Part shown: positions 1-64,000 of the stretch, one piece after another
How positions within the stretch are numbered: the stretch's first letter is position 1
Layout: each line of letters opens with the position of its first letter
Origin: Thioalkalivibrio paradoxus ARh 1
GTDB lineage: Bacteria > Pseudomonadota > Gammaproteobacteria > Ectothiorhodospirales > Ectothiorhodospiraceae
NCBI RefSeq assembly: GCF_000227685.2
Contig: NZ_CP007029.1
Coordinates: 1,524,501-1,588,500, forward strand
Direction: 5' to 3'
Length of the DNA: 64,000 nt
Notes under the pieces: generated by a model
Told to the model about the DNA's origin: nothing
What the model saw: the letters and a program-made list of their open reading frames with translations, nothing else
Database searches by the model: none
Position numbers and translations under genes: made by a program

Positions 1-126
1 GTCTTCGCGTTCGCCGACGAGGTGCTCGAGAGCATGGACCTGGAACCGCTGCGCGCGAATATCGAGGCCCGCCTTGCCGCCCGCCTGCCCGGCGGCATGG
101 CGATGGCGGCTACAGCGCCGGCGTAG
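1..126 (+). CDS. sufD: SufD C-terminal fragment (partial, runs off left edge)
   Basis: The first 41 codons of the window are open and end in TAG. The residues (FADEVLESMDLEPLRANIEA region) resemble the C-terminal helix of SufD, the SufBCD scaffold subunit for Fe-S cluster assembly. SufT, a Rieske ferredoxin and a SufA/IscA carrier follow on the same strand, which supports the end of a SUF operon. The fragment is too short to exclude another SUF component, so the call rests mostly on context. The upstream part lies outside the window. Confidence 0.55.
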   Translation, partial: VFAFADEVLESMDLEPLRANIEARLAARLPGGMAMAATAPA

Positions 127-373
127 GTTCGCCCCGACGCGTAGGGCGGAAGAGGCCGAAGGCCGTCATCCGCCGATCCGGCGGAGTTTCGGCCCCGACG
201 CGTAGGGAGGAAGAGGCCGAAGGCCGTCATCCGCCGATCCGGCGCAGGTTCGGCCCCGACGCGTAGGGCGGAAGAGGCCGAAGGCCGTCATCCGCCGATC
301 CGGCGGAGTTTCGGCCCCGACGCGTAGGGCGGAAGAGGCCGAAGGCCGTCATCCGCCGATCCGGCGGAGTTTC
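126..373. repeat. Tandem array of four 61-bp repeat units (repeat family 1)
   Basis: Four head-to-tail copies of a unit of about 61 bp lie directly after the sufD stop. The first copy is one base shorter. Each unit carries the arm gtagggcggaagaggccgaa followed by ggccgtcatccgcc, a variant of the arm of the dispersed palindromic element seen again near 9.3, 26.5 and 32.0 kb. Units differ by only one to three bases, so amplification looks recent. It separates sufD from sufT within an apparent operon. Confidence 0.9.
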
Positions 374-395
374 GGCCCTGGCGCGGGCAGGCATG

Positions 396-440
396 GCGAG
401 CGCCGAGCGGCGGATGACGCTGCGCTTTTCCGCCCTACGG
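396..440. repeat. Inverted closing arm of repeat family 1
   Basis: The stretch reads gcggcggatgacgctgcgct followed by tttccgccctac. It is the reverse complement of the left arm found at the other family 1 copies, so the tandem array ends in an inverted arm and the whole block can fold into long hairpins. Confidence 0.75.
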
Positions 441-492
441 GGAACGCATCCGGTTTTTCCGGCCATTGAACAGCGATTGAGGACACCAGCAG

Positions 493-1038
493 ATGCACGT
501 TCAGGAAACGATCAAGCTGAGCCGGGACTGCCCGGCGGTGGCCGTGCCCACGGGACAGCGCGTGTTGCTGGGCGACGGCGGCGAAGTGGGATTGGTCCAG
601 GCCCTCGGCGGCTCCTACACGGTAATGGCGCAGGGCCGCCTGTTCCGGGTCGACTCGAAGGATGCCGACGCCCTCGGCAAGGAGCCGACGCCGCCGCCCC
701 AATTGCCCGACGACGCGTCCGACGAGGAAGTCGAGAAGCTGATCTGGGACCAGATGCGCAGCTGCTACGACCCCGAGATCCCGATCAACATCGTCGATCT
801 CGGCCTGATCTACCGCTGCGACATCGAACGCAGCGCCGGTGGCGGTCGCAAGGTGTCGATCGACATGACGCTGACCGCGCCCGGATGCGGGATGGGCAAT
901 GTGCTCGCCGCCGACGTCTGGCAGCGGGTGATGGATGTCCCGACGGTCGAGGAGGCCAAGGTCGAGCTCGTTTTCGATCCGCCCTGGGACGCCTCGCGCA
1001 TGTCGGAAGCCGCCCGCTTGCAGACCGGGATGTTCTGA
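493..1038 (+). CDS. sufT: Putative Fe-S cluster assembly protein SufT (DUF59/MIP18 family)
   Basis: The protein has 181 residues. The DUF59 domain fills the C-terminal half, with DPEIPINIVDLGLIY and then TLTAPGCGMGN, which holds the conserved cysteine of the family. The N-terminal extension of about 70 residues is typical of the SUF-associated SufT form. SufT proteins help mature Fe-S proteins in the cytoplasm, probably in cluster transfer rather than synthesis. It lies between sufD and a Rieske/SufA pair, consistent with co-transcription, although the repeat block separates it from sufD. Confidence 0.85.
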   Translation: MHVQETIKLSRDCPAVAVPTGQRVLLGDGGEVGLVQALGGSYTVMAQGRLFRVDSKDADALGKEPTPPPQLPDDASDEEVEKLIWDQMRSCYDPEIPINIVDLGLIYRCDIERSAGGGRKVSIDMTLTAPGCGMGNVLAADVWQRVMDVPTVEEAKVELVFDPPWDASRMSEAARLQTGMF

Positions 1039-1205
1039 CGCGCGCAGCAACGGCACGGCCGTCTTCCGTGACGGCCTTCCGATTCCGCTCTCCCATTCGA
1101 GGGGAGGGACACTGAACTGACACTGCGATCGATGCGGCCTGCGTTGGGCGTGCGGCCGAGCGGGCACGCGTTGAACGCAAGGAATCTGGAACATGGAGTC
1201 AAACG

Positions 1206-1526
1206 ATGAGTGATTGGGTGGACGTGGCCCCTGCCGGAGAGATCGAACCGGGAAAACACAAGCTCGTCAACGTCGACGACGTGCCCATCGCGGTCTTCAA
1301 TATCGACGGCCGCTATTACGCGATCGAGGATCTGTGCTCGCACGAGGAGTACCCGATTGCCGAAGGCGAGGTGAAGGACGACAGGATTACCTGCCCGCAG
1401 CACGGCGCCGAGTTCTGTCTGCGCACCGGTGCGGCACTGACGGCCCCGGCCTACGAGCCGCTGACCACCTTTCCCGTGCGGATACATGAAGGCGTGGTAC
1501 AGGTGCGCGATGATCGCTGGGATTGA
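1206..1526 (+). CDS. Rieske [2Fe-2S] ferredoxin, non-haem oxygenase/NirD type
   Basis: This small soluble Rieske protein has 106 residues. Both ligand boxes are intact: CSHEEYP (C-x-H) and CPQHGAEFC (C-x2-H). No transmembrane or Tat segment is present, so it is cytoplasmic and not a bc1 subunit. Size and sequence fit the ferredoxin components of ring-hydroxylating dioxygenases and NirD. No oxygenase gene is nearby, and the SUF neighbourhood points to a role as electron carrier or cluster-related factor for Fe-S assembly. The ATG at 1206 follows a weak AT-rich leader. Confidence 0.85.
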   Translation: MSDWVDVAPAGEIEPGKHKLVNVDDVPIAVFNIDGRYYAIEDLCSHEEYPIAEGEVKDDRITCPQHGAEFCLRTGAALTAPAYEPLTTFPVRIHEGVVQVRDDRWD

Positions 1527-1652
1527 ACCGTGTAAGGATATAGCGCGTTGTGCGACGGCCCGTGCCAGGTGAAGGGCGCGGCTCGTGCAGCGACCGGTGG
1601 TTCGAATCCGGGCGCAACCGCATGGCTGACGAATGACCAGGAGAACCTGCAG

Positions 1653-2036
1653 ATGAACGCAACGGTGATCGAAACCCGGGACAACACCGCCGACGTGCCT
1701 GCGGCCGAGCGCGTGAAGGCAACCGACAAGGCGGTGCGGCACATCCTGAAACAAATGGAAACCGATCCATCCGCGATCGGCTTCCGGCTCGAAGTCAAGC
1801 GGACCGGCTGTTCCGGCTGGATGTACGTGGTCGACCTCGCCCGCGAGCCCCGCGACGACGACCTGATCTTCAATGTCGCCGACGGGCTGGACATCTTCGT
1901 CGACAAGAAGAGTTTCGAGTTCGTGCATGGCACCGAGATCGACTTCGTTTCCGAAGGGCTCACCCGGCACCTGGTGTTCAACAATCCCAACGTGACCGCC
2001 GAGTGCGGCTGCGGCGAGAGTTTCTCGATCGACTGA
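1653..2036 (+). CDS. sufA: A-type Fe-S carrier (SufA/IscA/HesB family)
   Basis: The protein is 127 residues from the ATG at 1653, which is preceded by AGGAG about nine bases upstream. An in-frame ATG at 1548 would add 35 residues unlike any A-type carrier and was not used. The three ligand cysteines are visible: one in KRTGCSGWMY and two in the C-terminal ECGCGESF. A-type proteins accept clusters from the SufBCD scaffold and pass them to apoproteins. The N-terminal stretch before the core is slightly longer than in E. coli IscA. Confidence 0.88.
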   Translation: MNATVIETRDNTADVPAAERVKATDKAVRHILKQMETDPSAIGFRLEVKRTGCSGWMYVVDLAREPRDDDLIFNVADGLDIFVDKKSFEFVHGTEIDFVSEGLTRHLVFNNPNVTAECGCGESFSID

Positions 2037-2184
2037 CCCGCCGGGCGTACCCGCGCCGGCCCGATCCCGCCCAGCCAGTGCGCCCGGCGCATGGGCCGCA
2101 GGGCAGCGCCGGGCCGCCTCTGGCCCGCCGTTTGCGGATCCCGTATCCTCTCGCCCCTGAACTGGCCTCGCAGGGACGCATACC

Positions 2185-3516
2185 ATGTCCGGAAACGAAA
2201 CGCTTGCCGTGATCGGCCTCGGCTACGTCGGTCTGCCGCTCGCGGTGGAGTTCGGGCGCCACCGCCGGGTGATCGGCTTCGACAAGAGCGCTGAGCGAAT
2301 CGCCGAACTGCGCGCCGGCCGCGACAGTACGCTGGAGGTCGAGCCCGCGGAGCTGGCGCAGGCCATCGGCCTCGAGTACACCACCGATCCGCAGCAGCTG
2401 CGCGAGGCGACGATCTACATCGTCACGGTGCCCACGCCCATCGACGTGGCCCGGCAGCCCGACCTGACGCCGCTGATGCATGCGAGCGAGACGATCGGCC
2501 GGGTGCTGAAGCCCGGTGACATCGTGATCTTCGAATCGACCGTGTACCCGGGAGCGACCGAGGAAGTCTGCGTGCCGATCTTGGAGCGGTCGTCCGGGCT
2601 GCGGTACATGACCGGCGAGCAGGGGGGCGGCGATGCAACACGGTCTGCCGCACCGACCGTCGCCGCCGACGACGGCTTCTACTGCGGCTACAGCCCCGAG
2701 CGCATCAATCCGGGCGACCGCGAGCATCGCGTGACCACCATCCGCAAGGTCACCAGCGGTTCGACCCCGGAAGTCGCCGAGCGGGTCGACGCACTGTACC
2801 GCGAGATCATCACCGCCGGCACCCACAAGGCGTCGAGCATCCGCGTCGCCGAGGCGGCGAAGGTCATCGAGAATACCCAGCGCGACGTGAACATCGCGCT
2901 GATCAACGAACTCGCGCTGATCTTCAACCGCCTGGGCATCGACACCGAGGAGGTGCTGCAGGCGGCCGGTACCAAGTGGAACTTCCTGCCGTTCCGTCCA
3001 GGCCTGGTCGGCGGTCATTGCATCGGCGTCGACCCGTATTACCTCACCCACAAGGCACAGCAGATCGGCTATCACCCGGAGATGATCCTGGCCGGCCGGC
3101 GCATCAACGACGGGATGGGCGCCTACGTGGCAGGCCAGCTGGTGAAAGCGATGCTGAAAAAGCGCATCCAGGTCGAGGGCAGCCGTGTACTGGTGATGGG
3201 GCTCACGTTCAAGGAAAACTGTCCCGACCTGCGCAATACCCGCGTGGTGGACATCCTGCACGAACTGGCCGAGTACGACGTGCAGGTGGATGTCTGCGAC
3301 CCCTGGGCCAGCGTCGAGTGCGCGCAACGGGAATACGGTATCGAGCTGATCCGCGGCCCCGAACCGGGGCAGTACGACGCCATCGTGCTCGCCGTGGCGC
3401 ACCGCCAGTTCAATGCGATGGGCGTTTCCGGGATCCGCGCCCTCGGCAGGCCCCGGCACGTGCTCTACGACCTCAAGTACCTGTTCCCCGCGAACGAAAC
3501 CGACCTGCGGCTGTAG
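2185..3516 (+). CDS. tviB: UDP-sugar 6-dehydrogenase, TviB/WbpA-like
   Basis: The 443-residue protein belongs to the UDP-glucose/GDP-mannose dehydrogenase family. It has the N-terminal NAD-binding fold ([12 protein letters not shown]), the central dimerisation helix, and the catalytic cysteine in [12 protein letters not shown]. The sequence is closer to the Vi-antigen/WbpA branch that oxidises UDP-N-acetylhexosamines at C6 than to Ugd. The product would feed polysaccharide or O-antigen synthesis in the cytoplasm. No other surface-sugar genes are visible nearby, so the substrate is not settled. Confidence 0.82.
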
Positions 3517-3534
3517 GCGCGGCCGGCGGATACG

Positions 3535-3584
3535 GTTGGACCCACGCGGCTCGCTACGGGCACCCGAGTCCGACAGGCTGCTAG
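3535..3584. repeat. Repeat family 2, half-unit at the metK stop codon
   Basis: The stretch reads cccacgcggctcgctacggg, then cacccgagtccgacaggctg, then ctag. It matches the copies at 16.8 kb and 35.8 kb. On the minus strand the TAG that ends metK is the first triplet of the element, the same placement as at the AsmA-like gene. It may act as a 3-prime mRNA structure between the convergent dehydrogenase and metK genes. Confidence 0.75.
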
Positions 3585-4759
3585 AGGCGCAGTGCCGTGC
3601 GCAGATCGTCGACCCGGTTCGTCTGCTCCCAGCTGAAACCGGGTTCCTCGCGTCCGAAATGGCCGTAGGCGGCGGTTGCCGCATAAATCGGCCGCAACAG
3701 ATCCAGGTCGCGGATGATCGCGGCAGGGGTCAGGTCGAACACTTCCCGCACCGCCTGCTCGAGGCGATCCTCGTCCACCTGCTGCGTACCGTGGGCGTCG
3801 ACCCGGATCGACACCGGATCCGGCCGCCCGATCGCGTACGCGAGCTGCACCGTGCAGCGGGTCGCGGCGCCTGCGGCGACCAGGTTCTTGGCCACCCAGC
3901 GCGCGGCATAGGCCGCCGACCGGTCGACCTTGCTGGCATCCTTGCCCGAGAACGCGCCGCCGCCGTGCGGACAACTCGCGCCATAGGTGTCGACGATGAT
4001 CTTGCGTCCGGTAAGCCCGGTATCGCCCTGCGGCCCGCCGATCTCGAAACGACCGGCGGGATTGACCAGGCAGCGCATCTGCGGCGCACGCAGGGATTCG
4101 GGAATCACCGGCTCGATCAGGTGGCGGACGATCTCGCTCTCGACCTCGGCGTCGGAGATCTCGCCCTGGAGCTGGGTCGAGAGCACCACCGTTTCGACCT
4201 GCGCCGGCCGTCCGTCCATATAGCGCACCGAGACCTGCGACTTGGCGTCCGGACGCAGCCACGCGAATTCCGGAAGCCGGCGCAACTCCCGCTGGCGCCG
4301 CATCAGCCGGTGCGCCAGTTGGATCGGCAGCGGCATGCATTCCGGCGTCTCGTCACAGGCATGGCCGAACATCAGCCCCTGGTCGCCCGCGCCCAGCGCG
4401 CCGCCCTCGCGATCGACGCCTTTCGCGATCTGCACCGATTGCCCATGGATGCGGACCAGTACCTCGCAGCGGTCCGGGTCGATTCCGGGAAACCCCGCGT
4501 GGTAGCCGGTACTCCGGAGGACGTCTCGCGCCAGCGCCTCCAGCTCGCCCTGCAGGCGTTCGAGATCGGCCTCCCGCGCGAGCCGAAACTCCCCGGCGAG
4601 CACCACGAACCCCGCGGTCAGCAGGGTTTCGCAGGCCACCCGGGCCCGGGGCTCGAGTTCCAGGCAACGGTCCAGCACATGGTCCGAGATCCGGTCGGCC
4701 AACTTGTCCGGGTGCCCGTCGGAAACCGACTCGGAGGTAAACAGCCAGGATCGTGTCAT
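3581..4759 (-). CDS. metK: S-adenosylmethionine synthetase
   Basis: The protein has 392 residues. It begins SWLFTSESVSDGHPDKLADR and carries GAGDQGLMFGHA, DAKSQV, the GGAFSGKD loop and AAYGHFGRE, all signatures of MetK. It makes SAM from methionine and ATP in the cytoplasm. The start is the ATG at 4757-4759 with GGAGG upstream; a longer reading frame to 5011 has no support. The stop codon lies in a dispersed repeat. No SAM- or SAH-type riboswitch could be recognised upstream. Confidence 0.96.
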   Translation of the reverse strand: MTRSWLFTSESVSDGHPDKLADRISDHVLDRCLELEPRARVACETLLTAGFVVLAGEFRLAREADLERLQGELEALARDVLRSTGYHAGFPGIDPDRCEVLVRIHGQSVQIAKGVDREGGALGAGDQGLMFGHACDETPECMPLPIQLAHRLMRRQRELRRLPEFAWLRPDAKSQVSVRYMDGRPAQVETVVLSTQLQGEISDAEVESEIVRHLIEPVIPESLRAPQMRCLVNPAGRFEIGGPQGDTGLTGRKIIVDTYGASCPHGGGAFSGKDASKVDRSAAYAARWVAKNLVAAGAATRCTVQLAYAIGRPDPVSIRVDAHGTQQVDEDRLEQAVREVFDLTPAAIIRDLDLLRPIYAATAAYGHFGREEPGFSWEQTNRVDDLRTALRL

Positions 4760-5363
4760 GCAGGAAGGGCCTCCACAGAGTGCGCCGAACGGCGGGATCG
4801 CTGTGCGCCTATGGTGCCACCGGCCTTCGCAGGCGGCCATAGCCGATGCGGTCTCGCGGCTGCGCGAATGCCCCCTCAGGACGGAACCTGAACGGCTCCG
4901 TCGAGTACGCCGGGGGTCCCGACGATCGACCGCGACGGGGTTCCTGCCCGGCTGCGGACGCGCTGCCGGAGGTGCCTGGGCGGAATCGCAGGTGGTTACG
5001 CCGGTCGGCACTGATTATCGTCCGCCTGCCGGAACGGAACCGGAACGGAAAAAGCCCCGGGGGAGTTACCCCCCGGGGCTCTTGTCGCTCGGCACCGACC
5101 CATCCTTGGACCGTCCGTGATACTGCCGGGTCATCCATGACTGCCGTCTATGGCGACGGCTCGAGTATCCAGGATTGGGCTGTGGGAATGCAACCCCCCT
5201 GGCCAAGATTGTGATCGCAACCGCTTCGCGGGATCCGATCGCGAGCAGGAGTGCGGTCGGCCTGCCGAATGGCCGATCGGGTGTCGGATGGCTCGAGCGC
5301 TTGGCTGGCACCAATCGGAATGCCTTGCGCCTGGGGCATGGCCGATGGCCGGAACGTTCCGGG
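4760..5363. other. Intergenic region between metK and the SLC13 permease
   Basis: About 600 bp without a convincing gene. It holds the minus-strand terminator at 5049-5085 and the metK ribosome binding site near 4770. The stretch 5086-5363 has no recognisable regulatory motif, and its open frames are shadows. Confidence 0.6.
5049..5085 (-). terminator. Rho-independent terminator downstream of the permease operon
   Basis: A near-perfect GC hairpin has arms agccccgggg and ccccggggct separated by a short loop. It is followed on the minus strand by TTTTT. In that orientation it ends transcripts of the cysNC-like/SLC13 operon before metK. Confidence 0.8.
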
Positions 5364-7130
5364 TTACCAGCTCCATACCAGGGGAATCAGCACCAGGGCC
5401 ACGGCTGCGGTGGCCAGATTCATCGGAATACCGGCGCGCAGGTAGTCGGTGAACCGGTAGCCGCCGGGGCCGTAGACCATCAGGTTGGTCTGGTAGCCGA
5501 ACGGGGTGGCGAAGCTTGCGGAGGCCGCGAACATGATCGCAATCGCGAACGGGATCGGACTCGCGCCGAGATCGCTGGCAACGGCGAAGGCAATCGGGAA
5601 CATCAGTACTGCCGCGGCATTGTTGGTGATCAACGCGGTGAACAGGGCGGTTGCCAGGTAAACCATCGCCAGTTGTGCCCAGGGATGCGGGCCGGCCAGG
5701 CCGGTGATTCCATGTGCCAGCGTCTGCGCCAGACCGGTGCTCTCCATCGCGGCGCCCACGCCGAAAGCCGCGGCTATGGTGAACAGAACCGGCCAGTCGA
5801 TGCTGGCGCGGGCGGTTTCCAGCGTTACGCAGCGGGTGACCACCATCAGTGCGGCCGCCGCGAGGGCGGCTTCCAGCATGCTCAGCAGCCCGGCGGTGGC
5901 AGCGGCCACCATCGCGACCAGAATGGTCAGCGCCAGCAGCGCGCGTTCGTGCCGGGGCGTGGCGGAGCCGTCGATCTGGCTGATCAGGAAGAAGTCGCGG
6001 CGGTTGCGATTCTGCGCGAGGAACGCCGGGCCGGCCTCGACCAGCAGCGTGTCGCCAGCGCGTAGCCGGATCTCGCCGATCTTGCCGCGCAGGCGTTCGC
6101 CGTTGCGGGCCACCGCGATGACGACCGCGTTGTAGCGGTTGCGGAAGCGCCCGTCGCGGATCGTTTCGCCGACGATCGGGCAAGTGTCGGAAACCACGAC
6201 CTCGAGCAGCGCCCGGTCCGCGCGGTGGCCGTCGAGCTTGAATACCTGATGAGTGGCGGGGGACAGGCCGCGCATCTTCTGCAAGTCGACCATGGAGTCG
6301 ACGACTCCGACGAAGATCAGCCGGTCACCGCCGCGCAGCCGTTCCTGGGGCGAGACGGCGGGGAGCAGCGTGCCGTCGCGGTCGATCTCCATCAGAAAGC
6401 CGCCGGGCAGGTTGCGCAGCCCGGCGGCTTCGATGCTCTGGCCGACCAGAGGCCCGTTGGGATCGACCAGCATTTCCAGGGTGTATTCACGTGGATCGTC
6501 GATGTCGCCGATGGCCGGCCGGCGGTCGGGAAACAGCCAGCGGTTGCCGACGAGCATCAGCGCCAGCCCGGCCAGAGTGACCGGCACCCCGACCCAGGCG
6601 AGGTCGAACAGGTTCAGCCCGGTGCCGGTGCGTTCGATCAACAGGCCGTTCACGACCAGATTCGTGCTCGTGCCGATCACGGTGATGGTGCCGCCCAGGA
6701 TCGCCGCGAAGGAGAGCGGCATCATCAACCGCGATACCGGAAACCGCAGCTTGCGCGCCCAGTCGCTGACCGCCGGAATGAGCATGCCGACCACGGGTGT
6801 GTTGTTCAGGAAGGCGCTGGCGAACGCCACCGGGGCCGTGAGCCGGAGCTGGGCGCGGCGCAGGGAGCGGGGTTGCCCGAGTAGCCGGTGTCCGACCCAC
6901 TGAATGCCGCCGGTTTCGCGCAGCCCCGCGACGACCACATACAGCGCACCGACGGTGATCACCCCCTGGTTCGCGAAGCCGGAAAACGCCTGTGCGGGGC
7001 TGATGATTCCGGCAAGCAGCAGCAGGATGACGCTGCCGATGAAGACCAGATCGGGTGCCGCGCGACTCAGGGACAACACGGCGAGCATGCCCAGAATCAG
7101 GGCGGCGGTGAACCAGGCTTCGATCGGCAT
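5364..7130 (-). CDS. SLC13/DASS family permease with two central TrkA-C (RCK_C) domains, probable sulfate transporter
   Basis: The 588-residue inner-membrane protein has an N-terminal block of helices up to about residue 195 with the NNTPVVGML signature. Two soluble RCK_C-type domains follow (about 205-385), then a second helix block with TNNAAAVLMFP. This architecture is the SLC13 group that includes sulfate permeases of bacteria and algae. It lies downstream of the APS-kinase fusion gene on the same strand, 89 bp apart, so sulfate is the most likely substrate. Dicarboxylate or other anions are not excluded. Confidence 0.82.
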   Translation of the reverse strand: MPIEAWFTAALILGMLAVLSLSRAAPDLVFIGSVILLLLAGIISPAQAFSGFANQGVITVGALYVVVAGLRETGGIQWVGHRLLGQPRSLRRAQLRLTAPVAFASAFLNNTPVVGMLIPAVSDWARKLRFPVSRLMMPLSFAAILGGTITVIGTSTNLVVNGLLIERTGTGLNLFDLAWVGVPVTLAGLALMLVGNRWLFPDRRPAIGDIDDPREYTLEMLVDPNGPLVGQSIEAAGLRNLPGGFLMEIDRDGTLLPAVSPQERLRGGDRLIFVGVVDSMVDLQKMRGLSPATHQVFKLDGHRADRALLEVVVSDTCPIVGETIRDGRFRNRYNAVVIAVARNGERLRGKIGEIRLRAGDTLLVEAGPAFLAQNRNRRDFFLISQIDGSATPRHERALLALTILVAMVAAATAGLLSMLEAALAAAALMVVTRCVTLETARASIDWPVLFTIAAAFGVGAAMESTGLAQTLAHGITGLAGPHPWAQLAMVYLATALFTALITNNAAAVLMFPIAFAVASDLGASPIPFAIAIMFAASASFATPFGYQTNLMVYGPGGYRFTDYLRAGIPMNLATAAVALVLIPLVWSW

Positions 7131-7219
7131 GCGCGCGTTCGCGGTCTAGGCAGGGCTTGGGGGCGGTGCGGGTCGATGTCCATGTCCGGTGTGCTGGATC
7201 GGCATGGACGGCGCAGCGG

Positions 7220-9058
7220 TCAGGGGTTGGTTCCCGGCTGCGGGGGCGCGAGGATCCGTTCGATCACGCGTTCCGCTGCAGCGCCGGGGTCCATCCGGCT
7301 GGTGTCGATATGCAGTTCCGGGGCTTCCGGCGGCTCGTAGGGCGAGTCGATGCCGGTGAAGTTCGCCAGTTCGCCCCGGCGGGCCTTCCGGTACAAGCCC
7401 TTCGGGTCGCGCTGTTCGGCGATCGCCAGCGGGACGTCGACGTACACCTCGAGGAATTCGCCCTCGGCCAGCAGATCCCGCGCCATGCGTCGTTCGCTGC
7501 GAAACGGCGAGATGAACGCGGTGAGCACGATCAGCCCGGCATCCACCATCAGTTTCGCCACCTCCCCGATGCGGCGGATGTTCTCGACGCGGTCGGCTTC
7601 GGTGAAGCCGAGATCCCGGTTCAAGCCGTGACGCACGTTGTCGCCGTCCAGCAAATAGGTGTGGTAGCCGAGCCGGTGCAGGCGCTGCTCCACGTGGTTG
7701 GCGATGGTGGATTTTCCGGAGCCCGACAGGCCCGTGAACCAGATCACGCAGGGCCTTTGCGCCTTCTGGCGTGCGCGCGCGCTCTTGTCGAGATCGACGT
7801 GCTGGAAATGGATGTTCTGCGCACGCCGCAGTGCGAAGTTCAGCAGGCCCAGCCCCAGGGGTTCGTCGGTGTCGCGGTCCAGGATCACGAAACGGCCGGT
7901 GGCGGGGTCCTCCGCATAAGGGTCGAACGCTGCCGGACGGTCCAGGCTGATGTTGCACACCGCGATGCGGCCAGCGCACAACTGATCCGCGGCGAGCCGT
8001 TCGAGTGTCTCCGGGTTCACCTGGTATTTGATGTCGGTGACGGTAAGTTCGGCCCGCTGCGCGCCGATGCGGGCGGCGTAGCGGCGGCCCGGGAACAGGG
8101 GTTCGTCCGCGAGCCAGAAGATTCGGGTCTCGAACTGGTCGGCGACCAGCGCCGGGGCGTCCACGCTGGACAGGATCGCCCCATCGGGCAGTGGCAGCGG
8201 GGGATCCAGCGTGAGCGTCACGTCCTCTCCGGCGCGCGCTTCCTGCTGCGGACCGTGTCCGCCGACGATTCCGGTAACGCGGCTCTCCCGGCCCATCGGC
8301 TGGGCGCGGATGCGATCGCCCGGGCGGATCCGACCGCTGGCGACGGTGCCGGCGACCGGTTCGGGAACCGGCGCTCCCGCGGGCGCCGGGGTGCGAACCA
8401 CCAGACGGAACGGACGGTCTTCGGCGGCTCGGTGTTCCAGCGTGCCCGCCCCCAGCCATTCAACAAGGCCGGGGCCCGTGTACCCGGAACTCGACCCGGC
8501 AGGCATCGAGCCGTGGTCGCGTGGGTCGGTATCGACCGGAATGGTCGCGTGGGTCTGGACGCCGACGCGCGCGGCGAAGTCCTCGAGCTCGCGGGCAAGC
8601 GCGTGCAGACGACCCTCCGCGAACCCGGAGTCTCCCAGGCGGTCGACCGCCAGTGCAAGCCGTGGCACGCGCAGCTGTGCCAGCAGGTAGATGAGTTGGA
8701 GCAGCGCTGGGGTCAGGCCGGTGTCGGCGTCGGTGAGCAGAACGACCGCGTCCGCGGTGCGCAGTGCGTCCAGAGTGGCGAGGTCCAATGCGCCGGGGTG
8801 CAGGATTCCGGAGATCTCCAGGCCTGGCGCAGGGGCGTTGTCGGGTCTGGACGCCCCGGCAGCTGCACGGGATTCGCGTTCCCGCGTTGCGTCCCGATCC
8901 GCGATTGGGGGGCGGGCGGCTCCTGCGCGCATGCGCAGCTGATCGACCAGCGTTGCCACGGCAGCTTCGCGTACGCCGCCCAGGGCCACGCGCAACGGCC
9001 GGTCGATCAATGGAATGCTGCTTGAGGGGTCCGCCACGGCGGTTCCTGTTCGGGACAT
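7220..9058 (-). CDS. cysC: CysN-CysC-like fusion: degenerate sulfate adenylyltransferase GTPase domain plus intact APS kinase
   Basis: The protein has 612 residues. Residues 437-612 form a complete APS kinase: P-loop [19 protein letters not shown], and [12 protein letters not shown]. It should phosphorylate adenylyl sulfate to PAPS. Residues 1-436 follow the CysN plan, with a beta-barrel half that reads through clearly ([22 protein letters not shown]). However, the N-terminal GTPase domain has lost its signatures: [11 protein letters not shown] stands where GSVDDGKSTL is expected, no DTPGHEQ switch II is present, and VDRLGD replaces NKMD. No cysD is in the window. The start has AGGAG upstream. 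The same-strand permease follows. Confidence 0.85.
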
Positions 9059-9207
9059 GAAGGCTCCTTGCTCCCTGCGCGTCGATCACCCTCGGAACCA
9101 GGGTCTGGCCAGTCTCCGCGATACGCCTCGCGGCTGCAAGCGACAGGCTCCCAGGGTATTTCCGTATGCGTTCGTGGCCCGTTTTCACCCTCCCGGGCGC
9201 CCGAGGG

Positions 9208-9412
9208 CATCACGGTCAACGTGAAAGAACCCGCGGCGCGCATCCGGGGTGACCTGTAGGGCGGAAAAGCGCAGCGTCATCCGCCGCTCGGCGTTCGCAC
9301 CTCCCCGGCGTCTGCGGCAACACCCGCGCCGGATGGCGGATGACGGCCTTCGGCCTTTTCCGCCCTACGCCTCTTTCATCATCGGGGGTGGCCGCTGGCC
9401 ATGACGGTTAAC
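9208..9412. repeat. Dispersed palindromic element, family 1
   Basis: The core at 9256-9367 has outward arms gtagggcggaaaagcgcagc and ggccttttccgccctac with gtcatccgcc / ggcggatgac inside. Conserved flanks extend from caacgtgaaag (near 9213) to ctctttcatcatcgggggtg and ccatgacggtta (near 9412). The same arrangement recurs at 26.4 and 32.0 kb. It resembles a REP/MITE-like unit. No transposase is encoded here. Confidence 0.88.
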
Positions 9413-9514
9413 CCGGTGCTGCGGACGGGGAAGCGCCGGTTGACGATGCGAGGCGTTACCATGCGCGTTCGGTGAACCGCGGACGACCCCCGCGTGACAG
9501 CAAGGAGCCCAAAG

Positions 9515-10105
9515 ATGAGTGAACAGATCGACCGAAAGGCACTGGATCAGCTCTTTTTCGAAGCCCGTACGCACAACGAGTGGCAGGACCGCCCGGTTCC
9601 GGACGCGTTGCTGCGCGAACTCTACGATACCCTGCGCTGGGCGCCGACCAGTGCCAACTGCAGTCCGGCCCGCATCGTGTTCGTGAAGAGCCCCGAGGCG
9701 AAGGAAAGGCTGCTGCCGGCACTGATCGAGGGCAACGTCGAGAAGACCCGGATCGCTCCGGTCACTGCGATCATCGCCCACGATCTGGATTTCCCGGAGA
9801 CTCTGCCGCGGCTGTTCCCGCATACCGATGCGCGGTCGTGGTTCGAGGGAAACGACCCGCTGATCGAGTCGACTGCGTTTCGCAACGGCAGCCTGCAGGG
9901 GGCCTACCTGATCCTGGCGGCGCGCGCTCTGGGGCTGGACTGTGGCCCGATGTCGGGGTTCGACCCCGAGAAGGTCAACGAGGCGTTCTTCGCTGGCACC
10001 CGGATCCGTGCAAACTTTCTGTGCAACCTGGGCTATGGCCGGCCGGAGGCGCTGTTCCCCCGCAGCCCGCGCTTCGACTTCGACGACGTTTGCCGGATCG
10101 AGTGA
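9515..10105 (+). CDS. rutE: RutE-like malonic semialdehyde reductase / nitroreductase family flavoprotein
   Basis: The protein has 196 residues, the same length as E. coli RutE, and matches it along its whole length: [28 protein letters not shown] and [12 protein letters not shown] are family signatures. It binds FMN and reduces small carbonyl or nitro substrates with NAD(P)H. The ATG at 9515 has AAGGAG upstream and is preferred over an ATG at 9494. No other pyrimidine-degradation (rut) genes are nearby, so the physiological substrate is uncertain. Confidence 0.85.
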
Positions 10106-10139
10106 GGCGGGCGCCTGCGGGAGATGCGCGTAGTGCGCG

Positions 10140-11054
10140 TCATCCGCGTGTGGGGGGGTCGTCGTCCTGGCGGGCGATCTGCGCCTCGAGCGCCTCGATG
10201 CGCGCGCGGATGTCGTCGAGTTCCGCCTGCTTGCGTTCTTCGCGTGCCTTCAGCAAGGCCAGGTAGTGGCGAGGGTAGCGGGCAAGAACCCGCTCGAGCA
10301 GGTTGAGCAGCAGCGCGATCCGGTAAGCGCGGGTGAGCAATACCCGCAGGCGCACGGTCTGGAAGACCTTGCTGACCTTCGCCAGGCGCAGGGCACGAAA
10401 CAGTGCGAGGCTGCGCAGGAAGGCGACCAGCGGGAGCACGATGATCAGCAGGTTGATCCAGTGTTCCCGGGCGTACTGCAGTTTTTTCGGGGCGACCGAG
10501 ATCATCACCATGAACTCCAGCGCGAACGCGAGCCAGATCACCGAGGTCAGCGTATGCAGCGTCCACGCAAGGACGGGCGAAGACTCGATCTCCGCGTGAA
10601 ACAGGAATTCCCCGACCAGCACCGGCAGGATCAGGAACGCGATGCCCAGCATCGGGATTGCGAGGCCCAGTTCGAGCCGGTGAAATAGATTCTCGTCGCG
10701 TTGTTGCCAGCCGAGGCCCGGCAACCACAGCCAGCGTGCCGGCGCGTGGGGCGATACCGCCACCCGCAAGGGTGGCAGCAGCAGCACCAGCAGGAACCGC
10801 TTGCGTGCGGATCGGGCGTCGTCGCGGCGCCAGGCGACCAGCGCCGGCAGGGCTTCCAGTACGATCAGGGCCCAGCACGCGAGCAGAGCCCAGCGCACCC
10901 AGTCGACTGCCCAGATTCGGGTGCTGACATCCTCGGAGACACCGCCATGCGGCAGGACCAGGCCGAGCAACAACAGCATGCCGAGGGCAACGAGAAACAT
11001 GAGTCGCTCGCGCCCGGCAGTGCTGGACGGAGGAACCAGGCTGTCGTCTGTCAT
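10140..11054 (-). CDS. Voltage-sensor/ion-channel-like membrane protein without a visible pore
   Basis: The protein is 304 residues from the ATG at 11054; an upstream frame to 11135 is unsupported. There are about six hydrophobic segments. Near residues 215-240 a helix carries regularly spaced arginines (RSLALFRALRLAKV), as in S4 of voltage-gated channels. The K+ selectivity signature (TVGYG) and S5-pore-S6 block are absent. A charged coiled coil of about 40 residues (KAREERKQAELDDIRARIEA) ends the protein. It is divergent from the DUF2868/GTPase pair and may work with it. Function is unknown. Confidence 0.65.
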   Translation of the reverse strand: MTDDSLVPPSSTAGRERLMFLVALGMLLLLGLVLPHGGVSEDVSTRIWAVDWVRWALLACWALIVLEALPALVAWRRDDARSARKRFLLVLLLPPLRVAVSPHAPARWLWLPGLGWQQRDENLFHRLELGLAIPMLGIAFLILPVLVGEFLFHAEIESSPVLAWTLHTLTSVIWLAFALEFMVMISVAPKKLQYAREHWINLLIIVLPLVAFLRSLALFRALRLAKVSKVFQTVRLRVLLTRAYRIALLLNLLERVLARYPRHYLALLKAREERKQAELDDIRARIEALEAQIARQDDDPPTRG

Positions 11055-11383
11055 TCCGGCCTCTGGTACTCGGGGGGCATAGGGTACCGGCTCCGGGATT
11101 CCGCTGCCCATCACCGGACGAGCCGACCGGGCCATGCGGCAGAGGCGATCCGTCGGGGCGGGGAGATGCCGCCGCGCCTCGCGGCGCGCCCGCTACGTTG
11201 GGCGATCACGCTGGGTCGACTCAACTGTCGTGGCGCGGAGCGACCACCCCCGATCCTCAATGAGGCGTTGTACGCTTCTTTCGTGCTTGGTGGGCCGCCG
11301 CAAATCGTGAGCATCGGGAAATCTGATATCTTCGGGGCACAACGAAGCCGACCCAACCCGCGCCCCTGACCCGGATTGTCCCC
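11055..11383. other. Intergenic divergent region before the DUF2868 gene
   Basis: About 330 bp between two divergent genes, so it should hold promoters for both. No clear -35/-10 pair, operator or repeat could be recognised. The stretch 11280-11345 is somewhat richer in A and T than its surroundings. Confidence 0.4.
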
Positions 11384-12853
11384 GTGACCGCCCCAGAAAC
11401 CCCGTTCCGTCAGCGCCTGCTTGCCGAGGCCGTGCGCATGGAGGAAGACCGCCTCGGCCGCTTGGTCGAGGATCCGGCAGCCGAGGCGCGGGCGCGCGAA
11501 GCGGGCGGGGATTTCGAACAGCGCATTCTCCGGCGTGCGGCCGGGATGGAACTGGGGCGGCGGCTCGCAACGTCGCTGGAGAATATCCGCCAGGTCCGCT
11601 CCTGGCTGCTGGTGCTGGTGTCGGTGCTGGCATTCCTCGCGGGAGTCGGCGCGGCCGGAGGTGTGTTCAGCCAGGAATCGGAAATCAACATCCTGTGGGC
11701 GCTGTCCGCGCTGCTGGGGCTGCAGCTGCTGATGCTGCTGCTATGGGGGGTGCTGATTCTGTACCGTCCTCGGGGAGGAGGGGGGCTGCTCGGCCGGGCG
11801 GCGATGGGGGTCGTGCATCGGCTGGGGCGGCGCCTGTGCCGCCAGCCCGAGGCCGGTGTGGTGCTGGCTGCGGGGGTGGGATTGTTGCGTCGCGATGGCC
11901 TGGGCAAGTGGATCGCGAGCAGCCTCACGCACGGACTCTGGTTCCTGTTCTCGCTGGGTGCGCTGCTTGGGTCGATGTTCTCGCTGAGCGTGCGCCAGTA
12001 CGATTTCGTCTGGGGCACGACCCTGCTGACCGAGAACAGCTTCGTGGCGCTGGTGGCGATGCTGGGGGCACCGGCGCAGGCGCTGGGCTGGCCGGTGCCG
12101 GATCCCGCGGTGGTGATGGCCAGCCGCATCGGCGAGGCCAGCCCGGCGGGCCGCGAGCTCTGGTCCGCGCTGTTGCTGTCCTCGCTGGTGTTCTACGGTC
12201 TGCTGCCACGGCTGCTGCTGACCGGGCTGAGCGTGGTGCTCGCACGGCGTGCGTTGCGGCGGCTGCGGCTCGACACCAGTCTGCCGGGGTACGCGCGTCT
12301 ATCGGACCGGTTGGGCGCACCGGCCCGGTCGATCGGGGTGCTCGATCCGCAGCCGCCCGACTCGGGCACGGTCGTACCGGCTGCTCGGGGGCGGCCCGGA
12401 CCGGTTCGCGGCCCGGTGCGCCTGATCGGGCTCGAACTGCAGCGCACCGACGAGCATTGGCCGCCCCGGCTGCCCGGCGTCGACTGGATTCCGGTGGGGC
12501 GCGCCGACGACCGGTCCCAGCGCCGGGACGTGCTGGCGGCGCTGCGGTCGTGGCCGGATACCGAGGGCGTGGTGCTGGTGCTGTGTTCGCTGGCACGAAC
12601 CCCGGATCGCGGTGCCGAGCGCTTTCTGGCGGCCGTCTGCGAACAGAGTCCGGTGCCCGTCTGGGCAGTGCTCGACGAGGCGCGGCTGCTCCGTTCCCGC
12701 GATATTGATCCTGCGGCTCGTGCCCGCCAGTGGCAGGTGGCGGCGGGCCGCGCCGGTCTCGACTACGTGCTCGAGGCGGAGCTGGACGACCCGCGGCATC
12801 CGGGTACCCGCGAATTGGCGAATCTGCTCGGACAGGGGGGTGCGCCGGCATGA
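11384..12853 (+). CDS. DUF2868 domain membrane protein
   Basis: The 489-residue protein begins with GTG at 11384. The N-terminal soluble part (about 70 residues, charged helices) leads into paired transmembrane helices (about 72-130). Further helices lie near 180-210 and 255-300, followed by a cytoplasmic C-terminal domain of about 170 residues. This plan is that of the DUF2868 family, which is regularly found next to DUF3482 GTPases in Gammaproteobacteria. The stop overlaps the GTPase start (ATGA), so the two are translationally coupled. Biochemical role unknown. Confidence 0.8.
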   Translation: MTAPETPFRQRLLAEAVRMEEDRLGRLVEDPAAEARAREAGGDFEQRILRRAAGMELGRRLATSLENIRQVRSWLLVLVSVLAFLAGVGAAGGVFSQESEINILWALSALLGLQLLMLLLWGVLILYRPRGGGGLLGRAAMGVVHRLGRRLCRQPEAGVVLAAGVGLLRRDGLGKWIASSLTHGLWFLFSLGALLGSMFSLSVRQYDFVWGTTLLTENSFVALVAMLGAPAQALGWPVPDPAVVMASRIGEASPAGRELWSALLLSSLVFYGLLPRLLLTGLSVVLARRALRRLRLDTSLPGYARLSDRLGAPARSIGVLDPQPPDSGTVVPAARGRPGPVRGPVRLIGLELQRTDEHWPPRLPGVDWIPVGRADDRSQRRDVLAALRSWPDTEGVVLVLCSLARTPDRGAERFLAAVCEQSPVPVWAVLDEARLLRSRDIDPAARARQWQVAAGRAGLDYVLEAELDDPRHPGTRELANLLGQGGAPA

Positions 12854-14253
12854 GCGAGCTGCTGAAGATCGTGGTGGTCGGGCATACCAACACCGGCAAG
12901 ACCTCGCTGCTGCGGACGCTGTCGCGGGACGAATTCTTCGGCGAGGTGGCGAACGAGCCGGCGACCACCCGGCAGGTCGAGGGCATGCAGCTGCTGCTGT
13001 CCGACGGCGAGCCGGTGATGGTATTGCTGGACACCCCGGGGCTGGAGGATCCGGACGGGGTGCTCGATCTGCTCGACCGGCTCGCAGACGACGCGCGTTT
13101 CGACGGTCCGGAGCGGATCCGGCGCTTCCTGGCGAGTCCGGAGGCCGGAACACTGTATGAGCAGGAGGCCAAGGTACTGCGGCAGATGCTGCAAAGCGAT
13201 GCCGCGATCTACGTGATCGACAGCACCGAGCAGGTGCTCGGCAAATATCGCGAGGAGCTGACGATCCTCACCTACTGCGCGATTCCGGTGTTGCCGATGC
13301 TGAATTTCGTCGCCGACCCGGGGAGCCGGGAGGCCGAGTGGCGGGAACAGCTTGCGCGGGTCAACCTGCACGCGGTGGTCGCCTTCGATACCGTCGTCTA
13401 TGACGAGATCGGCGAGCGTCGCCTGTACGAAAAGCTGCGCACGCTGCTGGACCGCTACGACGAGCCGCTGCGCCGCCTGATCGAGGATCGGCGCCGGCAC
13501 GGTGAATGGCTGCGCCGGGCGGCTTCCGAATACCTTGCGGAACTGCTGATCGATACCGCCGCCTGCCTGCGGGTGGTTCCGGGCGATCTGGACGCGACCA
13601 AACTACGCGAACGGATTCTCCGGAACCAGGACGATGTGCGCCAGCGAGAGCAGCGCAGCGTCGATGCGCTGCTGCGCCTGTTCCGGTTCAGTGATGCGCA
13701 CTACGACCACCACGGCCTGCCCCTGGTGAACGGATCCTGGGGCATGGATCTGTTCAATCCCGATGCGCTGAAATACTACGGCCTGCGGATGGGTGGGGGC
13801 GCCGCCGCTGGCGCCGCCACCGGCGCGGCAGTCGATGCCGCGACCTTTGGCGCGACCCTGGGGCTCGGGACGCTGAGCGGTGCCGCCGTGGGTGCGCTGC
13901 TGGGCACCTCGCTGCCGATGCGCCGGCGGATCTGGGGGCGGCTGCACGGCCTGTCGGAATGGCGGGTATCCGACGAAACCCTGCGCCTGCTGGCGCTGCG
14001 CCAGTTGACGTTGATCCGGGCGTTGCTGCGCCGCGGGCATGCCGCACAGGCGCCGCTGTCGTCGAAGGCCGACCCGGACGACCGCTGGGCCCGGGGTCCG
14101 CTGCCGGCGCCGGTGCGCGAGGCGCGGCTGAAGCCCCAGTGGTCGCGTTTGAACGCGGACGTCTTCGATCCCGAGCGTAGTGATCGCCAGTTGGCGGTCC
14201 AGCGACTGACCGATCAGATCCTGGCCGACCTCGTCGGGCCGCGGAACGGGTGA
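12850..14253 (+). CDS. TRAFAC-class GTPase with DUF3482 domain
   Basis: The protein is 467 residues from the ATG at 12850. The N-terminal G domain is complete: P-loop GHTNTGKTS, TTRQVEG for G2, DTPGLEDP for G3, and NFVAD in place of the usual NKxD. The C-terminal half is DUF3482, with a glycine/alanine-rich hydrophobic hairpin (GGGAAAGAATGAAVDAATFG, about residue 317) that could insert in the membrane, as glycine-zipper segments do. It overlaps the DUF2868 gene by 4 bp, and the two products probably form a membrane complex. Function unknown. Confidence 0.87.
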   Translation: MSELLKIVVVGHTNTGKTSLLRTLSRDEFFGEVANEPATTRQVEGMQLLLSDGEPVMVLLDTPGLEDPDGVLDLLDRLADDARFDGPERIRRFLASPEAGTLYEQEAKVLRQMLQSDAAIYVIDSTEQVLGKYREELTILTYCAIPVLPMLNFVADPGSREAEWREQLARVNLHAVVAFDTVVYDEIGERRLYEKLRTLLDRYDEPLRRLIEDRRRHGEWLRRAASEYLAELLIDTAACLRVVPGDLDATKLRERILRNQDDVRQREQRSVDALLRLFRFSDAHYDHHGLPLVNGSWGMDLFNPDALKYYGLRMGGGAAAGAATGAAVDAATFGATLGLGTLSGAAVGALLGTSLPMRRRIWGRLHGLSEWRVSDETLRLLALRQLTLIRALLRRGHAAQAPLSSKADPDDRWARGPLPAPVREARLKPQWSRLNADVFDPERSDRQLAVQRLTDQILADLVGPRNG

Positions 14254-14561
14254 GGCGGGCAGCGGTTCCGGCCGTTGCTTGGGCGTTGCCTGCGCACCGC
14301 CCTGGTCCGGCGGCACCGCCCAGGGCGCCTGCGCCCGTGGTTCCCTGGATCCGAAAATGCCGCGAATCGGGGCGGCTGAGGCCGGTCGTGCCTGCTGCGC
14401 TTGCGTGCGGGAGGTTGGCACGTTGCCGTGGTCCGCTTCCCGCTCTGATCTCGGCCGGGCATTGTGCTAGATTCCAGGGTATATCCCTCGTGCCCCGAGC
14501 CGCGGTTCCGGATGCCGCTACGAGGCACTGCCAGCCGCCCAGCGTCACGGAGCATGCGGAG
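14254..14561. other. Intergenic region before the HD-GYP gene
   Basis: About 310 bp without a gene. The stretch near 14461-14490 (tgtgctagattccagggtat) is relatively AT-rich and could contain a promoter, but no confident -35/-10 pair is seen. A ribosome binding site GGAG lies at 14549-14552. Confidence 0.4.
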
Positions 14562-15143
14562 ATGGAGCAACTGCCGAAAGGTCTACAGCCCTTGGTTATG
14601 GCGCTGAGCGAGCGGGACCTTTATACGGAACGGCATTGTGCACGGGTCACGGGGATCGCGCTGACGCTGGGAAGGCTCTGCGGCCTGAGTTCGCGGGAAC
14701 TGCGGCTGCTGCGGATCGGCAGCACGCTGCACGATGTCGGCAAGATCGGGATCCCCGACTACATCCTGCTGAAACCGGCACGCCTCGATGCGGACGAATG
14801 GGCGGTGATGCAGCGCCACGCAGAGCTTGGGCAGAAGATCTGCGATGTCCTGAACATCCGCAATTCGGAAGAGATCGGCCGGGTCGTGCGCCATCATCAT
14901 GAGGCTTTCGATGGCACCGGCTATCCCGACGGTCTGGGAGGAACGTCGATCCCGGTGCAATCGAGGATCATCGCGATCGCGGACAGCTACGACGCAATGG
15001 CGCTCGCCCGCCCGTACCATTCTCCGCGTTCCCATGCGCAGGTAATGGAGGTGCTGTTCGACCTCGCGGGCACCAAGTACGACCCCGACATTCTCGACCT
15101 GCTGGGTACGTTCATTCACCGCAGCCGCTACCGGGCGGCGTAA
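14562..15143 (+). CDS. Stand-alone HD-GYP domain phosphohydrolase
   Basis: The protein has 193 residues and consists almost entirely of the HD-GYP domain. The metal-binding HD is in LHDVGKIGIPD, followed by QRHAELG, VRHHHEAFDGTGYPDGLGG and AIADSYDAM. HD-GYP enzymes hydrolyse cyclic di-GMP. No receiver, PAS or membrane domain is attached, so regulation must come from a partner or from expression. A much longer frame upstream (from 14250) has no domain or ribosome binding site and was rejected. Confidence 0.88.
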   Translation: MEQLPKGLQPLVMALSERDLYTERHCARVTGIALTLGRLCGLSSRELRLLRIGSTLHDVGKIGIPDYILLKPARLDADEWAVMQRHAELGQKICDVLNIRNSEEIGRVVRHHHEAFDGTGYPDGLGGTSIPVQSRIIAIADSYDAMALARPYHSPRSHAQVMEVLFDLAGTKYDPDILDLLGTFIHRSRYRAA

Positions 15144-15227
15144 GCGGAATTCTCACACCCCGCGACGGCCGTGGCTGGCCCCGGGCGCGGGTTGCGCATC
15201 GGTGGTCGGGTGGGCAGCATCGGCGAT

Positions 15228-16184
15228 ATGGATCGCGCGGAACTCTCGAAGCACCGACTCGGCAATGGCGTGCAGACCGCGCTGCTGCTGCTGGGGCTGA
15301 TGGGCTTGCTGGGGGTAATCGGCGCGTTGATTGGCGGACCCTGGTACGGGCTGGCCGCCATGGCGCTGGTCGTGCTGCTGTACCTGGTTCACCCGGTGGT
15401 GCCGCCGGCACTGATTCTGCGTCTCTATCGTGCGAGTCCGCTGCAGCCCCACCACGCCCCGGTGCTGAACGAGGCGCTGCACGAGCTGGCGCGCCGCGCG
15501 CAGTTGCCGTCGGTCCCGGCGCTGTACTACCTGCCGATCCCGCTGATGAACGCGTTCTCGGTGGGTGATCGCAGCGAGGCCGCGATCGCGTTGTCCGACG
15601 GCCTGCTGCAACGGTTGACTTTGCGCGAGATCGTCGCGGTCCTGGGGCACGAGGTCAGCCATATCGCCCACAACGACCTGCGCACCATGACCTTCGCCGA
15701 TCTCTCGAGCCGTGTGACCGGGCTGCTGTCGCTGCTGGGCCTGTTCCTGCTGGCGGTCAACCTGCCGCTGGTGGTGCTGGGCGGCGCAACGATCAGCTGG
15801 GTGGCGATCGCGCTGCTGGTGTTCGCGCCGACGCTCAGCGCGCTGTTGCAGCTGGGGCTGGCGCGCAGCCGCGAATACCAGGCCGACCTGGGAGCCGTGG
15901 CGCTCACGGGAGATCCCAAAGGACTGGCGCTGGCATTGGCCCGGCTGGAGCAGGCACAGGGCGCGCTGTGGGAACAGGTCCTGCTGCCGGGGAGACGCGT
16001 TCCGGAACCCTCCTGGCTGCGCACGCACCCGCCGACCGAGCAGCGCATCGCGCGCCTGATGGCACTGGAGTCCCGATCCGGGCGCCGTGCACGGATCGGG
16101 CTCGGTGGGGGCTACGACCCACGTACGCTGCCGCGCGCCGGCGTGCGCGGGCCGCGCTGGCGCGTGGGCGGGCTATGGTTCTAG
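15228..16184 (+). CDS. HtpX-like M48 family membrane zinc metalloprotease
   Basis: The protein is 318 residues from the ATG at 15228. Two N-terminal transmembrane helices (GLMGLLGVIGALIGG and the next) precede the zinc site HEVSHIAHND. A second helix pair follows, then the third ligand region SREYQADLGA and the C-terminal HPPTEQRI motif, as in HtpX. Such proteases degrade damaged membrane proteins at the cytoplasmic face. An upstream in-frame ATG (15171) would add a glycine-rich leader and cannot be excluded. Confidence 0.85.
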   Translation: MDRAELSKHRLGNGVQTALLLLGLMGLLGVIGALIGGPWYGLAAMALVVLLYLVHPVVPPALILRLYRASPLQPHHAPVLNEALHELARRAQLPSVPALYYLPIPLMNAFSVGDRSEAAIALSDGLLQRLTLREIVAVLGHEVSHIAHNDLRTMTFADLSSRVTGLLSLLGLFLLAVNLPLVVLGGATISWVAIALLVFAPTLSALLQLGLARSREYQADLGAVALTGDPKGLALALARLEQAQGALWEQVLLPGRRVPEPSWLRTHPPTEQRIARLMALESRSGRRARIGLGGGYDPRTLPRAGVRGPRWRVGGLWF

Positions 16185-16272
16185 GTCGGGTTTCAGGGGG
16201 CGGCTGGAGGTTCCCTGGCCGATCGCCAGCGCGTACACTGCGGCGCTCGTTCTTGCAACCTGGGAAGGCGCA

Positions 16273-16755
16273 ATGCAAATCTCTGCGAACAAGGTGGTCT
16301 CCATCGAATACACGCTGACGAATGATCAGGGGCAGGTGCTCGACACCTCGAAGGGCCGCGAGCCGATGGCCTATCTGCAGGGGCATCGCAACATCATTCC
16401 CGGGCTTGAGTCCGCGTTGGAAGGCAAGTCCGCTGGCGACCGCGTACAGGTCACGATCGCGCCGGAACAGGCGTACGGCGAGCGCAACGATGCGCTGCGC
16501 CAGGCGGTGCCGCGCACGATGTTCGAGGACGCGGATCAGGTCACGGTGGGGATGCAGTTTCAGACGATGACCGAGCAGGGTGCCCAGGTCGTGACGGTCA
16601 CGGCGGTGGATGCCGAGCATGTGACCGTGGACGCCAACCACCCGCTGGCCGGCGAGACGCTGAACTTCGACGTGACGGTCGTGGATGTGCGCGAGGCCTC
16701 CGACGAGGAACGCGAGCATGGCCACGTGCACGGGCCCGGCGGCCACCAGCACTGA
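16273..16755 (+). CDS. slyD: FKBP-type peptidyl-prolyl isomerase, SlyD type
   Basis: The 160-residue protein has the split FKBP domain with an inserted flap (SlyD layout): LTNDQGQVLDTS, LQGHRNIIPGLESAL, and EQAYGER before the insert. It ends in a histidine-rich tail, EREHGHVHGPGGHQH, which in SlyD binds Ni2+ and delivers it to hydrogenase maturation factors. That role would match the hoxX/nikR/nik genes in this window. The tail is shorter and has fewer cysteines than in E. coli. The ATG at 16273 is used; the upstream frame is non-coding. Confidence 0.9.
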   Translation: MQISANKVVSIEYTLTNDQGQVLDTSKGREPMAYLQGHRNIIPGLESALEGKSAGDRVQVTIAPEQAYGERNDALRQAVPRTMFEDADQVTVGMQFQTMTEQGAQVVTVTAVDAEHVTVDANHPLAGETLNFDVTVVDVREASDEEREHGHVHGPGGHQH

Positions 16756-16826
16756 GGCGGTGCGGCCACGGCGGGCCTGTGAATCAGGCCCGGGTGTGGC
16801 GCGGGCCCACGGCGGTCGTCGGGGAT

Positions 16827-16902
16827 CCTAGGAGCCTGTCGGACTTGGGCTGCTCCTCCCACGCGGCTCGCTACGGGCACTCAAATCCGAAAGGCTCCTA
16901 GG
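16827..16902. repeat. Repeat family 2, full palindromic unit
   Basis: Inverted arms cctaggagcctgtcggactt and aatccgaaaggctcctagg flank a central cccacgcggctcgctacggg. The element is about 76 bp and is placed so that its right-hand TAG (minus strand) is the stop codon of the AsmA-like gene. The half-unit at 3535-3584 has the same relation to metK. Confidence 0.85.
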
Positions 16903-18436
16903 GCGTGACCGCCGTATCGGTTAGCCTGATCTGCGGTTTCGGGCCCGGCAGGATCTCGAGCACCGGCGCCCATTCGTCCTCGTCGAAACGGTCGAGTTCC
17001 AGCTGCAGCTCGGGGTAGGGCGTATCGGCTGCGATCTGCAGCGTCAGCGTGCCGTCGGATTCGGAGCGGGGGCCCGTGAGCCGTAGCGGGCCGTGGACCG
17101 TCGCCGCATCGTCCTGCCACCGGATCCGGGTGTCGTGATGGGCCGAGAAGGCGGGCCCCGGGTGGCCTGCGGGAACGACGCCGGTCAACTCGATCGTGCC
17201 GGTGACCGTGCCTTCGGTGTCCGCCACTTGGCCCTCGAGATCGACCCGCGCGGTCCCGGCGTCCAGCGATTGCCGCAGGCCGGGATCGGTGCGTTCCAGG
17301 AGAGCGAGCAGGTCGGCTTCCCCACTCACCCGGAACGTTCCCTCGGGTCCGGCACCGGGCGTCGGCGGCGTTGCCAGATCGAATTCCAGCAGGCCCTGGG
17401 CCGGGGCCGGCGGCATGCCGGGCCATCGGGGGATGCCCGCGATGGCCGCCTCGGTCCATGCGACCCGAACCTGCCCGTCGATGCGCCGGTCGGCATCCCG
17501 CCACTCGGCCTCCAGATCCAGCAGGGCGTCGTCGAGTCCTTCGCGACGGGCCTGGACCCGGTAGCGTTCGCCGAGCGAACTGGGTTGGGCCTCGAAACTC
17601 AGGTCGACACGGATCGGCTCGGCCGCCTCCGGTGTGTCCAGCACGCCGCGCAGGTGGCCGTCGAGTGCCTCGATCCCGCCCTCGATCGCTTGCCGGATAT
17701 CGAGATCCAGGCGCAGTTCGGTGGCGTGCAGCGGAATCTCCGGGTCGGTGACGACCGCGTCGAACACTGCCTCGAGCCGACCTGTGCGGCCTGGCGCGAA
17801 GCCGCGCAACGCGATCTGCATGGCCATGCGCTGCTCGTCCGGGAGCAATAGGGTTCCGTCGAGCTCAGCCCGCCGTACCCGCACCGGGACGGCATTCTGC
17901 TGAGTGCTCCGCAACAGGCCCTCGAAAGGCGGCCCTTCGCGGTCCGGCCGCCGCTGTCGGCGGGGTTCGGTGTCGCTGGCAGGTGGGATATCGGCAGGCG
18001 GGGCCGAGTCTGGCAAGTGTTCGGGCGAAGCGGTATCCGGGGCGGCGGCAAGGCTTCGGTGGGAGGGTTCCACTACCAGGCCCCGAACGCTGATCTCGCG
18101 CACGTCGATCTCGCCGCGCGAGAGCAGCGGCCAGATCGAGACGCGCAGGCGTGCGCGCTCGAGGTCGAGCCGGTCCCCGTCGTCACCGATCAGTGTCAGC
18201 TGGCGCAGGCCCACACCATCGAGATGCAGGCGGATCGTCTTGGCTTCTGCGGTAATGCCTTCCGCATCGTTCAGCAGATCCAGCGCGGCACGGGTCTGGG
18301 CGCCTGCCGTCAGATAGAGCGCCAGCACCGCGAGCCACCAGAGCGCGCCGGCGAGTCCCGCCAGCACCAGCATGACCTTGAAGAAAGCCTTCAACCCGTA
18401 TGCCCCCGCATGTTTCCGGCGGAAGGATGACGGCAA
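16898..18436 (-). CDS. AsmA/TamB-like envelope protein of unknown function
   Basis: The protein has about 512 residues. One N-terminal transmembrane helix (about residues 18-46, LVLAGLAGALWWLAVLALYL) anchors a long periplasmic region of repeated beta-strand segments and conserved (L/V)xL and RGEIDVREISVRGL stretches, as in AsmA-type proteins. A proline-rich acidic linker (about 130-165) interrupts it. AsmA-family proteins affect outer-membrane lipid transport or assembly. No gene-specific role can be given. The TAG stop is contributed by a palindromic repeat. Confidence 0.6.
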   Translation of the reverse strand: MPSSFRRKHAGAYGLKAFFKVMLVLAGLAGALWWLAVLALYLTAGAQTRAALDLLNDAEGITAEAKTIRLHLDGVGLRQLTLIGDDGDRLDLERARLRVSIWPLLSRGEIDVREISVRGLVVEPSHRSLAAAPDTASPEHLPDSAPPADIPPASDTEPRRQRRPDREGPPFEGLLRSTQQNAVPVRVRRAELDGTLLLPDEQRMAMQIALRGFAPGRTGRLEAVFDAVVTDPEIPLHATELRLDLDIRQAIEGGIEALDGHLRGVLDTPEAAEPIRVDLSFEAQPSSLGERYRVQARREGLDDALLDLEAEWRDADRRIDGQVRVAWTEAAIAGIPRWPGMPPAPAQGLLEFDLATPPTPGAGPEGTFRVSGEADLLALLERTDPGLRQSLDAGTARVDLEGQVADTEGTVTGTIELTGVVPAGHPGPAFSAHHDTRIRWQDDAATVHGPLRLTGPRSESDGTLTLQIAADTPYPELQLELDRFDEDEWAPVLEILPGPKPQIRLTDTAVTP

Positions 18437-18675
18437 TCAGGTTCCCGTGCAATCGCAGCCCGGGGACGCATGGCGAATGCGGGTCGAGTTCGAAGCATCG
18501 AACGCCCATGGGCCGGCGGACCCGATAGGGTTGCCTCCGGGCTTGGACAAAGCGCGATTGTCCGGCTAGCATCACGCTGAAGCCGCAGGGGATTGCCGGG
18601 CGGTTTCACCTTGGCACAGCCCCCCCTCGGGGCAGCGTGTTTGTACGATGCAGGTACTCATAGAGGAGGCAAGGC

Positions 18676-18978
18676 ATGACCAAACTCAAGAAGATGCTGG
18701 CGATTGGGGCCGTGGCTGCGGCGCTGGGTATGGCGGCAACACCGGCCAGCTCGTGGTGGGGCAGCGGCTATTATGGTCCCTGGGGCGGTGGCCCGTGGTA
18801 TGGGCCCGGCTACTACGGTGGTCCGTATCGCGGGTACGGCTACCCCTATCATGGCGGCTACCCGGGTTGGGGTGGGCATCCCGGCTGGGGCGGCTACCCG
18901 GGCTGGGGTGGTCATCCGGGTTGGGGCGCGTACCCGGGTTGGGGTCAGCCCCCGGTGGAGGAGCCTGATTCCGACTGA
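18676..18978 (+). CDS. Sulfur globule-type glycine/tyrosine/tryptophan-rich secreted protein
   Basis: The 100-residue protein has a clear Sec signal peptide (MTKLKKMLAIGAVAAALGMA, cut near residue 25). The mature part is almost only Gly, Tyr, Pro, Trp and His. It starts with GYYGPWGGGPWYGPGYYGG and ends with five six-residue units of [YH]PGWG[GA]. Size, export signal and composition fit the sulfur globule proteins that coat periplasmic sulfur in Allochromatium and relatives. Another structural glycine-rich protein is possible. A strong GAGGAGG site lies upstream and a strong terminator downstream, so it is a highly expressed single-gene unit. Confidence 0.65.
   Translation: MTKLKKMLAIGAVAAALGMAATPASSWWGSGYYGPWGGGPWYGPGYYGGPYRGYGYPYHGGYPGWGGHPGWGGYPGWGGHPGWGAYPGWGQPPVEEPDSD
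18859..18948 (+). repeat. In-gene tandem repeat, 5 x 18 bp
   Basis: Five in-frame 18-bp units encode [YH]PGWG plus one residue, alternating tyrosine and histidine in the first position. The unit is prone to expansion and contraction by slippage, so copy number could vary among strains. Confidence 0.85.
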
Positions 18979-19004
18979 TCATCCCCGGATGTACCGGTGG
19001 TAAA

Positions 19005-19042
19005 GGACCCGCGCGGGGTTGGCTTCGCGCGGGTCTTTTTTT
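19005..19042 (+). terminator. Rho-independent terminator of the sulfur globule gene
   Basis: The hairpin gacccgcgcg / cgcgcgggtc is followed by a run of seven T. It lies 27 bp after the stop codon of the globule protein gene and is the clearest plus-strand terminator in the window. Confidence 0.92.
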
Positions 19043-19108
19043 GCGCTTCCAAGCACGCGGGGCGACGCCGGCAGCCGATCGCGGCGATGGTCTATGCCTG
19101 TTGACGCC

Positions 19109-20785
19109 TCAGAACGGGCGGGGCGACGGGTATTCCTGGAACACGCCGCGCGGATTGGTCGGCGGAGGCGCCAGCACCGGGTCGTCTTCGGGCCAGGCCA
19201 CGGCGGGAAGCCTTCCGTCGTGAATGCGCTGGCGCTGGATCTCGATGCGTGGGAGATCGAGCAGCGCGGCGGTCTGGCGATACCCCTGTTCGGCGCGATC
19301 AAGGGCCGACAGTGCGCCGTTTGCATCGTCGTTGGCCGCCCGCGCCAGCGCGAGTGCCTCGAATACCGGTGGCATCGGGCCGGCCGCCAGCAGCCCCTCG
19401 GCCAGGTCCAGCCCGCGAGCGGGATCGCGAACCGCCGGATCGTCGGCGGCACTGAACAGGCGGCTCAGCGCATAGCGCGGCATTGGGTGTTGCGGCAGCG
19501 CCTGGATGACGGGCTCCAGTTGGGCCTGGATTTCCGCCTCGGAGCGACCGGCGCGCCGGTCGGCGACCAGCGCCAGCACCCGGGCGAGACTGTTGTCGCG
19601 AAAGCGTTCCCCGGCCTGTGTCAGCAGCCGTGCGGCGGTGGGCCAGTCGCCTTGCCGGAACGCCAGCAGGCCGAGGTGATGCGCGGCGCCGGGGTGCTCG
19701 GGCTGTAACTCCAGTACCCGCCGGTAGTGCTCGAGGGCGCCATCGCGATCGCCGTCGGCATCGAGCAGCACCCCGAGCAGAAAGGCCGCGAGCGTATCCC
19801 GCGGATGCTCGCGCAGCACCGCTTCCAGAATTTCTCGGGCAGGCGCTTGCTCGCCGCTCAGATACAGCGCCCGGGCGTGGCTGATACGGGCGTGATGGTT
19901 GTCCGGATCCTCGTCCAGCCCGCGGGCGAAATGGTCGGCGGCCTCGGCGTAGCGGTGGTCGCGCGCGGCCTGCAGGCCGAGCAGGAAATGGCGGCGCGCG
20001 CCGGTGTCGAGATCGTCCAGCTCGCGCACGATGCGGTCGTCGGCCAGCGGCTGGCGTTCGCCGCGCAGCGCCAGCGCTTCGCGCGCGGCGTCGACGGCAC
20101 CGGTTCGCCGCAGTGCCTGCGCCAGCGGGGTGTAGACGGCGTCCGCGCCGGGATCCTTGTCCAGCGCCCGTTGGAACCACTCGACGGCGCGGTCGAATTC
20201 CCGGCGCTGCAGTGCCCGTTGCCCGAACCGGAACGCCGCAGCGGCCTCCAGGCCCGGTTCGGCCAGGGCCTGCTGCAGGTGGTCGCGCGCGTCGTCGGGG
20301 CGGTTGAGTTCGAGCAGCACTTCGCCGAGGCGCAGCGGCAGCGCAGGGTAGTCGGGATCGATCGCCGCGGCGGCCTCGTAGGCCGCAAGCGCGTCGTCCA
20401 GCCGGCCGGAGCCGTGGGCGAGCCAAGCGTCGAGATAGGCCCAGCGGAAATGTCCGGGGTCGAGGCTGCGTGCGTTGCGGTAGGCGGCGATCGCTCCAGC
20501 CGGAACCTCGTGCACATGGTAGAGCGCGCCCAGCCGGCCGTAGAGTTCCGCAAGGTCTTCCGGCGACGTCTGTGGATCCGCCAGCGCATCGCGCAGCGCG
20601 TCCCGCATTGCTTCGATCTCGGCCCGCGCCCGTGGCTCGGCGCCGGAGAGGTCCGGCGCGGGAACCGGCACCAGTGCCCCGTCCGCCTGCGGCGGTTCCC
20701 GCAGGAGATCGCCGTGCACGGGCGTGGTGGCTGCGACGAGGATCAGGGCCGCGCCCGCGAGCGCCGCGGGCCAGGATCGAGTCAT
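19109..20785 (-). CDS. Exported tetratricopeptide-repeat protein, third gene of the pentaheme/CRTAC1 operon
   Basis: The protein is 558 residues from the ATG at 20785, which overlaps the stop of the CRTAC1 gene (ATGA). A signal peptide (RSWPAALAGAALILVAATTP) leads to about ten TPR motifs across residues 70-500 (for example GRLDDALAAYEAAAAIDPDY and DRDGALEHYRRVLELQPEHP). TPR arrays bind protein partners. Since its neighbours are a membrane multihaem cytochrome and a beta-propeller protein, it probably organises a periplasmic complex with them. No catalytic site is visible. Confidence 0.82.
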   Translation of the reverse strand: MTRSWPAALAGAALILVAATTPVHGDLLREPPQADGALVPVPAPDLSGAEPRARAEIEAMRDALRDALADPQTSPEDLAELYGRLGALYHVHEVPAGAIAAYRNARSLDPGHFRWAYLDAWLAHGSGRLDDALAAYEAAAAIDPDYPALPLRLGEVLLELNRPDDARDHLQQALAEPGLEAAAAFRFGQRALQRREFDRAVEWFQRALDKDPGADAVYTPLAQALRRTGAVDAAREALALRGERQPLADDRIVRELDDLDTGARRHFLLGLQAARDHRYAEAADHFARGLDEDPDNHHARISHARALYLSGEQAPAREILEAVLREHPRDTLAAFLLGVLLDADGDRDGALEHYRRVLELQPEHPGAAHHLGLLAFRQGDWPTAARLLTQAGERFRDNSLARVLALVADRRAGRSEAEIQAQLEPVIQALPQHPMPRYALSRLFSAADDPAVRDPARGLDLAEGLLAAGPMPPVFEALALARAANDDANGALSALDRAEQGYRQTAALLDLPRIEIQRQRIHDGRLPAVAWPEDDPVLAPPPTNPRGVFQEYPSPRPF

Positions 20786-22638
20786 TGCGTGTCTTCTCCG
20801 TCGGGTTCCACCACCGTGATCTGCCGGTTGACGGCACTGACCTCGACCTCCTGCACGACGCCGCTGGGCCAACGGATCTCGAGGCGGTCGACCGTGTCGT
20901 GATCGCCGAGGCCGAAGGTGACCGGCAGTTCGACCTGTGCCAGGTAGCTGCGCGTGGGGGACACGAGCCGGCGCTGGGTTTCGCCGCCGGCGGTCAGCCG
21001 GACCTCGGCACCGATCGCGTCGCGGTTCGACTGGGTGCCGACCAGGCGTACCCGAAGCCAGTGGTGCCCCTGGTCCTGATCGTTGCGCAGCAGTACCGCA
21101 GGGCGACCGTTCTGCGTCACGATCAGATCCAGATCGCCGTCGCCGTCGAAGTCGGCATAGGCCATCGCCCGCCCGGCCATCGGGGTGGCCAGGTCGCCCG
21201 GATCGGACACCTCGACGAAGCGGGTCGCGCAGGCCTCGCCGCAGTTCCAGAACAGCTGGCCCGGCTGTTCGTAGTGCTGGCTTGGGTGCACGGTGTTGAT
21301 TTCGTGCTCCAGGTGGCCGTTCGCCTGCAGGAAATCGAGGCGGCCGTTCAGATCGACGTCGATGAACAGCACGCCGAAGGTCAGTGCCAGCCGGGTGGGG
21401 CCGGCAATGCCGTCGATCATCGCCTCGTCGGCGAACGGGGGCTCCCCGTCGGCCGTTACGTACAGCGAGCTCGGCTCGTTCGCGAAGTTGCCGATCGCGA
21501 TGCCGAGGTCGTCGTCGTTGCGGAACCAGGCGGCGTCGATTCCCATGGCCCCGGTCGCGCTCCCGTCACGGTCGAAGGCCACGCCCTCGAACGCACCGAC
21601 CTCCTCGAACGTGCCGTCACCGCGGTTGCGGAACAGGAAGTTGCGCACGGTGTCGTTCGCAACCACCAGGTCCATCCAGCCGTCGCCGTCGTAGTCGATC
21701 GCGACGACGCCGAGCGCCTTGCCGGCCGCGCGGCCGGTGCCCGGTTCGACGACCTGGATCCCGGCCTCGGCCGAGACGTCGGTGAAAGTGCCGTCGCCGT
21801 TGTTGCGGTACAAATAGCCGTGCACGCCATTGAAGTGATTCGGAGCGCCGTAGGCCCGGCCGAGCCCGGTGAGCCGGAAGTCGATCTCGAGGTCGATCTC
21901 CGGCGACCACTCGACATAGTTGCCGACGTAGAGGTCGAGCAGCCCGTTGTTGTTGGAATCGAAGAACGCGGCGGCGGTGGACCAGTCGCGTTCGAGTCCG
22001 CCGACGCCGGCCTTGTCGGTGACCTCGCGGAAGCGCCCCTGCTCATTGCGGAACAGCCGGTTGGTGCCCACCGCGGTGATGAACACGTCGACCCAGCCGT
22101 CGTTGTCGTAGTCGCCAACCGCGACGCCCATCCCGTACAGGTCGACGTCGAGCCCGGCCCGCTCGGTGACGTCGGTGAAGCGGCCGGTTCCGTCGTTCTC
22201 GTACAGCGTCAGCCGCGGCCGTTCCGGCCCTTCGTGCCCGGGCCAATAGCTGGAATTCACGAGCAGGATGTCCGGGTGGCCGCTGTTGTTGTAGTCGAGC
22301 ACGGCGACGCCCGCGCCGATGGTTTCGGGCAGCAGCCGTTCGCCGTAGGCACCGTTCACGTGGGTAAAGTCGATGCCGGCTTCGCGGGTGATGTCGGTGA
22401 AGGTCAGCGCCGGCGGCCCGCCTGTAACCGGCGGCGCCAGCGGCTCGGGTGCGGCGATCGGGATTTCGTCGACGGTTTCCGGCTCCTCGCGCGCGATCCA
22501 CCACCAGGCGAGCAGAACCGCGAGCACGAGCACGGTCAGCACACTGGCCGCGATCACCGAATACCGGAACATTCGGGCGATGCGGGCGTCGCCGCCGACC
22601 TCTTCCAGAGAGCTGCGTTCGGACGGGCGGTCGTTCAT
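20782..22638 (-). CDS. CRTAC1 family protein: membrane-anchored FG-GAP/VCBS beta-propeller with ASPIC/UnbV C-terminus
   Basis: The protein has 618 residues. A single N-terminal helix (about 26-49) anchors it, so the rest is periplasmic. The propeller carries six or more calcium-type loops: DYNNSGHPD, DYDNDGWVD, DSNNNGLLD, DYDGDGWMD, DVDLNGRLD, DFDGDGDLD. The ASPIC/UnbV domain closes the protein (GAEVRLTAGG to RLEIRWPSG). A lone cysteine pair, NCGEACATRF, lies near residue 460. Such proteins are usually extracytoplasmic scaffolds or binding proteins. It starts 2 bp after the cytochrome gene ends and overlaps the TPR gene. Confidence 0.87.
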   Translation of the reverse strand: MNDRPSERSSLEEVGGDARIARMFRYSVIAASVLTVLVLAVLLAWWWIAREEPETVDEIPIAAPEPLAPPVTGGPPALTFTDITREAGIDFTHVNGAYGERLLPETIGAGVAVLDYNNSGHPDILLVNSSYWPGHEGPERPRLTLYENDGTGRFTDVTERAGLDVDLYGMGVAVGDYDNDGWVDVFITAVGTNRLFRNEQGRFREVTDKAGVGGLERDWSTAAAFFDSNNNGLLDLYVGNYVEWSPEIDLEIDFRLTGLGRAYGAPNHFNGVHGYLYRNNGDGTFTDVSAEAGIQVVEPGTGRAAGKALGVVAIDYDGDGWMDLVVANDTVRNFLFRNRGDGTFEEVGAFEGVAFDRDGSATGAMGIDAAWFRNDDDLGIAIGNFANEPSSLYVTADGEPPFADEAMIDGIAGPTRLALTFGVLFIDVDLNGRLDFLQANGHLEHEINTVHPSQHYEQPGQLFWNCGEACATRFVEVSDPGDLATPMAGRAMAYADFDGDGDLDLIVTQNGRPAVLLRNDQDQGHHWLRVRLVGTQSNRDAIGAEVRLTAGGETQRRLVSPTRSYLAQVELPVTFGLGDHDTVDRLEIRWPSGVVQEVEVSAVNRQITVVEPDGEDTQ

Positions 22639-22640
22639 GG

Positions 22641-25550
22641 TCAGCGTGTCTCCTGACGCCTCGGGTCGTGCTCCCGGCGGCGACTCCCGGTGTCATCGGC
22701 CATCCCCGGCCGCGGGTGCGCATCCTGCCCCTGAACCTCGCGCCATGCAAGCGCCGTGGGATCGCGGACAGTGCGCTGCAGGTCGTACAACGTGAGCGCC
22801 TCGGCGGCCTGGTTGGCTGCCGGATTGGCGGCGCGGTGGCGCGCCACCGCAGTCGCGATCGCCAGGTCGTCGGGCCGGTAGCGTTCGTGTGCTGCGCGAT
22901 GCTGTGCCGCGGCCTCGGGGTCGCCCAGTTGCTCGAGAACCTGCGCCATCGTGTGATGCACCGCGGCGGCTTCCGGATCGATCGCCAGCGCCGCCTGCAG
23001 CGCCTCGCGGGCCTGCTGCAGCAGCACCTGGCGGCGTTCGCTGCGCGCCTCGCCGCGTGCAGCGCGGGCCTGCTCGAAACGCGTCCGCCCGAGCAGTTGC
23101 GCCACGCGCAGATCGCGCGAGAAGTCGAAGCCGCGGTCGCGTGCTTCCTGGAAGCGGGTCGCGTACAGCGCCTCCAGGCGATCGGCGGCGGCGTCGAGAC
23201 GTCCGTACTCGCGGTCGATCAGCGCCGCGTACCAGGCCAGGGTCCAGGGCGGCGCTTCGGCTTCGCGGGCTCGCGCGAGTGCGCGCGCCGCGTCGTCGAG
23301 GCGGCCCTCGCGGAAATAGACGCGGGCGAGGTTCAGCGGGCCATCGGCGCGACCCAGCCGTTCCACCTGCTGGAACGCGGTCTCGGCCTGACGCAGTTGG
23401 CCTCGGGCAGCGTCGCGGTCCGCGGTACGCAGCAGCCCGATGCCGTAGTCGTTCCAGCGTTCCCAGGGCGCGACCGGGTGTTCCTGGGGCGGCGCCGTGG
23501 TGTTGCCGGCCAGCGGCAGCGTGAGCCGGTCCGCCGCGAGCGTGGTGATCGGCAGATCGTTGCGGGTAAACGACTCGCCCTGCACGTGACGCATCAGTCG
23601 GGTATCGAACTTGCGATAGTGCAACGCCGCGTCGATCGTCAGCGGTCCTTGCGCATCGTCGGGCACCGTGAACCGGTACTGCACCACGGCCGCCGCGCCC
23701 GGCGGCACCTGATGATCGTACAGGGCCACGAAGATGTCCTGAACGTTGCGACGGTCGATCCGGTTGCCGTCACGGTCGAGCACGTAGGCGTTCACGAAGT
23801 GCGCCCAGGGGTCGACGTCGCCGTCGGGGCCGAGCGCGCCGCTGTGCCCGATCACCCCGTCGCCGTCGCGCAGCAGCACCTCCAGCCAGAGGTCGTTGGA
23901 GTCCGACGTTCCCTGCGTCAGCGGATGCCCGATGCGCAGCGTGCGCAGCACCACCTCGAGCAGATAGTCGTTCCCGGGTTCGAGCTTCGGCAGCTCGGGC
24001 CGCAGTGGGGCGTGCAGCTCGCCGTCGATACGCCCGTCCTCCTTGATGCCGAACAGGTCGATGCGGGCGACCCGGTCGCGCAGGAAATCCTGCCGGGCTT
24101 CGATCTCGCTTGCGTCGCGGCCCAGCAGCTGCGGGATCGCGGTGTTGGCGGCCGCGAAGCGATGGTCGTGCACGCCAACTCCCTGGCCGGGGAACGCGCG
24201 CGCGGCCGGATCGCGCGAGGCCGAATACGGCATGTGGCAGCCGGTGCATCCGGTTTCGGCCCGCTCGGGATAATAAAAGCTGTCGACGCGGTGGCCCGAC
24301 ACGCCGCTGGCGAGAAAGGTGCCGTAGTGGTCCTGGCCACGCAGCCAGCGGTAGTGGTTCAGTTCCTGCGGTAGCCCGACCTTGTGGCAGGTGCTGCAGA
24401 ACTCGGGCTCCTGGTGCAGCGGGCGTAACAACGTGCGCTTGTGGTAGGCCGGTTTCGCCCGGATCAGCTGCCGCCCCAGCGCGGCGAGCCAGGCGTTGGT
24501 GCTGTCCTCGAACGGGTAGCGCGGCGGATCGACCAGCGTGAAGTCGGCGTTGCCGCGCGGGCTGTTGACCTCGGTGACCGCATGGCAGACCAGGCAGGTG
24601 ATGCCGGCCTCTGCTGCGGGATCGCGGTCCGGGTCGTAGTCCGGCCGGTCGAACGCGCCGGAGAACAACGGCAACGGATCGTGACAGCCGGCGCAGAACC
24701 GGGCGGCCTGCACGTTGCCGTCGCGTTCGAGCACGACCGCGCGCGTCTCCTCCACACTGAAGCGGTAGACCGGGTTATTGAACGAACTGAAGCGGTGCAT
24801 GCTGGCGGCATGCTGGTCGGCGATGTCGGCATGACACTCGGCACAGAATGCATCGCGCATCAGGCGCTCGGGGGGCAGCGTTGGTGTGTCGTTTGCGCTG
24901 GACTGGGTGGCGGCCAGCCGGGTCAGCGCCGGTTCAAACGTGGCGACGGCCGTCGGCTCCCCCTGTTCCGGGTGATACAGGTGCAGCCCAGCGGTGGCCA
25001 AGGCGAGCATCGCGGCGACCCCGGCCCAGCGCAGGCCCGCGCGCCAGCGCAGCCGCGGGCCGGCCAGCCGGTGCAGCAGAAACAGCCACACGATCGCCAG
25101 CGGCGCCGCGACGTGCAGCCAGTAGAAGGCGGCTCGTGCAGCGGGGTGATGGACCGCAAGAAAATCGAAGCGCACCAGCATCAGCCCCGAGCCGATCAGC
25201 AGCAGGCCGGTGACCGCGAGTGCCACTCCGGCCCCCACCGCATAGCGGTTGCGGCGGCCCCAGGCGCGGCGCAGGTGCCCGTAGACAAAGGCCAGGAACA
25301 CCGGGATCAGCAGCAAGCCGAGGCCCAGGTGCAGCACGACCATGAGTAGGTAGAGGTAGCCTTGCAGACTGCGCCCGGTGACGAACTCGGCGAACGTGAT
25401 CCCGGCCAGGTACAGCGAGTTGACCGCGAGCAGCACAAACAGCAGGAACAGCAGCGCGAGCAGCGGCCGTAGCGCACCGCCGATCACCTGGATCCGGCGG
25501 GGGGAGGGGGGTCTGGGAGCGCCGCGCCGAGGGTGCCTAGTGCCGGCCAT
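22641..25550 (-). CDS. Membrane-anchored pentahaem cytochrome c with C-terminal TPR domain
   Basis: The protein has 969 residues. Five N-terminal helices (about 29-50, 65-90, 103-125, 142-162, 175-192) contain histidines at 74, 146 and 160 that could ligate a b-type haem. With five helices and a cytoplasmic N-terminus, the rest is periplasmic, as haem c attachment requires. Five CxxCH sites follow: 236-240, 286-290, 319-323, 385-389 and 435-439. After a beta-rich region (470-690) the protein ends in TPR motifs (about 740-950). This looks like a quinol-oxidising anchor fused to a c-type electron wire. It heads an operon with CRTAC1 and TPR genes. Substrate unknown. Confidence 0.85.
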   Translation of the reverse strand: MAGTRHPRRGAPRPPSPRRIQVIGGALRPLLALLFLLFVLLAVNSLYLAGITFAEFVTGRSLQGYLYLLMVVLHLGLGLLLIPVFLAFVYGHLRRAWGRRNRYAVGAGVALAVTGLLLIGSGLMLVRFDFLAVHHPAARAAFYWLHVAAPLAIVWLFLLHRLAGPRLRWRAGLRWAGVAAMLALATAGLHLYHPEQGEPTAVATFEPALTRLAATQSSANDTPTLPPERLMRDAFCAECHADIADQHAASMHRFSSFNNPVYRFSVEETRAVVLERDGNVQAARFCAGCHDPLPLFSGAFDRPDYDPDRDPAAEAGITCLVCHAVTEVNSPRGNADFTLVDPPRYPFEDSTNAWLAALGRQLIRAKPAYHKRTLLRPLHQEPEFCSTCHKVGLPQELNHYRWLRGQDHYGTFLASGVSGHRVDSFYYPERAETGCTGCHMPYSASRDPAARAFPGQGVGVHDHRFAAANTAIPQLLGRDASEIEARQDFLRDRVARIDLFGIKEDGRIDGELHAPLRPELPKLEPGNDYLLEVVLRTLRIGHPLTQGTSDSNDLWLEVLLRDGDGVIGHSGALGPDGDVDPWAHFVNAYVLDRDGNRIDRRNVQDIFVALYDHQVPPGAAAVVQYRFTVPDDAQGPLTIDAALHYRKFDTRLMRHVQGESFTRNDLPITTLAADRLTLPLAGNTTAPPQEHPVAPWERWNDYGIGLLRTADRDAARGQLRQAETAFQQVERLGRADGPLNLARVYFREGRLDDAARALARAREAEAPPWTLAWYAALIDREYGRLDAAADRLEALYATRFQEARDRGFDFSRDLRVAQLLGRTRFEQARAARGEARSERRQVLLQQAREALQAALAIDPEAAAVHHTMAQVLEQLGDPEAAAQHRAAHERYRPDDLAIATAVARHRAANPAANQAAEALTLYDLQRTVRDPTALAWREVQGQDAHPRPGMADDTGSRRREHDPRRQETR

Positions 25551-25747
25551 AGCCTGGTGTTCTCGTGCCTGCGCGGAGTCCGATGCTGGTACGGCCGCGA
25601 TCTCCGCAACAATCCTGTCTCGGGTGTATGCCCCTGTAGATTACCGTGAAATGCGCCTGCGCGCGCAAACGGTTTCCGGTGGCGGACCGCCCGCGACTCA
25701 GCCCGCCACCATCCCCGCCGTCACGACTTAGACTGTGGTGCTTCGCG

Positions 25748-26398
25748 CTACTCCTGCCGGCCGATCGACTCGATCATCGCCAGGAAATGCGGCTCTTCGT
25801 CGGCGACGGTCTGCGCCGGGCCGGTAAACTTGAAGAATACCGCGCCTTCCGGTCCCTCGACGATCGCGCCAATCAAGCGGTACCCGGGTCTTAGGTCGGC
25901 CCGAGGGGCCATCGGGCCGGCGGCGGCATTGTACGTGCCCGCAGCACGCACCACGGTCACCGGCATGCCGGCAATTTCGGTCGACTCACGCTCCGCGACC
26001 TCGTGTGTCGGGCGGCCGTCGTCCTGGTCGAACTGGCCGAACCAGCGGTCGACGTTGGCGTCGACCGTGCCGCCCTCGGTCGGACCGAAGTAGAACACGG
26101 CGACTTCACCTGGATCGGGATCGCCGTCGGCGGCGGGGGTGTGATAGGTCGCCGCGCGCATCGGCCGCTGGCCTTCGGTCTGCCAATGGCCGGGAACCGA
26201 CCAGAGCAGGCCTCCCGCGGTGTCCTGGCCGGTGGCTGGGGCACCGGCATCCGTGTACGGGGGCGCCGGTGTCGCCGGAGCCTCGACTGCAGGCGGAAGT
26301 GCGCCCGCGGGGGCCTCGGCCGTATCCTCGGGAGAACAGCCGGCAGCGCCGAAAGCCAATGTGATCGCCAACAGGAAGAATTTATTTTTCATGGGCAT
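25748..26398 (-). CDS. Lipoprotein of unknown function
   Basis: The protein has 216 residues. The N-terminus has a lipoprotein signal ending FGAAGC, with the lipidated cysteine near residue 21, followed by a low-complexity Ala/Pro linker to about residue 60. The folded part has no motif that could be recognised. Its C-terminal half (FFKFTGPAQTVADEEPHFLA) is like small periplasmic domains found in uncharacterised proteins. A second ATG at 26392 is equally plausible as the start. It lies between the cytochrome operon and a repeat cluster. Confidence 0.65.
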   Translation of the reverse strand: MPMKNKFFLLAITLAFGAAGCSPEDTAEAPAGALPPAVEAPATPAPPYTDAGAPATGQDTAGGLLWSVPGHWQTEGQRPMRAATYHTPAADGDPDPGEVAVFYFGPTEGGTVDANVDRWFGQFDQDDGRPTHEVAERESTEIAGMPVTVVRAAGTYNAAAGPMAPRADLRPGYRLIGAIVEGPEGAVFFKFTGPAQTVADEEPHFLAMIESIGRQE

Positions 26399-26411
26399 GG
26401 ACCAACAACCT

Positions 26412-26625
26412 CGATTAACGTGAAAGAACTCGCATTGCGCCCCTGGCGACCCGTAGGGCGGAAAAGCGCAGCGTCAGCCGCCATCTGGCGCACGATCTGG
26501 GCACCGCGCGCTCGGGCACACCCCGGCGCCCTGCGGCGGATGACGGCCTTCGGCCTTTTCCCGCTACGCCTCTACGCCTTTTTCATCATCGGGGGTGGCC
26601 ACCCGCGCCATGACAGTGACTTGTG
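26412..26625. repeat. Dispersed palindromic element, family 1
   Basis: This copy begins at gattaacgtgaaag, has the left arm gtagggcggaaaagcgcagc at 26453 and a slightly decayed right arm (ggccttttcccgctac) ending near 26568. It continues through ttcatcatcgggggtggc to gccatgacagtg. Internal spacing is the same as at 9.3 kb. Confidence 0.85.
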
Positions 26626-26835
26626 ATGTATCAGAAGATCCCGGGCCGTTCCGGACCCTGGGAATCACGTCGGAACCAAGGGAGCTTAGCAGACTCCCGC
26701 CTCGCTCAAAGGTGGCCCGCCAAGACCGCGATCGTGGGCCGCGGTCCTGCGCGCGGGTGTTCCCGGCGGCGTGTCGTGCCTGCGCGGTAGGCACAACATC
26801 GGATAACTTTCCTGCCCAGCGGCCACCCATGCAAC

Positions 26836-26945
26836 ATGAAAAGGGGAGTCACGGAAAGCAGGGACAGACACGGGGAAAGGAGTTGATCCGTTTCATGCTC
26901 CGTGATTTCCGTGTCCTTCGGTGGCTGTCGTTTCACGTCATTGCG
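26836..26945. repeat. Dispersed repeat, family 3
   Basis: On the minus strand it reads agccaccgaaggacacggaa, then atcacgg, and about 60 bases later gctttccgtgactccccttt. The same series occurs at 53.4 kb in opposite genomic orientation. Its ends are imperfect inverted repeats (ccgtg / cacgg). Its left part abuts the family 1 copy region. Confidence 0.75.
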
Positions 26946-27552
26946 GGCCGGGATCGGCGATGTGCAGGCTCAGGGTGTGCACGCGGTAGCGGCTCAGCCG
27001 GAGATCATCGGGCCAGGTCGCCGAAGGCAGGCCTGCCTTCTCCCAGAGCGCGTCGACGAAGTCGCCGGGTTCGGGCAGCTGTTCCCAGACCGCTGGCAGG
27101 AAGGTGGCCCGGCGCAGGCCGCTGCGAACGACCAGGCCGTCGACGCCCGCCCGCAGCGTCTCGAGCAGGGCCGTGCGCGAGGTCGGGGCTAGCGGCTCCT
27201 GCTGCCCCAGTGCCGCGATCGAGAGCTCCAGACCGGCGATTTCGTTCGTGGTCAGCGGCGGGAAACGAGGGTCGTGACGCGCCGCCGCGAACGCGTTGTA
27301 GGCGACGTCCTCGATCAGGGGGCGCGTGGCCTCGAGCGTTCCGATGCAGCCGCGCAGCCGGCCTGCGCGCCTCAGCGTTACGAACGTCGCACCGGGGCGC
27401 CGAAGCGCCGGTGGTTCGCGGCTGGGGTCGACGCATGGCAGCGCCTGGACCGCGGCGGCCTGCCGTACCCCGAACACGGCGATGTCGAGCAGCCGCGCCT
27501 CGTGTTCCGGCTCCAGGAACCGGGTGTGCTCACTGGATCGTCCATGCGCCAT
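26938..27552 (-). CDS. amrA: AmmeMemoRadiSam system protein A (AMMECR1 domain)
   Basis: The 204-residue protein is an AMMECR1-fold protein with the invariant LRGCIGTL motif near residue 68 and DPRFPPLT further on. The start has GGAGG upstream and overlaps the end of the Memo-type gene by 23 bp, so the two are coupled. Together with the Memo protein and the radical SAM enzyme on the other strand it forms the AmmeMemoRadiSam set, which is widely conserved but has no settled biochemical function. Confidence 0.9.
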   Translation of the reverse strand: MAHGRSSEHTRFLEPEHEARLLDIAVFGVRQAAAVQALPCVDPSREPPALRRPGATFVTLRRAGRLRGCIGTLEATRPLIEDVAYNAFAAARHDPRFPPLTTNEIAGLELSIAALGQQEPLAPTSRTALLETLRAGVDGLVVRSGLRRATFLPAVWEQLPEPGDFVDALWEKAGLPSATWPDDLRLSRYRVHTLSLHIADPGPQ

Positions 27553-28333
27553 AGCCCACGACCTCCGAACGCGGTCCCGCGGTGTCCCCGGAATTGCGCA
27601 GGTCCAGCGTGTGCACGGTCAGGCGGTGCGCGCGTGCCGCGCGCAACAGGCCGGCCAGCGGCCGGCACCCGCAGGCGCGTTCCGGGGTCAGACTTTCGTC
27701 CTGCATCGCCTCGATGGCGCGGCAGGTCTCGGCATCGAGTGTCTGCGCAGTGCGGTAGTCGTGGTAATGAGACAGGTCGGAGCTGACGACGATCAGCGTC
27801 TCCGGTCCGCCCCAGAGCCGTTCGAGTACCGCCGCAACCTGCTCCGGACCCGCATCGCCCACCACCAGCGGCACCAGATTGAAGTTACCGAGCAGCAGCT
27901 GCAGGAACGGCAGGTGGACCTCGAGGCTGTGCTCCGGCCCGTGTGCAAGGTCGAGCGTGACGACCCCGGGCAGCTCCCGGATCGACGCAAGCGCGGGGCG
28001 GTCGACGGCGATCGTGCCAAGCGGTGTTCGGTAGGCGCCGGCGCCGGTGGCCGCGATTCCGCGGAAGGGCACGCGGTGCGACGGCCCGAGCAGCACCACA
28101 CGCTGGATGCGATCGCTGGCATTTCCGAGTGCCGCATACGCCGATGCGGCGACCGGACCCGAATAGCGGTACCCGGCATGAGGTGCAATCAGCGCCTTGG
28201 GCAGCGAGCGACCGGCGGCGGGGCCGGTGGCATCGGCCATCAGCGCCTGTACCGCGCGGCGCAACGCCGCCGGATCGTCCGGGTAGAACAGCCCGGCGAC
28301 CGCCGGATCGCGAACCGTCTCCGTTGCCTGCAT
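27530..28333 (-). CDS. amrB: AmmeMemoRadiSam system protein B (Memo-like)
   Basis: The protein is 267 residues from the ATG at 28333 with GGAGG upstream. It is a Memo family protein related to extradiol dioxygenases and carries the metal-site histidine segments APHAGYRYSG, GPSHRVPF, EHSLEVHLPFLQ and SSDLSHYHDY. It is the first gene of the minus-strand pair. The 153 bp between it and amrS should hold divergent promoters. Human Memo1 binds metal, but what the bacterial protein does is not known. Confidence 0.9.
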   Translation of the reverse strand: MQATETVRDPAVAGLFYPDDPAALRRAVQALMADATGPAAGRSLPKALIAPHAGYRYSGPVAASAYAALGNASDRIQRVVLLGPSHRVPFRGIAATGAGAYRTPLGTIAVDRPALASIRELPGVVTLDLAHGPEHSLEVHLPFLQLLLGNFNLVPLVVGDAGPEQVAAVLERLWGGPETLIVVSSDLSHYHDYRTAQTLDAETCRAIEAMQDESLTPERACGCRPLAGLLRAARAHRLTVHTLDLRNSGDTAGPRSEVVGYGAWTIQ

Positions 28334-28486
28334 TCCGGTTCCTCCATGTTCCGTTCCTGCATCCCCTTCATGAATATGGACCATCGGGAACGGACTCGGT
28401 GCCATCGGTTCGGCGGCCCAACGCCGGGAACTGCAGGCGCACCACAGGGCTCCAATGAATCAGGGAGTTTCCGACCAGAACAGGCC

Positions 28487-29596
28487 ATGAACACAACCCT
28501 CGCCCGCGACGCGTACACGGTCGCCACCCGTTACTGGCAGACGCTCGCGGACGGTCGCGTGCAATGCGATCTGTGCCCGCGCCTGTGCAAGATGAAGCTT
28601 GGCCAGCGCGGAGCCTGTTTCGTGCGCGCCAACCTCGACGGCGAGGTGGTGCTGACGACCTATGGGCGCTCTAGCGGCTATTGCATCGATCCGATCGAGA
28701 AGAAGCCGCTGAACCACTTCCTGCCCGGCACGCCGGTGTTGTCGTTCGGCACCGCGGGCTGCAACCTGGCCTGCAAGTTCTGCCAGAACTGGGATATCAG
28801 CAAGTCGCGCGAACTCGATACGCTGATGGATCGCGCCGATCCGGAAACCATCGCGCGCGCGGCTGTCTCCAGCGGCTGCCGCGCGGTGGCGTTTACCTAC
28901 AACGATCCGGTGATCTTCCACGAATATGCCCAGGACGTCGCGACGGCGTGCCGAGAGCAGGGGATTCGGACCGTCGCGGTGACCGCGAACTACATCAGCG
29001 AAGCGGCGCGAGCCGAGTTCTACGCTGGCATGGACGCGGCCAACGTCGATCTGAAGGCCTTCAGCGAACGCTTCTACCACCGGCTGACGGGTGCGCATCT
29101 GCAGCCGGTGCTCGACAACCTCGAGTGGCTGGTGCACCAGACCCGGGTCTGGGTGGAACTGACCACGCTCTTGATTCCCGGCGAAAACGACAGCGACGAC
29201 GAGATTCGCCGGATGTGCGATTGGGTGATCGAAAGGCTCGGGCCGCAGGTGCCCATGCATTTCACCGCGTTCCATCCGGACTTCCGGATGACCGATCATC
29301 CGCCGACCCCGGTGGAAACCCTGCGCCGCGCGCGGCGCATCGCGCGCAGTGCCGGCGTGCATCATGCGTATACCGGCAATGCCTGGGATCCCGACGGCCA
29401 GTCGACCTGGTGTCCTGCCTGCAAGCGCAAGCTGATCGGCCGTTCCGGCTATGAGATCACCGCCTGGAACCTCGATTCCCAGGGACGCTGCGATGTGTGT
29501 GCGACGCCGCTCGCGGGTGTGTTCGAGGCGGCACCCGGCCAGTGGGGCGCGCGCCGCGTTCCGGTTCGTCTCGCGGAGTTCGTCCCGAACCCATAG
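28487..29596 (+). CDS. amrS: AmmeMemoRadiSam system radical SAM enzyme
   Basis: The protein has 369 residues. It has the radical SAM motif CNLACKFCQNW, an N-terminal cysteine group CDLCPRLCKM, and a C-terminal CPACKRK / CDVCATP pair that may bind zinc or another Fe-S cluster. It is homologous to pyruvate formate-lyase activating enzymes. A lone upstream frame from 27326 is non-coding. It is divergent from amrBA, completing the three-gene system within 2.7 kb. No candidate glycyl-radical substrate is encoded in the window. Confidence 0.92.
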   Translation: MNTTLARDAYTVATRYWQTLADGRVQCDLCPRLCKMKLGQRGACFVRANLDGEVVLTTYGRSSGYCIDPIEKKPLNHFLPGTPVLSFGTAGCNLACKFCQNWDISKSRELDTLMDRADPETIARAAVSSGCRAVAFTYNDPVIFHEYAQDVATACREQGIRTVAVTANYISEAARAEFYAGMDAANVDLKAFSERFYHRLTGAHLQPVLDNLEWLVHQTRVWVELTTLLIPGENDSDDEIRRMCDWVIERLGPQVPMHFTAFHPDFRMTDHPPTPVETLRRARRIARSAGVHHAYTGNAWDPDGQSTWCPACKRKLIGRSGYEITAWNLDSQGRCDVCATPLAGVFEAAPGQWGARRVPVRLAEFVPNP

Positions 29597-29704
29597 GGCG
29601 CACGGGACCGAGGGCCGTCGTCCAACGTGGGGGCCGGAGCGGCGGCGCTTGTCGGCGGACCGACGGTGCGGACTATCGCGGTCGCTTGCTATGCTTGCCG
29701 CGCG

Positions 29705-31453
29705 ATGCGGATCCTGTTTCTGACCCATAGTTTCAATAGCCTGAGCCAGCGCCTGTTCGTGGAACTGCGGCGGTTGGGCCACGAGGTGTCGGTCGAGTTC
29801 GACATCAACGACGACGTGACCCGGGAAGCGGTGGAATTATACCGGCCGCAGCTGGTCATCGCCCCGTTCCTGAAACGCGCGATTCCGGAATCGGTGTGGC
29901 GCAACACGCGGTGCTGGATCGTACATCCGGGGCCCGTCGGAGATCGTGGCCCGGCGGCGCTCGACTGGGCGATCGAGGAAGCGGCGTCCGATTGGGGCGT
30001 CACCGTCCTGCAGGCCGATGCGGAGATGGACGCCGGCGACGTCTGGGCGTCGGTGGCGTTCCCGATGCGAGCGGCCACGAAGAGCAGCCTGTATCGCCGC
30101 GAAGTCACCGACGCGGCGGTACGGGCGGTCCGGTTGGCGCTCGAACGCCTCGACGATCCCGCGTTCCGGCCGCTGCCGCTGCCCCGCAATGCCGACGGCA
30201 CCCGCGGGCGCTGGCGACCGGCGCTGAAGGCGTCGCAGCGTGTGATCGACTGGCAGCGCGACGATCGCGACACGATCCTGCGCCGGATCCGTGCCGCCGA
30301 TGGCTTTCCCGGGCTGCGTGACCAGATCCTGGGCTTGCCGGTGCGCCTGTTCGGCGCCTGGCCGGAATCGCGGCTGCGCGGGGATCCCGGCGCGGTGATC
30401 GCGACCCGCGACGGCGCGATCTGCCGCGCGACCCGCGACGGCGCGGTCTGGATCACGCACCTGCGTCCGATCGGCAGCGGCCGGCAGGACCTGAAGCTGC
30501 CGGCGGTGCAGGTGCTGGGGCGGGATCGCCTGGCCGCCGTGCCCGAGCGGCCGCTGGATCCGTTCGCGGCTGTGGCCGATGGCGAAACCTGGCAGGAGAT
30601 CCACGCCTGGACCGACGGCGACGTGGGATATCTCGCGTTCGAGTTCCACAACGGGGCGATGGCGGCGGACCAATGCATCCGGCTGCGCGAAACCTGGGAG
30701 CGGCTGCGGGCGACGCCGGCACGGGTGCTGGTGCTGCTCGGCGGCAGCGACTTCTGGTCCAACGGCATTCACCTGCACCGAATCGAGGCTGCGGAGCAGG
30801 CGGCCGACGCGTCCTGGGAGAACATCGAAGCGATGAACGACCTGACCCGGGCGATCATCGACACCAATGACCGCCTGGTGGTCGCGGCAATGCGCGGCAA
30901 TGCCGGGGCTGGCGGTGTGTTCCTGGCGCTGGCCGCAGACGAGGTCTGGTCCGCGCCCGGGGTAGTGTTGAACCCGCATTACAAGAACATGGGCAACCTG
31001 TTTGGCTCCGAATACTGGACGTATCTGCTGCCGCGCCGGGTCGGACCGGATGCGGCCCGAGCGATCATGGGCAACCGCCTGCCGCTCGGCGCTCACGAGG
31101 CGCGCGACGCGGGCCTGGTCGATGTCGTGTTCGATGCCGGCGGCGCCGATGTGCTCGGACGGGTCCGTTTGCGTGCGCAGGATCTGGCCGCGTCCGGAGA
31201 GCTTCCGGCGCGCGTGCAACGCAAGCGTGCCGGGCGCCTGCGCGACGAGGCCGAGAAGCCGCTGGCCGCGTACCGCGACGACGAGATGCAGCGGATGCGC
31301 CTGAATTTCTACGGCTTTGATCCCAGTTACCATGTGGCCCGCTACAATTTCGTGCACCGCGTGCCGCAGTCGCGCACGCCGCTGCACCTCGCGCTGCACC
31401 GGCGGCTCGGTCCTGCCACCCGCCCGCCTTCCCACGCAAGGAATCCCCGATGA
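29705..31453 (+). CDS. hoxX: Hydrogenase maturation protein HoxX (CO-forming)
   Basis: The protein is 582 residues from the ATG at 29705. Residues 1-250 are a formyltransferase-like domain (HPGPVGDRGPAALDWAI). Residues 290 onward are an enoyl-CoA-hydratase-like domain (GAGGVFLALAADEVW). HoxX takes a formyl group from formyl-tetrahydrofolate and releases CO for the active-site ligand of [NiFe] hydrogenases under aerobic conditions. Its stop overlaps the nikR start (ATGA). No hydrogenase or hyp gene is in the window, so those should lie elsewhere in the genome. Confidence 0.92.
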   Translation: MRILFLTHSFNSLSQRLFVELRRLGHEVSVEFDINDDVTREAVELYRPQLVIAPFLKRAIPESVWRNTRCWIVHPGPVGDRGPAALDWAIEEAASDWGVTVLQADAEMDAGDVWASVAFPMRAATKSSLYRREVTDAAVRAVRLALERLDDPAFRPLPLPRNADGTRGRWRPALKASQRVIDWQRDDRDTILRRIRAADGFPGLRDQILGLPVRLFGAWPESRLRGDPGAVIATRDGAICRATRDGAVWITHLRPIGSGRQDLKLPAVQVLGRDRLAAVPERPLDPFAAVADGETWQEIHAWTDGDVGYLAFEFHNGAMAADQCIRLRETWERLRATPARVLVLLGGSDFWSNGIHLHRIEAAEQAADASWENIEAMNDLTRAIIDTNDRLVVAAMRGNAGAGGVFLALAADEVWSAPGVVLNPHYKNMGNLFGSEYWTYLLPRRVGPDAARAIMGNRLPLGAHEARDAGLVDVVFDAGGADVLGRVRLRAQDLAASGELPARVQRKRAGRLRDEAEKPLAAYRDDEMQRMRLNFYGFDPSYHVARYNFVHRVPQSRTPLHLALHRRLGPATRPPSHARNPR

Positions 31454-31920
31454 GCGAACGCTTTACCGTATCCGTTGAGCCGCTGCTGGCGCAGGAGTTC
31501 GACGCCTATATCAAGCGCAAGGGGTACAGCAACCGTTCCGAGGCGGTGCGCGACCTGATCCGCGGCGCATTGGCCCGGGAACGGCTGGACGATACCGGCG
31601 CCGGCCACTGCGTCGGCGTGCTGAGCTACATGTACGATCACCACGAACGGGAACTGAGCAAGCGCCTGACGCAGGTCCATCACGCGCACTACAACCTCAC
31701 CGTGACCACGTTGCACATGCATCTCGACCACGATCTCTGCGTCGAGTCGGTGTTGCTGAAGGGCGATGTGTCCGACGTGCAGGCCTTTGCCGAGTCGGTG
31801 ATGGCGCGCCCCGGGATCCGGCACGGGCAGCTGCACCGCATCCCGCTGGATCCGGCTCCGGAGCAGGACCCCGCGGCGACGGCGCATGGACACGCGCACG
31901 GACATGGGCATGGTGGCTGA
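31450..31920 (+). CDS. nikR: Nickel-responsive transcriptional regulator NikR
   Basis: The 156-residue protein has an N-terminal ribbon-helix-helix domain (RFTVSVEPLLAQEFDAYIKR, NRSEAVRDLIR) and a C-terminal ACT-like domain with the nickel ligands: histidine in VHHAHYN, histidines in HMHLDHD and cysteine in LCVESV. It adds a tail rich in histidine (HGHAHGHGHGG) not needed for the fold, perhaps extra metal binding. The likely targets are the nik transport genes 3 kb downstream. Four-base overlap with hoxX implies joint expression. Confidence 0.95.
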   Translation: MSERFTVSVEPLLAQEFDAYIKRKGYSNRSEAVRDLIRGALARERLDDTGAGHCVGVLSYMYDHHERELSKRLTQVHHAHYNLTVTTLHMHLDHDLCVESVLLKGDVSDVQAFAESVMARPGIRHGQLHRIPLDPAPEQDPAATAHGHAHGHGHGG

Positions 31921-31973
31921 CGGGTTGGCCTCGCGCCTGCGCCGGGGCCTCCGCGGCCGCGGGGGCGCGTTTT

Positions 31974-32176
31974 TGGCGTGAAAGTCACGGCCTGTCTCGT
32001 GTCCCGGGCGACCCGTAGGGCGGAAAAGCGCAGCGTCATCCGCCACATGGCGTTCGGATCGCCCCGCGCGGCCTGCGGCAACCCCGGCGTGGGAATGGCG
32101 GATGACGGCCCTTGGCCTCTTCCGCCCTACGCCTCTTTCATCCTCAGGGGTGGCTGCCCGCGCCATGACAGTTAGC
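31974..32176. repeat. Dispersed palindromic element, family 1, upstream of ggt
   Basis: Left flank ggcgtgaaag, left arm gtagggcggaaaagcgcagc at 32015, right arm ending tccgccctac at 32130, right flank ctctttcatcctcaggggtg and gccatgacagttag. The ATG inside gccatgacag belongs to the repeat, which bears on the choice of the ggt start. Confidence 0.87.
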
Positions 32177-32182
32177 CCTGGG

Positions 32183-33748
32183 ATGCAGGTGAACCCGGCC
32201 GGTATCGTCGCGGCCGGTCACCCGGCAACCGCCGATGCCGCGGCACAGATCCTGGAAGCCGGCGGCAATGCCTTCGATGCGGTGATCGCCGGCCAGTTCG
32301 CGGCCTGCGTCGCCGAGCCGGTGCTTTGCTCCCTGGGCGGCGGCGGATTCCTGCTGGCCCGGCCCCGGGGCGGCCCGGTGCAGGCGCTCGATTTCTTCGT
32401 GCAAACCCCGATGCGCAAGCGGCCCGCCGGCGACACCGAATTCCTGCCGATCATCGCCGATTTCGGCGACGCCCAGCAGGAGTTCCATATCGGCCTGGGG
32501 TCGGTGGCGACGCCTGGCATGGTGCGCGGCCTGTTCGCGGCCTGGCGCCGGTTCGCGCGGCTGCCGATGCCGGTATTGCTCGAACCTGCGGTGCACCTGG
32601 CGCGCGACGGCGTGCGGGTCAATGCACTGCAGGCGCAGGCATTCCGGATCGTCGGCGCGATCTATGGGCATTCCGAGGCGTCCCGTGCGCTGTTTGCGAG
32701 CCCGACGCGTCCCGGATCGCTGGTGGTCGAGGGCGATCGCCTGCAACAGACGGCGCTGGCCGACGTGCTCGAACGGCTCGCGCGCGACGACGGCGAGGAT
32801 TGGTTCTACACCGGCGAATTCGCGCACCAGGTGGCCGACCTGTGCCGGCGCGGCGGCGGGCATCTCGAGCTCGACGACCTGCGCGACTACCGGGCCCGGT
32901 GGCGCGAGCCGCTGATGCTCGAGTACCGGGGGCATCGGATCTTGACCAACCCGCCGCCGGCTTCGGGCGGGCTGCTGTCGGGCTTTGCGCTGCGCCTGCT
33001 GGAAGCCTCCGGCCCAGCGCCGGCGGTCTTCGGATCGGCGGATCACCTGCACCGGCTGGCGCGGGTGATGGAATTGACCGACCGCGCGCGGCTGGAAGCC
33101 CAGGCGGGCGGAGACGCCGCGCTGGATCCGGCTGTGCTGCGGGAAGCGGAGCTGCTGGAGCGTTACCGGCGCGATATCCAGGGCCGACCGATGGCGCCGC
33201 GTGGCACCACTCACCTGAGCGTGATCGATGCGGCCGGCAACGTCGCGAGTCTGACCTCCAGCAACGGCGAGGGCTGCGGGGTGCTGATTCCGGATACCGG
33301 GGTGATGCTGAACAACATGCTCGGCGAGCAGGATCTGAACCCGGGCGGGTTCTTCCGCTGGCGGGAGAATCAGCGGCTGACCTCGATGATGGCGCCGACG
33401 ATCGTGCAGCAGGCCGACGGGCGCGAGGTCGCACTGGGCTCTGGCGGGTCGAACCGGATCCGGACCGCGATCGTGCAAGCACTGGTGAACATGCTCGATT
33501 TCCGCATGCCGCTGGCCGCGGCGGTGGCGGCGCCGCGCATGCATCTGGAGGAGGGGCTGCTGAGCGTCGAGGCGGGCTTCGACGATGCGACGGCCCTGGC
33601 GCCACTGCTCGAGGCCTGGCCCCGACACCGCGTTTGGAGCGAGCGCAGCCTGTTCTTCGGCGGGGTGCACGCGGTCGCCCGGGGCGACGGTGGTCTGGAC
33701 GGCGCCGGGGATATGCGCCGGGGCGGGATCGTGCGCCGGGCCGGATGA
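32183..33748 (+). CDS. ggt: Gamma-glutamyltransferase family protein without signal peptide
   Basis: The protein is 521 residues from the ATG at 32183. The ATG at 32165 lies inside a dispersed repeat and is less likely. The heavy-chain start GGNAFDAV and the autoprocessing threonine in RGTTHLSVID (near residue 362) are intact, as is GSGGSNRIRTA near the C-terminus. The enzyme cleaves gamma-glutamyl bonds of glutathione or related amides. Classical Ggt is exported; here no signal is visible, so it may act in the cytoplasm, for example on glutathione amide or persulfide. That is inference. Confidence 0.82.
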   Translation: MQVNPAGIVAAGHPATADAAAQILEAGGNAFDAVIAGQFAACVAEPVLCSLGGGGFLLARPRGGPVQALDFFVQTPMRKRPAGDTEFLPIIADFGDAQQEFHIGLGSVATPGMVRGLFAAWRRFARLPMPVLLEPAVHLARDGVRVNALQAQAFRIVGAIYGHSEASRALFASPTRPGSLVVEGDRLQQTALADVLERLARDDGEDWFYTGEFAHQVADLCRRGGGHLELDDLRDYRARWREPLMLEYRGHRILTNPPPASGGLLSGFALRLLEASGPAPAVFGSADHLHRLARVMELTDRARLEAQAGGDAALDPAVLREAELLERYRRDIQGRPMAPRGTTHLSVIDAAGNVASLTSSNGEGCGVLIPDTGVMLNNMLGEQDLNPGGFFRWRENQRLTSMMAPTIVQQADGREVALGSGGSNRIRTAIVQALVNMLDFRMPLAAAVAAPRMHLEEGLLSVEAGFDDATALAPLLEAWPRHRVWSERSLFFGGVHAVARGDGGLDGAGDMRRGGIVRRAG

Positions 33749-34016
33749 GCGCTCTTCCGGGCAGCGGCGAATCCCCGGCCGCGGTCCGGAAGCAGGACAA
33801 GCCGGACGCAAACGGGTAGGCTCTTGTGCGGCCTGCTTCGCAGTCGATGCCGCGTGGCCGCGCAGGCGTTCGCCCGCGCTGCGCGCCCAAATCCGGGTGC
33901 TGGCGCAGGGGTCCGGGTCCACCCGGGTCGCCCCACAAGCGGGCATCATTTGGATCGGCAGGTCGCGCCGAGCGCCGCGGGTATGCGCTCGAATTTCTGA
34001 AGAAACGGATCGGCAC

Positions 34017-34838
34017 ATGTTCACGTATATCGACCCCACGGTCCGCGCGCGGCTGCTGGAGCAGGGCAAGCTGTCGCGGATCAACGCCGAGGGCCAGACG
34101 CTCGATGCCACGTCGGCCGATGTTCCGGCCGAACCGTCGCTCGAGATCCTCGGCCCGATCGCGCTGCCGGTTGCGATCACAGAAGAGCCGCTGACGGTGC
34201 AGTGGTACGCGTTCGTCCGCCGGACGGAACTGGCCCGGGTGCAGGACCTCGCGACCGAACTGCGGGAAAAGGGCGGGCAGCACCTGTTCGCGTCGCTGAC
34301 CTCGTCGATGGCGGTCAACAGCCTGCTCGAGATCGGGAATCCGGATCCGGAGCGCGAGCCACTGGTCCGGGTGCACTCGAACTGCCTGACCGGTGACGTG
34401 TTCGGCTCCCGCCGCTGCGATTGCGGCCCGCAGCTCGCGGCCGCGATCCGCCAGATCCAGCACGACCCTGCGGGCGGGTACCTGGTCTACATGGCCGGCC
34501 ACGAGGGCCGGGGAATCGGCCTTTGGGCCAAGGCGGCCACCTATCTGTTGCAGGACGCAGGCGAGAACACCTACCAGGCGAATCGCAGCCTGGGCCTGCC
34601 CGACGATTCCCGCGACTTCACCGACGCCGCGTCGATTCTCAAGTGGAAGCTGGGGGACCGCCCGTTCCGGCTGTTGACGAACAACCCCAAGAAGCTCCAG
34701 GACCTGGCGGAGCACGGCCTGATGAACGCGCGCAGGGTGAAACACCTGGCCGGGGTGGACGAGTGCAACCGCCGGTATCTGCAGGCCAAGCGCACCTGGG
34801 GGCATGCGATCTCTGCAGAGGACCTCGACCACTGCTGA
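34017..34838 (+). CDS. ribA: GTP cyclohydrolase II
   Basis: The protein has 273 residues. The zinc ligands are in NCLTGDVFGSRRCDCGPQL, and the catalytic segment is HEGRGIGLWAK. It opens GTP to begin riboflavin synthesis. An N-terminal extension of about 60 residues before the RibA core is unusual compared with the 196-residue E. coli enzyme. It does not resemble DHBP synthase (RibB), so it is not a RibBA fusion. It is flanked by ggt and the nickel importer and seems to be an independent unit. Confidence 0.92.
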   Translation: MFTYIDPTVRARLLEQGKLSRINAEGQTLDATSADVPAEPSLEILGPIALPVAITEEPLTVQWYAFVRRTELARVQDLATELREKGGQHLFASLTSSMAVNSLLEIGNPDPEREPLVRVHSNCLTGDVFGSRRCDCGPQLAAAIRQIQHDPAGGYLVYMAGHEGRGIGLWAKAATYLLQDAGENTYQANRSLGLPDDSRDFTDAASILKWKLGDRPFRLLTNNPKKLQDLAEHGLMNARRVKHLAGVDECNRRYLQAKRTWGHAISAEDLDHC

Positions 34839-34986
34839 GCCTCGGACGACCGGGCTCCCCGGCGCGAACGGCCCTGATGCAGGCCTTCGCCGCTCGGGGG
34901 ACGCCGGGTCGCCCGGACCGGAAGAGCGGGATGATGCCTGCCGCGCGCGGGCACGATCGGCGGGGTTGCCGCCGGGCGGCCGCATA

Positions 34987-35015
34987 TTGGTTCGTGCATG
35001 CCGCACCGGTATGAT
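34987..35015 (+). promoter_or_regulatory. Probable sigma-70 promoter of the nik operon
   Basis: TTGGTT (34987-34992) and TATGAT (35010-35015) are spaced by exactly 17 bp in an otherwise GC-rich region, and the start codon of nikK is about 33 bp beyond the -10 box. The AT-rich stretch 35016-35036 would be the transcript start and leader. A NikR operator was sought here and not found with confidence. Confidence 0.6.
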
Positions 35016-35047
35016 AAGCAGTATTACAAAACACTCCTACTACGCCT

Positions 35048-35827
35048 ATGACACCCCACCGTTCGTCCCGCCAAGCGATGTCGCGCATGCTCGCGACGGC
35101 ACTGGCGATCCTGGCCGCAGGGTCTGGTTCGACTGCGCTCGCTCATTACCCGTGGATTGCCGCAGACCGCGGCGCGGGCGACGAGCGCCCCGGCTTCCTG
35201 GTGTACTTCGGCCATACCTTTCCGGTCGATCGGCTGCTGGATGCGAAGGCGGTGGCCGCCGTGCGCTGGGTTGCGCCGGCCGGCGAGGTGCAGGTGCTGG
35301 ACGTCGAAGGACAGGGACCGCACCCGCTGCCGGACCACGCGGTTCGCGGGCTCCTGGTTGCGGAGCAGGCGCCGGCGTTCTGGAGCCGCACCTCCGAGGG
35401 CGGGCGCCGCGCGTCGCGCGAGCAGTATCCCGACGCGTTCAGCTGCAGCGAGTCGGCCAACGCGATGAAGGCGGTCGTGGGCGAGGACTCCGGCGAGGCC
35501 TGGCGGTACCGGCACGGGCACCCGCTGGAACTGGTGCCGTTGCAGGATCCCGCGTCGCTGCGCGCCGGCGATCCGCTGGCGGTACAGGTACTGCTGCACG
35601 GCGAACCCTGGCAAGGCGAGGTGAAGGCGACCTTCGCCGGCTACGCGGCGCAGGGCGGAACCAACTACGCGCTGACGGTGGCGACCGATGCCGAAGGGGT
35701 GGCGCGAATCGTGCCCGCGACGATCGGTCACTGGCTGCTGCGTGCCTATGCCAGCGAGGACCATCCGGATCCGGAGGTCTGCGATCGCCGCAACTATTAC
35801 TCCACGCTGACCTTCGTCCTCGATTGA
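35048..35827 (+). CDS. nikK: DUF4198 nickel uptake accessory protein NikK
   Basis: The 259-residue protein has a signal peptide (MLATALAILAAGSGSTALAH) and begins its mature part HYPWIA, typical for periplasmic DUF4198 proteins. In ECF nickel importers of Proteobacteria, NikK and NikL replace NikN, and this gene is first in the row nikK-nikL-nikM-nikQ-nikO. It probably captures or passes nickel in the periplasm. Cysteines at FSCSES and EVCDRR may pair. The exact start among ATGs at 35048, 35078 and 35087 is uncertain. Confidence 0.8.
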   Translation: MTPHRSSRQAMSRMLATALAILAAGSGSTALAHYPWIAADRGAGDERPGFLVYFGHTFPVDRLLDAKAVAAVRWVAPAGEVQVLDVEGQGPHPLPDHAVRGLLVAEQAPAFWSRTSEGGRRASREQYPDAFSCSESANAMKAVVGEDSGEAWRYRHGHPLELVPLQDPASLRAGDPLAVQVLLHGEPWQGEVKATFAGYAAQGGTNYALTVATDAEGVARIVPATIGHWLLRAYASEDHPDPEVCDRRNYYSTLTFVLD

Positions 35828-35834
35828 GCCGGCG

Positions 35835-35867
35835 GTGACGGGCACCCAAGTCCGACAGGCTGCCAGG
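35835..35867. repeat. Repeat family 2, partial copy between nikK and nikL
   Basis: The stretch acgggcacccaagtccgaca followed by ggctg matches the arm found at metK and the AsmA-like gene. It lies 8 bp after the nikK stop, within an operon. Confidence 0.7.
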
Positions 35868-35936
35868 CTCGCGCGTTGCCGGGGCCGGGTCGTTTCGGGA
35901 TGCCCCGCTCGTGGCTGGCGGGGCATCCGAGGCCCG

Positions 35937-36380
35937 ATGACCGCACTGGCATTGGCATTCGCTGGGTCGATGTTCGCACCCGCGGCGTCGGCGCATGCGC
36001 TGCTGCACGAGTGGTTCGAGGGCGACGCGGTGGTGGTGCAGTTCCATTTTTCCGATGGCGACCGGCCGTATTTCGAGTCCTACCGGGTGCTGGGGCCCGA
36101 CGATTCCCGGCCGTTTCAGACCGGGCGCATCAACGCGGTCGGCGAGGTCAGCTTCCGGCCGGACCGTCCCGGCCGCTGGCGGGTGACGGTCGCGACCGAG
36201 GACGGACACGGTGCCGAAGCACGCATCGACGTGGCTCTGGGCTCGCTGGCGGTGGCCGACCCGGGCGGCGCCGGTCTGTCGCAGACGGCCCGGCTGACGG
36301 CCGGCGTCGGTTACGTGCTGGGAGCCTTCGGTATCGTCGCGTTGTGGCGGTTGCAGCGGGCGCGACGCAGTCGCGGCTGA
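35937..36380 (+). CDS. nikL: Nickel transport accessory protein NikL
   Basis: The 147-residue protein has an N-terminal signal or anchor (TALALAFAGSMFAPAASAHA), a small beta-sandwich domain beginning with His-containing HALLHEWF, and one C-terminal helix (AGVGYVLGAFGIVALW) that tethers it to the membrane. This plan matches NikL of NikKMLQO transporters, and the gene stops one base before nikM. The N-terminal histidine after signal cleavage could be a nickel ligand. Confidence 0.8.
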   Translation: MTALALAFAGSMFAPAASAHALLHEWFEGDAVVVQFHFSDGDRPYFESYRVLGPDDSRPFQTGRINAVGEVSFRPDRPGRWRVTVATEDGHGAEARIDVALGSLAVADPGGAGLSQTARLTAGVGYVLGAFGIVALWRLQRARRSRG

Positions 36381-36381
36381 C

Positions 36382-37044
36382 ATGCACATCCCGGACGGAC
36401 TGATCTCCCCCCAGACCTACCTGCCGGCGCTCGTGCTGGCGGTGCCGCTGTGGTGGTGGGCGGGGCGGCGGTTTGCGGGCACGGTGGGCGACGCGGCGCT
36501 GCCGCGCCTGGCGGTGTTCACTGCGCTGGCCTTCCTGCTGTCCAGCCTGATGCTGCCGTTGCCGGGGGGTACGTCGGGTCACGCGATCGGCGTGGGGCTG
36601 TTGGCCCTGGTGTTCGGGCCCTGGGTCGCGTTTCTCGCCTACTCGCTGGTGCTGGCATTGCAGGCGCTGGTGATGGGGGCGGGCGGGATCACCGCGCTGC
36701 CGGTGAATGCGCTGGCGATGGGCTTCGTCGGGGCCTGGACCGCCTGGCTGGTGTTTCATTCGCTGCGCTGGGTGCAACCGGCGCTCGCGGTGCTGGCGGC
36801 GGTGTTTCTCTCGGTGCTGCTGTCGGCGCTGCTGGTCGCGCTGGTGCTCGGTCTGCAGCCGCTGATCGCCCAGGGTCCGGACGGCAGCCCACGGTTCTTC
36901 CCGTTCGGCTGGTCGGTGACGCTGCCCGCCATCCTGCTGCCACACACGTTGATCGGTGCCGCCGAAGCCGCGCTGACCTTGCTGGTGTGGCGCCATGCCT
37001 GCCGCCGCCGCTGGGTGGCGGCGGCCTGCGAACGGGGCGCCTGA
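36382..37044 (+). CDS. nikM: ECF nickel transporter substrate-binding membrane subunit NikM (CbiM family)
   Basis: The 220-residue integral membrane protein has six to seven helices. The N-terminus MHIPDGLIS is the invariant CbiM/NikM metal site, where the amino group and His2 bind the ion, so the ATG at 36382 must be the true start. GGTSGHAIGVG is the second conserved loop. Nickel rather than cobalt is inferred from nikKL next to it and nikR and hoxX 4-6 kb away. Confidence 0.92.
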   Translation: MHIPDGLISPQTYLPALVLAVPLWWWAGRRFAGTVGDAALPRLAVFTALAFLLSSLMLPLPGGTSGHAIGVGLLALVFGPWVAFLAYSLVLALQALVMGAGGITALPVNALAMGFVGAWTAWLVFHSLRWVQPALAVLAAVFLSVLLSALLVALVLGLQPLIAQGPDGSPRFFPFGWSVTLPAILLPHTLIGAAEAALTLLVWRHACRRRWVAAACERGA

Positions 37045-37048
37045 TCCG

Positions 37049-37598
37049 GTGGCGGTGCCCCACTCCCTGCGCCTGGTGCTCTACCTGGTGGCGGTCGTCG
37101 CAACGACCCTGGTGCACGACCCCCGGCTGCTGGCGCTGGCGCTGGCCGGCGTGCTACTGGCTTCGGGTTCCGGGCGCGTGGCATTGCTGTTGCGCGCACT
37201 GCGCCCGGTGTGGTGGCTGCTGTTGCTGATCTCCGCAGGCTACCTGCTGATGGGCTACCTGACCCGACAGCCGGTGTTCGACGCGCTGGTCCTGATCAAC
37301 CTCCGGGTGCTGCTGCTGGCATTGCTGACGGCCTGGATGGTGCGGGCAGTGAACCTGGACCGTGCGCTGCTGCTCTGGCCCAGGGCCCGGCGCTGGCTGG
37401 TGATCGTGCGCGGGCAGATGCTGCTGTTCCGGCGGCTGGCGCAGGACTACCGTCTCGCCCAGCGCAGCCGGACCGTGCTGGCGCCGAGCCTGCGCCAGCG
37501 CTACCTCGGCAGCGCCGCGGTGGGGCTCGCGGCGCTCGACAAGGGAGTTCATAACGCGGAGCTGGTTACACAGGCGATGCGCTCGCGCGGGGCGCTGG

Positions 37599-37606
<8 letters not shown>
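37049..37606 (+). CDS. nikQ: ECF transporter transmembrane subunit NikQ (CbiQ family)
   Basis: The protein is 185 residues from a GTG at 37049, 5 bp after the nikM stop. Four or five hydrophobic helices are followed by the coupling-helix region LAQDYRLAQRSRTV. It is shorter than typical CbiQ (about 250 residues), with a reduced N-terminal part. It links the ATPase to NikM. Its end overlaps nikO by 8 bp. Confidence 0.85.
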
Positions 37607-39918
<2,312 letters not shown>

Positions 39919-39950
39919 CCGCCCCGGTCCGGCAGGCTGTCGGCGGGCCT

Positions 39951-41597
39951 TTACCGCCAGCGGATGTCGGCCCAGACCGGGTCATGGTCGGAAGCGCGCC
40001 AGGGCCCGCCCGCAGGCCGGCGGCCGTCGTACCCGAGAAACGGGGGTTCATCCGCGTTGATGTGCCATACCCCGGCGGCGGCGAGCCGCTCGCCGGCAAT
40101 CGTGGGGGCGGCCAGCAGATAGTCGAGCTGGCCGGCCTGGCCGCGGAACACGTAGGTATAGCGGTCGAGCCGGGACAGCGCTTCGCCCGCGAGGTCGGTC
40201 TTGCCCACGGCCCGCAGCAGCTGCACGGGATCCTCGGCTGCATAGGCGTTGATGTCGCCCGCGATCACCACCGGCGCGCGGTCGGGCCGCAGCGTCTCGA
40301 TCCAGTCCAGCAGGCGCTGTGCCTGGGCCGTGCGCAGCCGGTTCCAGCAGCCCTGGCCACGGTCGATGTCGCCGGTGTCCGGGCAGCCCACCTTGGCCTT
40401 GAAATGCACTGCGGTCACGCCGAGCAGGGGCCCTCCGGAAGACGCACGGAACCAGCCGAGCACCGGCGGGCGGTTGTGCACTGGATCGGCGTCGGCTTCG
40501 GTGGCCACGAGATCCACGCGCGCCGGGCGGTAGAGCAGCGCTACCTGGATCGCGTCGGTGCCGCTGCCGGGGTGCGCGGCGATCGCGTAGTGCCGCGTTG
40601 GCGGCAGCCGGTCGTTGATTCTTTGTACCAGGTCGGACAGCGCCTCGCGGCGGTTCTCGACCTCGACCAGGGCGAGCACGTCGGCGTCGAGCCCGTGGAC
40701 CGCGGCGGCGAGTTTTTGCCGCTGTCGCTGCAATTCAGCACGGTTGCGCGCGCCCCGCTGGCCCAGCGACAGGAAGTAGTTCTCCACGTTCAGCGTGGCG
40801 ACGCGTAGCGCCGCGGTCGCCGGCGGAGGCGGTGGTTCGGGCCGGGGATTGCCCGTCGCGAACTGCGGTTCGCGGGTCGGGTGCACGCGATGCGCGCCGA
40901 AGGCATGGGTCAGGATTCCGGTCAGCCCCTGAACCGTGTCTCCGGCCCGGCGGGTGCCTGCTGCATCCAGATACGGGATCGGGTCGGGTTTGGCGCGGTA
41001 GCTGCCGTCGTCGAGCACGATCTGGCGTTCGCCGAGCCGTTTCGCGGCGGATCCGGAATCGCCGGTTCGCAGCAGGCGGCCTCCCGACGACAGGCGCAGG
41101 CTGCCGTAGCGGCCGAGTTCGTAGTTGCCGGTCACGGTCAACGCGTCCGGGAATCGCACCTTCACGTCCTGAAGTTCCCCGAGGCGGCTGGCGTCCTCCG
41201 GCAGGCGCAGGGGCACCGGCTCCGGCAGGCCCGCGTACCCGCAGTCGCTGAAGGCCTCGACTCGGCTGACTTGGGGGCGACCGTGGAAACGGACAAATCG
41301 GCCGCCGACCCGGACCCGGTGGCCGGGGCGCAGATCGCCGGGTTCGAGCGCCGGTGCGTAGACGAATAGCCCCGACGGTGGCTGGCGGTGGTCCTGCAGG
41401 TAGAAACCGCCGAGCCGGTCGCCCCCCACGAACACACCGGTGACGACGCCCTTCACCGCGACGTTGCGGTTCTCGGGAACCGCCCCGGCACGCAGATCCG
41501 CGATCGGGGTCGTGCCGTCGCGGCTGCAGTCCGCCGACGCCGGAACCGCGGCGACGATGAACCAAAGAAGTGCTGCGAGCCGGATCCATCCGCGCAT
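39951..41597 (-). CDS. Secreted endonuclease/exonuclease/phosphatase family nuclease (ExeM/NucH-like)
   Basis: The protein is 548 residues from the ATG at 41597. The signal peptide (MRGWIRLAALLWFIVAAVPA) is followed by an OB-fold-like domain (about 40-260) of the kind found in extracellular nucleases, and an EEP catalytic domain with TLNVENYF, ALVEVENR, GDINAYA and SDHDPV. The combination matches ExeM-type extracellular DNases used for phosphate scavenging or biofilm remodelling. No LPXTG or rhombosortase tail is seen, so it may be freely periplasmic or secreted. Confidence 0.85.
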   Translation of the reverse strand: MRGWIRLAALLWFIVAAVPASADCSRDGTTPIADLRAGAVPENRNVAVKGVVTGVFVGGDRLGGFYLQDHRQPPSGLFVYAPALEPGDLRPGHRVRVGGRFVRFHGRPQVSRVEAFSDCGYAGLPEPVPLRLPEDASRLGELQDVKVRFPDALTVTGNYELGRYGSLRLSSGGRLLRTGDSGSAAKRLGERQIVLDDGSYRAKPDPIPYLDAAGTRRAGDTVQGLTGILTHAFGAHRVHPTREPQFATGNPRPEPPPPPATAALRVATLNVENYFLSLGQRGARNRAELQRQRQKLAAAVHGLDADVLALVEVENRREALSDLVQRINDRLPPTRHYAIAAHPGSGTDAIQVALLYRPARVDLVATEADADPVHNRPPVLGWFRASSGGPLLGVTAVHFKAKVGCPDTGDIDRGQGCWNRLRTAQAQRLLDWIETLRPDRAPVVIAGDINAYAAEDPVQLLRAVGKTDLAGEALSRLDRYTYVFRGQAGQLDYLLAAPTIAGERLAAAGVWHINADEPPFLGYDGRRPAGGPWRASDHDPVWADIRWR

Positions 41598-41818
41598 GTT
41601 GTGGTCGTTCCCTGGTGGCACCGCGCGTTTGCGGCGCGCCCATTCTCGAACGCCCGGTGCGATGCGGCAAGTCGGCGGCGCCCTGCGTCCTGTTGGTTTC
41701 CCGGGAATCCTGCTCGCGGGGGAGCATCCGGAGCCGAGATTCAGCATCGGGACAACCGAGCCTGTCGGTAATGCTGGATCAATCCGCGGGCCGCTTCAGG
41801 CTCGCCGCCGGCACGCCC

Positions 41819-42460
41819 TCAGCCGCCGGCTTCGCTGCCCCAGAGTTCGCGCAGGCGGGCGTCGCGGCCGCAGGTGAATCGGTAGTAGCGGTAGCGGATC
41901 GGATTCTTGCGGTAATAGCCCTGGTGATACTCCTCGGCCTCGTAGAACGTCGCGGCGGGCAGGATTCGGGTCGCGATCCGGTCTTCGAAATGCTCGCCCT
42001 TGCGTTGCAGCGCCGCTTCCGCCTGCCGGCGCTGTTCCGGGTCGTGATAGAAGACCGCGGAGCGGTACGGATCGCCGCGGTCGCAGAATTGGCCGCCGGC
42101 GTCCAGCGGGTCGATATTGCGCCAGTACACCTGCAGCAGGCGCTCGTAGGAGACGACCGCGGGATCGTAGACGATCTGCACGGCTTCATAGTGGCCGGTG
42201 CCGCCGGTGACCACTTGTTCGTAGCTCGGGTCTTCCAGGTGGCCGCCGGTGTAGCCCGAGGTGGTCGAGATGACGCCCTCGAGTGCATCGAATGGCGGTT
42301 CCATGCACCAGAAACAGCCGCCGGCAAAGGTGGCCAAGCCGGTCTCCTCGGGCGCCGTGGCATCGGTGGATGGCTCCGCTGCGTGGGTGAAGGGCAGGGT
42401 GAGCAGCAGGAGGCCGGCCAGCAGGAACGCGCGCCAGTGGCGTGGAATCGGGACAGGCAT
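41819..42460 (-). CDS. msrA: Periplasmic peptide methionine sulfoxide reductase A
   Basis: The protein has 213 residues. MsrA signature GCFWCMEPPFDAL holds the catalytic cysteine in a CxxC pair. A Sec signal peptide (LLAGLLLLTLPFTHA) sends it to the periplasm, unlike most cytosolic MsrA. GYTGGH and GQFCDRGDPYRSA are typical. It repairs oxidised methionines of envelope proteins. The second cysteine in FTCGRD near the C-terminus may resolve the sulfenic acid. Confidence 0.92.
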   Translation of the reverse strand: MPVPIPRHWRAFLLAGLLLLTLPFTHAAEPSTDATAPEETGLATFAGGCFWCMEPPFDALEGVISTTSGYTGGHLEDPSYEQVVTGGTGHYEAVQIVYDPAVVSYERLLQVYWRNIDPLDAGGQFCDRGDPYRSAVFYHDPEQRRQAEAALQRKGEHFEDRIATRILPAATFYEAEEYHQGYYRKNPIRYRYYRFTCGRDARLRELWGSEAGG

Positions 42461-42672
42461 CGTTTCGGTCCTCCGCTCGCTTCAAGATCCAGGGTGCCGT
42501 AGGCGGCACCGAACATTGGATGAGACTACCGGCGCCGCCGGGGAATTCCCCCGGAGCCCCGATCGCCGCCGGCGGAAACCCTTGCAGACGGATCCGGGTC
42601 TGAATTCTTGCACCGCCCCGCCCGGGGGACCCCGGGCGATTCCGGTTGCCATGCCGACAGCGGAGGAGCGAC

Positions 42673-45600
42673 ATGATCGTCGAAGCGTTGCCGGAGCCCG
42701 GCGCGTTGCGCCGCCATCTGCGCACACGGCTGCGGCTCGCCGAGGGTCCATTGGTCCGTGAGTTGGCCACGGCTGCCCGGATCGAGGGTGCGAGCCGGGA
42801 ACGGGTGCGGGCCGAGGCCACGACGCTGGTTCGGGCGGTTCGCGAACGCGCGCGCAGCGGAGGTGGCATCGATGCGTTGATCCGCGAGTACGATCTGTCG
42901 AGCCGCGAGGGCGTGGTGCTGATGTGCCTGGCCGAGGCACTGCTCCGGGTGCCGGATCCCGCGACCGCGGACCGGCTGATCGGCGACCGGATCGGCGCTG
43001 GGCACTGGGAGACGCATCGAGGCCATAGCGATTCGTTGTTCGTGAATGCGTCGACCTGGGCGCTGATCCTGGGCGCACGGGTGGCACAGGCGCGCGAGCC
43101 GGGTGCGGGCAACGAAGCGGGGGTGTTGCAGGGCCTGGTGCAGCGCATCGGCGAGCCACTGCTGCGGCAGGCGGTCCGGCAGGCGATGCGCACGCTCGGG
43201 CAGCAGTTCGTCGCGGGGCAGACTCTCACCGAGGCCTGGGGACAGGGGCAGCGGGAGCGGGATCTGGGCTACCGCCACTCGTACGACATGCTCGGGGAGG
43301 CCGCGCTGACGGCGGCCGACGCCGAGCGTTATTTCGACGCCTATTCCAGCGCGATCCAAGCCCTGGGCGCGCACAGTGGCAGCGGTGCAGTCGAGCAGGC
43401 ACCGGGCGTATCGGTCAAGCTGTCGGCGCTGCATCCGCGCTATGCCTTCGCCCAGCGGCGGCGCGCGCTCCCGGTACTGGTCGAGCGTCTCGCGGCGCTG
43501 GCCACGGCGGCGCGCGCGGCCGGCGTCGGCCTGTGCGTCGACGCCGAGGAGGCCGACCGGCTGGATCTGTCGCTGGATCTGATCGAGGCGGTTTCGGCGC
43601 GCCCGGAACTGCGTGGCTGGGATGGCCTGGGGCTGGCGGTCCAGGCGTACCAGAAGCGCTGCGTTGCGCTGATCGACTGGCTCGACGATCTTGGCCGGCG
43701 GCACGGCCGGCGCTGGATGGTGCGCCTGGTCAAGGGGGCGTACTGGGACACCGAGATCAAGCTCTGCCAGCTTCAGGGCCTGGCGGATTATCCGGTCTTT
43801 ACCCGCAAAATCAATACGGACCTATCGTACCTCGCCTGTGCCCGGCGGCTGCTGGACACGCGCGGCCGGTTGTACCCGCAGTTCGCGACGCACAACGCGC
43901 ATACCGTGGCCTGGGTGCTCGACGCGGCGGCAGGCCGGCCGTTCGAGTTCCAGCGGCTGCATGGCATGGGCGAGGCGCTGCACGAGGTGCTGCGGGAGCG
44001 GCACGGCGTGCCCTGCCGGATCTACGCTCCGGTGGGCCGCTACCGCGAGCTGCTGCCGTATCTGGTTCGGCGCCTGCTCGAGAACGGCGCGAACAACTCC
44101 TTCGTGAACCGCATCCACGATCCGGGCGTTCCGGTCGCGGACCTGGTGGCCGATCCGGTCGAGCAGTCCGCGGCACAAGAACCGGTGCGCAACCCCCGGA
44201 TTCCGCTGCCGGCGGACTTGTTCGGCGCCGAGCGGAGCAACTCTGCGGGAGTGGACCTGAACGACCCGGAGACGGTCGTGCCGCTGGGCCGGGCGCTGGC
44301 TACGGCCGCGGCACGCCGCTGGCAGGCGGCCCCGCTGATCGACGGCCGCGCCGAGCCGGGTATCTCGCGCCCGGTATTCGATCCGGCCGACCGCCGGCGC
44401 GCGGTCGGCGAGGCGGTCTGGGCCGATCCGGGCGCGGTCGCCAGAGCCGCCGCGGTGGCCCGGGCCGCGGCGCCGGGCTGGGAGGCGACGCCCGCCGCCG
44501 GACGTGCGCGCTGTCTGGAAACCATGGCCGACCTGCTCGAGACGCACCGCGCGGAACTGATGGCCCGCTGCGTGCGCGAGACCGGGAAGACGATCCCGGA
44601 CAGCGTCGCCGAGATTCGTGAGGCGGTCGACTTCTGCCGCTATTACGCTGCCCGGGCGCGGGCCGAGTTCGCACAGCCGCAGGTGCTGCCCGGGCCGACT
44701 GGGGAACATAACGAGATCGAACTGCGCGGGCGCGGGGTGTTCGCCTGCATCAGTCCGTGGAACTTTCCGCTGGCGATCTTCTGCGGCCAGGTGGCGGCCG
44801 CACTCGCCGCTGGCAACGCGGTATTGGCGAAGCCGGCCGAGCAGGCCACGCTGACCGCCGCGCGCGCGGTCGAGCTGTTCCATGCGGCCGGGATCCCGCC
44901 GGCCGTGCTGCAGTTGCTTCCCGGAGATGCACAGACCGGTGCGGCCCTGGTCGCACGTCCGGAGATCGACGGCGTCGCGTTTACCGGGTCGGTCGCAGCG
45001 GCGCAGGCGATCCACCGCGTGCTTGCGGCCCGGGAGGGACCAATCCTGCCCTTGATCGCCGAAACGGGCGGAATCAACGCGATGATCGCCGACTCCAGCG
45101 CGCTGCCCGAGCAGCTCGTGACCGATGTGCTCGATTCGGCGTTTCGCAGTGCCGGGCAGCGCTGCTCCGCGCTGCGCATGCTCTACCTGCAACAGGATTT
45201 CGCGGACCCCGTGCTCGATCTGCTGGCCGGCGCCATGGACGAACTGGTGGTCGGCGATCCGGCGTGGCTGGAGACCGACATCGGACCCGTGATCGACGCC
45301 GATGCCCAGCAGCAGATCGAGGCCCATGTCGCGGCATTGCGGCACTGCGGGCACCAAGTGCTCGGCCAGGGGCGTCTCGGAGCCGTGACCGCGAACGGCC
45401 ATTTCGTTGCGCCGGTCGCGGTCGAGGTCGGCGGCATCCAGGATCTGGAGCGCGAGATCTTCGGTCCGGTGCTGCACGTGGCGCGCTTTCGGGTCGACGA
45501 GCTCGATCGGGTGGTCGATTCGATCAACGCGGCAGGCTACGGCCTGACCTTCGGGATGCACACCCGGATCGACTCCCGGGCCCGGCGGATTGCGGACCGC

Positions 45601-45861
45601 GTGCATGCGGGAAACCGCTACGTGAATCGTAACCAGATCGGGGCGGTGGTCGGTGTGCAGCCGTTCGGAGGGGAAGGCCTCTCGGGGACCGGGCCGAAGG
45701 CCGGCGGCCCCCGCTACCTGCACCGCTTCGCGACCGAACGCGTACTGACGATCAACACCGCGGCGGTCGGCGGCAACGCCTCGCTGCTGGCGCAAGCGGA
45801 CGCGGACGATCCGGATCACGCCTGCGGATCTGCCGGCGATGATGGTCGGCAGACCGGATAA
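42673..45861 (+). CDS. putA: Bifunctional proline dehydrogenase / 1-pyrroline-5-carboxylate dehydrogenase PutA
   Basis: The 1062-residue protein starts at an ATG with GAGGAG upstream. Residues 1-520 hold the FAD proline dehydrogenase barrel (VKLSALHPRY, RLVKGAYWDTEIK). Residues about 550-1030 hold the aldehyde dehydrogenase (ISPWNFPLAIF, catalytic cysteine in SAGQRCSAL). Length fits the short PutA class, and no ribbon-helix-helix DNA-binding domain is present at the N-terminus, so it is not a self-regulating repressor. It oxidises proline to glutamate at the inner membrane. No putP transporter is adjacent. Confidence 0.95.
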   Translation: MIVEALPEPGALRRHLRTRLRLAEGPLVRELATAARIEGASRERVRAEATTLVRAVRERARSGGGIDALIREYDLSSREGVVLMCLAEALLRVPDPATADRLIGDRIGAGHWETHRGHSDSLFVNASTWALILGARVAQAREPGAGNEAGVLQGLVQRIGEPLLRQAVRQAMRTLGQQFVAGQTLTEAWGQGQRERDLGYRHSYDMLGEAALTAADAERYFDAYSSAIQALGAHSGSGAVEQAPGVSVKLSALHPRYAFAQRRRALPVLVERLAALATAARAAGVGLCVDAEEADRLDLSLDLIEAVSARPELRGWDGLGLAVQAYQKRCVALIDWLDDLGRRHGRRWMVRLVKGAYWDTEIKLCQLQGLADYPVFTRKINTDLSYLACARRLLDTRGRLYPQFATHNAHTVAWVLDAAAGRPFEFQRLHGMGEALHEVLRERHGVPCRIYAPVGRYRELLPYLVRRLLENGANNSFVNRIHDPGVPVADLVADPVEQSAAQEPVRNPRIPLPADLFGAERSNSAGVDLNDPETVVPLGRALATAAARRWQAAPLIDGRAEPGISRPVFDPADRRRAVGEAVWADPGAVARAAAVARAAAPGWEATPAAGRARCLETMADLLETHRAELMARCVRETGKTIPDSVAEIREAVDFCRYYAARARAEFAQPQVLPGPTGEHNEIELRGRGVFACISPWNFPLAIFCGQVAAALAAGNAVLAKPAEQATLTAARAVELFHAAGIPPAVLQLLPGDAQTGAALVARPEIDGVAFTGSVAAAQAIHRVLAAREGPILPLIAETGGINAMIADSSALPEQLVTDVLDSAFRSAGQRCSALRMLYLQQDFADPVLDLLAGAMDELVVGDPAWLETDIGPVIDADAQQQIEAHVAALRHCGHQVLGQGRLGAVTANGHFVAPVAVEVGGIQDLEREIFGPVLHVARFRVDELDRVVDSINAAGYGLTFGMHTRIDSRARRIADRVHAGNRYVNRNQIGAVVGVQPFGGEGLSGTGPKAGGPRYLHRFATERVLTINTAAVGGNASLLAQADADDPDHACGSAGDDGRQTG

Positions 45862-45918
45862 TTCCTGAGTGCTGTGCTAAACTATTGCACCCGAAATATC
45901 CACCATCAGGAGTACAGC

Positions 45919-46212
45919 ATGACTCTTCCCGAACGTGACGGGGATGGCTACCTTGTCGACCGCGATCTCTGGACCCCCGAGATCGGCCAGGCGATGGCCG
46001 ACGCCGACGGTGTCGAACTCGACGACGAGAAATGGGAGCATATTCTGAAGGCGCGCGAGTACTTCGACGATCACGCGGTGGTACCGCCGATCCGCAAGTT
46101 TGCCAAGTACCTCGAGGCCGACCAGAAGGGGATGTTCAAGACCTGGATGACCGGGCCGATGAAGCCGATCACCAAGTACGGTGGGCTGCCCAAGCCTACC
46201 GGTTGCGTGTAG
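45919..46212 (+). CDS. tusE: DsrC/TusE family sulfur relay protein with single C-terminal cysteine
   Basis: The protein is 97 residues from the ATG at 45919 with AGGAG upstream. The family fold is clear (DRDLWTPEIGQAMADADGVE, WEHILKAREYFDDHAVVPPI) and it ends GGLPKPTGCV, carrying the penultimate cysteine that forms persulfides. The second cysteine of true DsrC, ten residues earlier, is missing, as in TusE. The segment between the core and the tail is shorter than in TusE or DsrC, where KYLYELFP is usual. An extended -10 (tgctaaact) lies about 40 bp upstream. It may act in tRNA thiolation or sulfur trafficking. Confidence 0.85.
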   Translation: MTLPERDGDGYLVDRDLWTPEIGQAMADADGVELDDEKWEHILKAREYFDDHAVVPPIRKFAKYLEADQKGMFKTWMTGPMKPITKYGGLPKPTGCV

Positions 46213-46288
46213 CCGCGACCATGCTGCGGGCGCCCCGGCGGCCAAGCGGGCCCCGGTGTCTCGGGGTTCGGCAACGCGCGTGGGCGTG

Positions 46289-46528
46289 ATGCCGAACCCC
46301 GGGAAGCGCCTGTTGCAGGTGCGGGTCAAGCCCGGCGCTCGGGTGTCCGAACTGCAATCGGACCCGAATGGGCCATGGACCGCCCGCGTGAAGGCGCCAC
46401 CGGTCGACGGCAGGGCCAATGACGAACTGGTCGCGTTGATCGCGCGTTACTTCAAGGTGGGACGGTCGCAGGTCCGCATTCGCCGGGGCGCGTCCGGCCG
46501 CAGCAAGTGGGTGGAAATCTCGGACTGA
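46289..46528 (+). CDS. DUF167 (YggU-like) protein
   Basis: The 79-residue protein has the DUF167 signatures VKPGARVSE, RVKAPPVDGRANDELV and GRSKWVEI. It is a small alpha/beta protein of unknown function, conserved across bacteria and eukaryotes. The start is uncertain between the ATG at 46289 and a GTG two codons upstream. Confidence 0.88.
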   Translation: MPNPGKRLLQVRVKPGARVSELQSDPNGPWTARVKAPPVDGRANDELVALIARYFKVGRSQVRIRRGASGRSKWVEISD

Positions 46529-46597
46529 GCGCTGGGATTGCCGCCGGGCCGCGCCGTTCGGGCGATGGCCGAAACCCGCGGCCCGGCGGCAACGGGT

Positions 46598-47158
46598 TTA
46601 TTCGCTGATTTCCCGGAACCCCGCGGTGAAGCCCATCAGGGAGCCTTCGATCACTGCGAAGCGCTCGGCGCCGATCGGCACGACCCCGATCCGAAACGTC
46701 CTGCCCGCGCGCATGGCTTGCAGCATCTCATCGTCGACCGGTGCCAAGGCTCGGCAGCCATTCGGCAGGCAGGTCTGGTAGGGGAACTCGCGCTGTACCC
46801 GGTCCTCGATCTCGAACAGCACGCCGGCGCGCAGGTCGAGGCCCAGCGGCAGATGGATCACCATCGCGGGGCTGCCCTCGAGGATGCCCACCGACACCTG
46901 CATCACGGGCTCGTCGTCCTCGTCGACGGTAGTCTGGGTGATGAAACAGCTCTCGCCCGTCGGATCGTCCTCGCAGAGAACCTGCCAGTCCTGATGGGTG
47001 GGGCCGGGCCGGACCGGTCCGTCGAGCTGGGCCCACGCGGCCAACGGCGCCGCTACCAGCGCGGCGATGACCAGCAGGCGGGCGACGATCGTGGATCGCG
47101 CGGGGTTCGGAAAGTTTGCAGGGATGATGGCCGTTCTCCTGGCGGATGGACGCGGCAA
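46598..47158 (-). CDS. Exported IalB-family (invasion-associated locus B) protein
   Basis: The protein has about 176-186 residues. After a signal peptide (IVARLLVIAALVAAPLAAWA) comes the IalB fold with two cysteine pairs, LCEDDPTGESC and TCLPNGC, probably disulfide-bonded. In free-living bacteria the role is unknown. The frame opens with TTG at 47158. Ten codons later a strong AGGAG precedes ATC ATC (47123-47128), with no ATG or GTG between there and the signal peptide, so the true start may be TTG or a rare ATC. Confidence 0.75.
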   Translation of the reverse strand: MPRPSARRTAIIPANFPNPARSTIVARLLVIAALVAAPLAAWAQLDGPVRPGPTHQDWQVLCEDDPTGESCFITQTTVDEDDEPVMQVSVGILEGSPAMVIHLPLGLDLRAGVLFEIEDRVQREFPYQTCLPNGCRALAPVDDEMLQAMRAGRTFRIGVVPIGAERFAVIEGSLMGFTAGFREISE

Positions 47159-47326
47159 AGCTATCCAGCGCCGAGGAGCGCGTCAAGAGGACCTGCGGGC
47201 ATGGGCCGGGCAATCGTACAGCGAGCCGGGCCGGAGATCGCCGCTGGCGCCCGAGACCGGTGAGGCGCCGGCCGCGAGGGCGCTGTCGGGTCGACGGCTT
47301 TCTGCGTCCGCTGCGCTGTGCGGCTG

Positions 47327-48208
47327 TCAGTTTGGTGGCGCTGCCCGGCTCACCGGGCCGGCCGGCCCGGTGCAGGTGACGAGGCAATAGCGTATGTGGC
47401 CCTCGCGGATTGCGTCGGCCAGCGCATTGCCGCCGATCACGTTGGCCCAGAACGGGAAGCGGTCTAGGCCCAGTCGCCCAGCGATCGGGCTGACCCAGGA
47501 GACCAGCCGATCGCGGGGGCGGTCCGTGCGGACCCACGAGGACAGATCCCGGGTTTCCGCATGGCGCAGTCCCGCGCGGGTGGCCAGCCCCAGGAAGTCT
47601 TCCAGCGTACCCAGGCCCGGGAGGTTCCAGGTCGAGCGGAAGGTTTCGATCCTGGCGCGCGCCGGGGCTCCGGCGATGGCGACCGATGGATCGAGGAAGT
47701 CGTCGACAACGATGACCCGAGCGTTGGGGCCTGCAAGATGCCGGTGGCAGGTTGCCAGGAAGCGCCCGGGCTCCCTTGCGTGGGCGAAGGACTCGACTGC
47801 AACGATCGCGTCGAACGCCTGCCCGAGCGATAGGGCCTCGAAATCGGCCTGAAGAAAGCGACAGCGCTCCGCAAGGCCCCGCTGCCGCGCCTGTTCCCGG
47901 GCGATGGCGACCTGGCGCCCGCTGAGGGTAATTCCGACGAGCCGGCTGCCAGGGAAACGGCCGGCAAGATCGAACAGGGTGCCGCCGACGCCGCAGCCGA
48001 GATCCAGAATGGCGCGGGGCCCCTCGGGAAATGCGCGTTGGATCGTATCGGCGATCAGATGATGAATCTGCCGGGCGGCCTCCCGGCCGCTGTGAATCCC
48101 GGGAGGCCAGAGACCCCGGTGCAGCGCCAGCGCCGGGCCGCTGCTGCCGATGCGCAGGAACAGGTCGGTGTTGCGGTCGTAATACCGCTGGAGGCGATTG
48201 GGCGTCAT
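47327..48208 (-). CDS. SAM-dependent methyltransferase (UbiE/CmoA-like fold)
   Basis: The protein is 293 residues from the ATG at 48208. Motif I is LDLGCGVGGTLFDLA and motif II VGITLSGRQV, followed by a class I Rossmann core (FDAIVAVESFAHA). The substrate cannot be inferred. Similar proteins methylate small molecules such as tocopherol precursors or sarcosine. It follows napB by 114 bp on the same strand and may be co-transcribed with the nap operon. Confidence 0.75.
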   Translation of the reverse strand: MTPNRLQRYYDRNTDLFLRIGSSGPALALHRGLWPPGIHSGREAARQIHHLIADTIQRAFPEGPRAILDLGCGVGGTLFDLAGRFPGSRLVGITLSGRQVAIAREQARQRGLAERCRFLQADFEALSLGQAFDAIVAVESFAHAREPGRFLATCHRHLAGPNARVIVVDDFLDPSVAIAGAPARARIETFRSTWNLPGLGTLEDFLGLATRAGLRHAETRDLSSWVRTDRPRDRLVSWVSPIAGRLGLDRFPFWANVIGGNALADAIREGHIRYCLVTCTGPAGPVSRAAPPN

Positions 48209-48322
48209 GCCGTCATTGTTGACTGCCGCCGGCGACATGCAACCATGTGATCCCCATCGTCTGCTTATCTTGCCGCTCCGCGACCGTGGCGGCCCCGTTG
48301 CCTGCCGCCGCGGAGCGATTCG

Positions 48323-48775
48323 TCAGAACGTCGAACCGGTCAGTGGGGGCACGTCGGCCTGGGGAACGTGGCAGTGCGTGCAGACATGGTTCTCGCCACT
48401 GGGGACCAACCGGTCCTCGACCTGCATGTAGTGGGTTTTGGGCATCGGCGTAGGGTCATCAACCGCAAGTTCCTGGCCGATCATTTCGAGGTCGTCGTGG
48501 CAGCCCAGGCACCGGTTGCTCTGAAGTGTGATCGGCAGGTAAGTCTCGATCCTGTGCGGGACCTGGGGCGGAGCACCGGGAAATCCCCGCGGGAGGGTCT
48601 CACCGGAGCCTGGACGCGTGTCCGGGAACGTGAACGCGTCGGGTGCAGGGATCTCGAACACGCTGACGGGGCTCAGGCCCATCCGGTCTGGATCGAGGGC
48701 GTCGTCGCCGGCATGGGCAGGACTGAGTGCGAACAGGGCAAGCAAGGCGATTCCAGGAAAGGCGCGTGATTTCAT
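48323..48775 (-). CDS. napB: Periplasmic nitrate reductase dihaem cytochrome subunit NapB
   Basis: The 150-residue protein has a signal peptide and two CxxCH sites, CLGCH and CTHCH, with partner histidines in PHRIETYLP and KTHYMQV. It passes electrons to NapA. GGAGG lies upstream, and the start overlaps the napH stop (ATGA). It is the last nap gene in the row. Confidence 0.95.
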   Translation of the reverse strand: MKSRAFPGIALLALFALSPAHAGDDALDPDRMGLSPVSVFEIPAPDAFTFPDTRPGSGETLPRGFPGAPPQVPHRIETYLPITLQSNRCLGCHDDLEMIGQELAVDDPTPMPKTHYMQVEDRLVPSGENHVCTHCHVPQADVPPLTGSTF

Positions 48776-49713
48776 GTTGTCCTCCTAGCCGAGGGTTCGG
48801 TGACATGTGGTCGTTGGTTATGGCGGGCGATCAGCGGTCTCAGGTCGAAGCTCAGGCTGTCCTCCGGGCAGATGGGTACGCAGCGTCCGCAGTTGGTGCA
48901 CTCGCCCGAGGTGACGAGACCGCGCTCTGCGGCCTGGTTCAGGTTCAGCACCTGCGGTTCCGGGCAGACGCGGATGCACTCGCCGCAGCGGGTGCAGGTG
49001 CTTTCGTCGAAGCGGACACGAAGCTGCGCCGCCTTGCCGACCACCGCGTAGAAGGCCCCGAGCGGACACAGGTGGCCGCACCATCCGTGCCGCAGCACCA
49101 TCAGGTCGAACAGAAAGATGCCGGCCACCCCGATCAGCCCCATGCCGATGCCGAAGATCAGCTCCCGGTGCAGCATCGCGATCGGACTGACCCATTCGAA
49201 TGCCGCGAGGCCGGTAATCAGGGACAGCACCAGCGCGAGCACGAGCACGAAGTAGCGCAGGTTGCGATTCAGGTGCAGTGCGTTGCCGAGATCGAAACGG
49301 TCGCGCAGCCAGCCCGCAAAGTCGGTGACCACGTTGACCGGGCAGACCCAGGAGCAGAAAACCCGCCCGCCGATCAGCGCATAGAACACCAGAACGATCG
49401 CAGCGCCGATCAGTACCTCAGTCGAGAGCAAGTGGCGGGTGAGCAGGATCTGCAGCACCGCGAACGGGTCCGCGAGCGGAATCAGCCCGACCACGCTGGA
49501 TGAACTCAGGTTGCCGGAGAGCAGGGGCTCGTCCAACAGGGTCCATGCCCAGTGGGCCGTGGCAAAGAACAGCAGCAGCACCGAGAACTGGGTCACGCGC
49601 CGCAGGATCAGGTAGCGCCAGGCCCAGAGTTTCCCGGACAGAGAGTCCGGCAACCGGTAAAGGCGAACCGGGCGGCCGTTGGGGGCCGTGCGTGGGGTTT
49701 GCTCGGCACTCAC
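48772..49713 (-). CDS. napH: Quinol dehydrogenase membrane component NapH
   Basis: The 313-residue protein has four transmembrane helices with the CSWVCPVN and CGHLCPLG motifs at the membrane face, and a C-terminal ferredoxin domain with two [4Fe-4S] sites (CTRCGECIRVCP, CTNCGRCVPICP). With NapG it draws electrons from the quinol pool. It starts with GTG, overlapping the napG stop by 4 bp. Confidence 0.95.
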   Translation of the reverse strand: MSAEQTPRTAPNGRPVRLYRLPDSLSGKLWAWRYLILRRVTQFSVLLLFFATAHWAWTLLDEPLLSGNLSSSSVVGLIPLADPFAVLQILLTRHLLSTEVLIGAAIVLVFYALIGGRVFCSWVCPVNVVTDFAGWLRDRFDLGNALHLNRNLRYFVLVLALVLSLITGLAAFEWVSPIAMLHRELIFGIGMGLIGVAGIFLFDLMVLRHGWCGHLCPLGAFYAVVGKAAQLRVRFDESTCTRCGECIRVCPEPQVLNLNQAAERGLVTSGECTNCGRCVPICPEDSLSFDLRPLIARHNQRPHVTEPSARRTT

Positions 49714-50483
49714 GGCAGGTCATCCAGGTTGAGCGCGTCCAGTCCCGGGACGAACGGCGATTCCGCGGGCGCGCGGCCGGGCTCCAGCGCCGGCGGGTCG
49801 AAAACCATCAAGCCGGCGGGGTCTGCAACCTGCATCTGGTAGTGGGGTCCCATGCGTCCCTGGACGAGGCTGGCCTGGACGACCCGGATCGACGCCTCTT
49901 CGGTCGGACAGCGGTTCTCGCAGACCCCGCAGCCGGTGCAATGGTCGGAATGCACCCAGGGCACCATCCGCGCGTAGCCGCCGGCAAGTCCCGGCCGGCG
50001 TTCCACCGAGATCGCCTTGCCCGAGACGGGGCAGGCGAGGTAGCACACCTCGCAACGCAACCCCTGCCACGATAGGCAGGTTTCGGTATCGATCACCGCC
50101 AGACCCATCCGGGCGTCCTCGATGCTGTCGAGTTCCCCGGACAGGGCGCCGGTGGGGCAGGCAGCCTGGCAGGGGATGTCCGGGCACATCAGGCAGGGGT
50201 TTTGCCGGGGCAGGAAATAGGGGGAACCGATCGAGCGCGGTTCCCAGGCGGTGGCCAGGCGCAGGGTGTCGTAGGGGCAGGCGTTCACGCACTGGCCGCA
50301 CTTGATGCACAGTGCGTGAAACTCCGCCTCGTCGCGTGCGCCCGGCGGACGCAGCGCGAACGGGGTCGCACGTGCCTGGTTGCGCAGCACGTAGGTCCAG
50401 ACCAGGCCGGCCGAGGCCGCGAGACTCGCGCCCTGGACCAGCTTGATCAGGAAGGACCTGCGGCTGTTGCTCGTACCCGGCAT
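49710..50483 (-). CDS. napG: Ferredoxin-type protein NapG
   Basis: The protein is 257 residues with a Tat signal (SRRSFLIKL near residue 7), exported folded. Four [4Fe-4S] cluster motifs are visible: CIKCGQCVNACP, CLMCPDIPCQAACP, CEVCYLACP and CTGCGVCENRCP. It works with NapH as the NapC-independent quinol dehydrogenase. The start at 50483 is 23 bp after the napA stop; a longer frame to 50582 lacks a Tat motif at its start. Confidence 0.95.
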   Translation of the reverse strand: MPGTSNSRRSFLIKLVQGASLAASAGLVWTYVLRNQARATPFALRPPGARDEAEFHALCIKCGQCVNACPYDTLRLATAWEPRSIGSPYFLPRQNPCLMCPDIPCQAACPTGALSGELDSIEDARMGLAVIDTETCLSWQGLRCEVCYLACPVSGKAISVERRPGLAGGYARMVPWVHSDHCTGCGVCENRCPTEEASIRVVQASLVQGRMGPHYQMQVADPAGLMVFDPPALEPGRAPAESPFVPGLDALNLDDLP

Positions 50484-50506
50484 CGCGTGCCCCCGACGTC
50501 CGCCGC

Positions 50507-53257
50507 TCAGGCCTTGTACACCTTCACCGCGGACTTCTTGTAGTCGCTTTCCTTCGAGATGGGACAGGCGGCGTCGATGCACACCTTGTTGATGAACACC
50601 CCTTCGTCGAAGAACGGCGCATACACGGTGCCCTTGGGCATGGTGTTGCGGCCCCCGGTCTCCACCCGGATCTGCACCTTGCCGCGCCGCGACTCGAGCC
50701 AGACCAGGTCGTTGCGCTGCAGGCCGCGCTCGCGGGCGTCCTCCGGATGCATCCAGAGGACGGCGGCCGGCACCGCACGGTGCAGCTCCGGCACGCGCCG
50801 CGTCATCGTCCCTGAATGCCAGTGTTCGAGCACGCGGCCCGTGCAGAACCAGAGGTCGTAGTTGTCGTCAGGCTGCTCGACCGGGGCGGAATACGGCCGG
50901 AAGAAGATCTTGGCCTTGTTGGGCAGGGGCACCGCTGTCGTGTCGGTGACCTGGTCCAGATCGCCGCTGGGGATCGCCTTCTGCAGCTTGCCGTAGAACT
51001 CGAAGCCGGCACCCCGGGTCACGTAGGGGTCGTACTGTTCGTTGAAGCGCCAGCTGCCTTCCTTGCCGTCGACCACCGGCCAGCGCAGGCCGCGCACGCC
51101 GTGGTAGACGTCGTAGTCGGCGAGGTCCTTGCCGATCCCGCGCCCGAACGGCACGTACTCCTGCCACAGCGCCTTTTCGACGAACCAGCCGTCGCCGAGC
51201 GCCTCCGAGGTATGGTTGCCGCCCCCGTTGGCGATCGGGTCCGGCCACTTGTACTTCATGTTGTCGGGGGTGGCGAACAGCACCTTGTAGAGGCTGTCTT
51301 CAGGCGAGTAGCCCATGGCCCCGGCCTCGGCGAGCACGCTCGGCAGCTTGTCGTCGTCGTAGCCGGCGGCCCTCAGGCCGGGGACCGTCTGTTCGCCCCA
51401 GAAGTCACCGATCGTGAAGCGCTTGGAGAACTCCAGTACCTGCCACAGATCACCCTTGGCGTTGCCCGGAGGCGGGACCATCTCGCGCCAGTGCTGGGTG
51501 CGGCGTTCGGCGTTGCCGTACGCTCCGTACTTCTCGAAGATCATCGCGACCGGCAGGATCAGGTCGGCAACCTTCGCGGATATTCCGGGGTATGCCTCGG
51601 AGACGATGATGAAGTTGTCCGCCTTGCGTGCCGCGGCGATCCAGTGGTTGGAGTTGGGGTGGGTGTGCCACGGGTTGTTGACCTGCACCCAGGCCCATTT
51701 GACGCTGCCGTCCTGCAGATCGCGCATGATCTTGGCGTAGAACGAGCCCACCTTCGGGCTGATCGTCTTCGCCGGTATTTTCCACTGCTTCTCGGTGTAC
51801 TCCCGGTGTGCCGGCACGGGAATCAGCCGGTCTGCGGGCAGCCGGTGCGCGAAGGTGCCGACCTCGCGCGCGGTGCCGCAGGCGCTCGGCTGACCGGTCA
51901 GCGAGAACGCGCCATTGCCGGGCTGGCTCTGCTTGCCGAGCAGCAGGTGCACCGCGTAGATCTGCTCGTTCACCCAGGTGCCGCGGGTGTGCTGGTTCAC
52001 GCCCATGGTCCAGTAGGACACAACCTTGCGCTGCTGGTCGACGTAGAGGTCGGCAAGATCCTTCAGCTTCCGCTTGAAGTCCTCCAGCGACTCAGCGCCA
52101 TCGCCTTTGGCGAACTCGGCAACGAAGTCGAGCGTGTAGGGTTCGAGGGCCTTCTTGTAATCCTCGAAACTGATGCTCCAGTGTGCCCCGGGGTTGGCAC
52201 GGTTGTTCTGCTCGACGACCTCGCCCTCGCGGCGGCGCTGGCCGACCGCTTCGTATTGGTCGAGCGCGACCTTCAGTTCCTTCGCGACGATGTCCGCCTC
52301 CGCAGGGAAGGTCCATTGGCCCTCGGGGTCGGCGCGCAGACCGTAGCCGATGTCGTACGGGCCGGTGGTGAAGATGCAATGCTTGTTCACGAAGTCCTCG
52401 TTCACCGCACCGCGGGCGATGACTTCGCGCGCGAGGTAGTTCAGGATCGCGAGGTCGGTGTTCGGCTTGAAGATGATCTCCATGTCCGCACCGTCGGAGC
52501 TCATGTTGCGGAACGTGGTCAGGTTGACGACCCGGACATTCGGGTTGCTCATGCGCCGGTTCATGATCCGGGACCAGAGCACCGTGTGCATCTCGGCCAT
52601 GTTCGCGCCCCACAGGATCATCGTGTCCGTGTGCTCGATGTCATCGTAGTTGCCAGCGGGCTCGTCGGTTCCGAAGGTGCTGTAGAATGCGGCCACCGCG
52701 CTCGCCATGCAGTTGCGCGCGTTGGGGTCGACCATGTTGGCCCGGAAGCCCGCCTTGAACAGCTTGTTCATCGCGTAGCCTTCCTGCACCGTCCACTGGC
52801 CCGAGCCGAAGCAGGCAATTCCCTCCGGACCCTTCTCCGCGTAGGTCTTGCGCAGCTGGCGCTCCATTTCGTCGAATGCCTGCTCCCAGGACACCGGGAC
52901 GAAGTTGCCTTCCTTGTGGAACTGGCCATCCTTCATGCGCATCAGCGGCTGCGTCAGCCGGTCCTGACCGTACATGATCTTGGCGTTGAAATAGCCCTTC
53001 ACGCACTGCCAGCCCCGGTTGACCGGGTTTTCGACGTCACCTTTCTGGGCGACCACGCGGCCGTTCTTGGTCGCGAGCATCAGCCCGCAACCGGTGCCGC
53101 AGAACCGGCAGACGGTCTTGTCCCATTTCCAGTCCTGCTCGGCCTGCTCGGCCTGCTGGGCCGCGGCGAGGGCGGCTGGACCCAGGGAGAGCCCGGCCAT
53201 GGAAGCGGTGCTGGCGGCGATGCCGGCCTTGAGAAACTCGCGTCGGGAGACTGTCAT
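50507..53257 (-). CDS. napA: Periplasmic nitrate reductase catalytic subunit NapA (long form)
   Basis: The protein has 916 residues. A Tat signal (SRREFLKAG) leads to the N-terminal [4Fe-4S] motif [12 protein letters not shown], then the molybdenum cysteine in [12 protein letters not shown] and the cofactor-binding regions. It is about 90 residues longer than E. coli NapA (828), with extra sequence near residues 300-360 ([20 protein letters not shown]), a trait of the epsilonproteobacterial type. The start has GGAGG upstream. It reduces nitrate to nitrite in the periplasm, receiving electrons through NapB. Confidence 0.96.
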
Positions 53258-53397
53258 CAGAGGGTACCTCCAGGATGAATACGTTGTTCGTGTCGCGGTC
53301 GCGGTGCCTTGATGTGAAGGGAGCCGCCCTTCGCGTCCCGGCAATCTGTGGTGCGGAAACGCGTAGCGCCGATCGCGATGCTCGTTGTCATGACAAG

Positions 53398-53518
53398 GCA
53401 GCCATGGAAGGACACGGAAATCACGGGAGAAGAGACGGATCCAACCCGATGTCGGTGCCTGTCCGTGCTTACCGTGGCTCGCCTTTTCATCATTCAGGGT
53501 AGCCGCTGGCCGTGAACG
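53398..53518. repeat. Composite of repeat family 3 and the right end of family 1, within the nap operon
   Basis: The left part (agccatggaaggacacggaa, atcacggg, and tgtccgtgcttaccgtggct) matches family 3 at 26.9 kb in opposite orientation. From 53481 the sequence ttttcatcattcagggtagc and cgctggccgtgaacgtca is the right flank of family 1. It fills most of the 261 bp between napD and napA. Confidence 0.8.
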
Positions 53519-53842
53519 TCAGCGCGGAAGCGTGGACGAGGAAATGTCAGAGCCCTTTTCGGGCCGATTCCGGCGCACGTTCTGCAGGCCTTCCAGGATC
53601 TCGGGGTCTTCTTCGAAGTAGTGGTAGACCATATCGGCAAGGATCACGCCCGGTACGGCCTTGATGCGGCGTAGTCCGTTCATCTCGGCCTCGATCGACT
53701 GAGCTTCCTGAACCACGACGATCTTGCCTTGGTCCCGATCCTGGTAATGGACTTCCACACCGGAGAGCTCCCTGAGCGCCGATTCGACGCTTTCCAGCCG
53801 TTCGGGCGGGCAGATCACTACGATTCCTGAGAGATTCATCAT
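53519..53842 (-). CDS. napD: NapA signal-peptide chaperone NapD
   Basis: The 107-residue protein has the NapD motifs GIVVICPPERL, LSGVEVHYQD and GVILADMVYHYFE. It binds the NapA Tat signal until cofactor loading is complete. It starts at the first of two consecutive ATGs, the outer of which overlaps the napF stop (ATGA). The 261 bp before napA hold a composite repeat, so napD may be transcribed partly apart from napA. Confidence 0.93.
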   Translation of the reverse strand: MMNLSGIVVICPPERLESVESALRELSGVEVHYQDRDQGKIVVVQEAQSIEAEMNGLRRIKAVPGVILADMVYHYFEEDPEILEGLQNVRRNRPEKGSDISSSTLPR

Positions 53843-54384
53843 CCGTTCCTCTTCAGTTGGTCGGCGGACCCGCGACGGTCCGGCCCGGGATTGCGATACA
53901 GGTGGACGGCGTCGACCGGACAGGCCGCCCTGCAGGCGCCGCAGCCGGTGCAGCGACCGGAGTCGAGCATCGGCAGAAACGCGCCGCCGGAATGGGGCTG
54001 GAAGCGGATCGCTCTGGCAACGCAGCGGTCTGCGCAGGTCCGGCAGACCACGCCCCCCCGCGCAAGGCAGGCGGCGGTGAATTCCAGGTTCAAATCCCAG
54101 GGGGGCAGCTCTGCCATCGCGCCGACGGATAGTGCCCCCGGCAGGCAGCGCGTTACGCAGTCGCCGCAGAACGTGCACCCGCCCTGTGCGAAGTCGACCT
54201 CGGGAAACCCCGCGCTTCCCCGGGCCACGATGCCTTCGGGGCAGTACTGTTCGCAGTCCATGCAGCGCGTGCACAGGTCGGTGAACCTGGCCTCGTCCAG
54301 AGACCAAGGCGGGCGCAGGGGAAAATTCCGGGTGCTGAGTCGGCCGCGAAGGAATTGCGCTCGATTGGGATTCGTCTTGGTCAC
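53839..54384 (-). CDS. napF: Ferredoxin-type protein NapF
   Basis: The protein is 181 residues from a GTG at 54384; another GTG at 54465 would add 27 residues. Four Fe-S motifs: CTRCMDCEQYCP, CTFCGDCVTRC, CRTCADRCV and CTGCGACRAACP. It is cytoplasmic, with no signal peptide, and helps load the Fe-S cluster or cofactor into NapA. It is the first gene of napFDAGHB. Confidence 0.92.
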   Translation of the reverse strand: MTKTNPNRAQFLRGRLSTRNFPLRPPWSLDEARFTDLCTRCMDCEQYCPEGIVARGSAGFPEVDFAQGGCTFCGDCVTRCLPGALSVGAMAELPPWDLNLEFTAACLARGGVVCRTCADRCVARAIRFQPHSGGAFLPMLDSGRCTGCGACRAACPVDAVHLYRNPGPDRRGSADQLKRNG

Positions 54385-54755
54385 ACAGATGGTCCGGCGC
54401 CGATGGCGCAGCAGGGTTGTTCGGGTGTCACCGCCTGGGTTTGGCCTGGCTGCCGGTACTTGCACACTGAAGACGATCGCCGGGTAACCATGGGTACTTC
54501 CCAGGATGGGATGTGATTGCGCAAGCCTTCCGATTGCGCGGTTTATGACTAGTCCATCATTGTGGGAAAAACAAACGAAATGCTTCCGATTACACTAAGT
54601 TGCGGCCGTTATTGGGCTTCAGAGGAAGATCGGATAACGCCGTTTGGGTAGGTGCTTCTACTAAAAGATAGATATGTCCGAAGGGGGGCGGCACAGACGC
54701 GCTGGTGTGCATGGAAAGGATGCCGATTGCGCTGACAGTGCCCTATGCTTTGACG
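54385..54755. other. AT-richer divergent intergenic region, likely nap promoter
   Basis: About 370 bp between napF and the hydrolase gene, clearly lower in GC than the flanks (notably 54540-54670). It should contain the nap promoter on the minus strand. A direct repeat gattgcgc occurs at about 54513 and 54532. No FNR-type TTGAT-N4-ATCAA or NarP pair was identified. Confidence 0.5.
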
Positions 54756-55628
54756 ATGGAGCAGGCGATCCTCAGGCTGGGCGATGGGCCGGTGCACTAC
54801 CGGCGCGCGGGCGAGTCCGATCGCGCACTGATGCTGCTGCACGGTCTGGCGAGCAATGGCAGCCGCTGGAACGAGCTGGTCCGGACCAGCTCGCTGACGC
54901 GGGACTGGACCGTGCTGGTACCCGACCTGCGCGGCCAGGCATTGTCGGTGGTCCGCGAGCCGATCCGGTCGGAAGACTGGGTCGCGGATCTGGCGGCGAT
55001 CCTGGACCAGGAGGGCTTCGCCGACTGCGTGATCGGCGGCCACTGCCTGGGAGCCAATGTCGCCGCACGGTTCGCACTGCGCTTCCCCGAACGGGTGCGT
55101 GGCCTGATCCTGGTGGAGCCGATGCTGGCCGAGACGCTGTCCGGTGGGCTCGGGATGCTGGCCCGGGCACGGGGGCTGCTCGGGCCGCTGGCCGGCGCGG
55201 TACTGGTGGCCAACCGGCTTGGGCTGTGGCGCCGCTTGCTACCGCGTCTGGACCTGGAGGCACTGGACCGCGAGACCCGCCGGAAGATGGCCGAGGGGCG
55301 CGACCGGCAGGCGTTGACCCGGCGCTACGGCTCGCCGCTGCATGACCTGCGCTATGTCCCGGTTGCGAGCTACCTGCAGTCGCTGCGGGAGACGCTGCGC
55401 CCGATGCCGCCCTGGGACCGGCTGCAGGCCCCGACGCTGGTGCTGCTTTCCTCGGGCAACCGATTCGGCGATTGCGGGCGCGCCCAGTCGCTGCTGCGGG
55501 CGATCCCTCGCCACAGCATCGCGGTGGTCGAGGCGGAACACTGGATTCATGCGGAGGAGCCGGAGGCGTTGCGGCTGCATATCGAACACTGGCTGGCAAC
55601 GCTGGAGACGGCCGCCCCCGCCGACTGA
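54756..55628 (+). CDS. Alpha/beta hydrolase with cysteine at the nucleophile position
   Basis: The protein is about 290 residues; the start among 54705, 54720 and 54756 is not decided by a ribosome binding site. The fold is clear: oxyanion segment LLHGLASNG, nucleophile elbow GGHCLGAN, LILVEPML, late histidine in EAEHWIHAEEP. The elbow has Cys where most relatives have Ser, as in dienelactone hydrolase. It precedes glpK and a phosphodiesterase on the same strand, so a glycerol-ester lipase role is possible. Confidence 0.8.
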   Translation: MEQAILRLGDGPVHYRRAGESDRALMLLHGLASNGSRWNELVRTSSLTRDWTVLVPDLRGQALSVVREPIRSEDWVADLAAILDQEGFADCVIGGHCLGANVAARFALRFPERVRGLILVEPMLAETLSGGLGMLARARGLLGPLAGAVLVANRLGLWRRLLPRLDLEALDRETRRKMAEGRDRQALTRRYGSPLHDLRYVPVASYLQSLRETLRPMPPWDRLQAPTLVLLSSGNRFGDCGRAQSLLRAIPRHSIAVVEAEHWIHAEEPEALRLHIEHWLATLETAAPAD

Positions 55629-55721
55629 TCACCCCAGGGCGCAGGGGGGTCCTTCCGGTCAGCGCGGCCGGCCGGAAGCGGATCTCCCGGGCCCCAGGGC
55701 TGCGGAAAGGAGGAATGTGGG

Positions 55722-57239
55722 ATGGCGGAACGATGGATCCTCGCGATCGATGCGGGCACGACCGGTGTCACTGCGATCGTGTTCGACCACGACGGGCGGG
55801 TGCGCAGCCGAGCCTACGCGGAATTCATGCAGCACTATCCGCGCGCCGGCTGGGTGGAACACGACGCCGAGGAAATCCTGTCGGTCACGCTGCGCGTATT
55901 CGGGGAGGCGCTACGCGACGGCGGCATCCGCGCCGACGATCTGCAGGGGATCGGGATCACCAACCAGCGCGAAACCGTGGTGCTGTGGGACCGGGCCAGC
56001 GGGCGGCCGCTAGGGCCGGCGATCGTCTGGCAGGACCGGCGGACCGCCGGGTTCTGCGACGCGCTGCGCGAGCGCGGGCTGGAGGCCTGGCTGCAGGAGC
56101 GCACCGGCCTGCTGATCGACCCGTACTTCTCGGCAACCAAGCTGCACTGGCTGTTGGCGCAGGATCCGGATCTGCGGATGCGCGGGCGTAGCGGCAGGAT
56201 TGCGTTCGGTACCATCGATTCGTGGCTGGTTTTCCGGCTGAGCGGACAGCGCGCGCACGTGACCGATTACTCGAATGCGTCGCGCACGCAGCTGTACAAC
56301 CTTCATGACCTGCGCTGGGACGAGGAGATCCTGGAACTGCTGGAGATCCCCGCGCAGCTGCTGCCCGAGGTGATGCCGTCGTCCTGGATCTATGCGCATA
56401 CCGACCCGGAGGTCGTTCCCGGCGGCCGGCCGATTCCGATCGCGGGCATTGCCGGCGATCAGCAGGCCGCGCTGTTCGGCCAGGCCTGTCACGAACCCGG
56501 CATGGCCAAGAACACCTATGGCACCGGATCCTTCGTGCTGCAGCATACCGGTACCAAGGCGGTGCCCAGCCACCAGCGCCTGCTGACCACGATCGCCTGG
56601 GGCATTGGCGACGAACCCGTGGAGTATGCCCAGGAGGGTGCGATCTTCGTCACCGGTGCGGCTGTGCAATGGCTGCGGGACGGCCTGGGGATGATTGCGT
56701 CGGCGGCGGAGACCGAGGCGCTCGCGCGTTCCGTTGCCGACAACGAGGGGGTCTACTTCGTGCCGGCGCTGACCGGGCTCGGCGCGCCGCATTGGGATCC
56801 ACACGCCCGCGGGCTGCTGATCGGCCTGACCCGCGGCACCGGGAAGGCGCAGGTGGCCCAGGCGGTGCTCGAGAGCATTGCCTACCAGACCCGGGACGTG
56901 CTGGAAGCGATGCAGCGGGATTCGGGAATCCGGCTCGCCGAGCTGCGCTGTGATGGCGGTGCCGCGCTGAACCCGGTGCTGATGCAGTTCCAGGCCGACA
57001 TCCTGGCCAGCACGGTGGTGGTGCCGGAGACGGTCGAGACCACCGCCCTCGGGGCCGCGTACCTCGCGGGACTGGCCACCGGTTTCTGGAACGACCGCGA
57101 GGAACTCGCGCGACACTGGCGGGTGCGCAACCGCTACACCCCGAGCCTGCCCGAACCGGAACGCGAACGCCTGTACCGGCGCTGGCTGCGCGCGGTCGAA
57201 CTGTCCCGCGGCTGGGCACGCGAGGACGCGGACGGATGA
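55722..57239 (+). CDS. glpK: Glycerol kinase
   Basis: The 505-residue protein has full FGGY kinase signatures: AIDAGTTGVTAIVFD at the start, GITNQRETVVLWD, QDRRTAGFCD and GTGSFVLQHTG. It phosphorylates glycerol to glycerol 3-phosphate. AAAGGAGG upstream gives a strong start. Its stop overlaps the phosphodiesterase start (ATGA). No glpF or glpD is adjacent. Confidence 0.95.
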   Translation: MAERWILAIDAGTTGVTAIVFDHDGRVRSRAYAEFMQHYPRAGWVEHDAEEILSVTLRVFGEALRDGGIRADDLQGIGITNQRETVVLWDRASGRPLGPAIVWQDRRTAGFCDALRERGLEAWLQERTGLLIDPYFSATKLHWLLAQDPDLRMRGRSGRIAFGTIDSWLVFRLSGQRAHVTDYSNASRTQLYNLHDLRWDEEILELLEIPAQLLPEVMPSSWIYAHTDPEVVPGGRPIPIAGIAGDQQAALFGQACHEPGMAKNTYGTGSFVLQHTGTKAVPSHQRLLTTIAWGIGDEPVEYAQEGAIFVTGAAVQWLRDGLGMIASAAETEALARSVADNEGVYFVPALTGLGAPHWDPHARGLLIGLTRGTGKAQVAQAVLESIAYQTRDVLEAMQRDSGIRLAELRCDGGAALNPVLMQFQADILASTVVVPETVETTALGAAYLAGLATGFWNDREELARHWRVRNRYTPSLPEPERERLYRRWLRAVELSRGWAREDADG

Positions 57240-58108
57240 CTGCCGGAGTCGAGACCCCCGGCGATCCCGGGTCGCGCCCAGACCTGATTGCGCACCGGGG
57301 CTATGCGGCCCGATACCCGGAGAACACGTTGCCTGCCCTCGAGGCGGCCGCGGCCGCGGGAGCGCGGTTCGTTGAAGTCGACGTGCAGCTGGCGGCCGAT
57401 GGCGTGCCGGTGCTCTTCCACGACCATGGGCTGCGCCGGGTCTGCGGGGTTGGCGGCCTGGTGCACCGATGGCCGTTCGCCGAGCTCGAGCGGCTCTCCG
57501 CGCACGAGCCGGGGCGTTTTGGCCGGAAGTTCCACGGCACGCCGCTGTTGCCGTTGTCGGGTCTGCGTCGCTTTCTCGACGCCCACCCCGGCATCACGGC
57601 GTTCGTCGAAGCCAAGTCGACTGCGGTACGCCAGTTCGGCGTGGCCCGCGTACTGGACGCGATCGCCGCAGAACTACAGCCGGTCGCCGGCCGCTGTGGT
57701 CTGATCGCCCGCTCTGCAGCGGTGCTCGGTGCGGCCCGGGAACGGCTCGAGCAAGCGTCCGGCCCGGTCGGCTGGCACGCGATCGGCGGCGTGATCAGCC
57801 GCTGGCGGGACCGCTCGGCGTTGGCGCGGTTGCGCCCCGAGTACCTCTTCTGCGCGGTTGCGGGGCTGCCGCGCGAGGGTGCGCTGGCGTTGCCGGGGAC
57901 GCGGGTCGCGGTCTACGAAGTCGCGGATCCGGATCTGGCGATGCGCCTGCACCGGCGCGGCGTCGACCTGATCGAGACTTTCGCGATCGCGGAGATGCAG
58001 CGGGCGCTGACTTCCCGCGCGCGGCAACGAGAGGCTGCGCCGGGCGGCGCAGCACGCAGGAAAGGACAGGGCAGTCCGCGCCGAGCCGACCCGGGAAATG
58101 ATGGCTAG
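57236..58108 (+). CDS. Glycerophosphodiester phosphodiesterase (GDPD family)
   Basis: The 290-residue protein has GDPD motifs IAHRGYAARYPENT, FVEVDVQLAADG, LFHD and, near the end, GVDLIETF. It hydrolyses glycerophosphodiesters to glycerol 3-phosphate and an alcohol. It has no signal peptide and is therefore cytoplasmic (UgpQ-like). The C-terminal 40 residues are basic low-complexity. It is translationally coupled to glpK. Confidence 0.9.
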   Translation: MTAGVETPGDPGSRPDLIAHRGYAARYPENTLPALEAAAAAGARFVEVDVQLAADGVPVLFHDHGLRRVCGVGGLVHRWPFAELERLSAHEPGRFGRKFHGTPLLPLSGLRRFLDAHPGITAFVEAKSTAVRQFGVARVLDAIAAELQPVAGRCGLIARSAAVLGAARERLEQASGPVGWHAIGGVISRWRDRSALARLRPEYLFCAVAGLPREGALALPGTRVAVYEVADPDLAMRLHRRGVDLIETFAIAEMQRALTSRARQREAAPGGAARRKGQGSPRRADPGNDG

Positions 58109-58146
58109 ACTGTGGGGTACACGCGGGTAAACCTGGAGGCTGGAGG

Positions 58147-58575
58147 ATGAAGAAGGTCCGTGAAGTCCTGAACGACAAGGGCCACGATGTCTACAGCATC
58201 GGTCCGGAAGCGAGTGTGTTCGAGGCGCTGCGGCTGATGGCCGATCACGAGGTCGGTGCGCTCCCGGTGCTGGAGAACGGGCGTCTGGTCGGACTGATCT
58301 CCGAACGCGATTATGCACGCAAGGTGATCCTGATGGACCGGAGTTCCCGCAATACCCCGGTGCGCGAGATCATGATGCTGCGTGTGACCTGCGTGGAACC
58401 CGAACGCACGGTAGAGGAATGCATGGCGCTGATGACCGACAAGCGTGTTCGCCACCTGCCGGTGCTGGAGCACGGCCAGCTGGTCGGGCTGGTGTCGATC
58501 GGGGATCTCGTCAAGGCGATCATCGACGAGCAGCAGTTCATCATCTCCCAGCTCGAACACTACATCGCCAGTTGA
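58147..58575 (+). CDS. Two-CBS-domain protein
   Basis: The 142-residue protein is made of two CBS domains (about 5-65 and 72-132; LPVLENGRLVGLISERDY and LPVLEHGQLVGLVSIGDL). Such stand-alone Bateman modules bind adenosine nucleotides or SAM and regulate partners. GGAGG lies 4-8 bp upstream of the ATG. The partner is not evident. Confidence 0.9.
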   Translation: MKKVREVLNDKGHDVYSIGPEASVFEALRLMADHEVGALPVLENGRLVGLISERDYARKVILMDRSSRNTPVREIMMLRVTCVEPERTVEECMALMTDKRVRHLPVLEHGQLVGLVSIGDLVKAIIDEQQFIISQLEHYIAS

Positions 58576-58608
58576 TCGTGGGGCAGCCGGGGGCTTGGAG
58601 AGACGACC

Positions 58609-59301
58609 GTGGCAAGTTCTCGCAGACAGGAAATCGATACGCTGGTCGCCGAGGTGGAACGCGAGTTCCGGGAGACCGCCGGAAGCACCGGGATCTCGGC
58701 GCCGGACGCACGGCTGGTCGACGCGCTACGGCGGGTGCCGCGTGATGCCTTCGTGCCCGACGACAGCGCGCGTTTCGCCTGGGAGAACCGTGCGCTGCCG
58801 ATCGGGCATGACCAGACGATCTCGCAACCGTTCGTCGTGGCGCTGATGACGCAGCTGCTCGAACTCAACCCCCAAAGCCGGGTGCTCGAGATCGGGACGG
58901 GTTCCGGGTACCAGGCCGCGCTGCTCGCGGAACTGGCGCAGGAGGTGTTCAGCGTCGAGGTGGTGCCGGAACTCGCCCGAGCCGCCGCCGAGCGCCTGCA
59001 ACGGCTGGGGTACCGCAACGTGCGGGTCCGGGCGGGCGACGGCCGTCGTGGCTGGCCCGAGGCGGCCCCGTTCGATGCGGTGATCGTCACGGCCGGGGCG
59101 GAGTCGATTCCTCCGGCGCTGATCGAGCAGCTGAAGGAGGGGGGGCGCTTGGTGATCCCGGTCGATTCCCGTTGGTTCGGGCAGGATCTGACGCTGGTGA
59201 CCCGGGGCACCGACGGGACCGTGCACCGGCGCAGCATACTCGCGGTGATCTTCGTGCCGCTGGTCGGCGGCGACGGCGGCGCACTTGCCCCCGAGAGCTG
59301 A
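58609..59301 (+). CDS. pcm: Protein-L-isoaspartate O-methyltransferase
   Basis: The 230-residue protein starts with GTG, with GGAG upstream. SAM-binding motif LEIGTGSGYQAALLAEL, the Pcm-specific GHDQTISQPFVVALM, and GGRLVIPVDS are intact. It repairs isoaspartyl residues in aged proteins. It overlaps no neighbour but is close to the CBS gene. Confidence 0.95.
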   Translation: MASSRRQEIDTLVAEVEREFRETAGSTGISAPDARLVDALRRVPRDAFVPDDSARFAWENRALPIGHDQTISQPFVVALMTQLLELNPQSRVLEIGTGSGYQAALLAELAQEVFSVEVVPELARAAAERLQRLGYRNVRVRAGDGRRGWPEAAPFDAVIVTAGAESIPPALIEQLKEGGRLVIPVDSRWFGQDLTLVTRGTDGTVHRRSILAVIFVPLVGGDGGALAPES

Positions 59302-59356
59302 CGGTTGGTTGCGTGCAGCCGAGGGCTTCGGTACAAAGCAGGCTCGCTGGCAAGCC

Positions 59357-60082
59357 ATGGCAATCGACCCTCTGATGAACAACCACGACCCGCAGTCCAA
59401 CCCCGACAGTTTCATCACCGGCACCATCGGGCCGGAGAGCCTCGCCGCGCTCGAGCAGCAGCTGGCCGAGCACCGGGCCCATCTGGCCGCACTGGGGCCG
59501 GATTCGCCGCTGATTCACCGCGCCCACGTGCTGCTCGATATCGGCGAGACCCTGATCGGCCTGGAGCGCAAGCCGGAGGCCTGGGAAACCGTGCGGCCGC
59601 TGGTGGAGCCGCTGGTGGCCGCCGAGGCCTGGCAGGAGGCGGTCGAGGCCTGCGACCTGCTCTACCGTGCGGAGCAGGAGGATTCGATCCTGGCGCTCGG
59701 GCAGGGTGTGTGGCTCGGCGTGACCTACCCGGTCAAGGCGCAGACAACCGTGACCATGCTGACCCACGTGGTGGACGAAACCCCGGAGCAGGCCGATGGA
59801 GCGGCGGTCGCGGCGATGGTCGCGCACTACATCGCAGGGCTGCGGGCCGAGGGGCGGGAACGGGACAGTCTGACGTTCCTGACCACACAGGTCATTGCCC
59901 GCGTCGCGCGCCGGCACCGCGGAATCGAGGACCAGGAAACGCTGGAAACCTGGATCGAGATGTACGAACTCAACGACACCGACAAGTTGTTCCAGCGCCT
60001 GGGCCGGATGCTCGACGCGATCGTCGGTGACCATTGGTGGTTCGATCGCGACGAGCTGCGTGCGCGGCTGCCGATCAACTGA
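59357..60082 (+). CDS. Conserved protein of unknown function, all-helical
   Basis: The protein is 241 residues from the ATG at 59357 (ATG at 59375 also possible). Predicted helices repeat at intervals that recall TPR-like hairpins (PLIHRAHVLLDIGETLIGLE, WQEAVEACDLLYRAEQEDS), but no family was recognised. There is no signal peptide or membrane segment. It lies between pcm and a rhomboid protease on the same strand. Confidence 0.6.
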   Translation: MAIDPLMNNHDPQSNPDSFITGTIGPESLAALEQQLAEHRAHLAALGPDSPLIHRAHVLLDIGETLIGLERKPEAWETVRPLVEPLVAAEAWQEAVEACDLLYRAEQEDSILALGQGVWLGVTYPVKAQTTVTMLTHVVDETPEQADGAAVAAMVAHYIAGLRAEGRERDSLTFLTTQVIARVARRHRGIEDQETLETWIEMYELNDTDKLFQRLGRMLDAIVGDHWWFDRDELRARLPIN

Positions 60083-60160
60083 TTCGGGTTTCCTGCGCCC
60101 GCGGTCCCCATCGCGACGCCGGCGGGGGGATGAGCGGGCCATGCCGGCGGTGTCCCGGCG

Positions 60161-60841
60161 ATGAACGGGCAGGAACCCCGCCCCAGACTGTTTCCGCCGG
60201 TGATCAGCTTTCTGCTGATCTCCAATATCCTGATGTTTCTGCTGCAGCTGTTCGCGTTCGAGCCGCTGCTGGTGCATTTCGCGCTGTGGCCGGCGGGTAC
60301 CCCCGAGGTCATCGAACAGGACGGGCAACTCGTTCGGGTGCCGCCGTTCGAGGTCTGGCAGTTGCTGACCTATGGCTTTCTCCATGGCGGCCTGCTGCAC
60401 CTGTTTCTGAACCTGTTCGCGATGTGGATGCTGGGCGTCCAGCTCGAGAACGCCTGGGGGTCCCGGCTGTTCGCGGTGTATTTCCTGGTTTGCGTGATCG
60501 GTGCCGGTCTGATCCAGCTGGCAGTGGCGTCGTACGGCGTGATGAACGACGAGATCTATCCGACGATCGGAGCTTCGGGAGGCGTGTTCGGGATCCTGCT
60601 CGCGTTCGGCATGATGTTTCCGAATCAGCGGCTGATCTTCCTGCTGTTGCCAGTGCCGATCCGTGCGAAGTATTTCGTGATCGGGTACGGCGCCTTCGAA
60701 CTGTTTGCCGGCATCACCGGAACCGTGGCCGGAATCGCACACTTTGCCCACCTCGGCGGAATGCTGTTCGGCTTCCTGCTGATCCAGTACTGGCGCGGGA
60801 AACTGCCGCTGCGGCCACGCCGGCGGGTTTTCTGGTGGTAG
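60161..60841 (+). CDS. Rhomboid family intramembrane serine protease
   Basis: The protein has 226 residues and six helices. The catalytic serine is in GASGGVFGILLAFG, and the partner histidine in AHFAHLGGMLFG. It has the conserved HGGLLHLFLNLFAMW helix. It cleaves membrane-anchored substrates. The 79-bp gap to the upstream gene contains no obvious ribosome binding site. Confidence 0.92.
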   Translation: MNGQEPRPRLFPPVISFLLISNILMFLLQLFAFEPLLVHFALWPAGTPEVIEQDGQLVRVPPFEVWQLLTYGFLHGGLLHLFLNLFAMWMLGVQLENAWGSRLFAVYFLVCVIGAGLIQLAVASYGVMNDEIYPTIGASGGVFGILLAFGMMFPNQRLIFLLLPVPIRAKYFVIGYGAFELFAGITGTVAGIAHFAHLGGMLFGFLLIQYWRGKLPLRPRRRVFWW

Positions 60842-61074
60842 GCGAAGGCAGGGTCTGTGGGAGCACCGGGATCGGCGGTGTCGTGTCGCTGGTGGCCCGG
60901 GCTCGGCGGCGCCAGCGGCATTCGCAGATGCACGGCGCGGGGCGGGGCTTGGAACAGCTACACTTGTAGTAGGGGTTACAGTGGGTTCCGGGACCGGTTC
61001 AGGGCGGTGCGGTCGCCTGTATCCCCAGTACCCGCCCGCAAGGGTGCCGATGTGTTCCGAAACGGAGGATCTGC

Positions 61075-61524
61075 ATGGATACTGTCTGGATTGTGGTTGC
61101 GGATGCCGCGCGTGCGCGCATCCTGTGTTGCGAGGGCCGTGCGTGTCACGGGCTGAGTGACGTGGAGGCGTTGTCGCACAGCGAGTCGCGGGCGCAGAAC
61201 CAGGATCTGGTGTCCGATCGACCCGGACGGGGATGGGCGAGTGCCAACGGCGATGCCCGCCACGCCTTCGACGACGCCACCGATCCGGCCCAGCTGGAAC
61301 GGGATCGTTTCGCTCGGATGGTGGCGGAGAGGCTCAAGGCGGCTCACCACCAGGGCGTGTTCAAACACCTGGTGATCGTGGCATCGCCGTCCTTTCTCGG
61401 CGCGCTGAGGGACGTGATGGACCGGAACGTGGCACATTCCGTGCGAGCCGAGGTGGCCAAGAACGTGGTCAAGGTGGAGGATCCAAGCACCCTCCGCTCG
61501 TATCTCCCGGACTTCCTGTACTAG
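61075..61524 (+). CDS. Host attachment (Host_attach/baeRF-like) family protein
   Basis: The 149-residue protein starts WIVVADAARARIL and has a late segment HHQGVFKHLVIVASPSFLGAL, both usual in the family named for a plant host attachment protein, which is related to eRF1-like folds. CGGAGG upstream fixes the start. In non-pathogens its function is not known; links to ribosome-associated stress have been suggested. Confidence 0.75.
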   Translation: MDTVWIVVADAARARILCCEGRACHGLSDVEALSHSESRAQNQDLVSDRPGRGWASANGDARHAFDDATDPAQLERDRFARMVAERLKAAHHQGVFKHLVIVASPSFLGALRDVMDRNVAHSVRAEVAKNVVKVEDPSTLRSYLPDFLY

Positions 61525-61827
61525 TCCGGGTCAACCTCTCTGACGCCGGCCGCGAAGCATCACCGCGGTCGGCTTTCCAGTCGATCTCCGCATGCTCCGA
61601 TTCGGCCGGGTCCAAGGCCGGCGCCGGCCAGCCGTGGCGGCATGATTCGCCGTCTCGGAAACGGATCCGGAATCGCGGCGAACGGGCGCGCTGCACGCGG
61701 GTCCACCAGTTGGAGGAAAGGCCAGCATTCCGTTTCGGGCAGGCGGCGGGAAGCCTCGTCGTCGCCGGCTGGCTGTCTATACTCCTTGGGCAACAGTTGA
61801 ACCACGGGAAACCGCAGGAGGATCGAG
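61525..61827. other. Intergenic region before the DsrC-like gene
   Basis: About 300 bp. A GC hairpin at 61545-61573 followed by TTT may end the host-attachment gene. An AT-richer stretch near 61770-61800 (ctatactccttgggcaac) may be the DsrC-like promoter, but no convincing -35/-10 pair was found. Confidence 0.4.
61545..61576 (+). terminator. Weak terminator after the host-attachment-like gene
   Basis: The arms gccggccgcg and cgcggtcggc pair with one G-T mismatch and are followed by only three T. It lies 20 bp after the stop. Confidence 0.4.
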
Positions 61828-62196
61828 ATGGCAGAGAGAATGAGTGAGGTCATGAACCCCAGCGCGGTACAGCGCGATCCGCGTTTTCCGCACGCGCCGG
61901 CGGAATGGACCCCGCAGACCGCGGAGGCCATCGCACGCGAACAGGGGGTGGAACTGAATGAAGAGCGTTGGGAACTGGTGCGGGCGGTGCAGGAGTACTA
62001 TCACCGCCACGAAGAATCGGGAAAAATCTCGTTGCGCGAACTGCATGATGCGCTCGACGAACGCTTCCATTCCCGAGGCGGGCGTAAGTACCTGTACGAA
62101 CTGATGCCGGGCGGTCCGGTCGCGCAGGGCGCGCGGCTCGCCGGAGTCGAACCCCCGCCCGAGGCCGTCAACACCAGTTTCGGCAGCGTTTCCTGA
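61828..62196 (+). CDS. DsrC-family protein lacking both C-terminal cysteines
   Basis: The protein has 122 residues, with AGGAGG upstream. It aligns with DsrC/TusE across the fold: [54 protein letters not shown]. Where DsrC has a cysteine after VAQG there is an alanine, and where LPxPxGC(V/I) is expected it has [16 protein letters not shown]. There is no cysteine in the protein at all, so it cannot carry sulfur. Such homologues are thought to be regulatory sulfur-related proteins. It is a single-gene unit. Confidence 0.8.
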
Positions 62197-62203
62197 CGAT
62201 CAC

Positions 62204-62236
62204 CCCCGGCCCCGGCGCGATCGCCGGAGGCCGGGG
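62204..62236. terminator. Bidirectional GC hairpin between convergent genes
   Basis: The arms ccccggcc and ggccgggg enclose ccggcgcgatcgccgg, itself palindromic. The hairpin lies between the end of the DsrC-like gene and the end of the PEPCK-like gene on the other strand. It has no T-run, so it is probably an mRNA 3-prime end structure rather than an intrinsic terminator. Confidence 0.5.
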
Positions 62237-62251
62237 CAGCGAGTCGCGGGT

Positions 62252-64000
62252 TCAGGCGACCTGGCGCTGCGGCTCGGGCAGTTCCAGCGTTTGGCGCGCG
62301 GGGCCGAGAGGGTCCGCGCCGATGGTGCCGACCAGGCTCTCCAGGTAGTCGGGGCTTTGCACCCGTGCAAGCGTTGCGCGGGCCGTCTGCAGGCGGCCGG
62401 CGACGTCGAGACGCTCCGCCTCGTCGGCGTGACTTTCGAGTTCCAGGAAGTGCTGCAGGTTGTCGGCGTGCCGTTGCCACAGGGCCGCGTCGCGGCGCTG
62501 TTTCACTTCCAGGCGCTCGCGGTACCAGTCCGACGCGAGCAGGGAGTCGCGCGTGAACATCGCCCGAACCTCCGGGTGGTGCGCGTCGCGGCCCTGGAAG
62601 TGCCCCTCCGCCATGATGTGCAGCAGCGCCCTGAGCGGCGGGCAGGCATCGTCCAGGCAGCCGTCTTCGAGGTAGCGCCGTGCGACCCGCTGCTGTGCTT
62701 CGACGATATTGGCCACGCCATCGGCGAACACGTCGAGATCCTGCGTTTCCGGACGCAGGATCGCGTCGGTGAACACCGCGCTCGGGTTATCGAAGATCTT
62801 GCCCAGGAAGTCGTGCACGAAGCGGTCGGTGATCCGGTAGCCGAGGCGGCTGGCCAGCACCTTCTGCCCCTTGTGTTCGAAATCCGCCAGGGGTTCCAGG
62901 TAGCCGTTCTCGATCATGAAGCCGGGCTCGCGCTCCTGCGGATGCAAGCGGGTCCAGATCTCTGGAATCAGCAGGCTGACGTCGTGATCGACGCGCAGCT
63001 GCGGGCCGATGTGTCCGGCCGAACTCGAGAAGCCGGCGTAGCCGGTCAGGATGAACGACACCAGTGCATTGTTCAGGTCCGCGGTCGGGCGCAGCGCGTT
63101 GAACGGGCCCTTGGTCAGCGCGCCCTCGCTGCCGGCGCCGGTCGTCGACGGGGACTTGCCGGTCAGCGAGCAGACGAAATCCATGAACAGCTCGGGCAGC
63201 TCCTGGTAATGGATCGGGTTGTACACCGCGAGCGGACGGATCCCCGGCTCCGGGGGATTGTTGCGCCGGCCGGTCAGCACTGCGTCCACCGGTAGGCACA
63301 GCGGTTCGGCGAGCGGTAGCTTGCGGTGGAAGCGCGCGCCCATTTCGGCGACATAACGCCGGACCGGCTGGACCAGGTCCGGGCGCGTCTGCAGGTAGCG
63401 CGGGTTTTTCGACGGCTTGCCGTCGACCAGCCGCGGATGGGCCGACGACACCACATAGCCGTCGGCGGCCTCGGCCTCGAGCAGCAGGTTGCGCATCGGC
63501 GCGGTGAAGTCGTGCAGCGTCAGTACGTCGTGGGTAACCGCCGACAGCGCATCGCCACGCAGTGGTTCGTAGTTGGCGAGGAAGTTCCCCGGTTGTGCCA
63601 GGTCGGCCTCGGTCTGGCGATCGAAGCCCGGGTGAATCGCCTCGTCCGGGCGCTGGAACAGCCGATACTCGCAGTTCTTCACCAGCTTGTGGCTGCGCTG
63701 CCGGGCTTCTTCCCGAGGCGGATGCGTGAGGCACTGCGCGGGCACGACCACGCTGGCGCTGATGTCGTCTTCCATCTGCACCTTTTCCGCCGCGATGTAA
63801 TCCTGGCGGACCTTGAACGTGCGCCATTTGCCCTCGGTGTCGAAGCCCAGGCGCAGATAGGTGGCGATGATGCGGCGCCCGTGCAGCTTCAGTTCGTGGC
63901 CGGGGGCGCCATCCACTTCGTCGACCGACAGGTGGTGGCGCCAGTCGTTACCCCATTCCTGGCGATAGAAGCGCTTGATCAGGTACACCAGTGCGAGAAT
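62252..64000 (-). CDS. C-terminal part of a large protein, probably PPi-dependent PEP carboxykinase (partial)
   Basis: Open from the right edge for about 583 codons, ending at 62252; the N-terminal part is outside the window. The segment [20 protein letters not shown], followed by [20 protein letters not shown] and [20 protein letters not shown], looks like the catalytic region of the diphosphate-type PEPCK, an enzyme of about 1100 residues that interconverts PEP and oxaloacetate using pyrophosphate. The ATG near 63986 is internal, since the frame runs on. Identity rests on memory of the family and needs checking. Confidence 0.55.

Follow-up and report, generated by a model that had tools for sequence, protein, structure and literature searches.

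A membrane-bound pentahaem cytochrome and a CRTAC1-family propeller protein, whose genes adjoin each other in Thioalkalivibrio paradoxus ARh 1, constitute a conserved two-gene unit that is found in Gammaproteobacteria, Planctomycetota and Acidobacteriota, usually with the two genes side by side. The pair is proposed to form a quinone-linked di-haem-b/penta-haem-c membrane electron-transfer module with the CRTAC1 protein as its periplasmic partner, an assignment in which our confidence is evenly balanced. In the window, the whole 64,000-nucleotide stretch that was analysed, three genes lie on the minus strand: gene 1 (25550-22641, start ATG, 969 aa) encodes the cytochrome, gene 2 (22638-20782, 618 aa) the propeller protein and gene 3 (20785-19109, 558 aa) an accessory TPR protein. 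A gap of 2 bp separates genes 1 and 2, and genes 2 and 3 overlap by 4 bp, coordinates that confirm the codirectional arrangement reported in a preliminary description of this DNA. The start of gene 3 was taken as the ATG at 20785, which overlaps the CRTAC1 stop codon (ATGA); a mechanical listing of reading frames began at TTG 20872. Other genomes retain the reading frame of gene 1 at 42-92% identity, and many of them the gene order too, so the set is more than a chance arrangement.

The gene 1 product comprises an N-terminal membrane domain (residues 27-192; 24975..25472, minus strand), a pentahaem domain (residues 200-470; 24141..24953, minus strand), a β-sandwich (residues about 490-690; 23481..24083, minus strand) and a TPR tail (residues about 695-905; 22836..23468, minus strand). 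The AlphaFold model contains N-terminal helices at residues 27-58, 65-96, 102-125, 136-162 and 169-192, of which helix 2 carries H74 and H92 and helix 4 carries H146 and H160, the putative ligands of two b haems. The CxxCH sites are at residues 236, 286, 319, 385 and 435; further conserved histidines are found at positions 252, 370, 408 and 463 of the pentahaem domain, and H542 is invariant in the β-sandwich. The tail was recognized as TPR by a fold search of the model, single Pfam TPR models falling just under their cut-offs by sequence. The earlier depiction of a protein with five histidine-bearing helices, five CxxCH sites and a TPR tail is thereby borne out by the modeled helices, the four conserved membrane histidines, the motifs and the fold of the tail. 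Model confidence is low around the haems (pLDDT mostly below 50), so ligand assignments rest on conservation rather than structure.

Conservation was assessed in an alignment of 44 homologues longer than 600 aa and scoring above 290 bits, shorter or lower-scoring pieces having been dropped; the set comprises 36 members of the main family, six of a second Planctomycetota subfamily and two distant proteins. The 15 haem-motif residues, H252, H370, H463, H542, H74, H92, H146 and H160 are invariant in 44/44, a conservation that holds across all three subfamilies, with identities as low as about 27%. The four-histidine pattern of the membrane part is that expected of two b haems. Position 408 is H in 36/36 main-family members and E or D in 8/8 others. 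In 11 Acidobacteriota proteins, the haem residues and the same four further histidines are all kept, position 408 is H in four, E or D in six and A in one, and the first haem motif is CxxxxCH in three (L121-L123). H252, H370, H463 and H542 are therefore invariant in all 55 proteins examined, which are genes from fetched, aligned loci rather than all matches. One or more membrane histidines are missing in four Acidobacteriota proteins (L119, L120, L121 and L129), which retain the c-haem residues, and the entire membrane domain is absent in L122-L124; b haems are thus not universal among gene 1 relatives. A possible selenocysteine in L009 was dismissed, as the two in-frame TGA codons fall beyond the gene end.

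The gene 2 product matches the Pfam families FG-GAP (130.2 bits) and UnbV_ASPIC (72.6 bits), both above cut-offs, and has an N-terminal hydrophobic stretch at residues 20-51 and five Dx[DN]x[DN]G motifs, in agreement with its initial reading as a membrane-anchored, calcium-type propeller. At E<=0.01 it matches a single protein in the PDB, cartilage acidic protein 1 (9etn, E 3.1e-19). For gene 3, which had been described as an exported TPR protein, the TPR repeats score above the Pfam cut-off; the export part depends on a hydrophobic N terminus, residues 5-23, which on visual inspection looks like a signal peptide.

The host genome, a single contig of 3.76 Mb, contains one match to gene 2, at the operon, and, besides gene 1 itself, one distant soluble relative of the cytochrome. 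Among named loci, the nearest are those of Thioalkalivibrio MAGs at 74-77%, a comparison from which the window's own record was possibly excluded. A promoter scan found no minus-strand site, and the single terminator-like site in the scan is located within gene 3. The operon is adjoined by an AmmeMemoRadiSam trio (protein A, protein B/Memo and a radical SAM protein; 26938-29596), relatives of which also adjoin it in L098 (G010) and L029. Membership of the trio in the operon was rejected, these two loci, both of the genus, being the only ones with such relatives among the 28 compared. A gene for a 216-aa lipoprotein-like protein (26398-25748), with a lipobox seen by eye and no Pfam match, was likewise rejected as a member: it is present in 11/30 genus genomes, including operon-free ones, while the operon is present in 6/30, and its BLAST matches among 44 loci are confined to those of the genus.

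Pairing of the two genes was followed in four genome samples. The E-value cut-offs dividing orthologues from paralogues were set after the first matches had been inspected, and genes in the loci were called with a home-made composition score, so that some neighbours may be misassigned and gene starts are approximate. Among 30 genus genomes, not all of them complete, gene 1 is present in six and gene 2 (at least 73% identity) in the same six; gene 2 is in two pieces in G008, and in G013 a full gene 2 is on a different contig from gene 1. Within this sample, the operon is dispensable. Among 369 genomes of the class (cut-offs E<=1e-40 for gene 1 and E<=1e-100 for gene 2), gene 1 matches occur in 15, comprising 13 of the main family and two distant, and gene 2 orthologues occur in 13, the identical set to the main-family genomes. 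The two genes share a contig in 9/13, including G051, scored by a C-terminal gene 1 piece on its CRTAC1 contig, and lie apart in G108, G162, G344 and G409. In the two distant genomes, G082 and G284, a CRTAC1-HEAT fusion gene is directly upstream of the cytochrome gene.

In 294 Planctomycetota genomes (gene 2 cut-off E<=1e-105), main-family gene 1 is present in 46, counting G669, where the match is split in two, and gene 2 is present in 46/46 of these. The CRTAC1 gene is within 1.5 kb of the cytochrome gene in 40/46, on the same strand in 40/40; the genomes without adjacency are G442, G505, G568, G595, G608 and G669. The two genes occur together even where they are unlinked, as in G162 of the class sample and G442 of the Planctomycetota. 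In a further 30 Planctomycetota genomes, gene 1 is represented only by more distant relatives, with gene 2 in 17/30 and none at E<=1e-105 in 13/30, and 3/66 genomes with gene 2 have no gene 1 match. Co-occurrence in relatives had been suggested, for all three families, as a check on the first description; for the pair it is seen far beyond the genus, in 13/13 main-family genomes of the class and 46/46 of the Planctomycetota.

Among 149 Acidobacteriota genomes, gene 1 relatives at E<=1e-60 were found in 31, nine of them main-like. At 11 loci, gene 2 is adjacent in seven, comes after an opposite-strand gene in L125 and was not called in the stretch in three, leaving four (L121, L124, L125 and L126) without a CRTAC1 gene directly beside the cytochrome gene. 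In L119, L120 and L129, a protein with both TPR and CRTAC1 matches comes after the cytochrome. Among named loci, the CRTAC1 gene follows the cytochrome gene in 11/16, and 6/7 genomes behind such loci have gene 2 at 51-58%; G413, in which the cytochrome is near a contig end, has CRTAC1 paralogues only, at up to 46%. In G416 and G417, gene 2 adjoins a second cytochrome copy, the copy in L041/L042 having no gene 2 beside it. Some bacteria have many CRTAC1-family proteins. The bacterial CRTAC1 relatives that these searches returned besides gene 2 are mostly at 33-48% identity. A mirror-tree correlation (r 0.886, 32 pairs) was given no evidential weight, as species divergence was uncontrolled. In L093 and L094, distant membrane pentahaem cytochromes without TPR come directly after a fused CRTAC1-HEAT gene, and in L091 an Omp85/TamA gene adjoins a lone cytochrome.

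The preliminary description had treated all three genes as the unit. The set is real and conserved, but the conserved unit is the cytochrome and CRTAC1 pair, and gene 3 is clade-specific. In a gene 1 tree of 55 rows (a quick method with SH-aLRT support; long branches), 14 rows form a gammaproteobacterial clade with support of 100, and in 12 of these rows gene 3 comes after gene 2; of the two exceptions, L036 stops inside gene 2 and L089 has gene 2 on another contig. Gene 3 was found in third place in none of nine other rows of the class, of which L034 and L096 are cut off where their contigs stop. Gene 3 is thus most simply an add-on of one gammaproteobacterial clade, recruited once. In L088, gene 3 comes after a second CRTAC1 gene, of 38%. 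The three phyla are intermixed in the tree (seven label changes versus a least possible two), which suggests transfers, with the proviso that some MAG contigs may sit in the wrong bin, as may be the case for the Kuenenia bin L044, which is outside the tree. Relics are present in two genomes of the genus. In G017 (L102 9011-9408), what remains after the lipoprotein gene is a run of 26 gene 1 codons (85%) and then about 65 gene 2 codons, and the 12-kb stretch gave no gene 3 match; in G027 (L130 1344-1556), mere scraps of gene 2 are left in a 4-kb stretch. As far as seen, therefore, the operon decayed as a whole unit.

The quinone-linked electron-transfer reading of gene 1 builds on its plan, in which a single membrane chain carries five c haems together with two putative b haems, a plan like that of CbcL. 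The protein would hold its b haems across the membrane, with the pair H74/H146 toward the periplasm and H92/H160 toward the cytoplasm, a placement judged visually from the order of the helices and from where the loops are positively charged, and would move electrons between the quinone pool and the five c haems of a periplasmic, c552-type domain. Gene 2 would be a dedicated partner that docks on the pentahaem/β/TPR part. L122 and L123, which have no membrane domain, keep CRTAC1, which suggests that the contact most likely lies on the pentahaem/TPR part. The TPR tail, and gene 3 where present, may bind proteins, either keeping the complex together or bringing in a soluble redox partner. Haem b content, reaction with quinone, complex formation and the roles of propeller and TPR are all predictions here. 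To our knowledge, bacterial CRTAC1-family proteins lack a known biochemical role, and their strict association with a single type of multihaem cytochrome provides a first testable one. More tentatively, and with somewhat less than even confidence, CRTAC1 propellers may be dedicated subunits of multihaem cytochromes, defining an undescribed respiratory or redox class of three phyla in which a seven-haem b/c unit would be inoperative without its propeller. Gene 1 would then be a seven-haem membrane electron-transfer protein of about one quarter of the sampled Planctomycetota (76/294, distant subfamilies included) and of sulfur bacteria, in which it is carried by Thiocystis and Thioalkalivibrio.

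The protein may instead be a membrane pentahaem enzyme, in which one c haem would be catalytic for a small N or S compound, the b haems would feed or drain it and CRTAC1 would shape the substrate entrance. Other members of the c554/c552 neighbourhood, where the haem domain belongs, are enzymes, and for five c haems just four further histidines are invariant in all 55 proteins; with H408 replaced by E or D (or A) in some of the homologues, the sixth ligand of one haem may vary. No member of the window's subfamily lacks H408, however, so that all five haems can be bis-His there, although its pairing with a particular haem is only a candidate one. NrfA nitrite reductase has a CxxCK catalytic haem, a motif that is absent from gene 1. 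With no CxxCK and five candidate further histidines, the main family favours pure electron transfer, E or D at position 408 elsewhere leaving room for an enzyme, and the enzyme reading is considered unlikely.

Two other roles appear less probable. Were the pair to let electrons into or out of an extracellular electron-transfer chain at the inner membrane, with TPR proteins holding the conduit to the outer membrane, its occurrence in Planctomycetota, Acidobacteriota and sulfur bacteria and the domain plan shared with CbcL would be in keeping; yet in the loci read, no additional gene with at least three CxxCH motifs was called beside the pair, and other neighbours do not recur across lineages. 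This role is improbable. TPR and propeller domains are protein-binding folds, and they would be put to use in a non-respiratory unit that assembles exported proteins or controls their quality in a redox-dependent way, with the cytochrome as electron supplier and CRTAC1 and TPR as chaperones. In PMC12758564, CRTAC1-family genes also flank hydrazine synthase subunit homologues, which would suit such a function. Seven predicted haems would be costly for that purpose, however, and no thioredoxin-like or haem-lyase family was found among the neighbours scanned, which were those of the window operon only; an assembly role is very unlikely. The electron-transfer module remains the preferred reading.

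A description of the cytochrome, CRTAC1 (and TPR) set was not found in the open-access literature searched, in line with the original statement that no such system was known. Several identities were rejected for gene 1: NrfA, as all five motifs are CxxCH; NrfH, the model TIGR03153 scoring 18.2 bits against a cut-off of 134.2; and NapC, whose model is not among the matches at E<=0.01. MccSep (9wt8) is only a weak sequence match (E 0.07-0.08). The gene 2 product shares FG-GAP and UnbV_ASPIC with other CRTAC1/UnbV_ASPIC proteins and differs in its N-terminal membrane anchor and its pairing with a multihaem cytochrome. We know of no TPR or CRTAC1 partners of CbcL, the inner-membrane quinone oxidoreductase of Geobacter sulfurreducens. 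According to PMC9129911, a membrane domain with two b haems is fused in CbcL to a periplasmic multihaem c domain, with six membrane helices and nine c haems. The plan of membrane b haems and periplasmic c haems on one chain is that predicted for gene 1, which has five helices and five c haems and is thus not of the CbcL type as described there; the comparison is one of domain plan, not of sequence. Hydrazine-synthase-like clusters resemble the operon in having a CRTAC1-family gene beside haem-protein genes; they carry hydrazine synthase subunit homologues (PMC12758564), whereas none was found in the window operon.

The closest structural likeness is to the penta-haem cytochrome c552 of Thermochromatium tepidum (5ze8). 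A fold search with the haem/β part of gene 1 alone returned 5ze8 as the top match; with the whole model, the matches listed were all TPR or other helical-repeat proteins. Identity is 16-17%, and TM-scores are 0.23/0.28 on a low-confidence model. Five CxxCH motifs and a likeness in sequence and fold that includes the β domain mark the haem part of gene 1 as distant kin of c552, a 435-aa chain that, unlike gene 1, has no membrane b domain or TPR tail. The soluble pentahaem paralogue of the same genome (497 aa; 1420-2913 of L002 948-4237), which adjoins a small cytochrome c gene and a sigma-54 activator, aligns over 411 columns of the haem and β domains with an hhalign probability of 99.96%, its profile having been built from five such soluble proteins. 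It too is without a membrane domain or TPR, and the only CRTAC1 match of the genome is at the operon.
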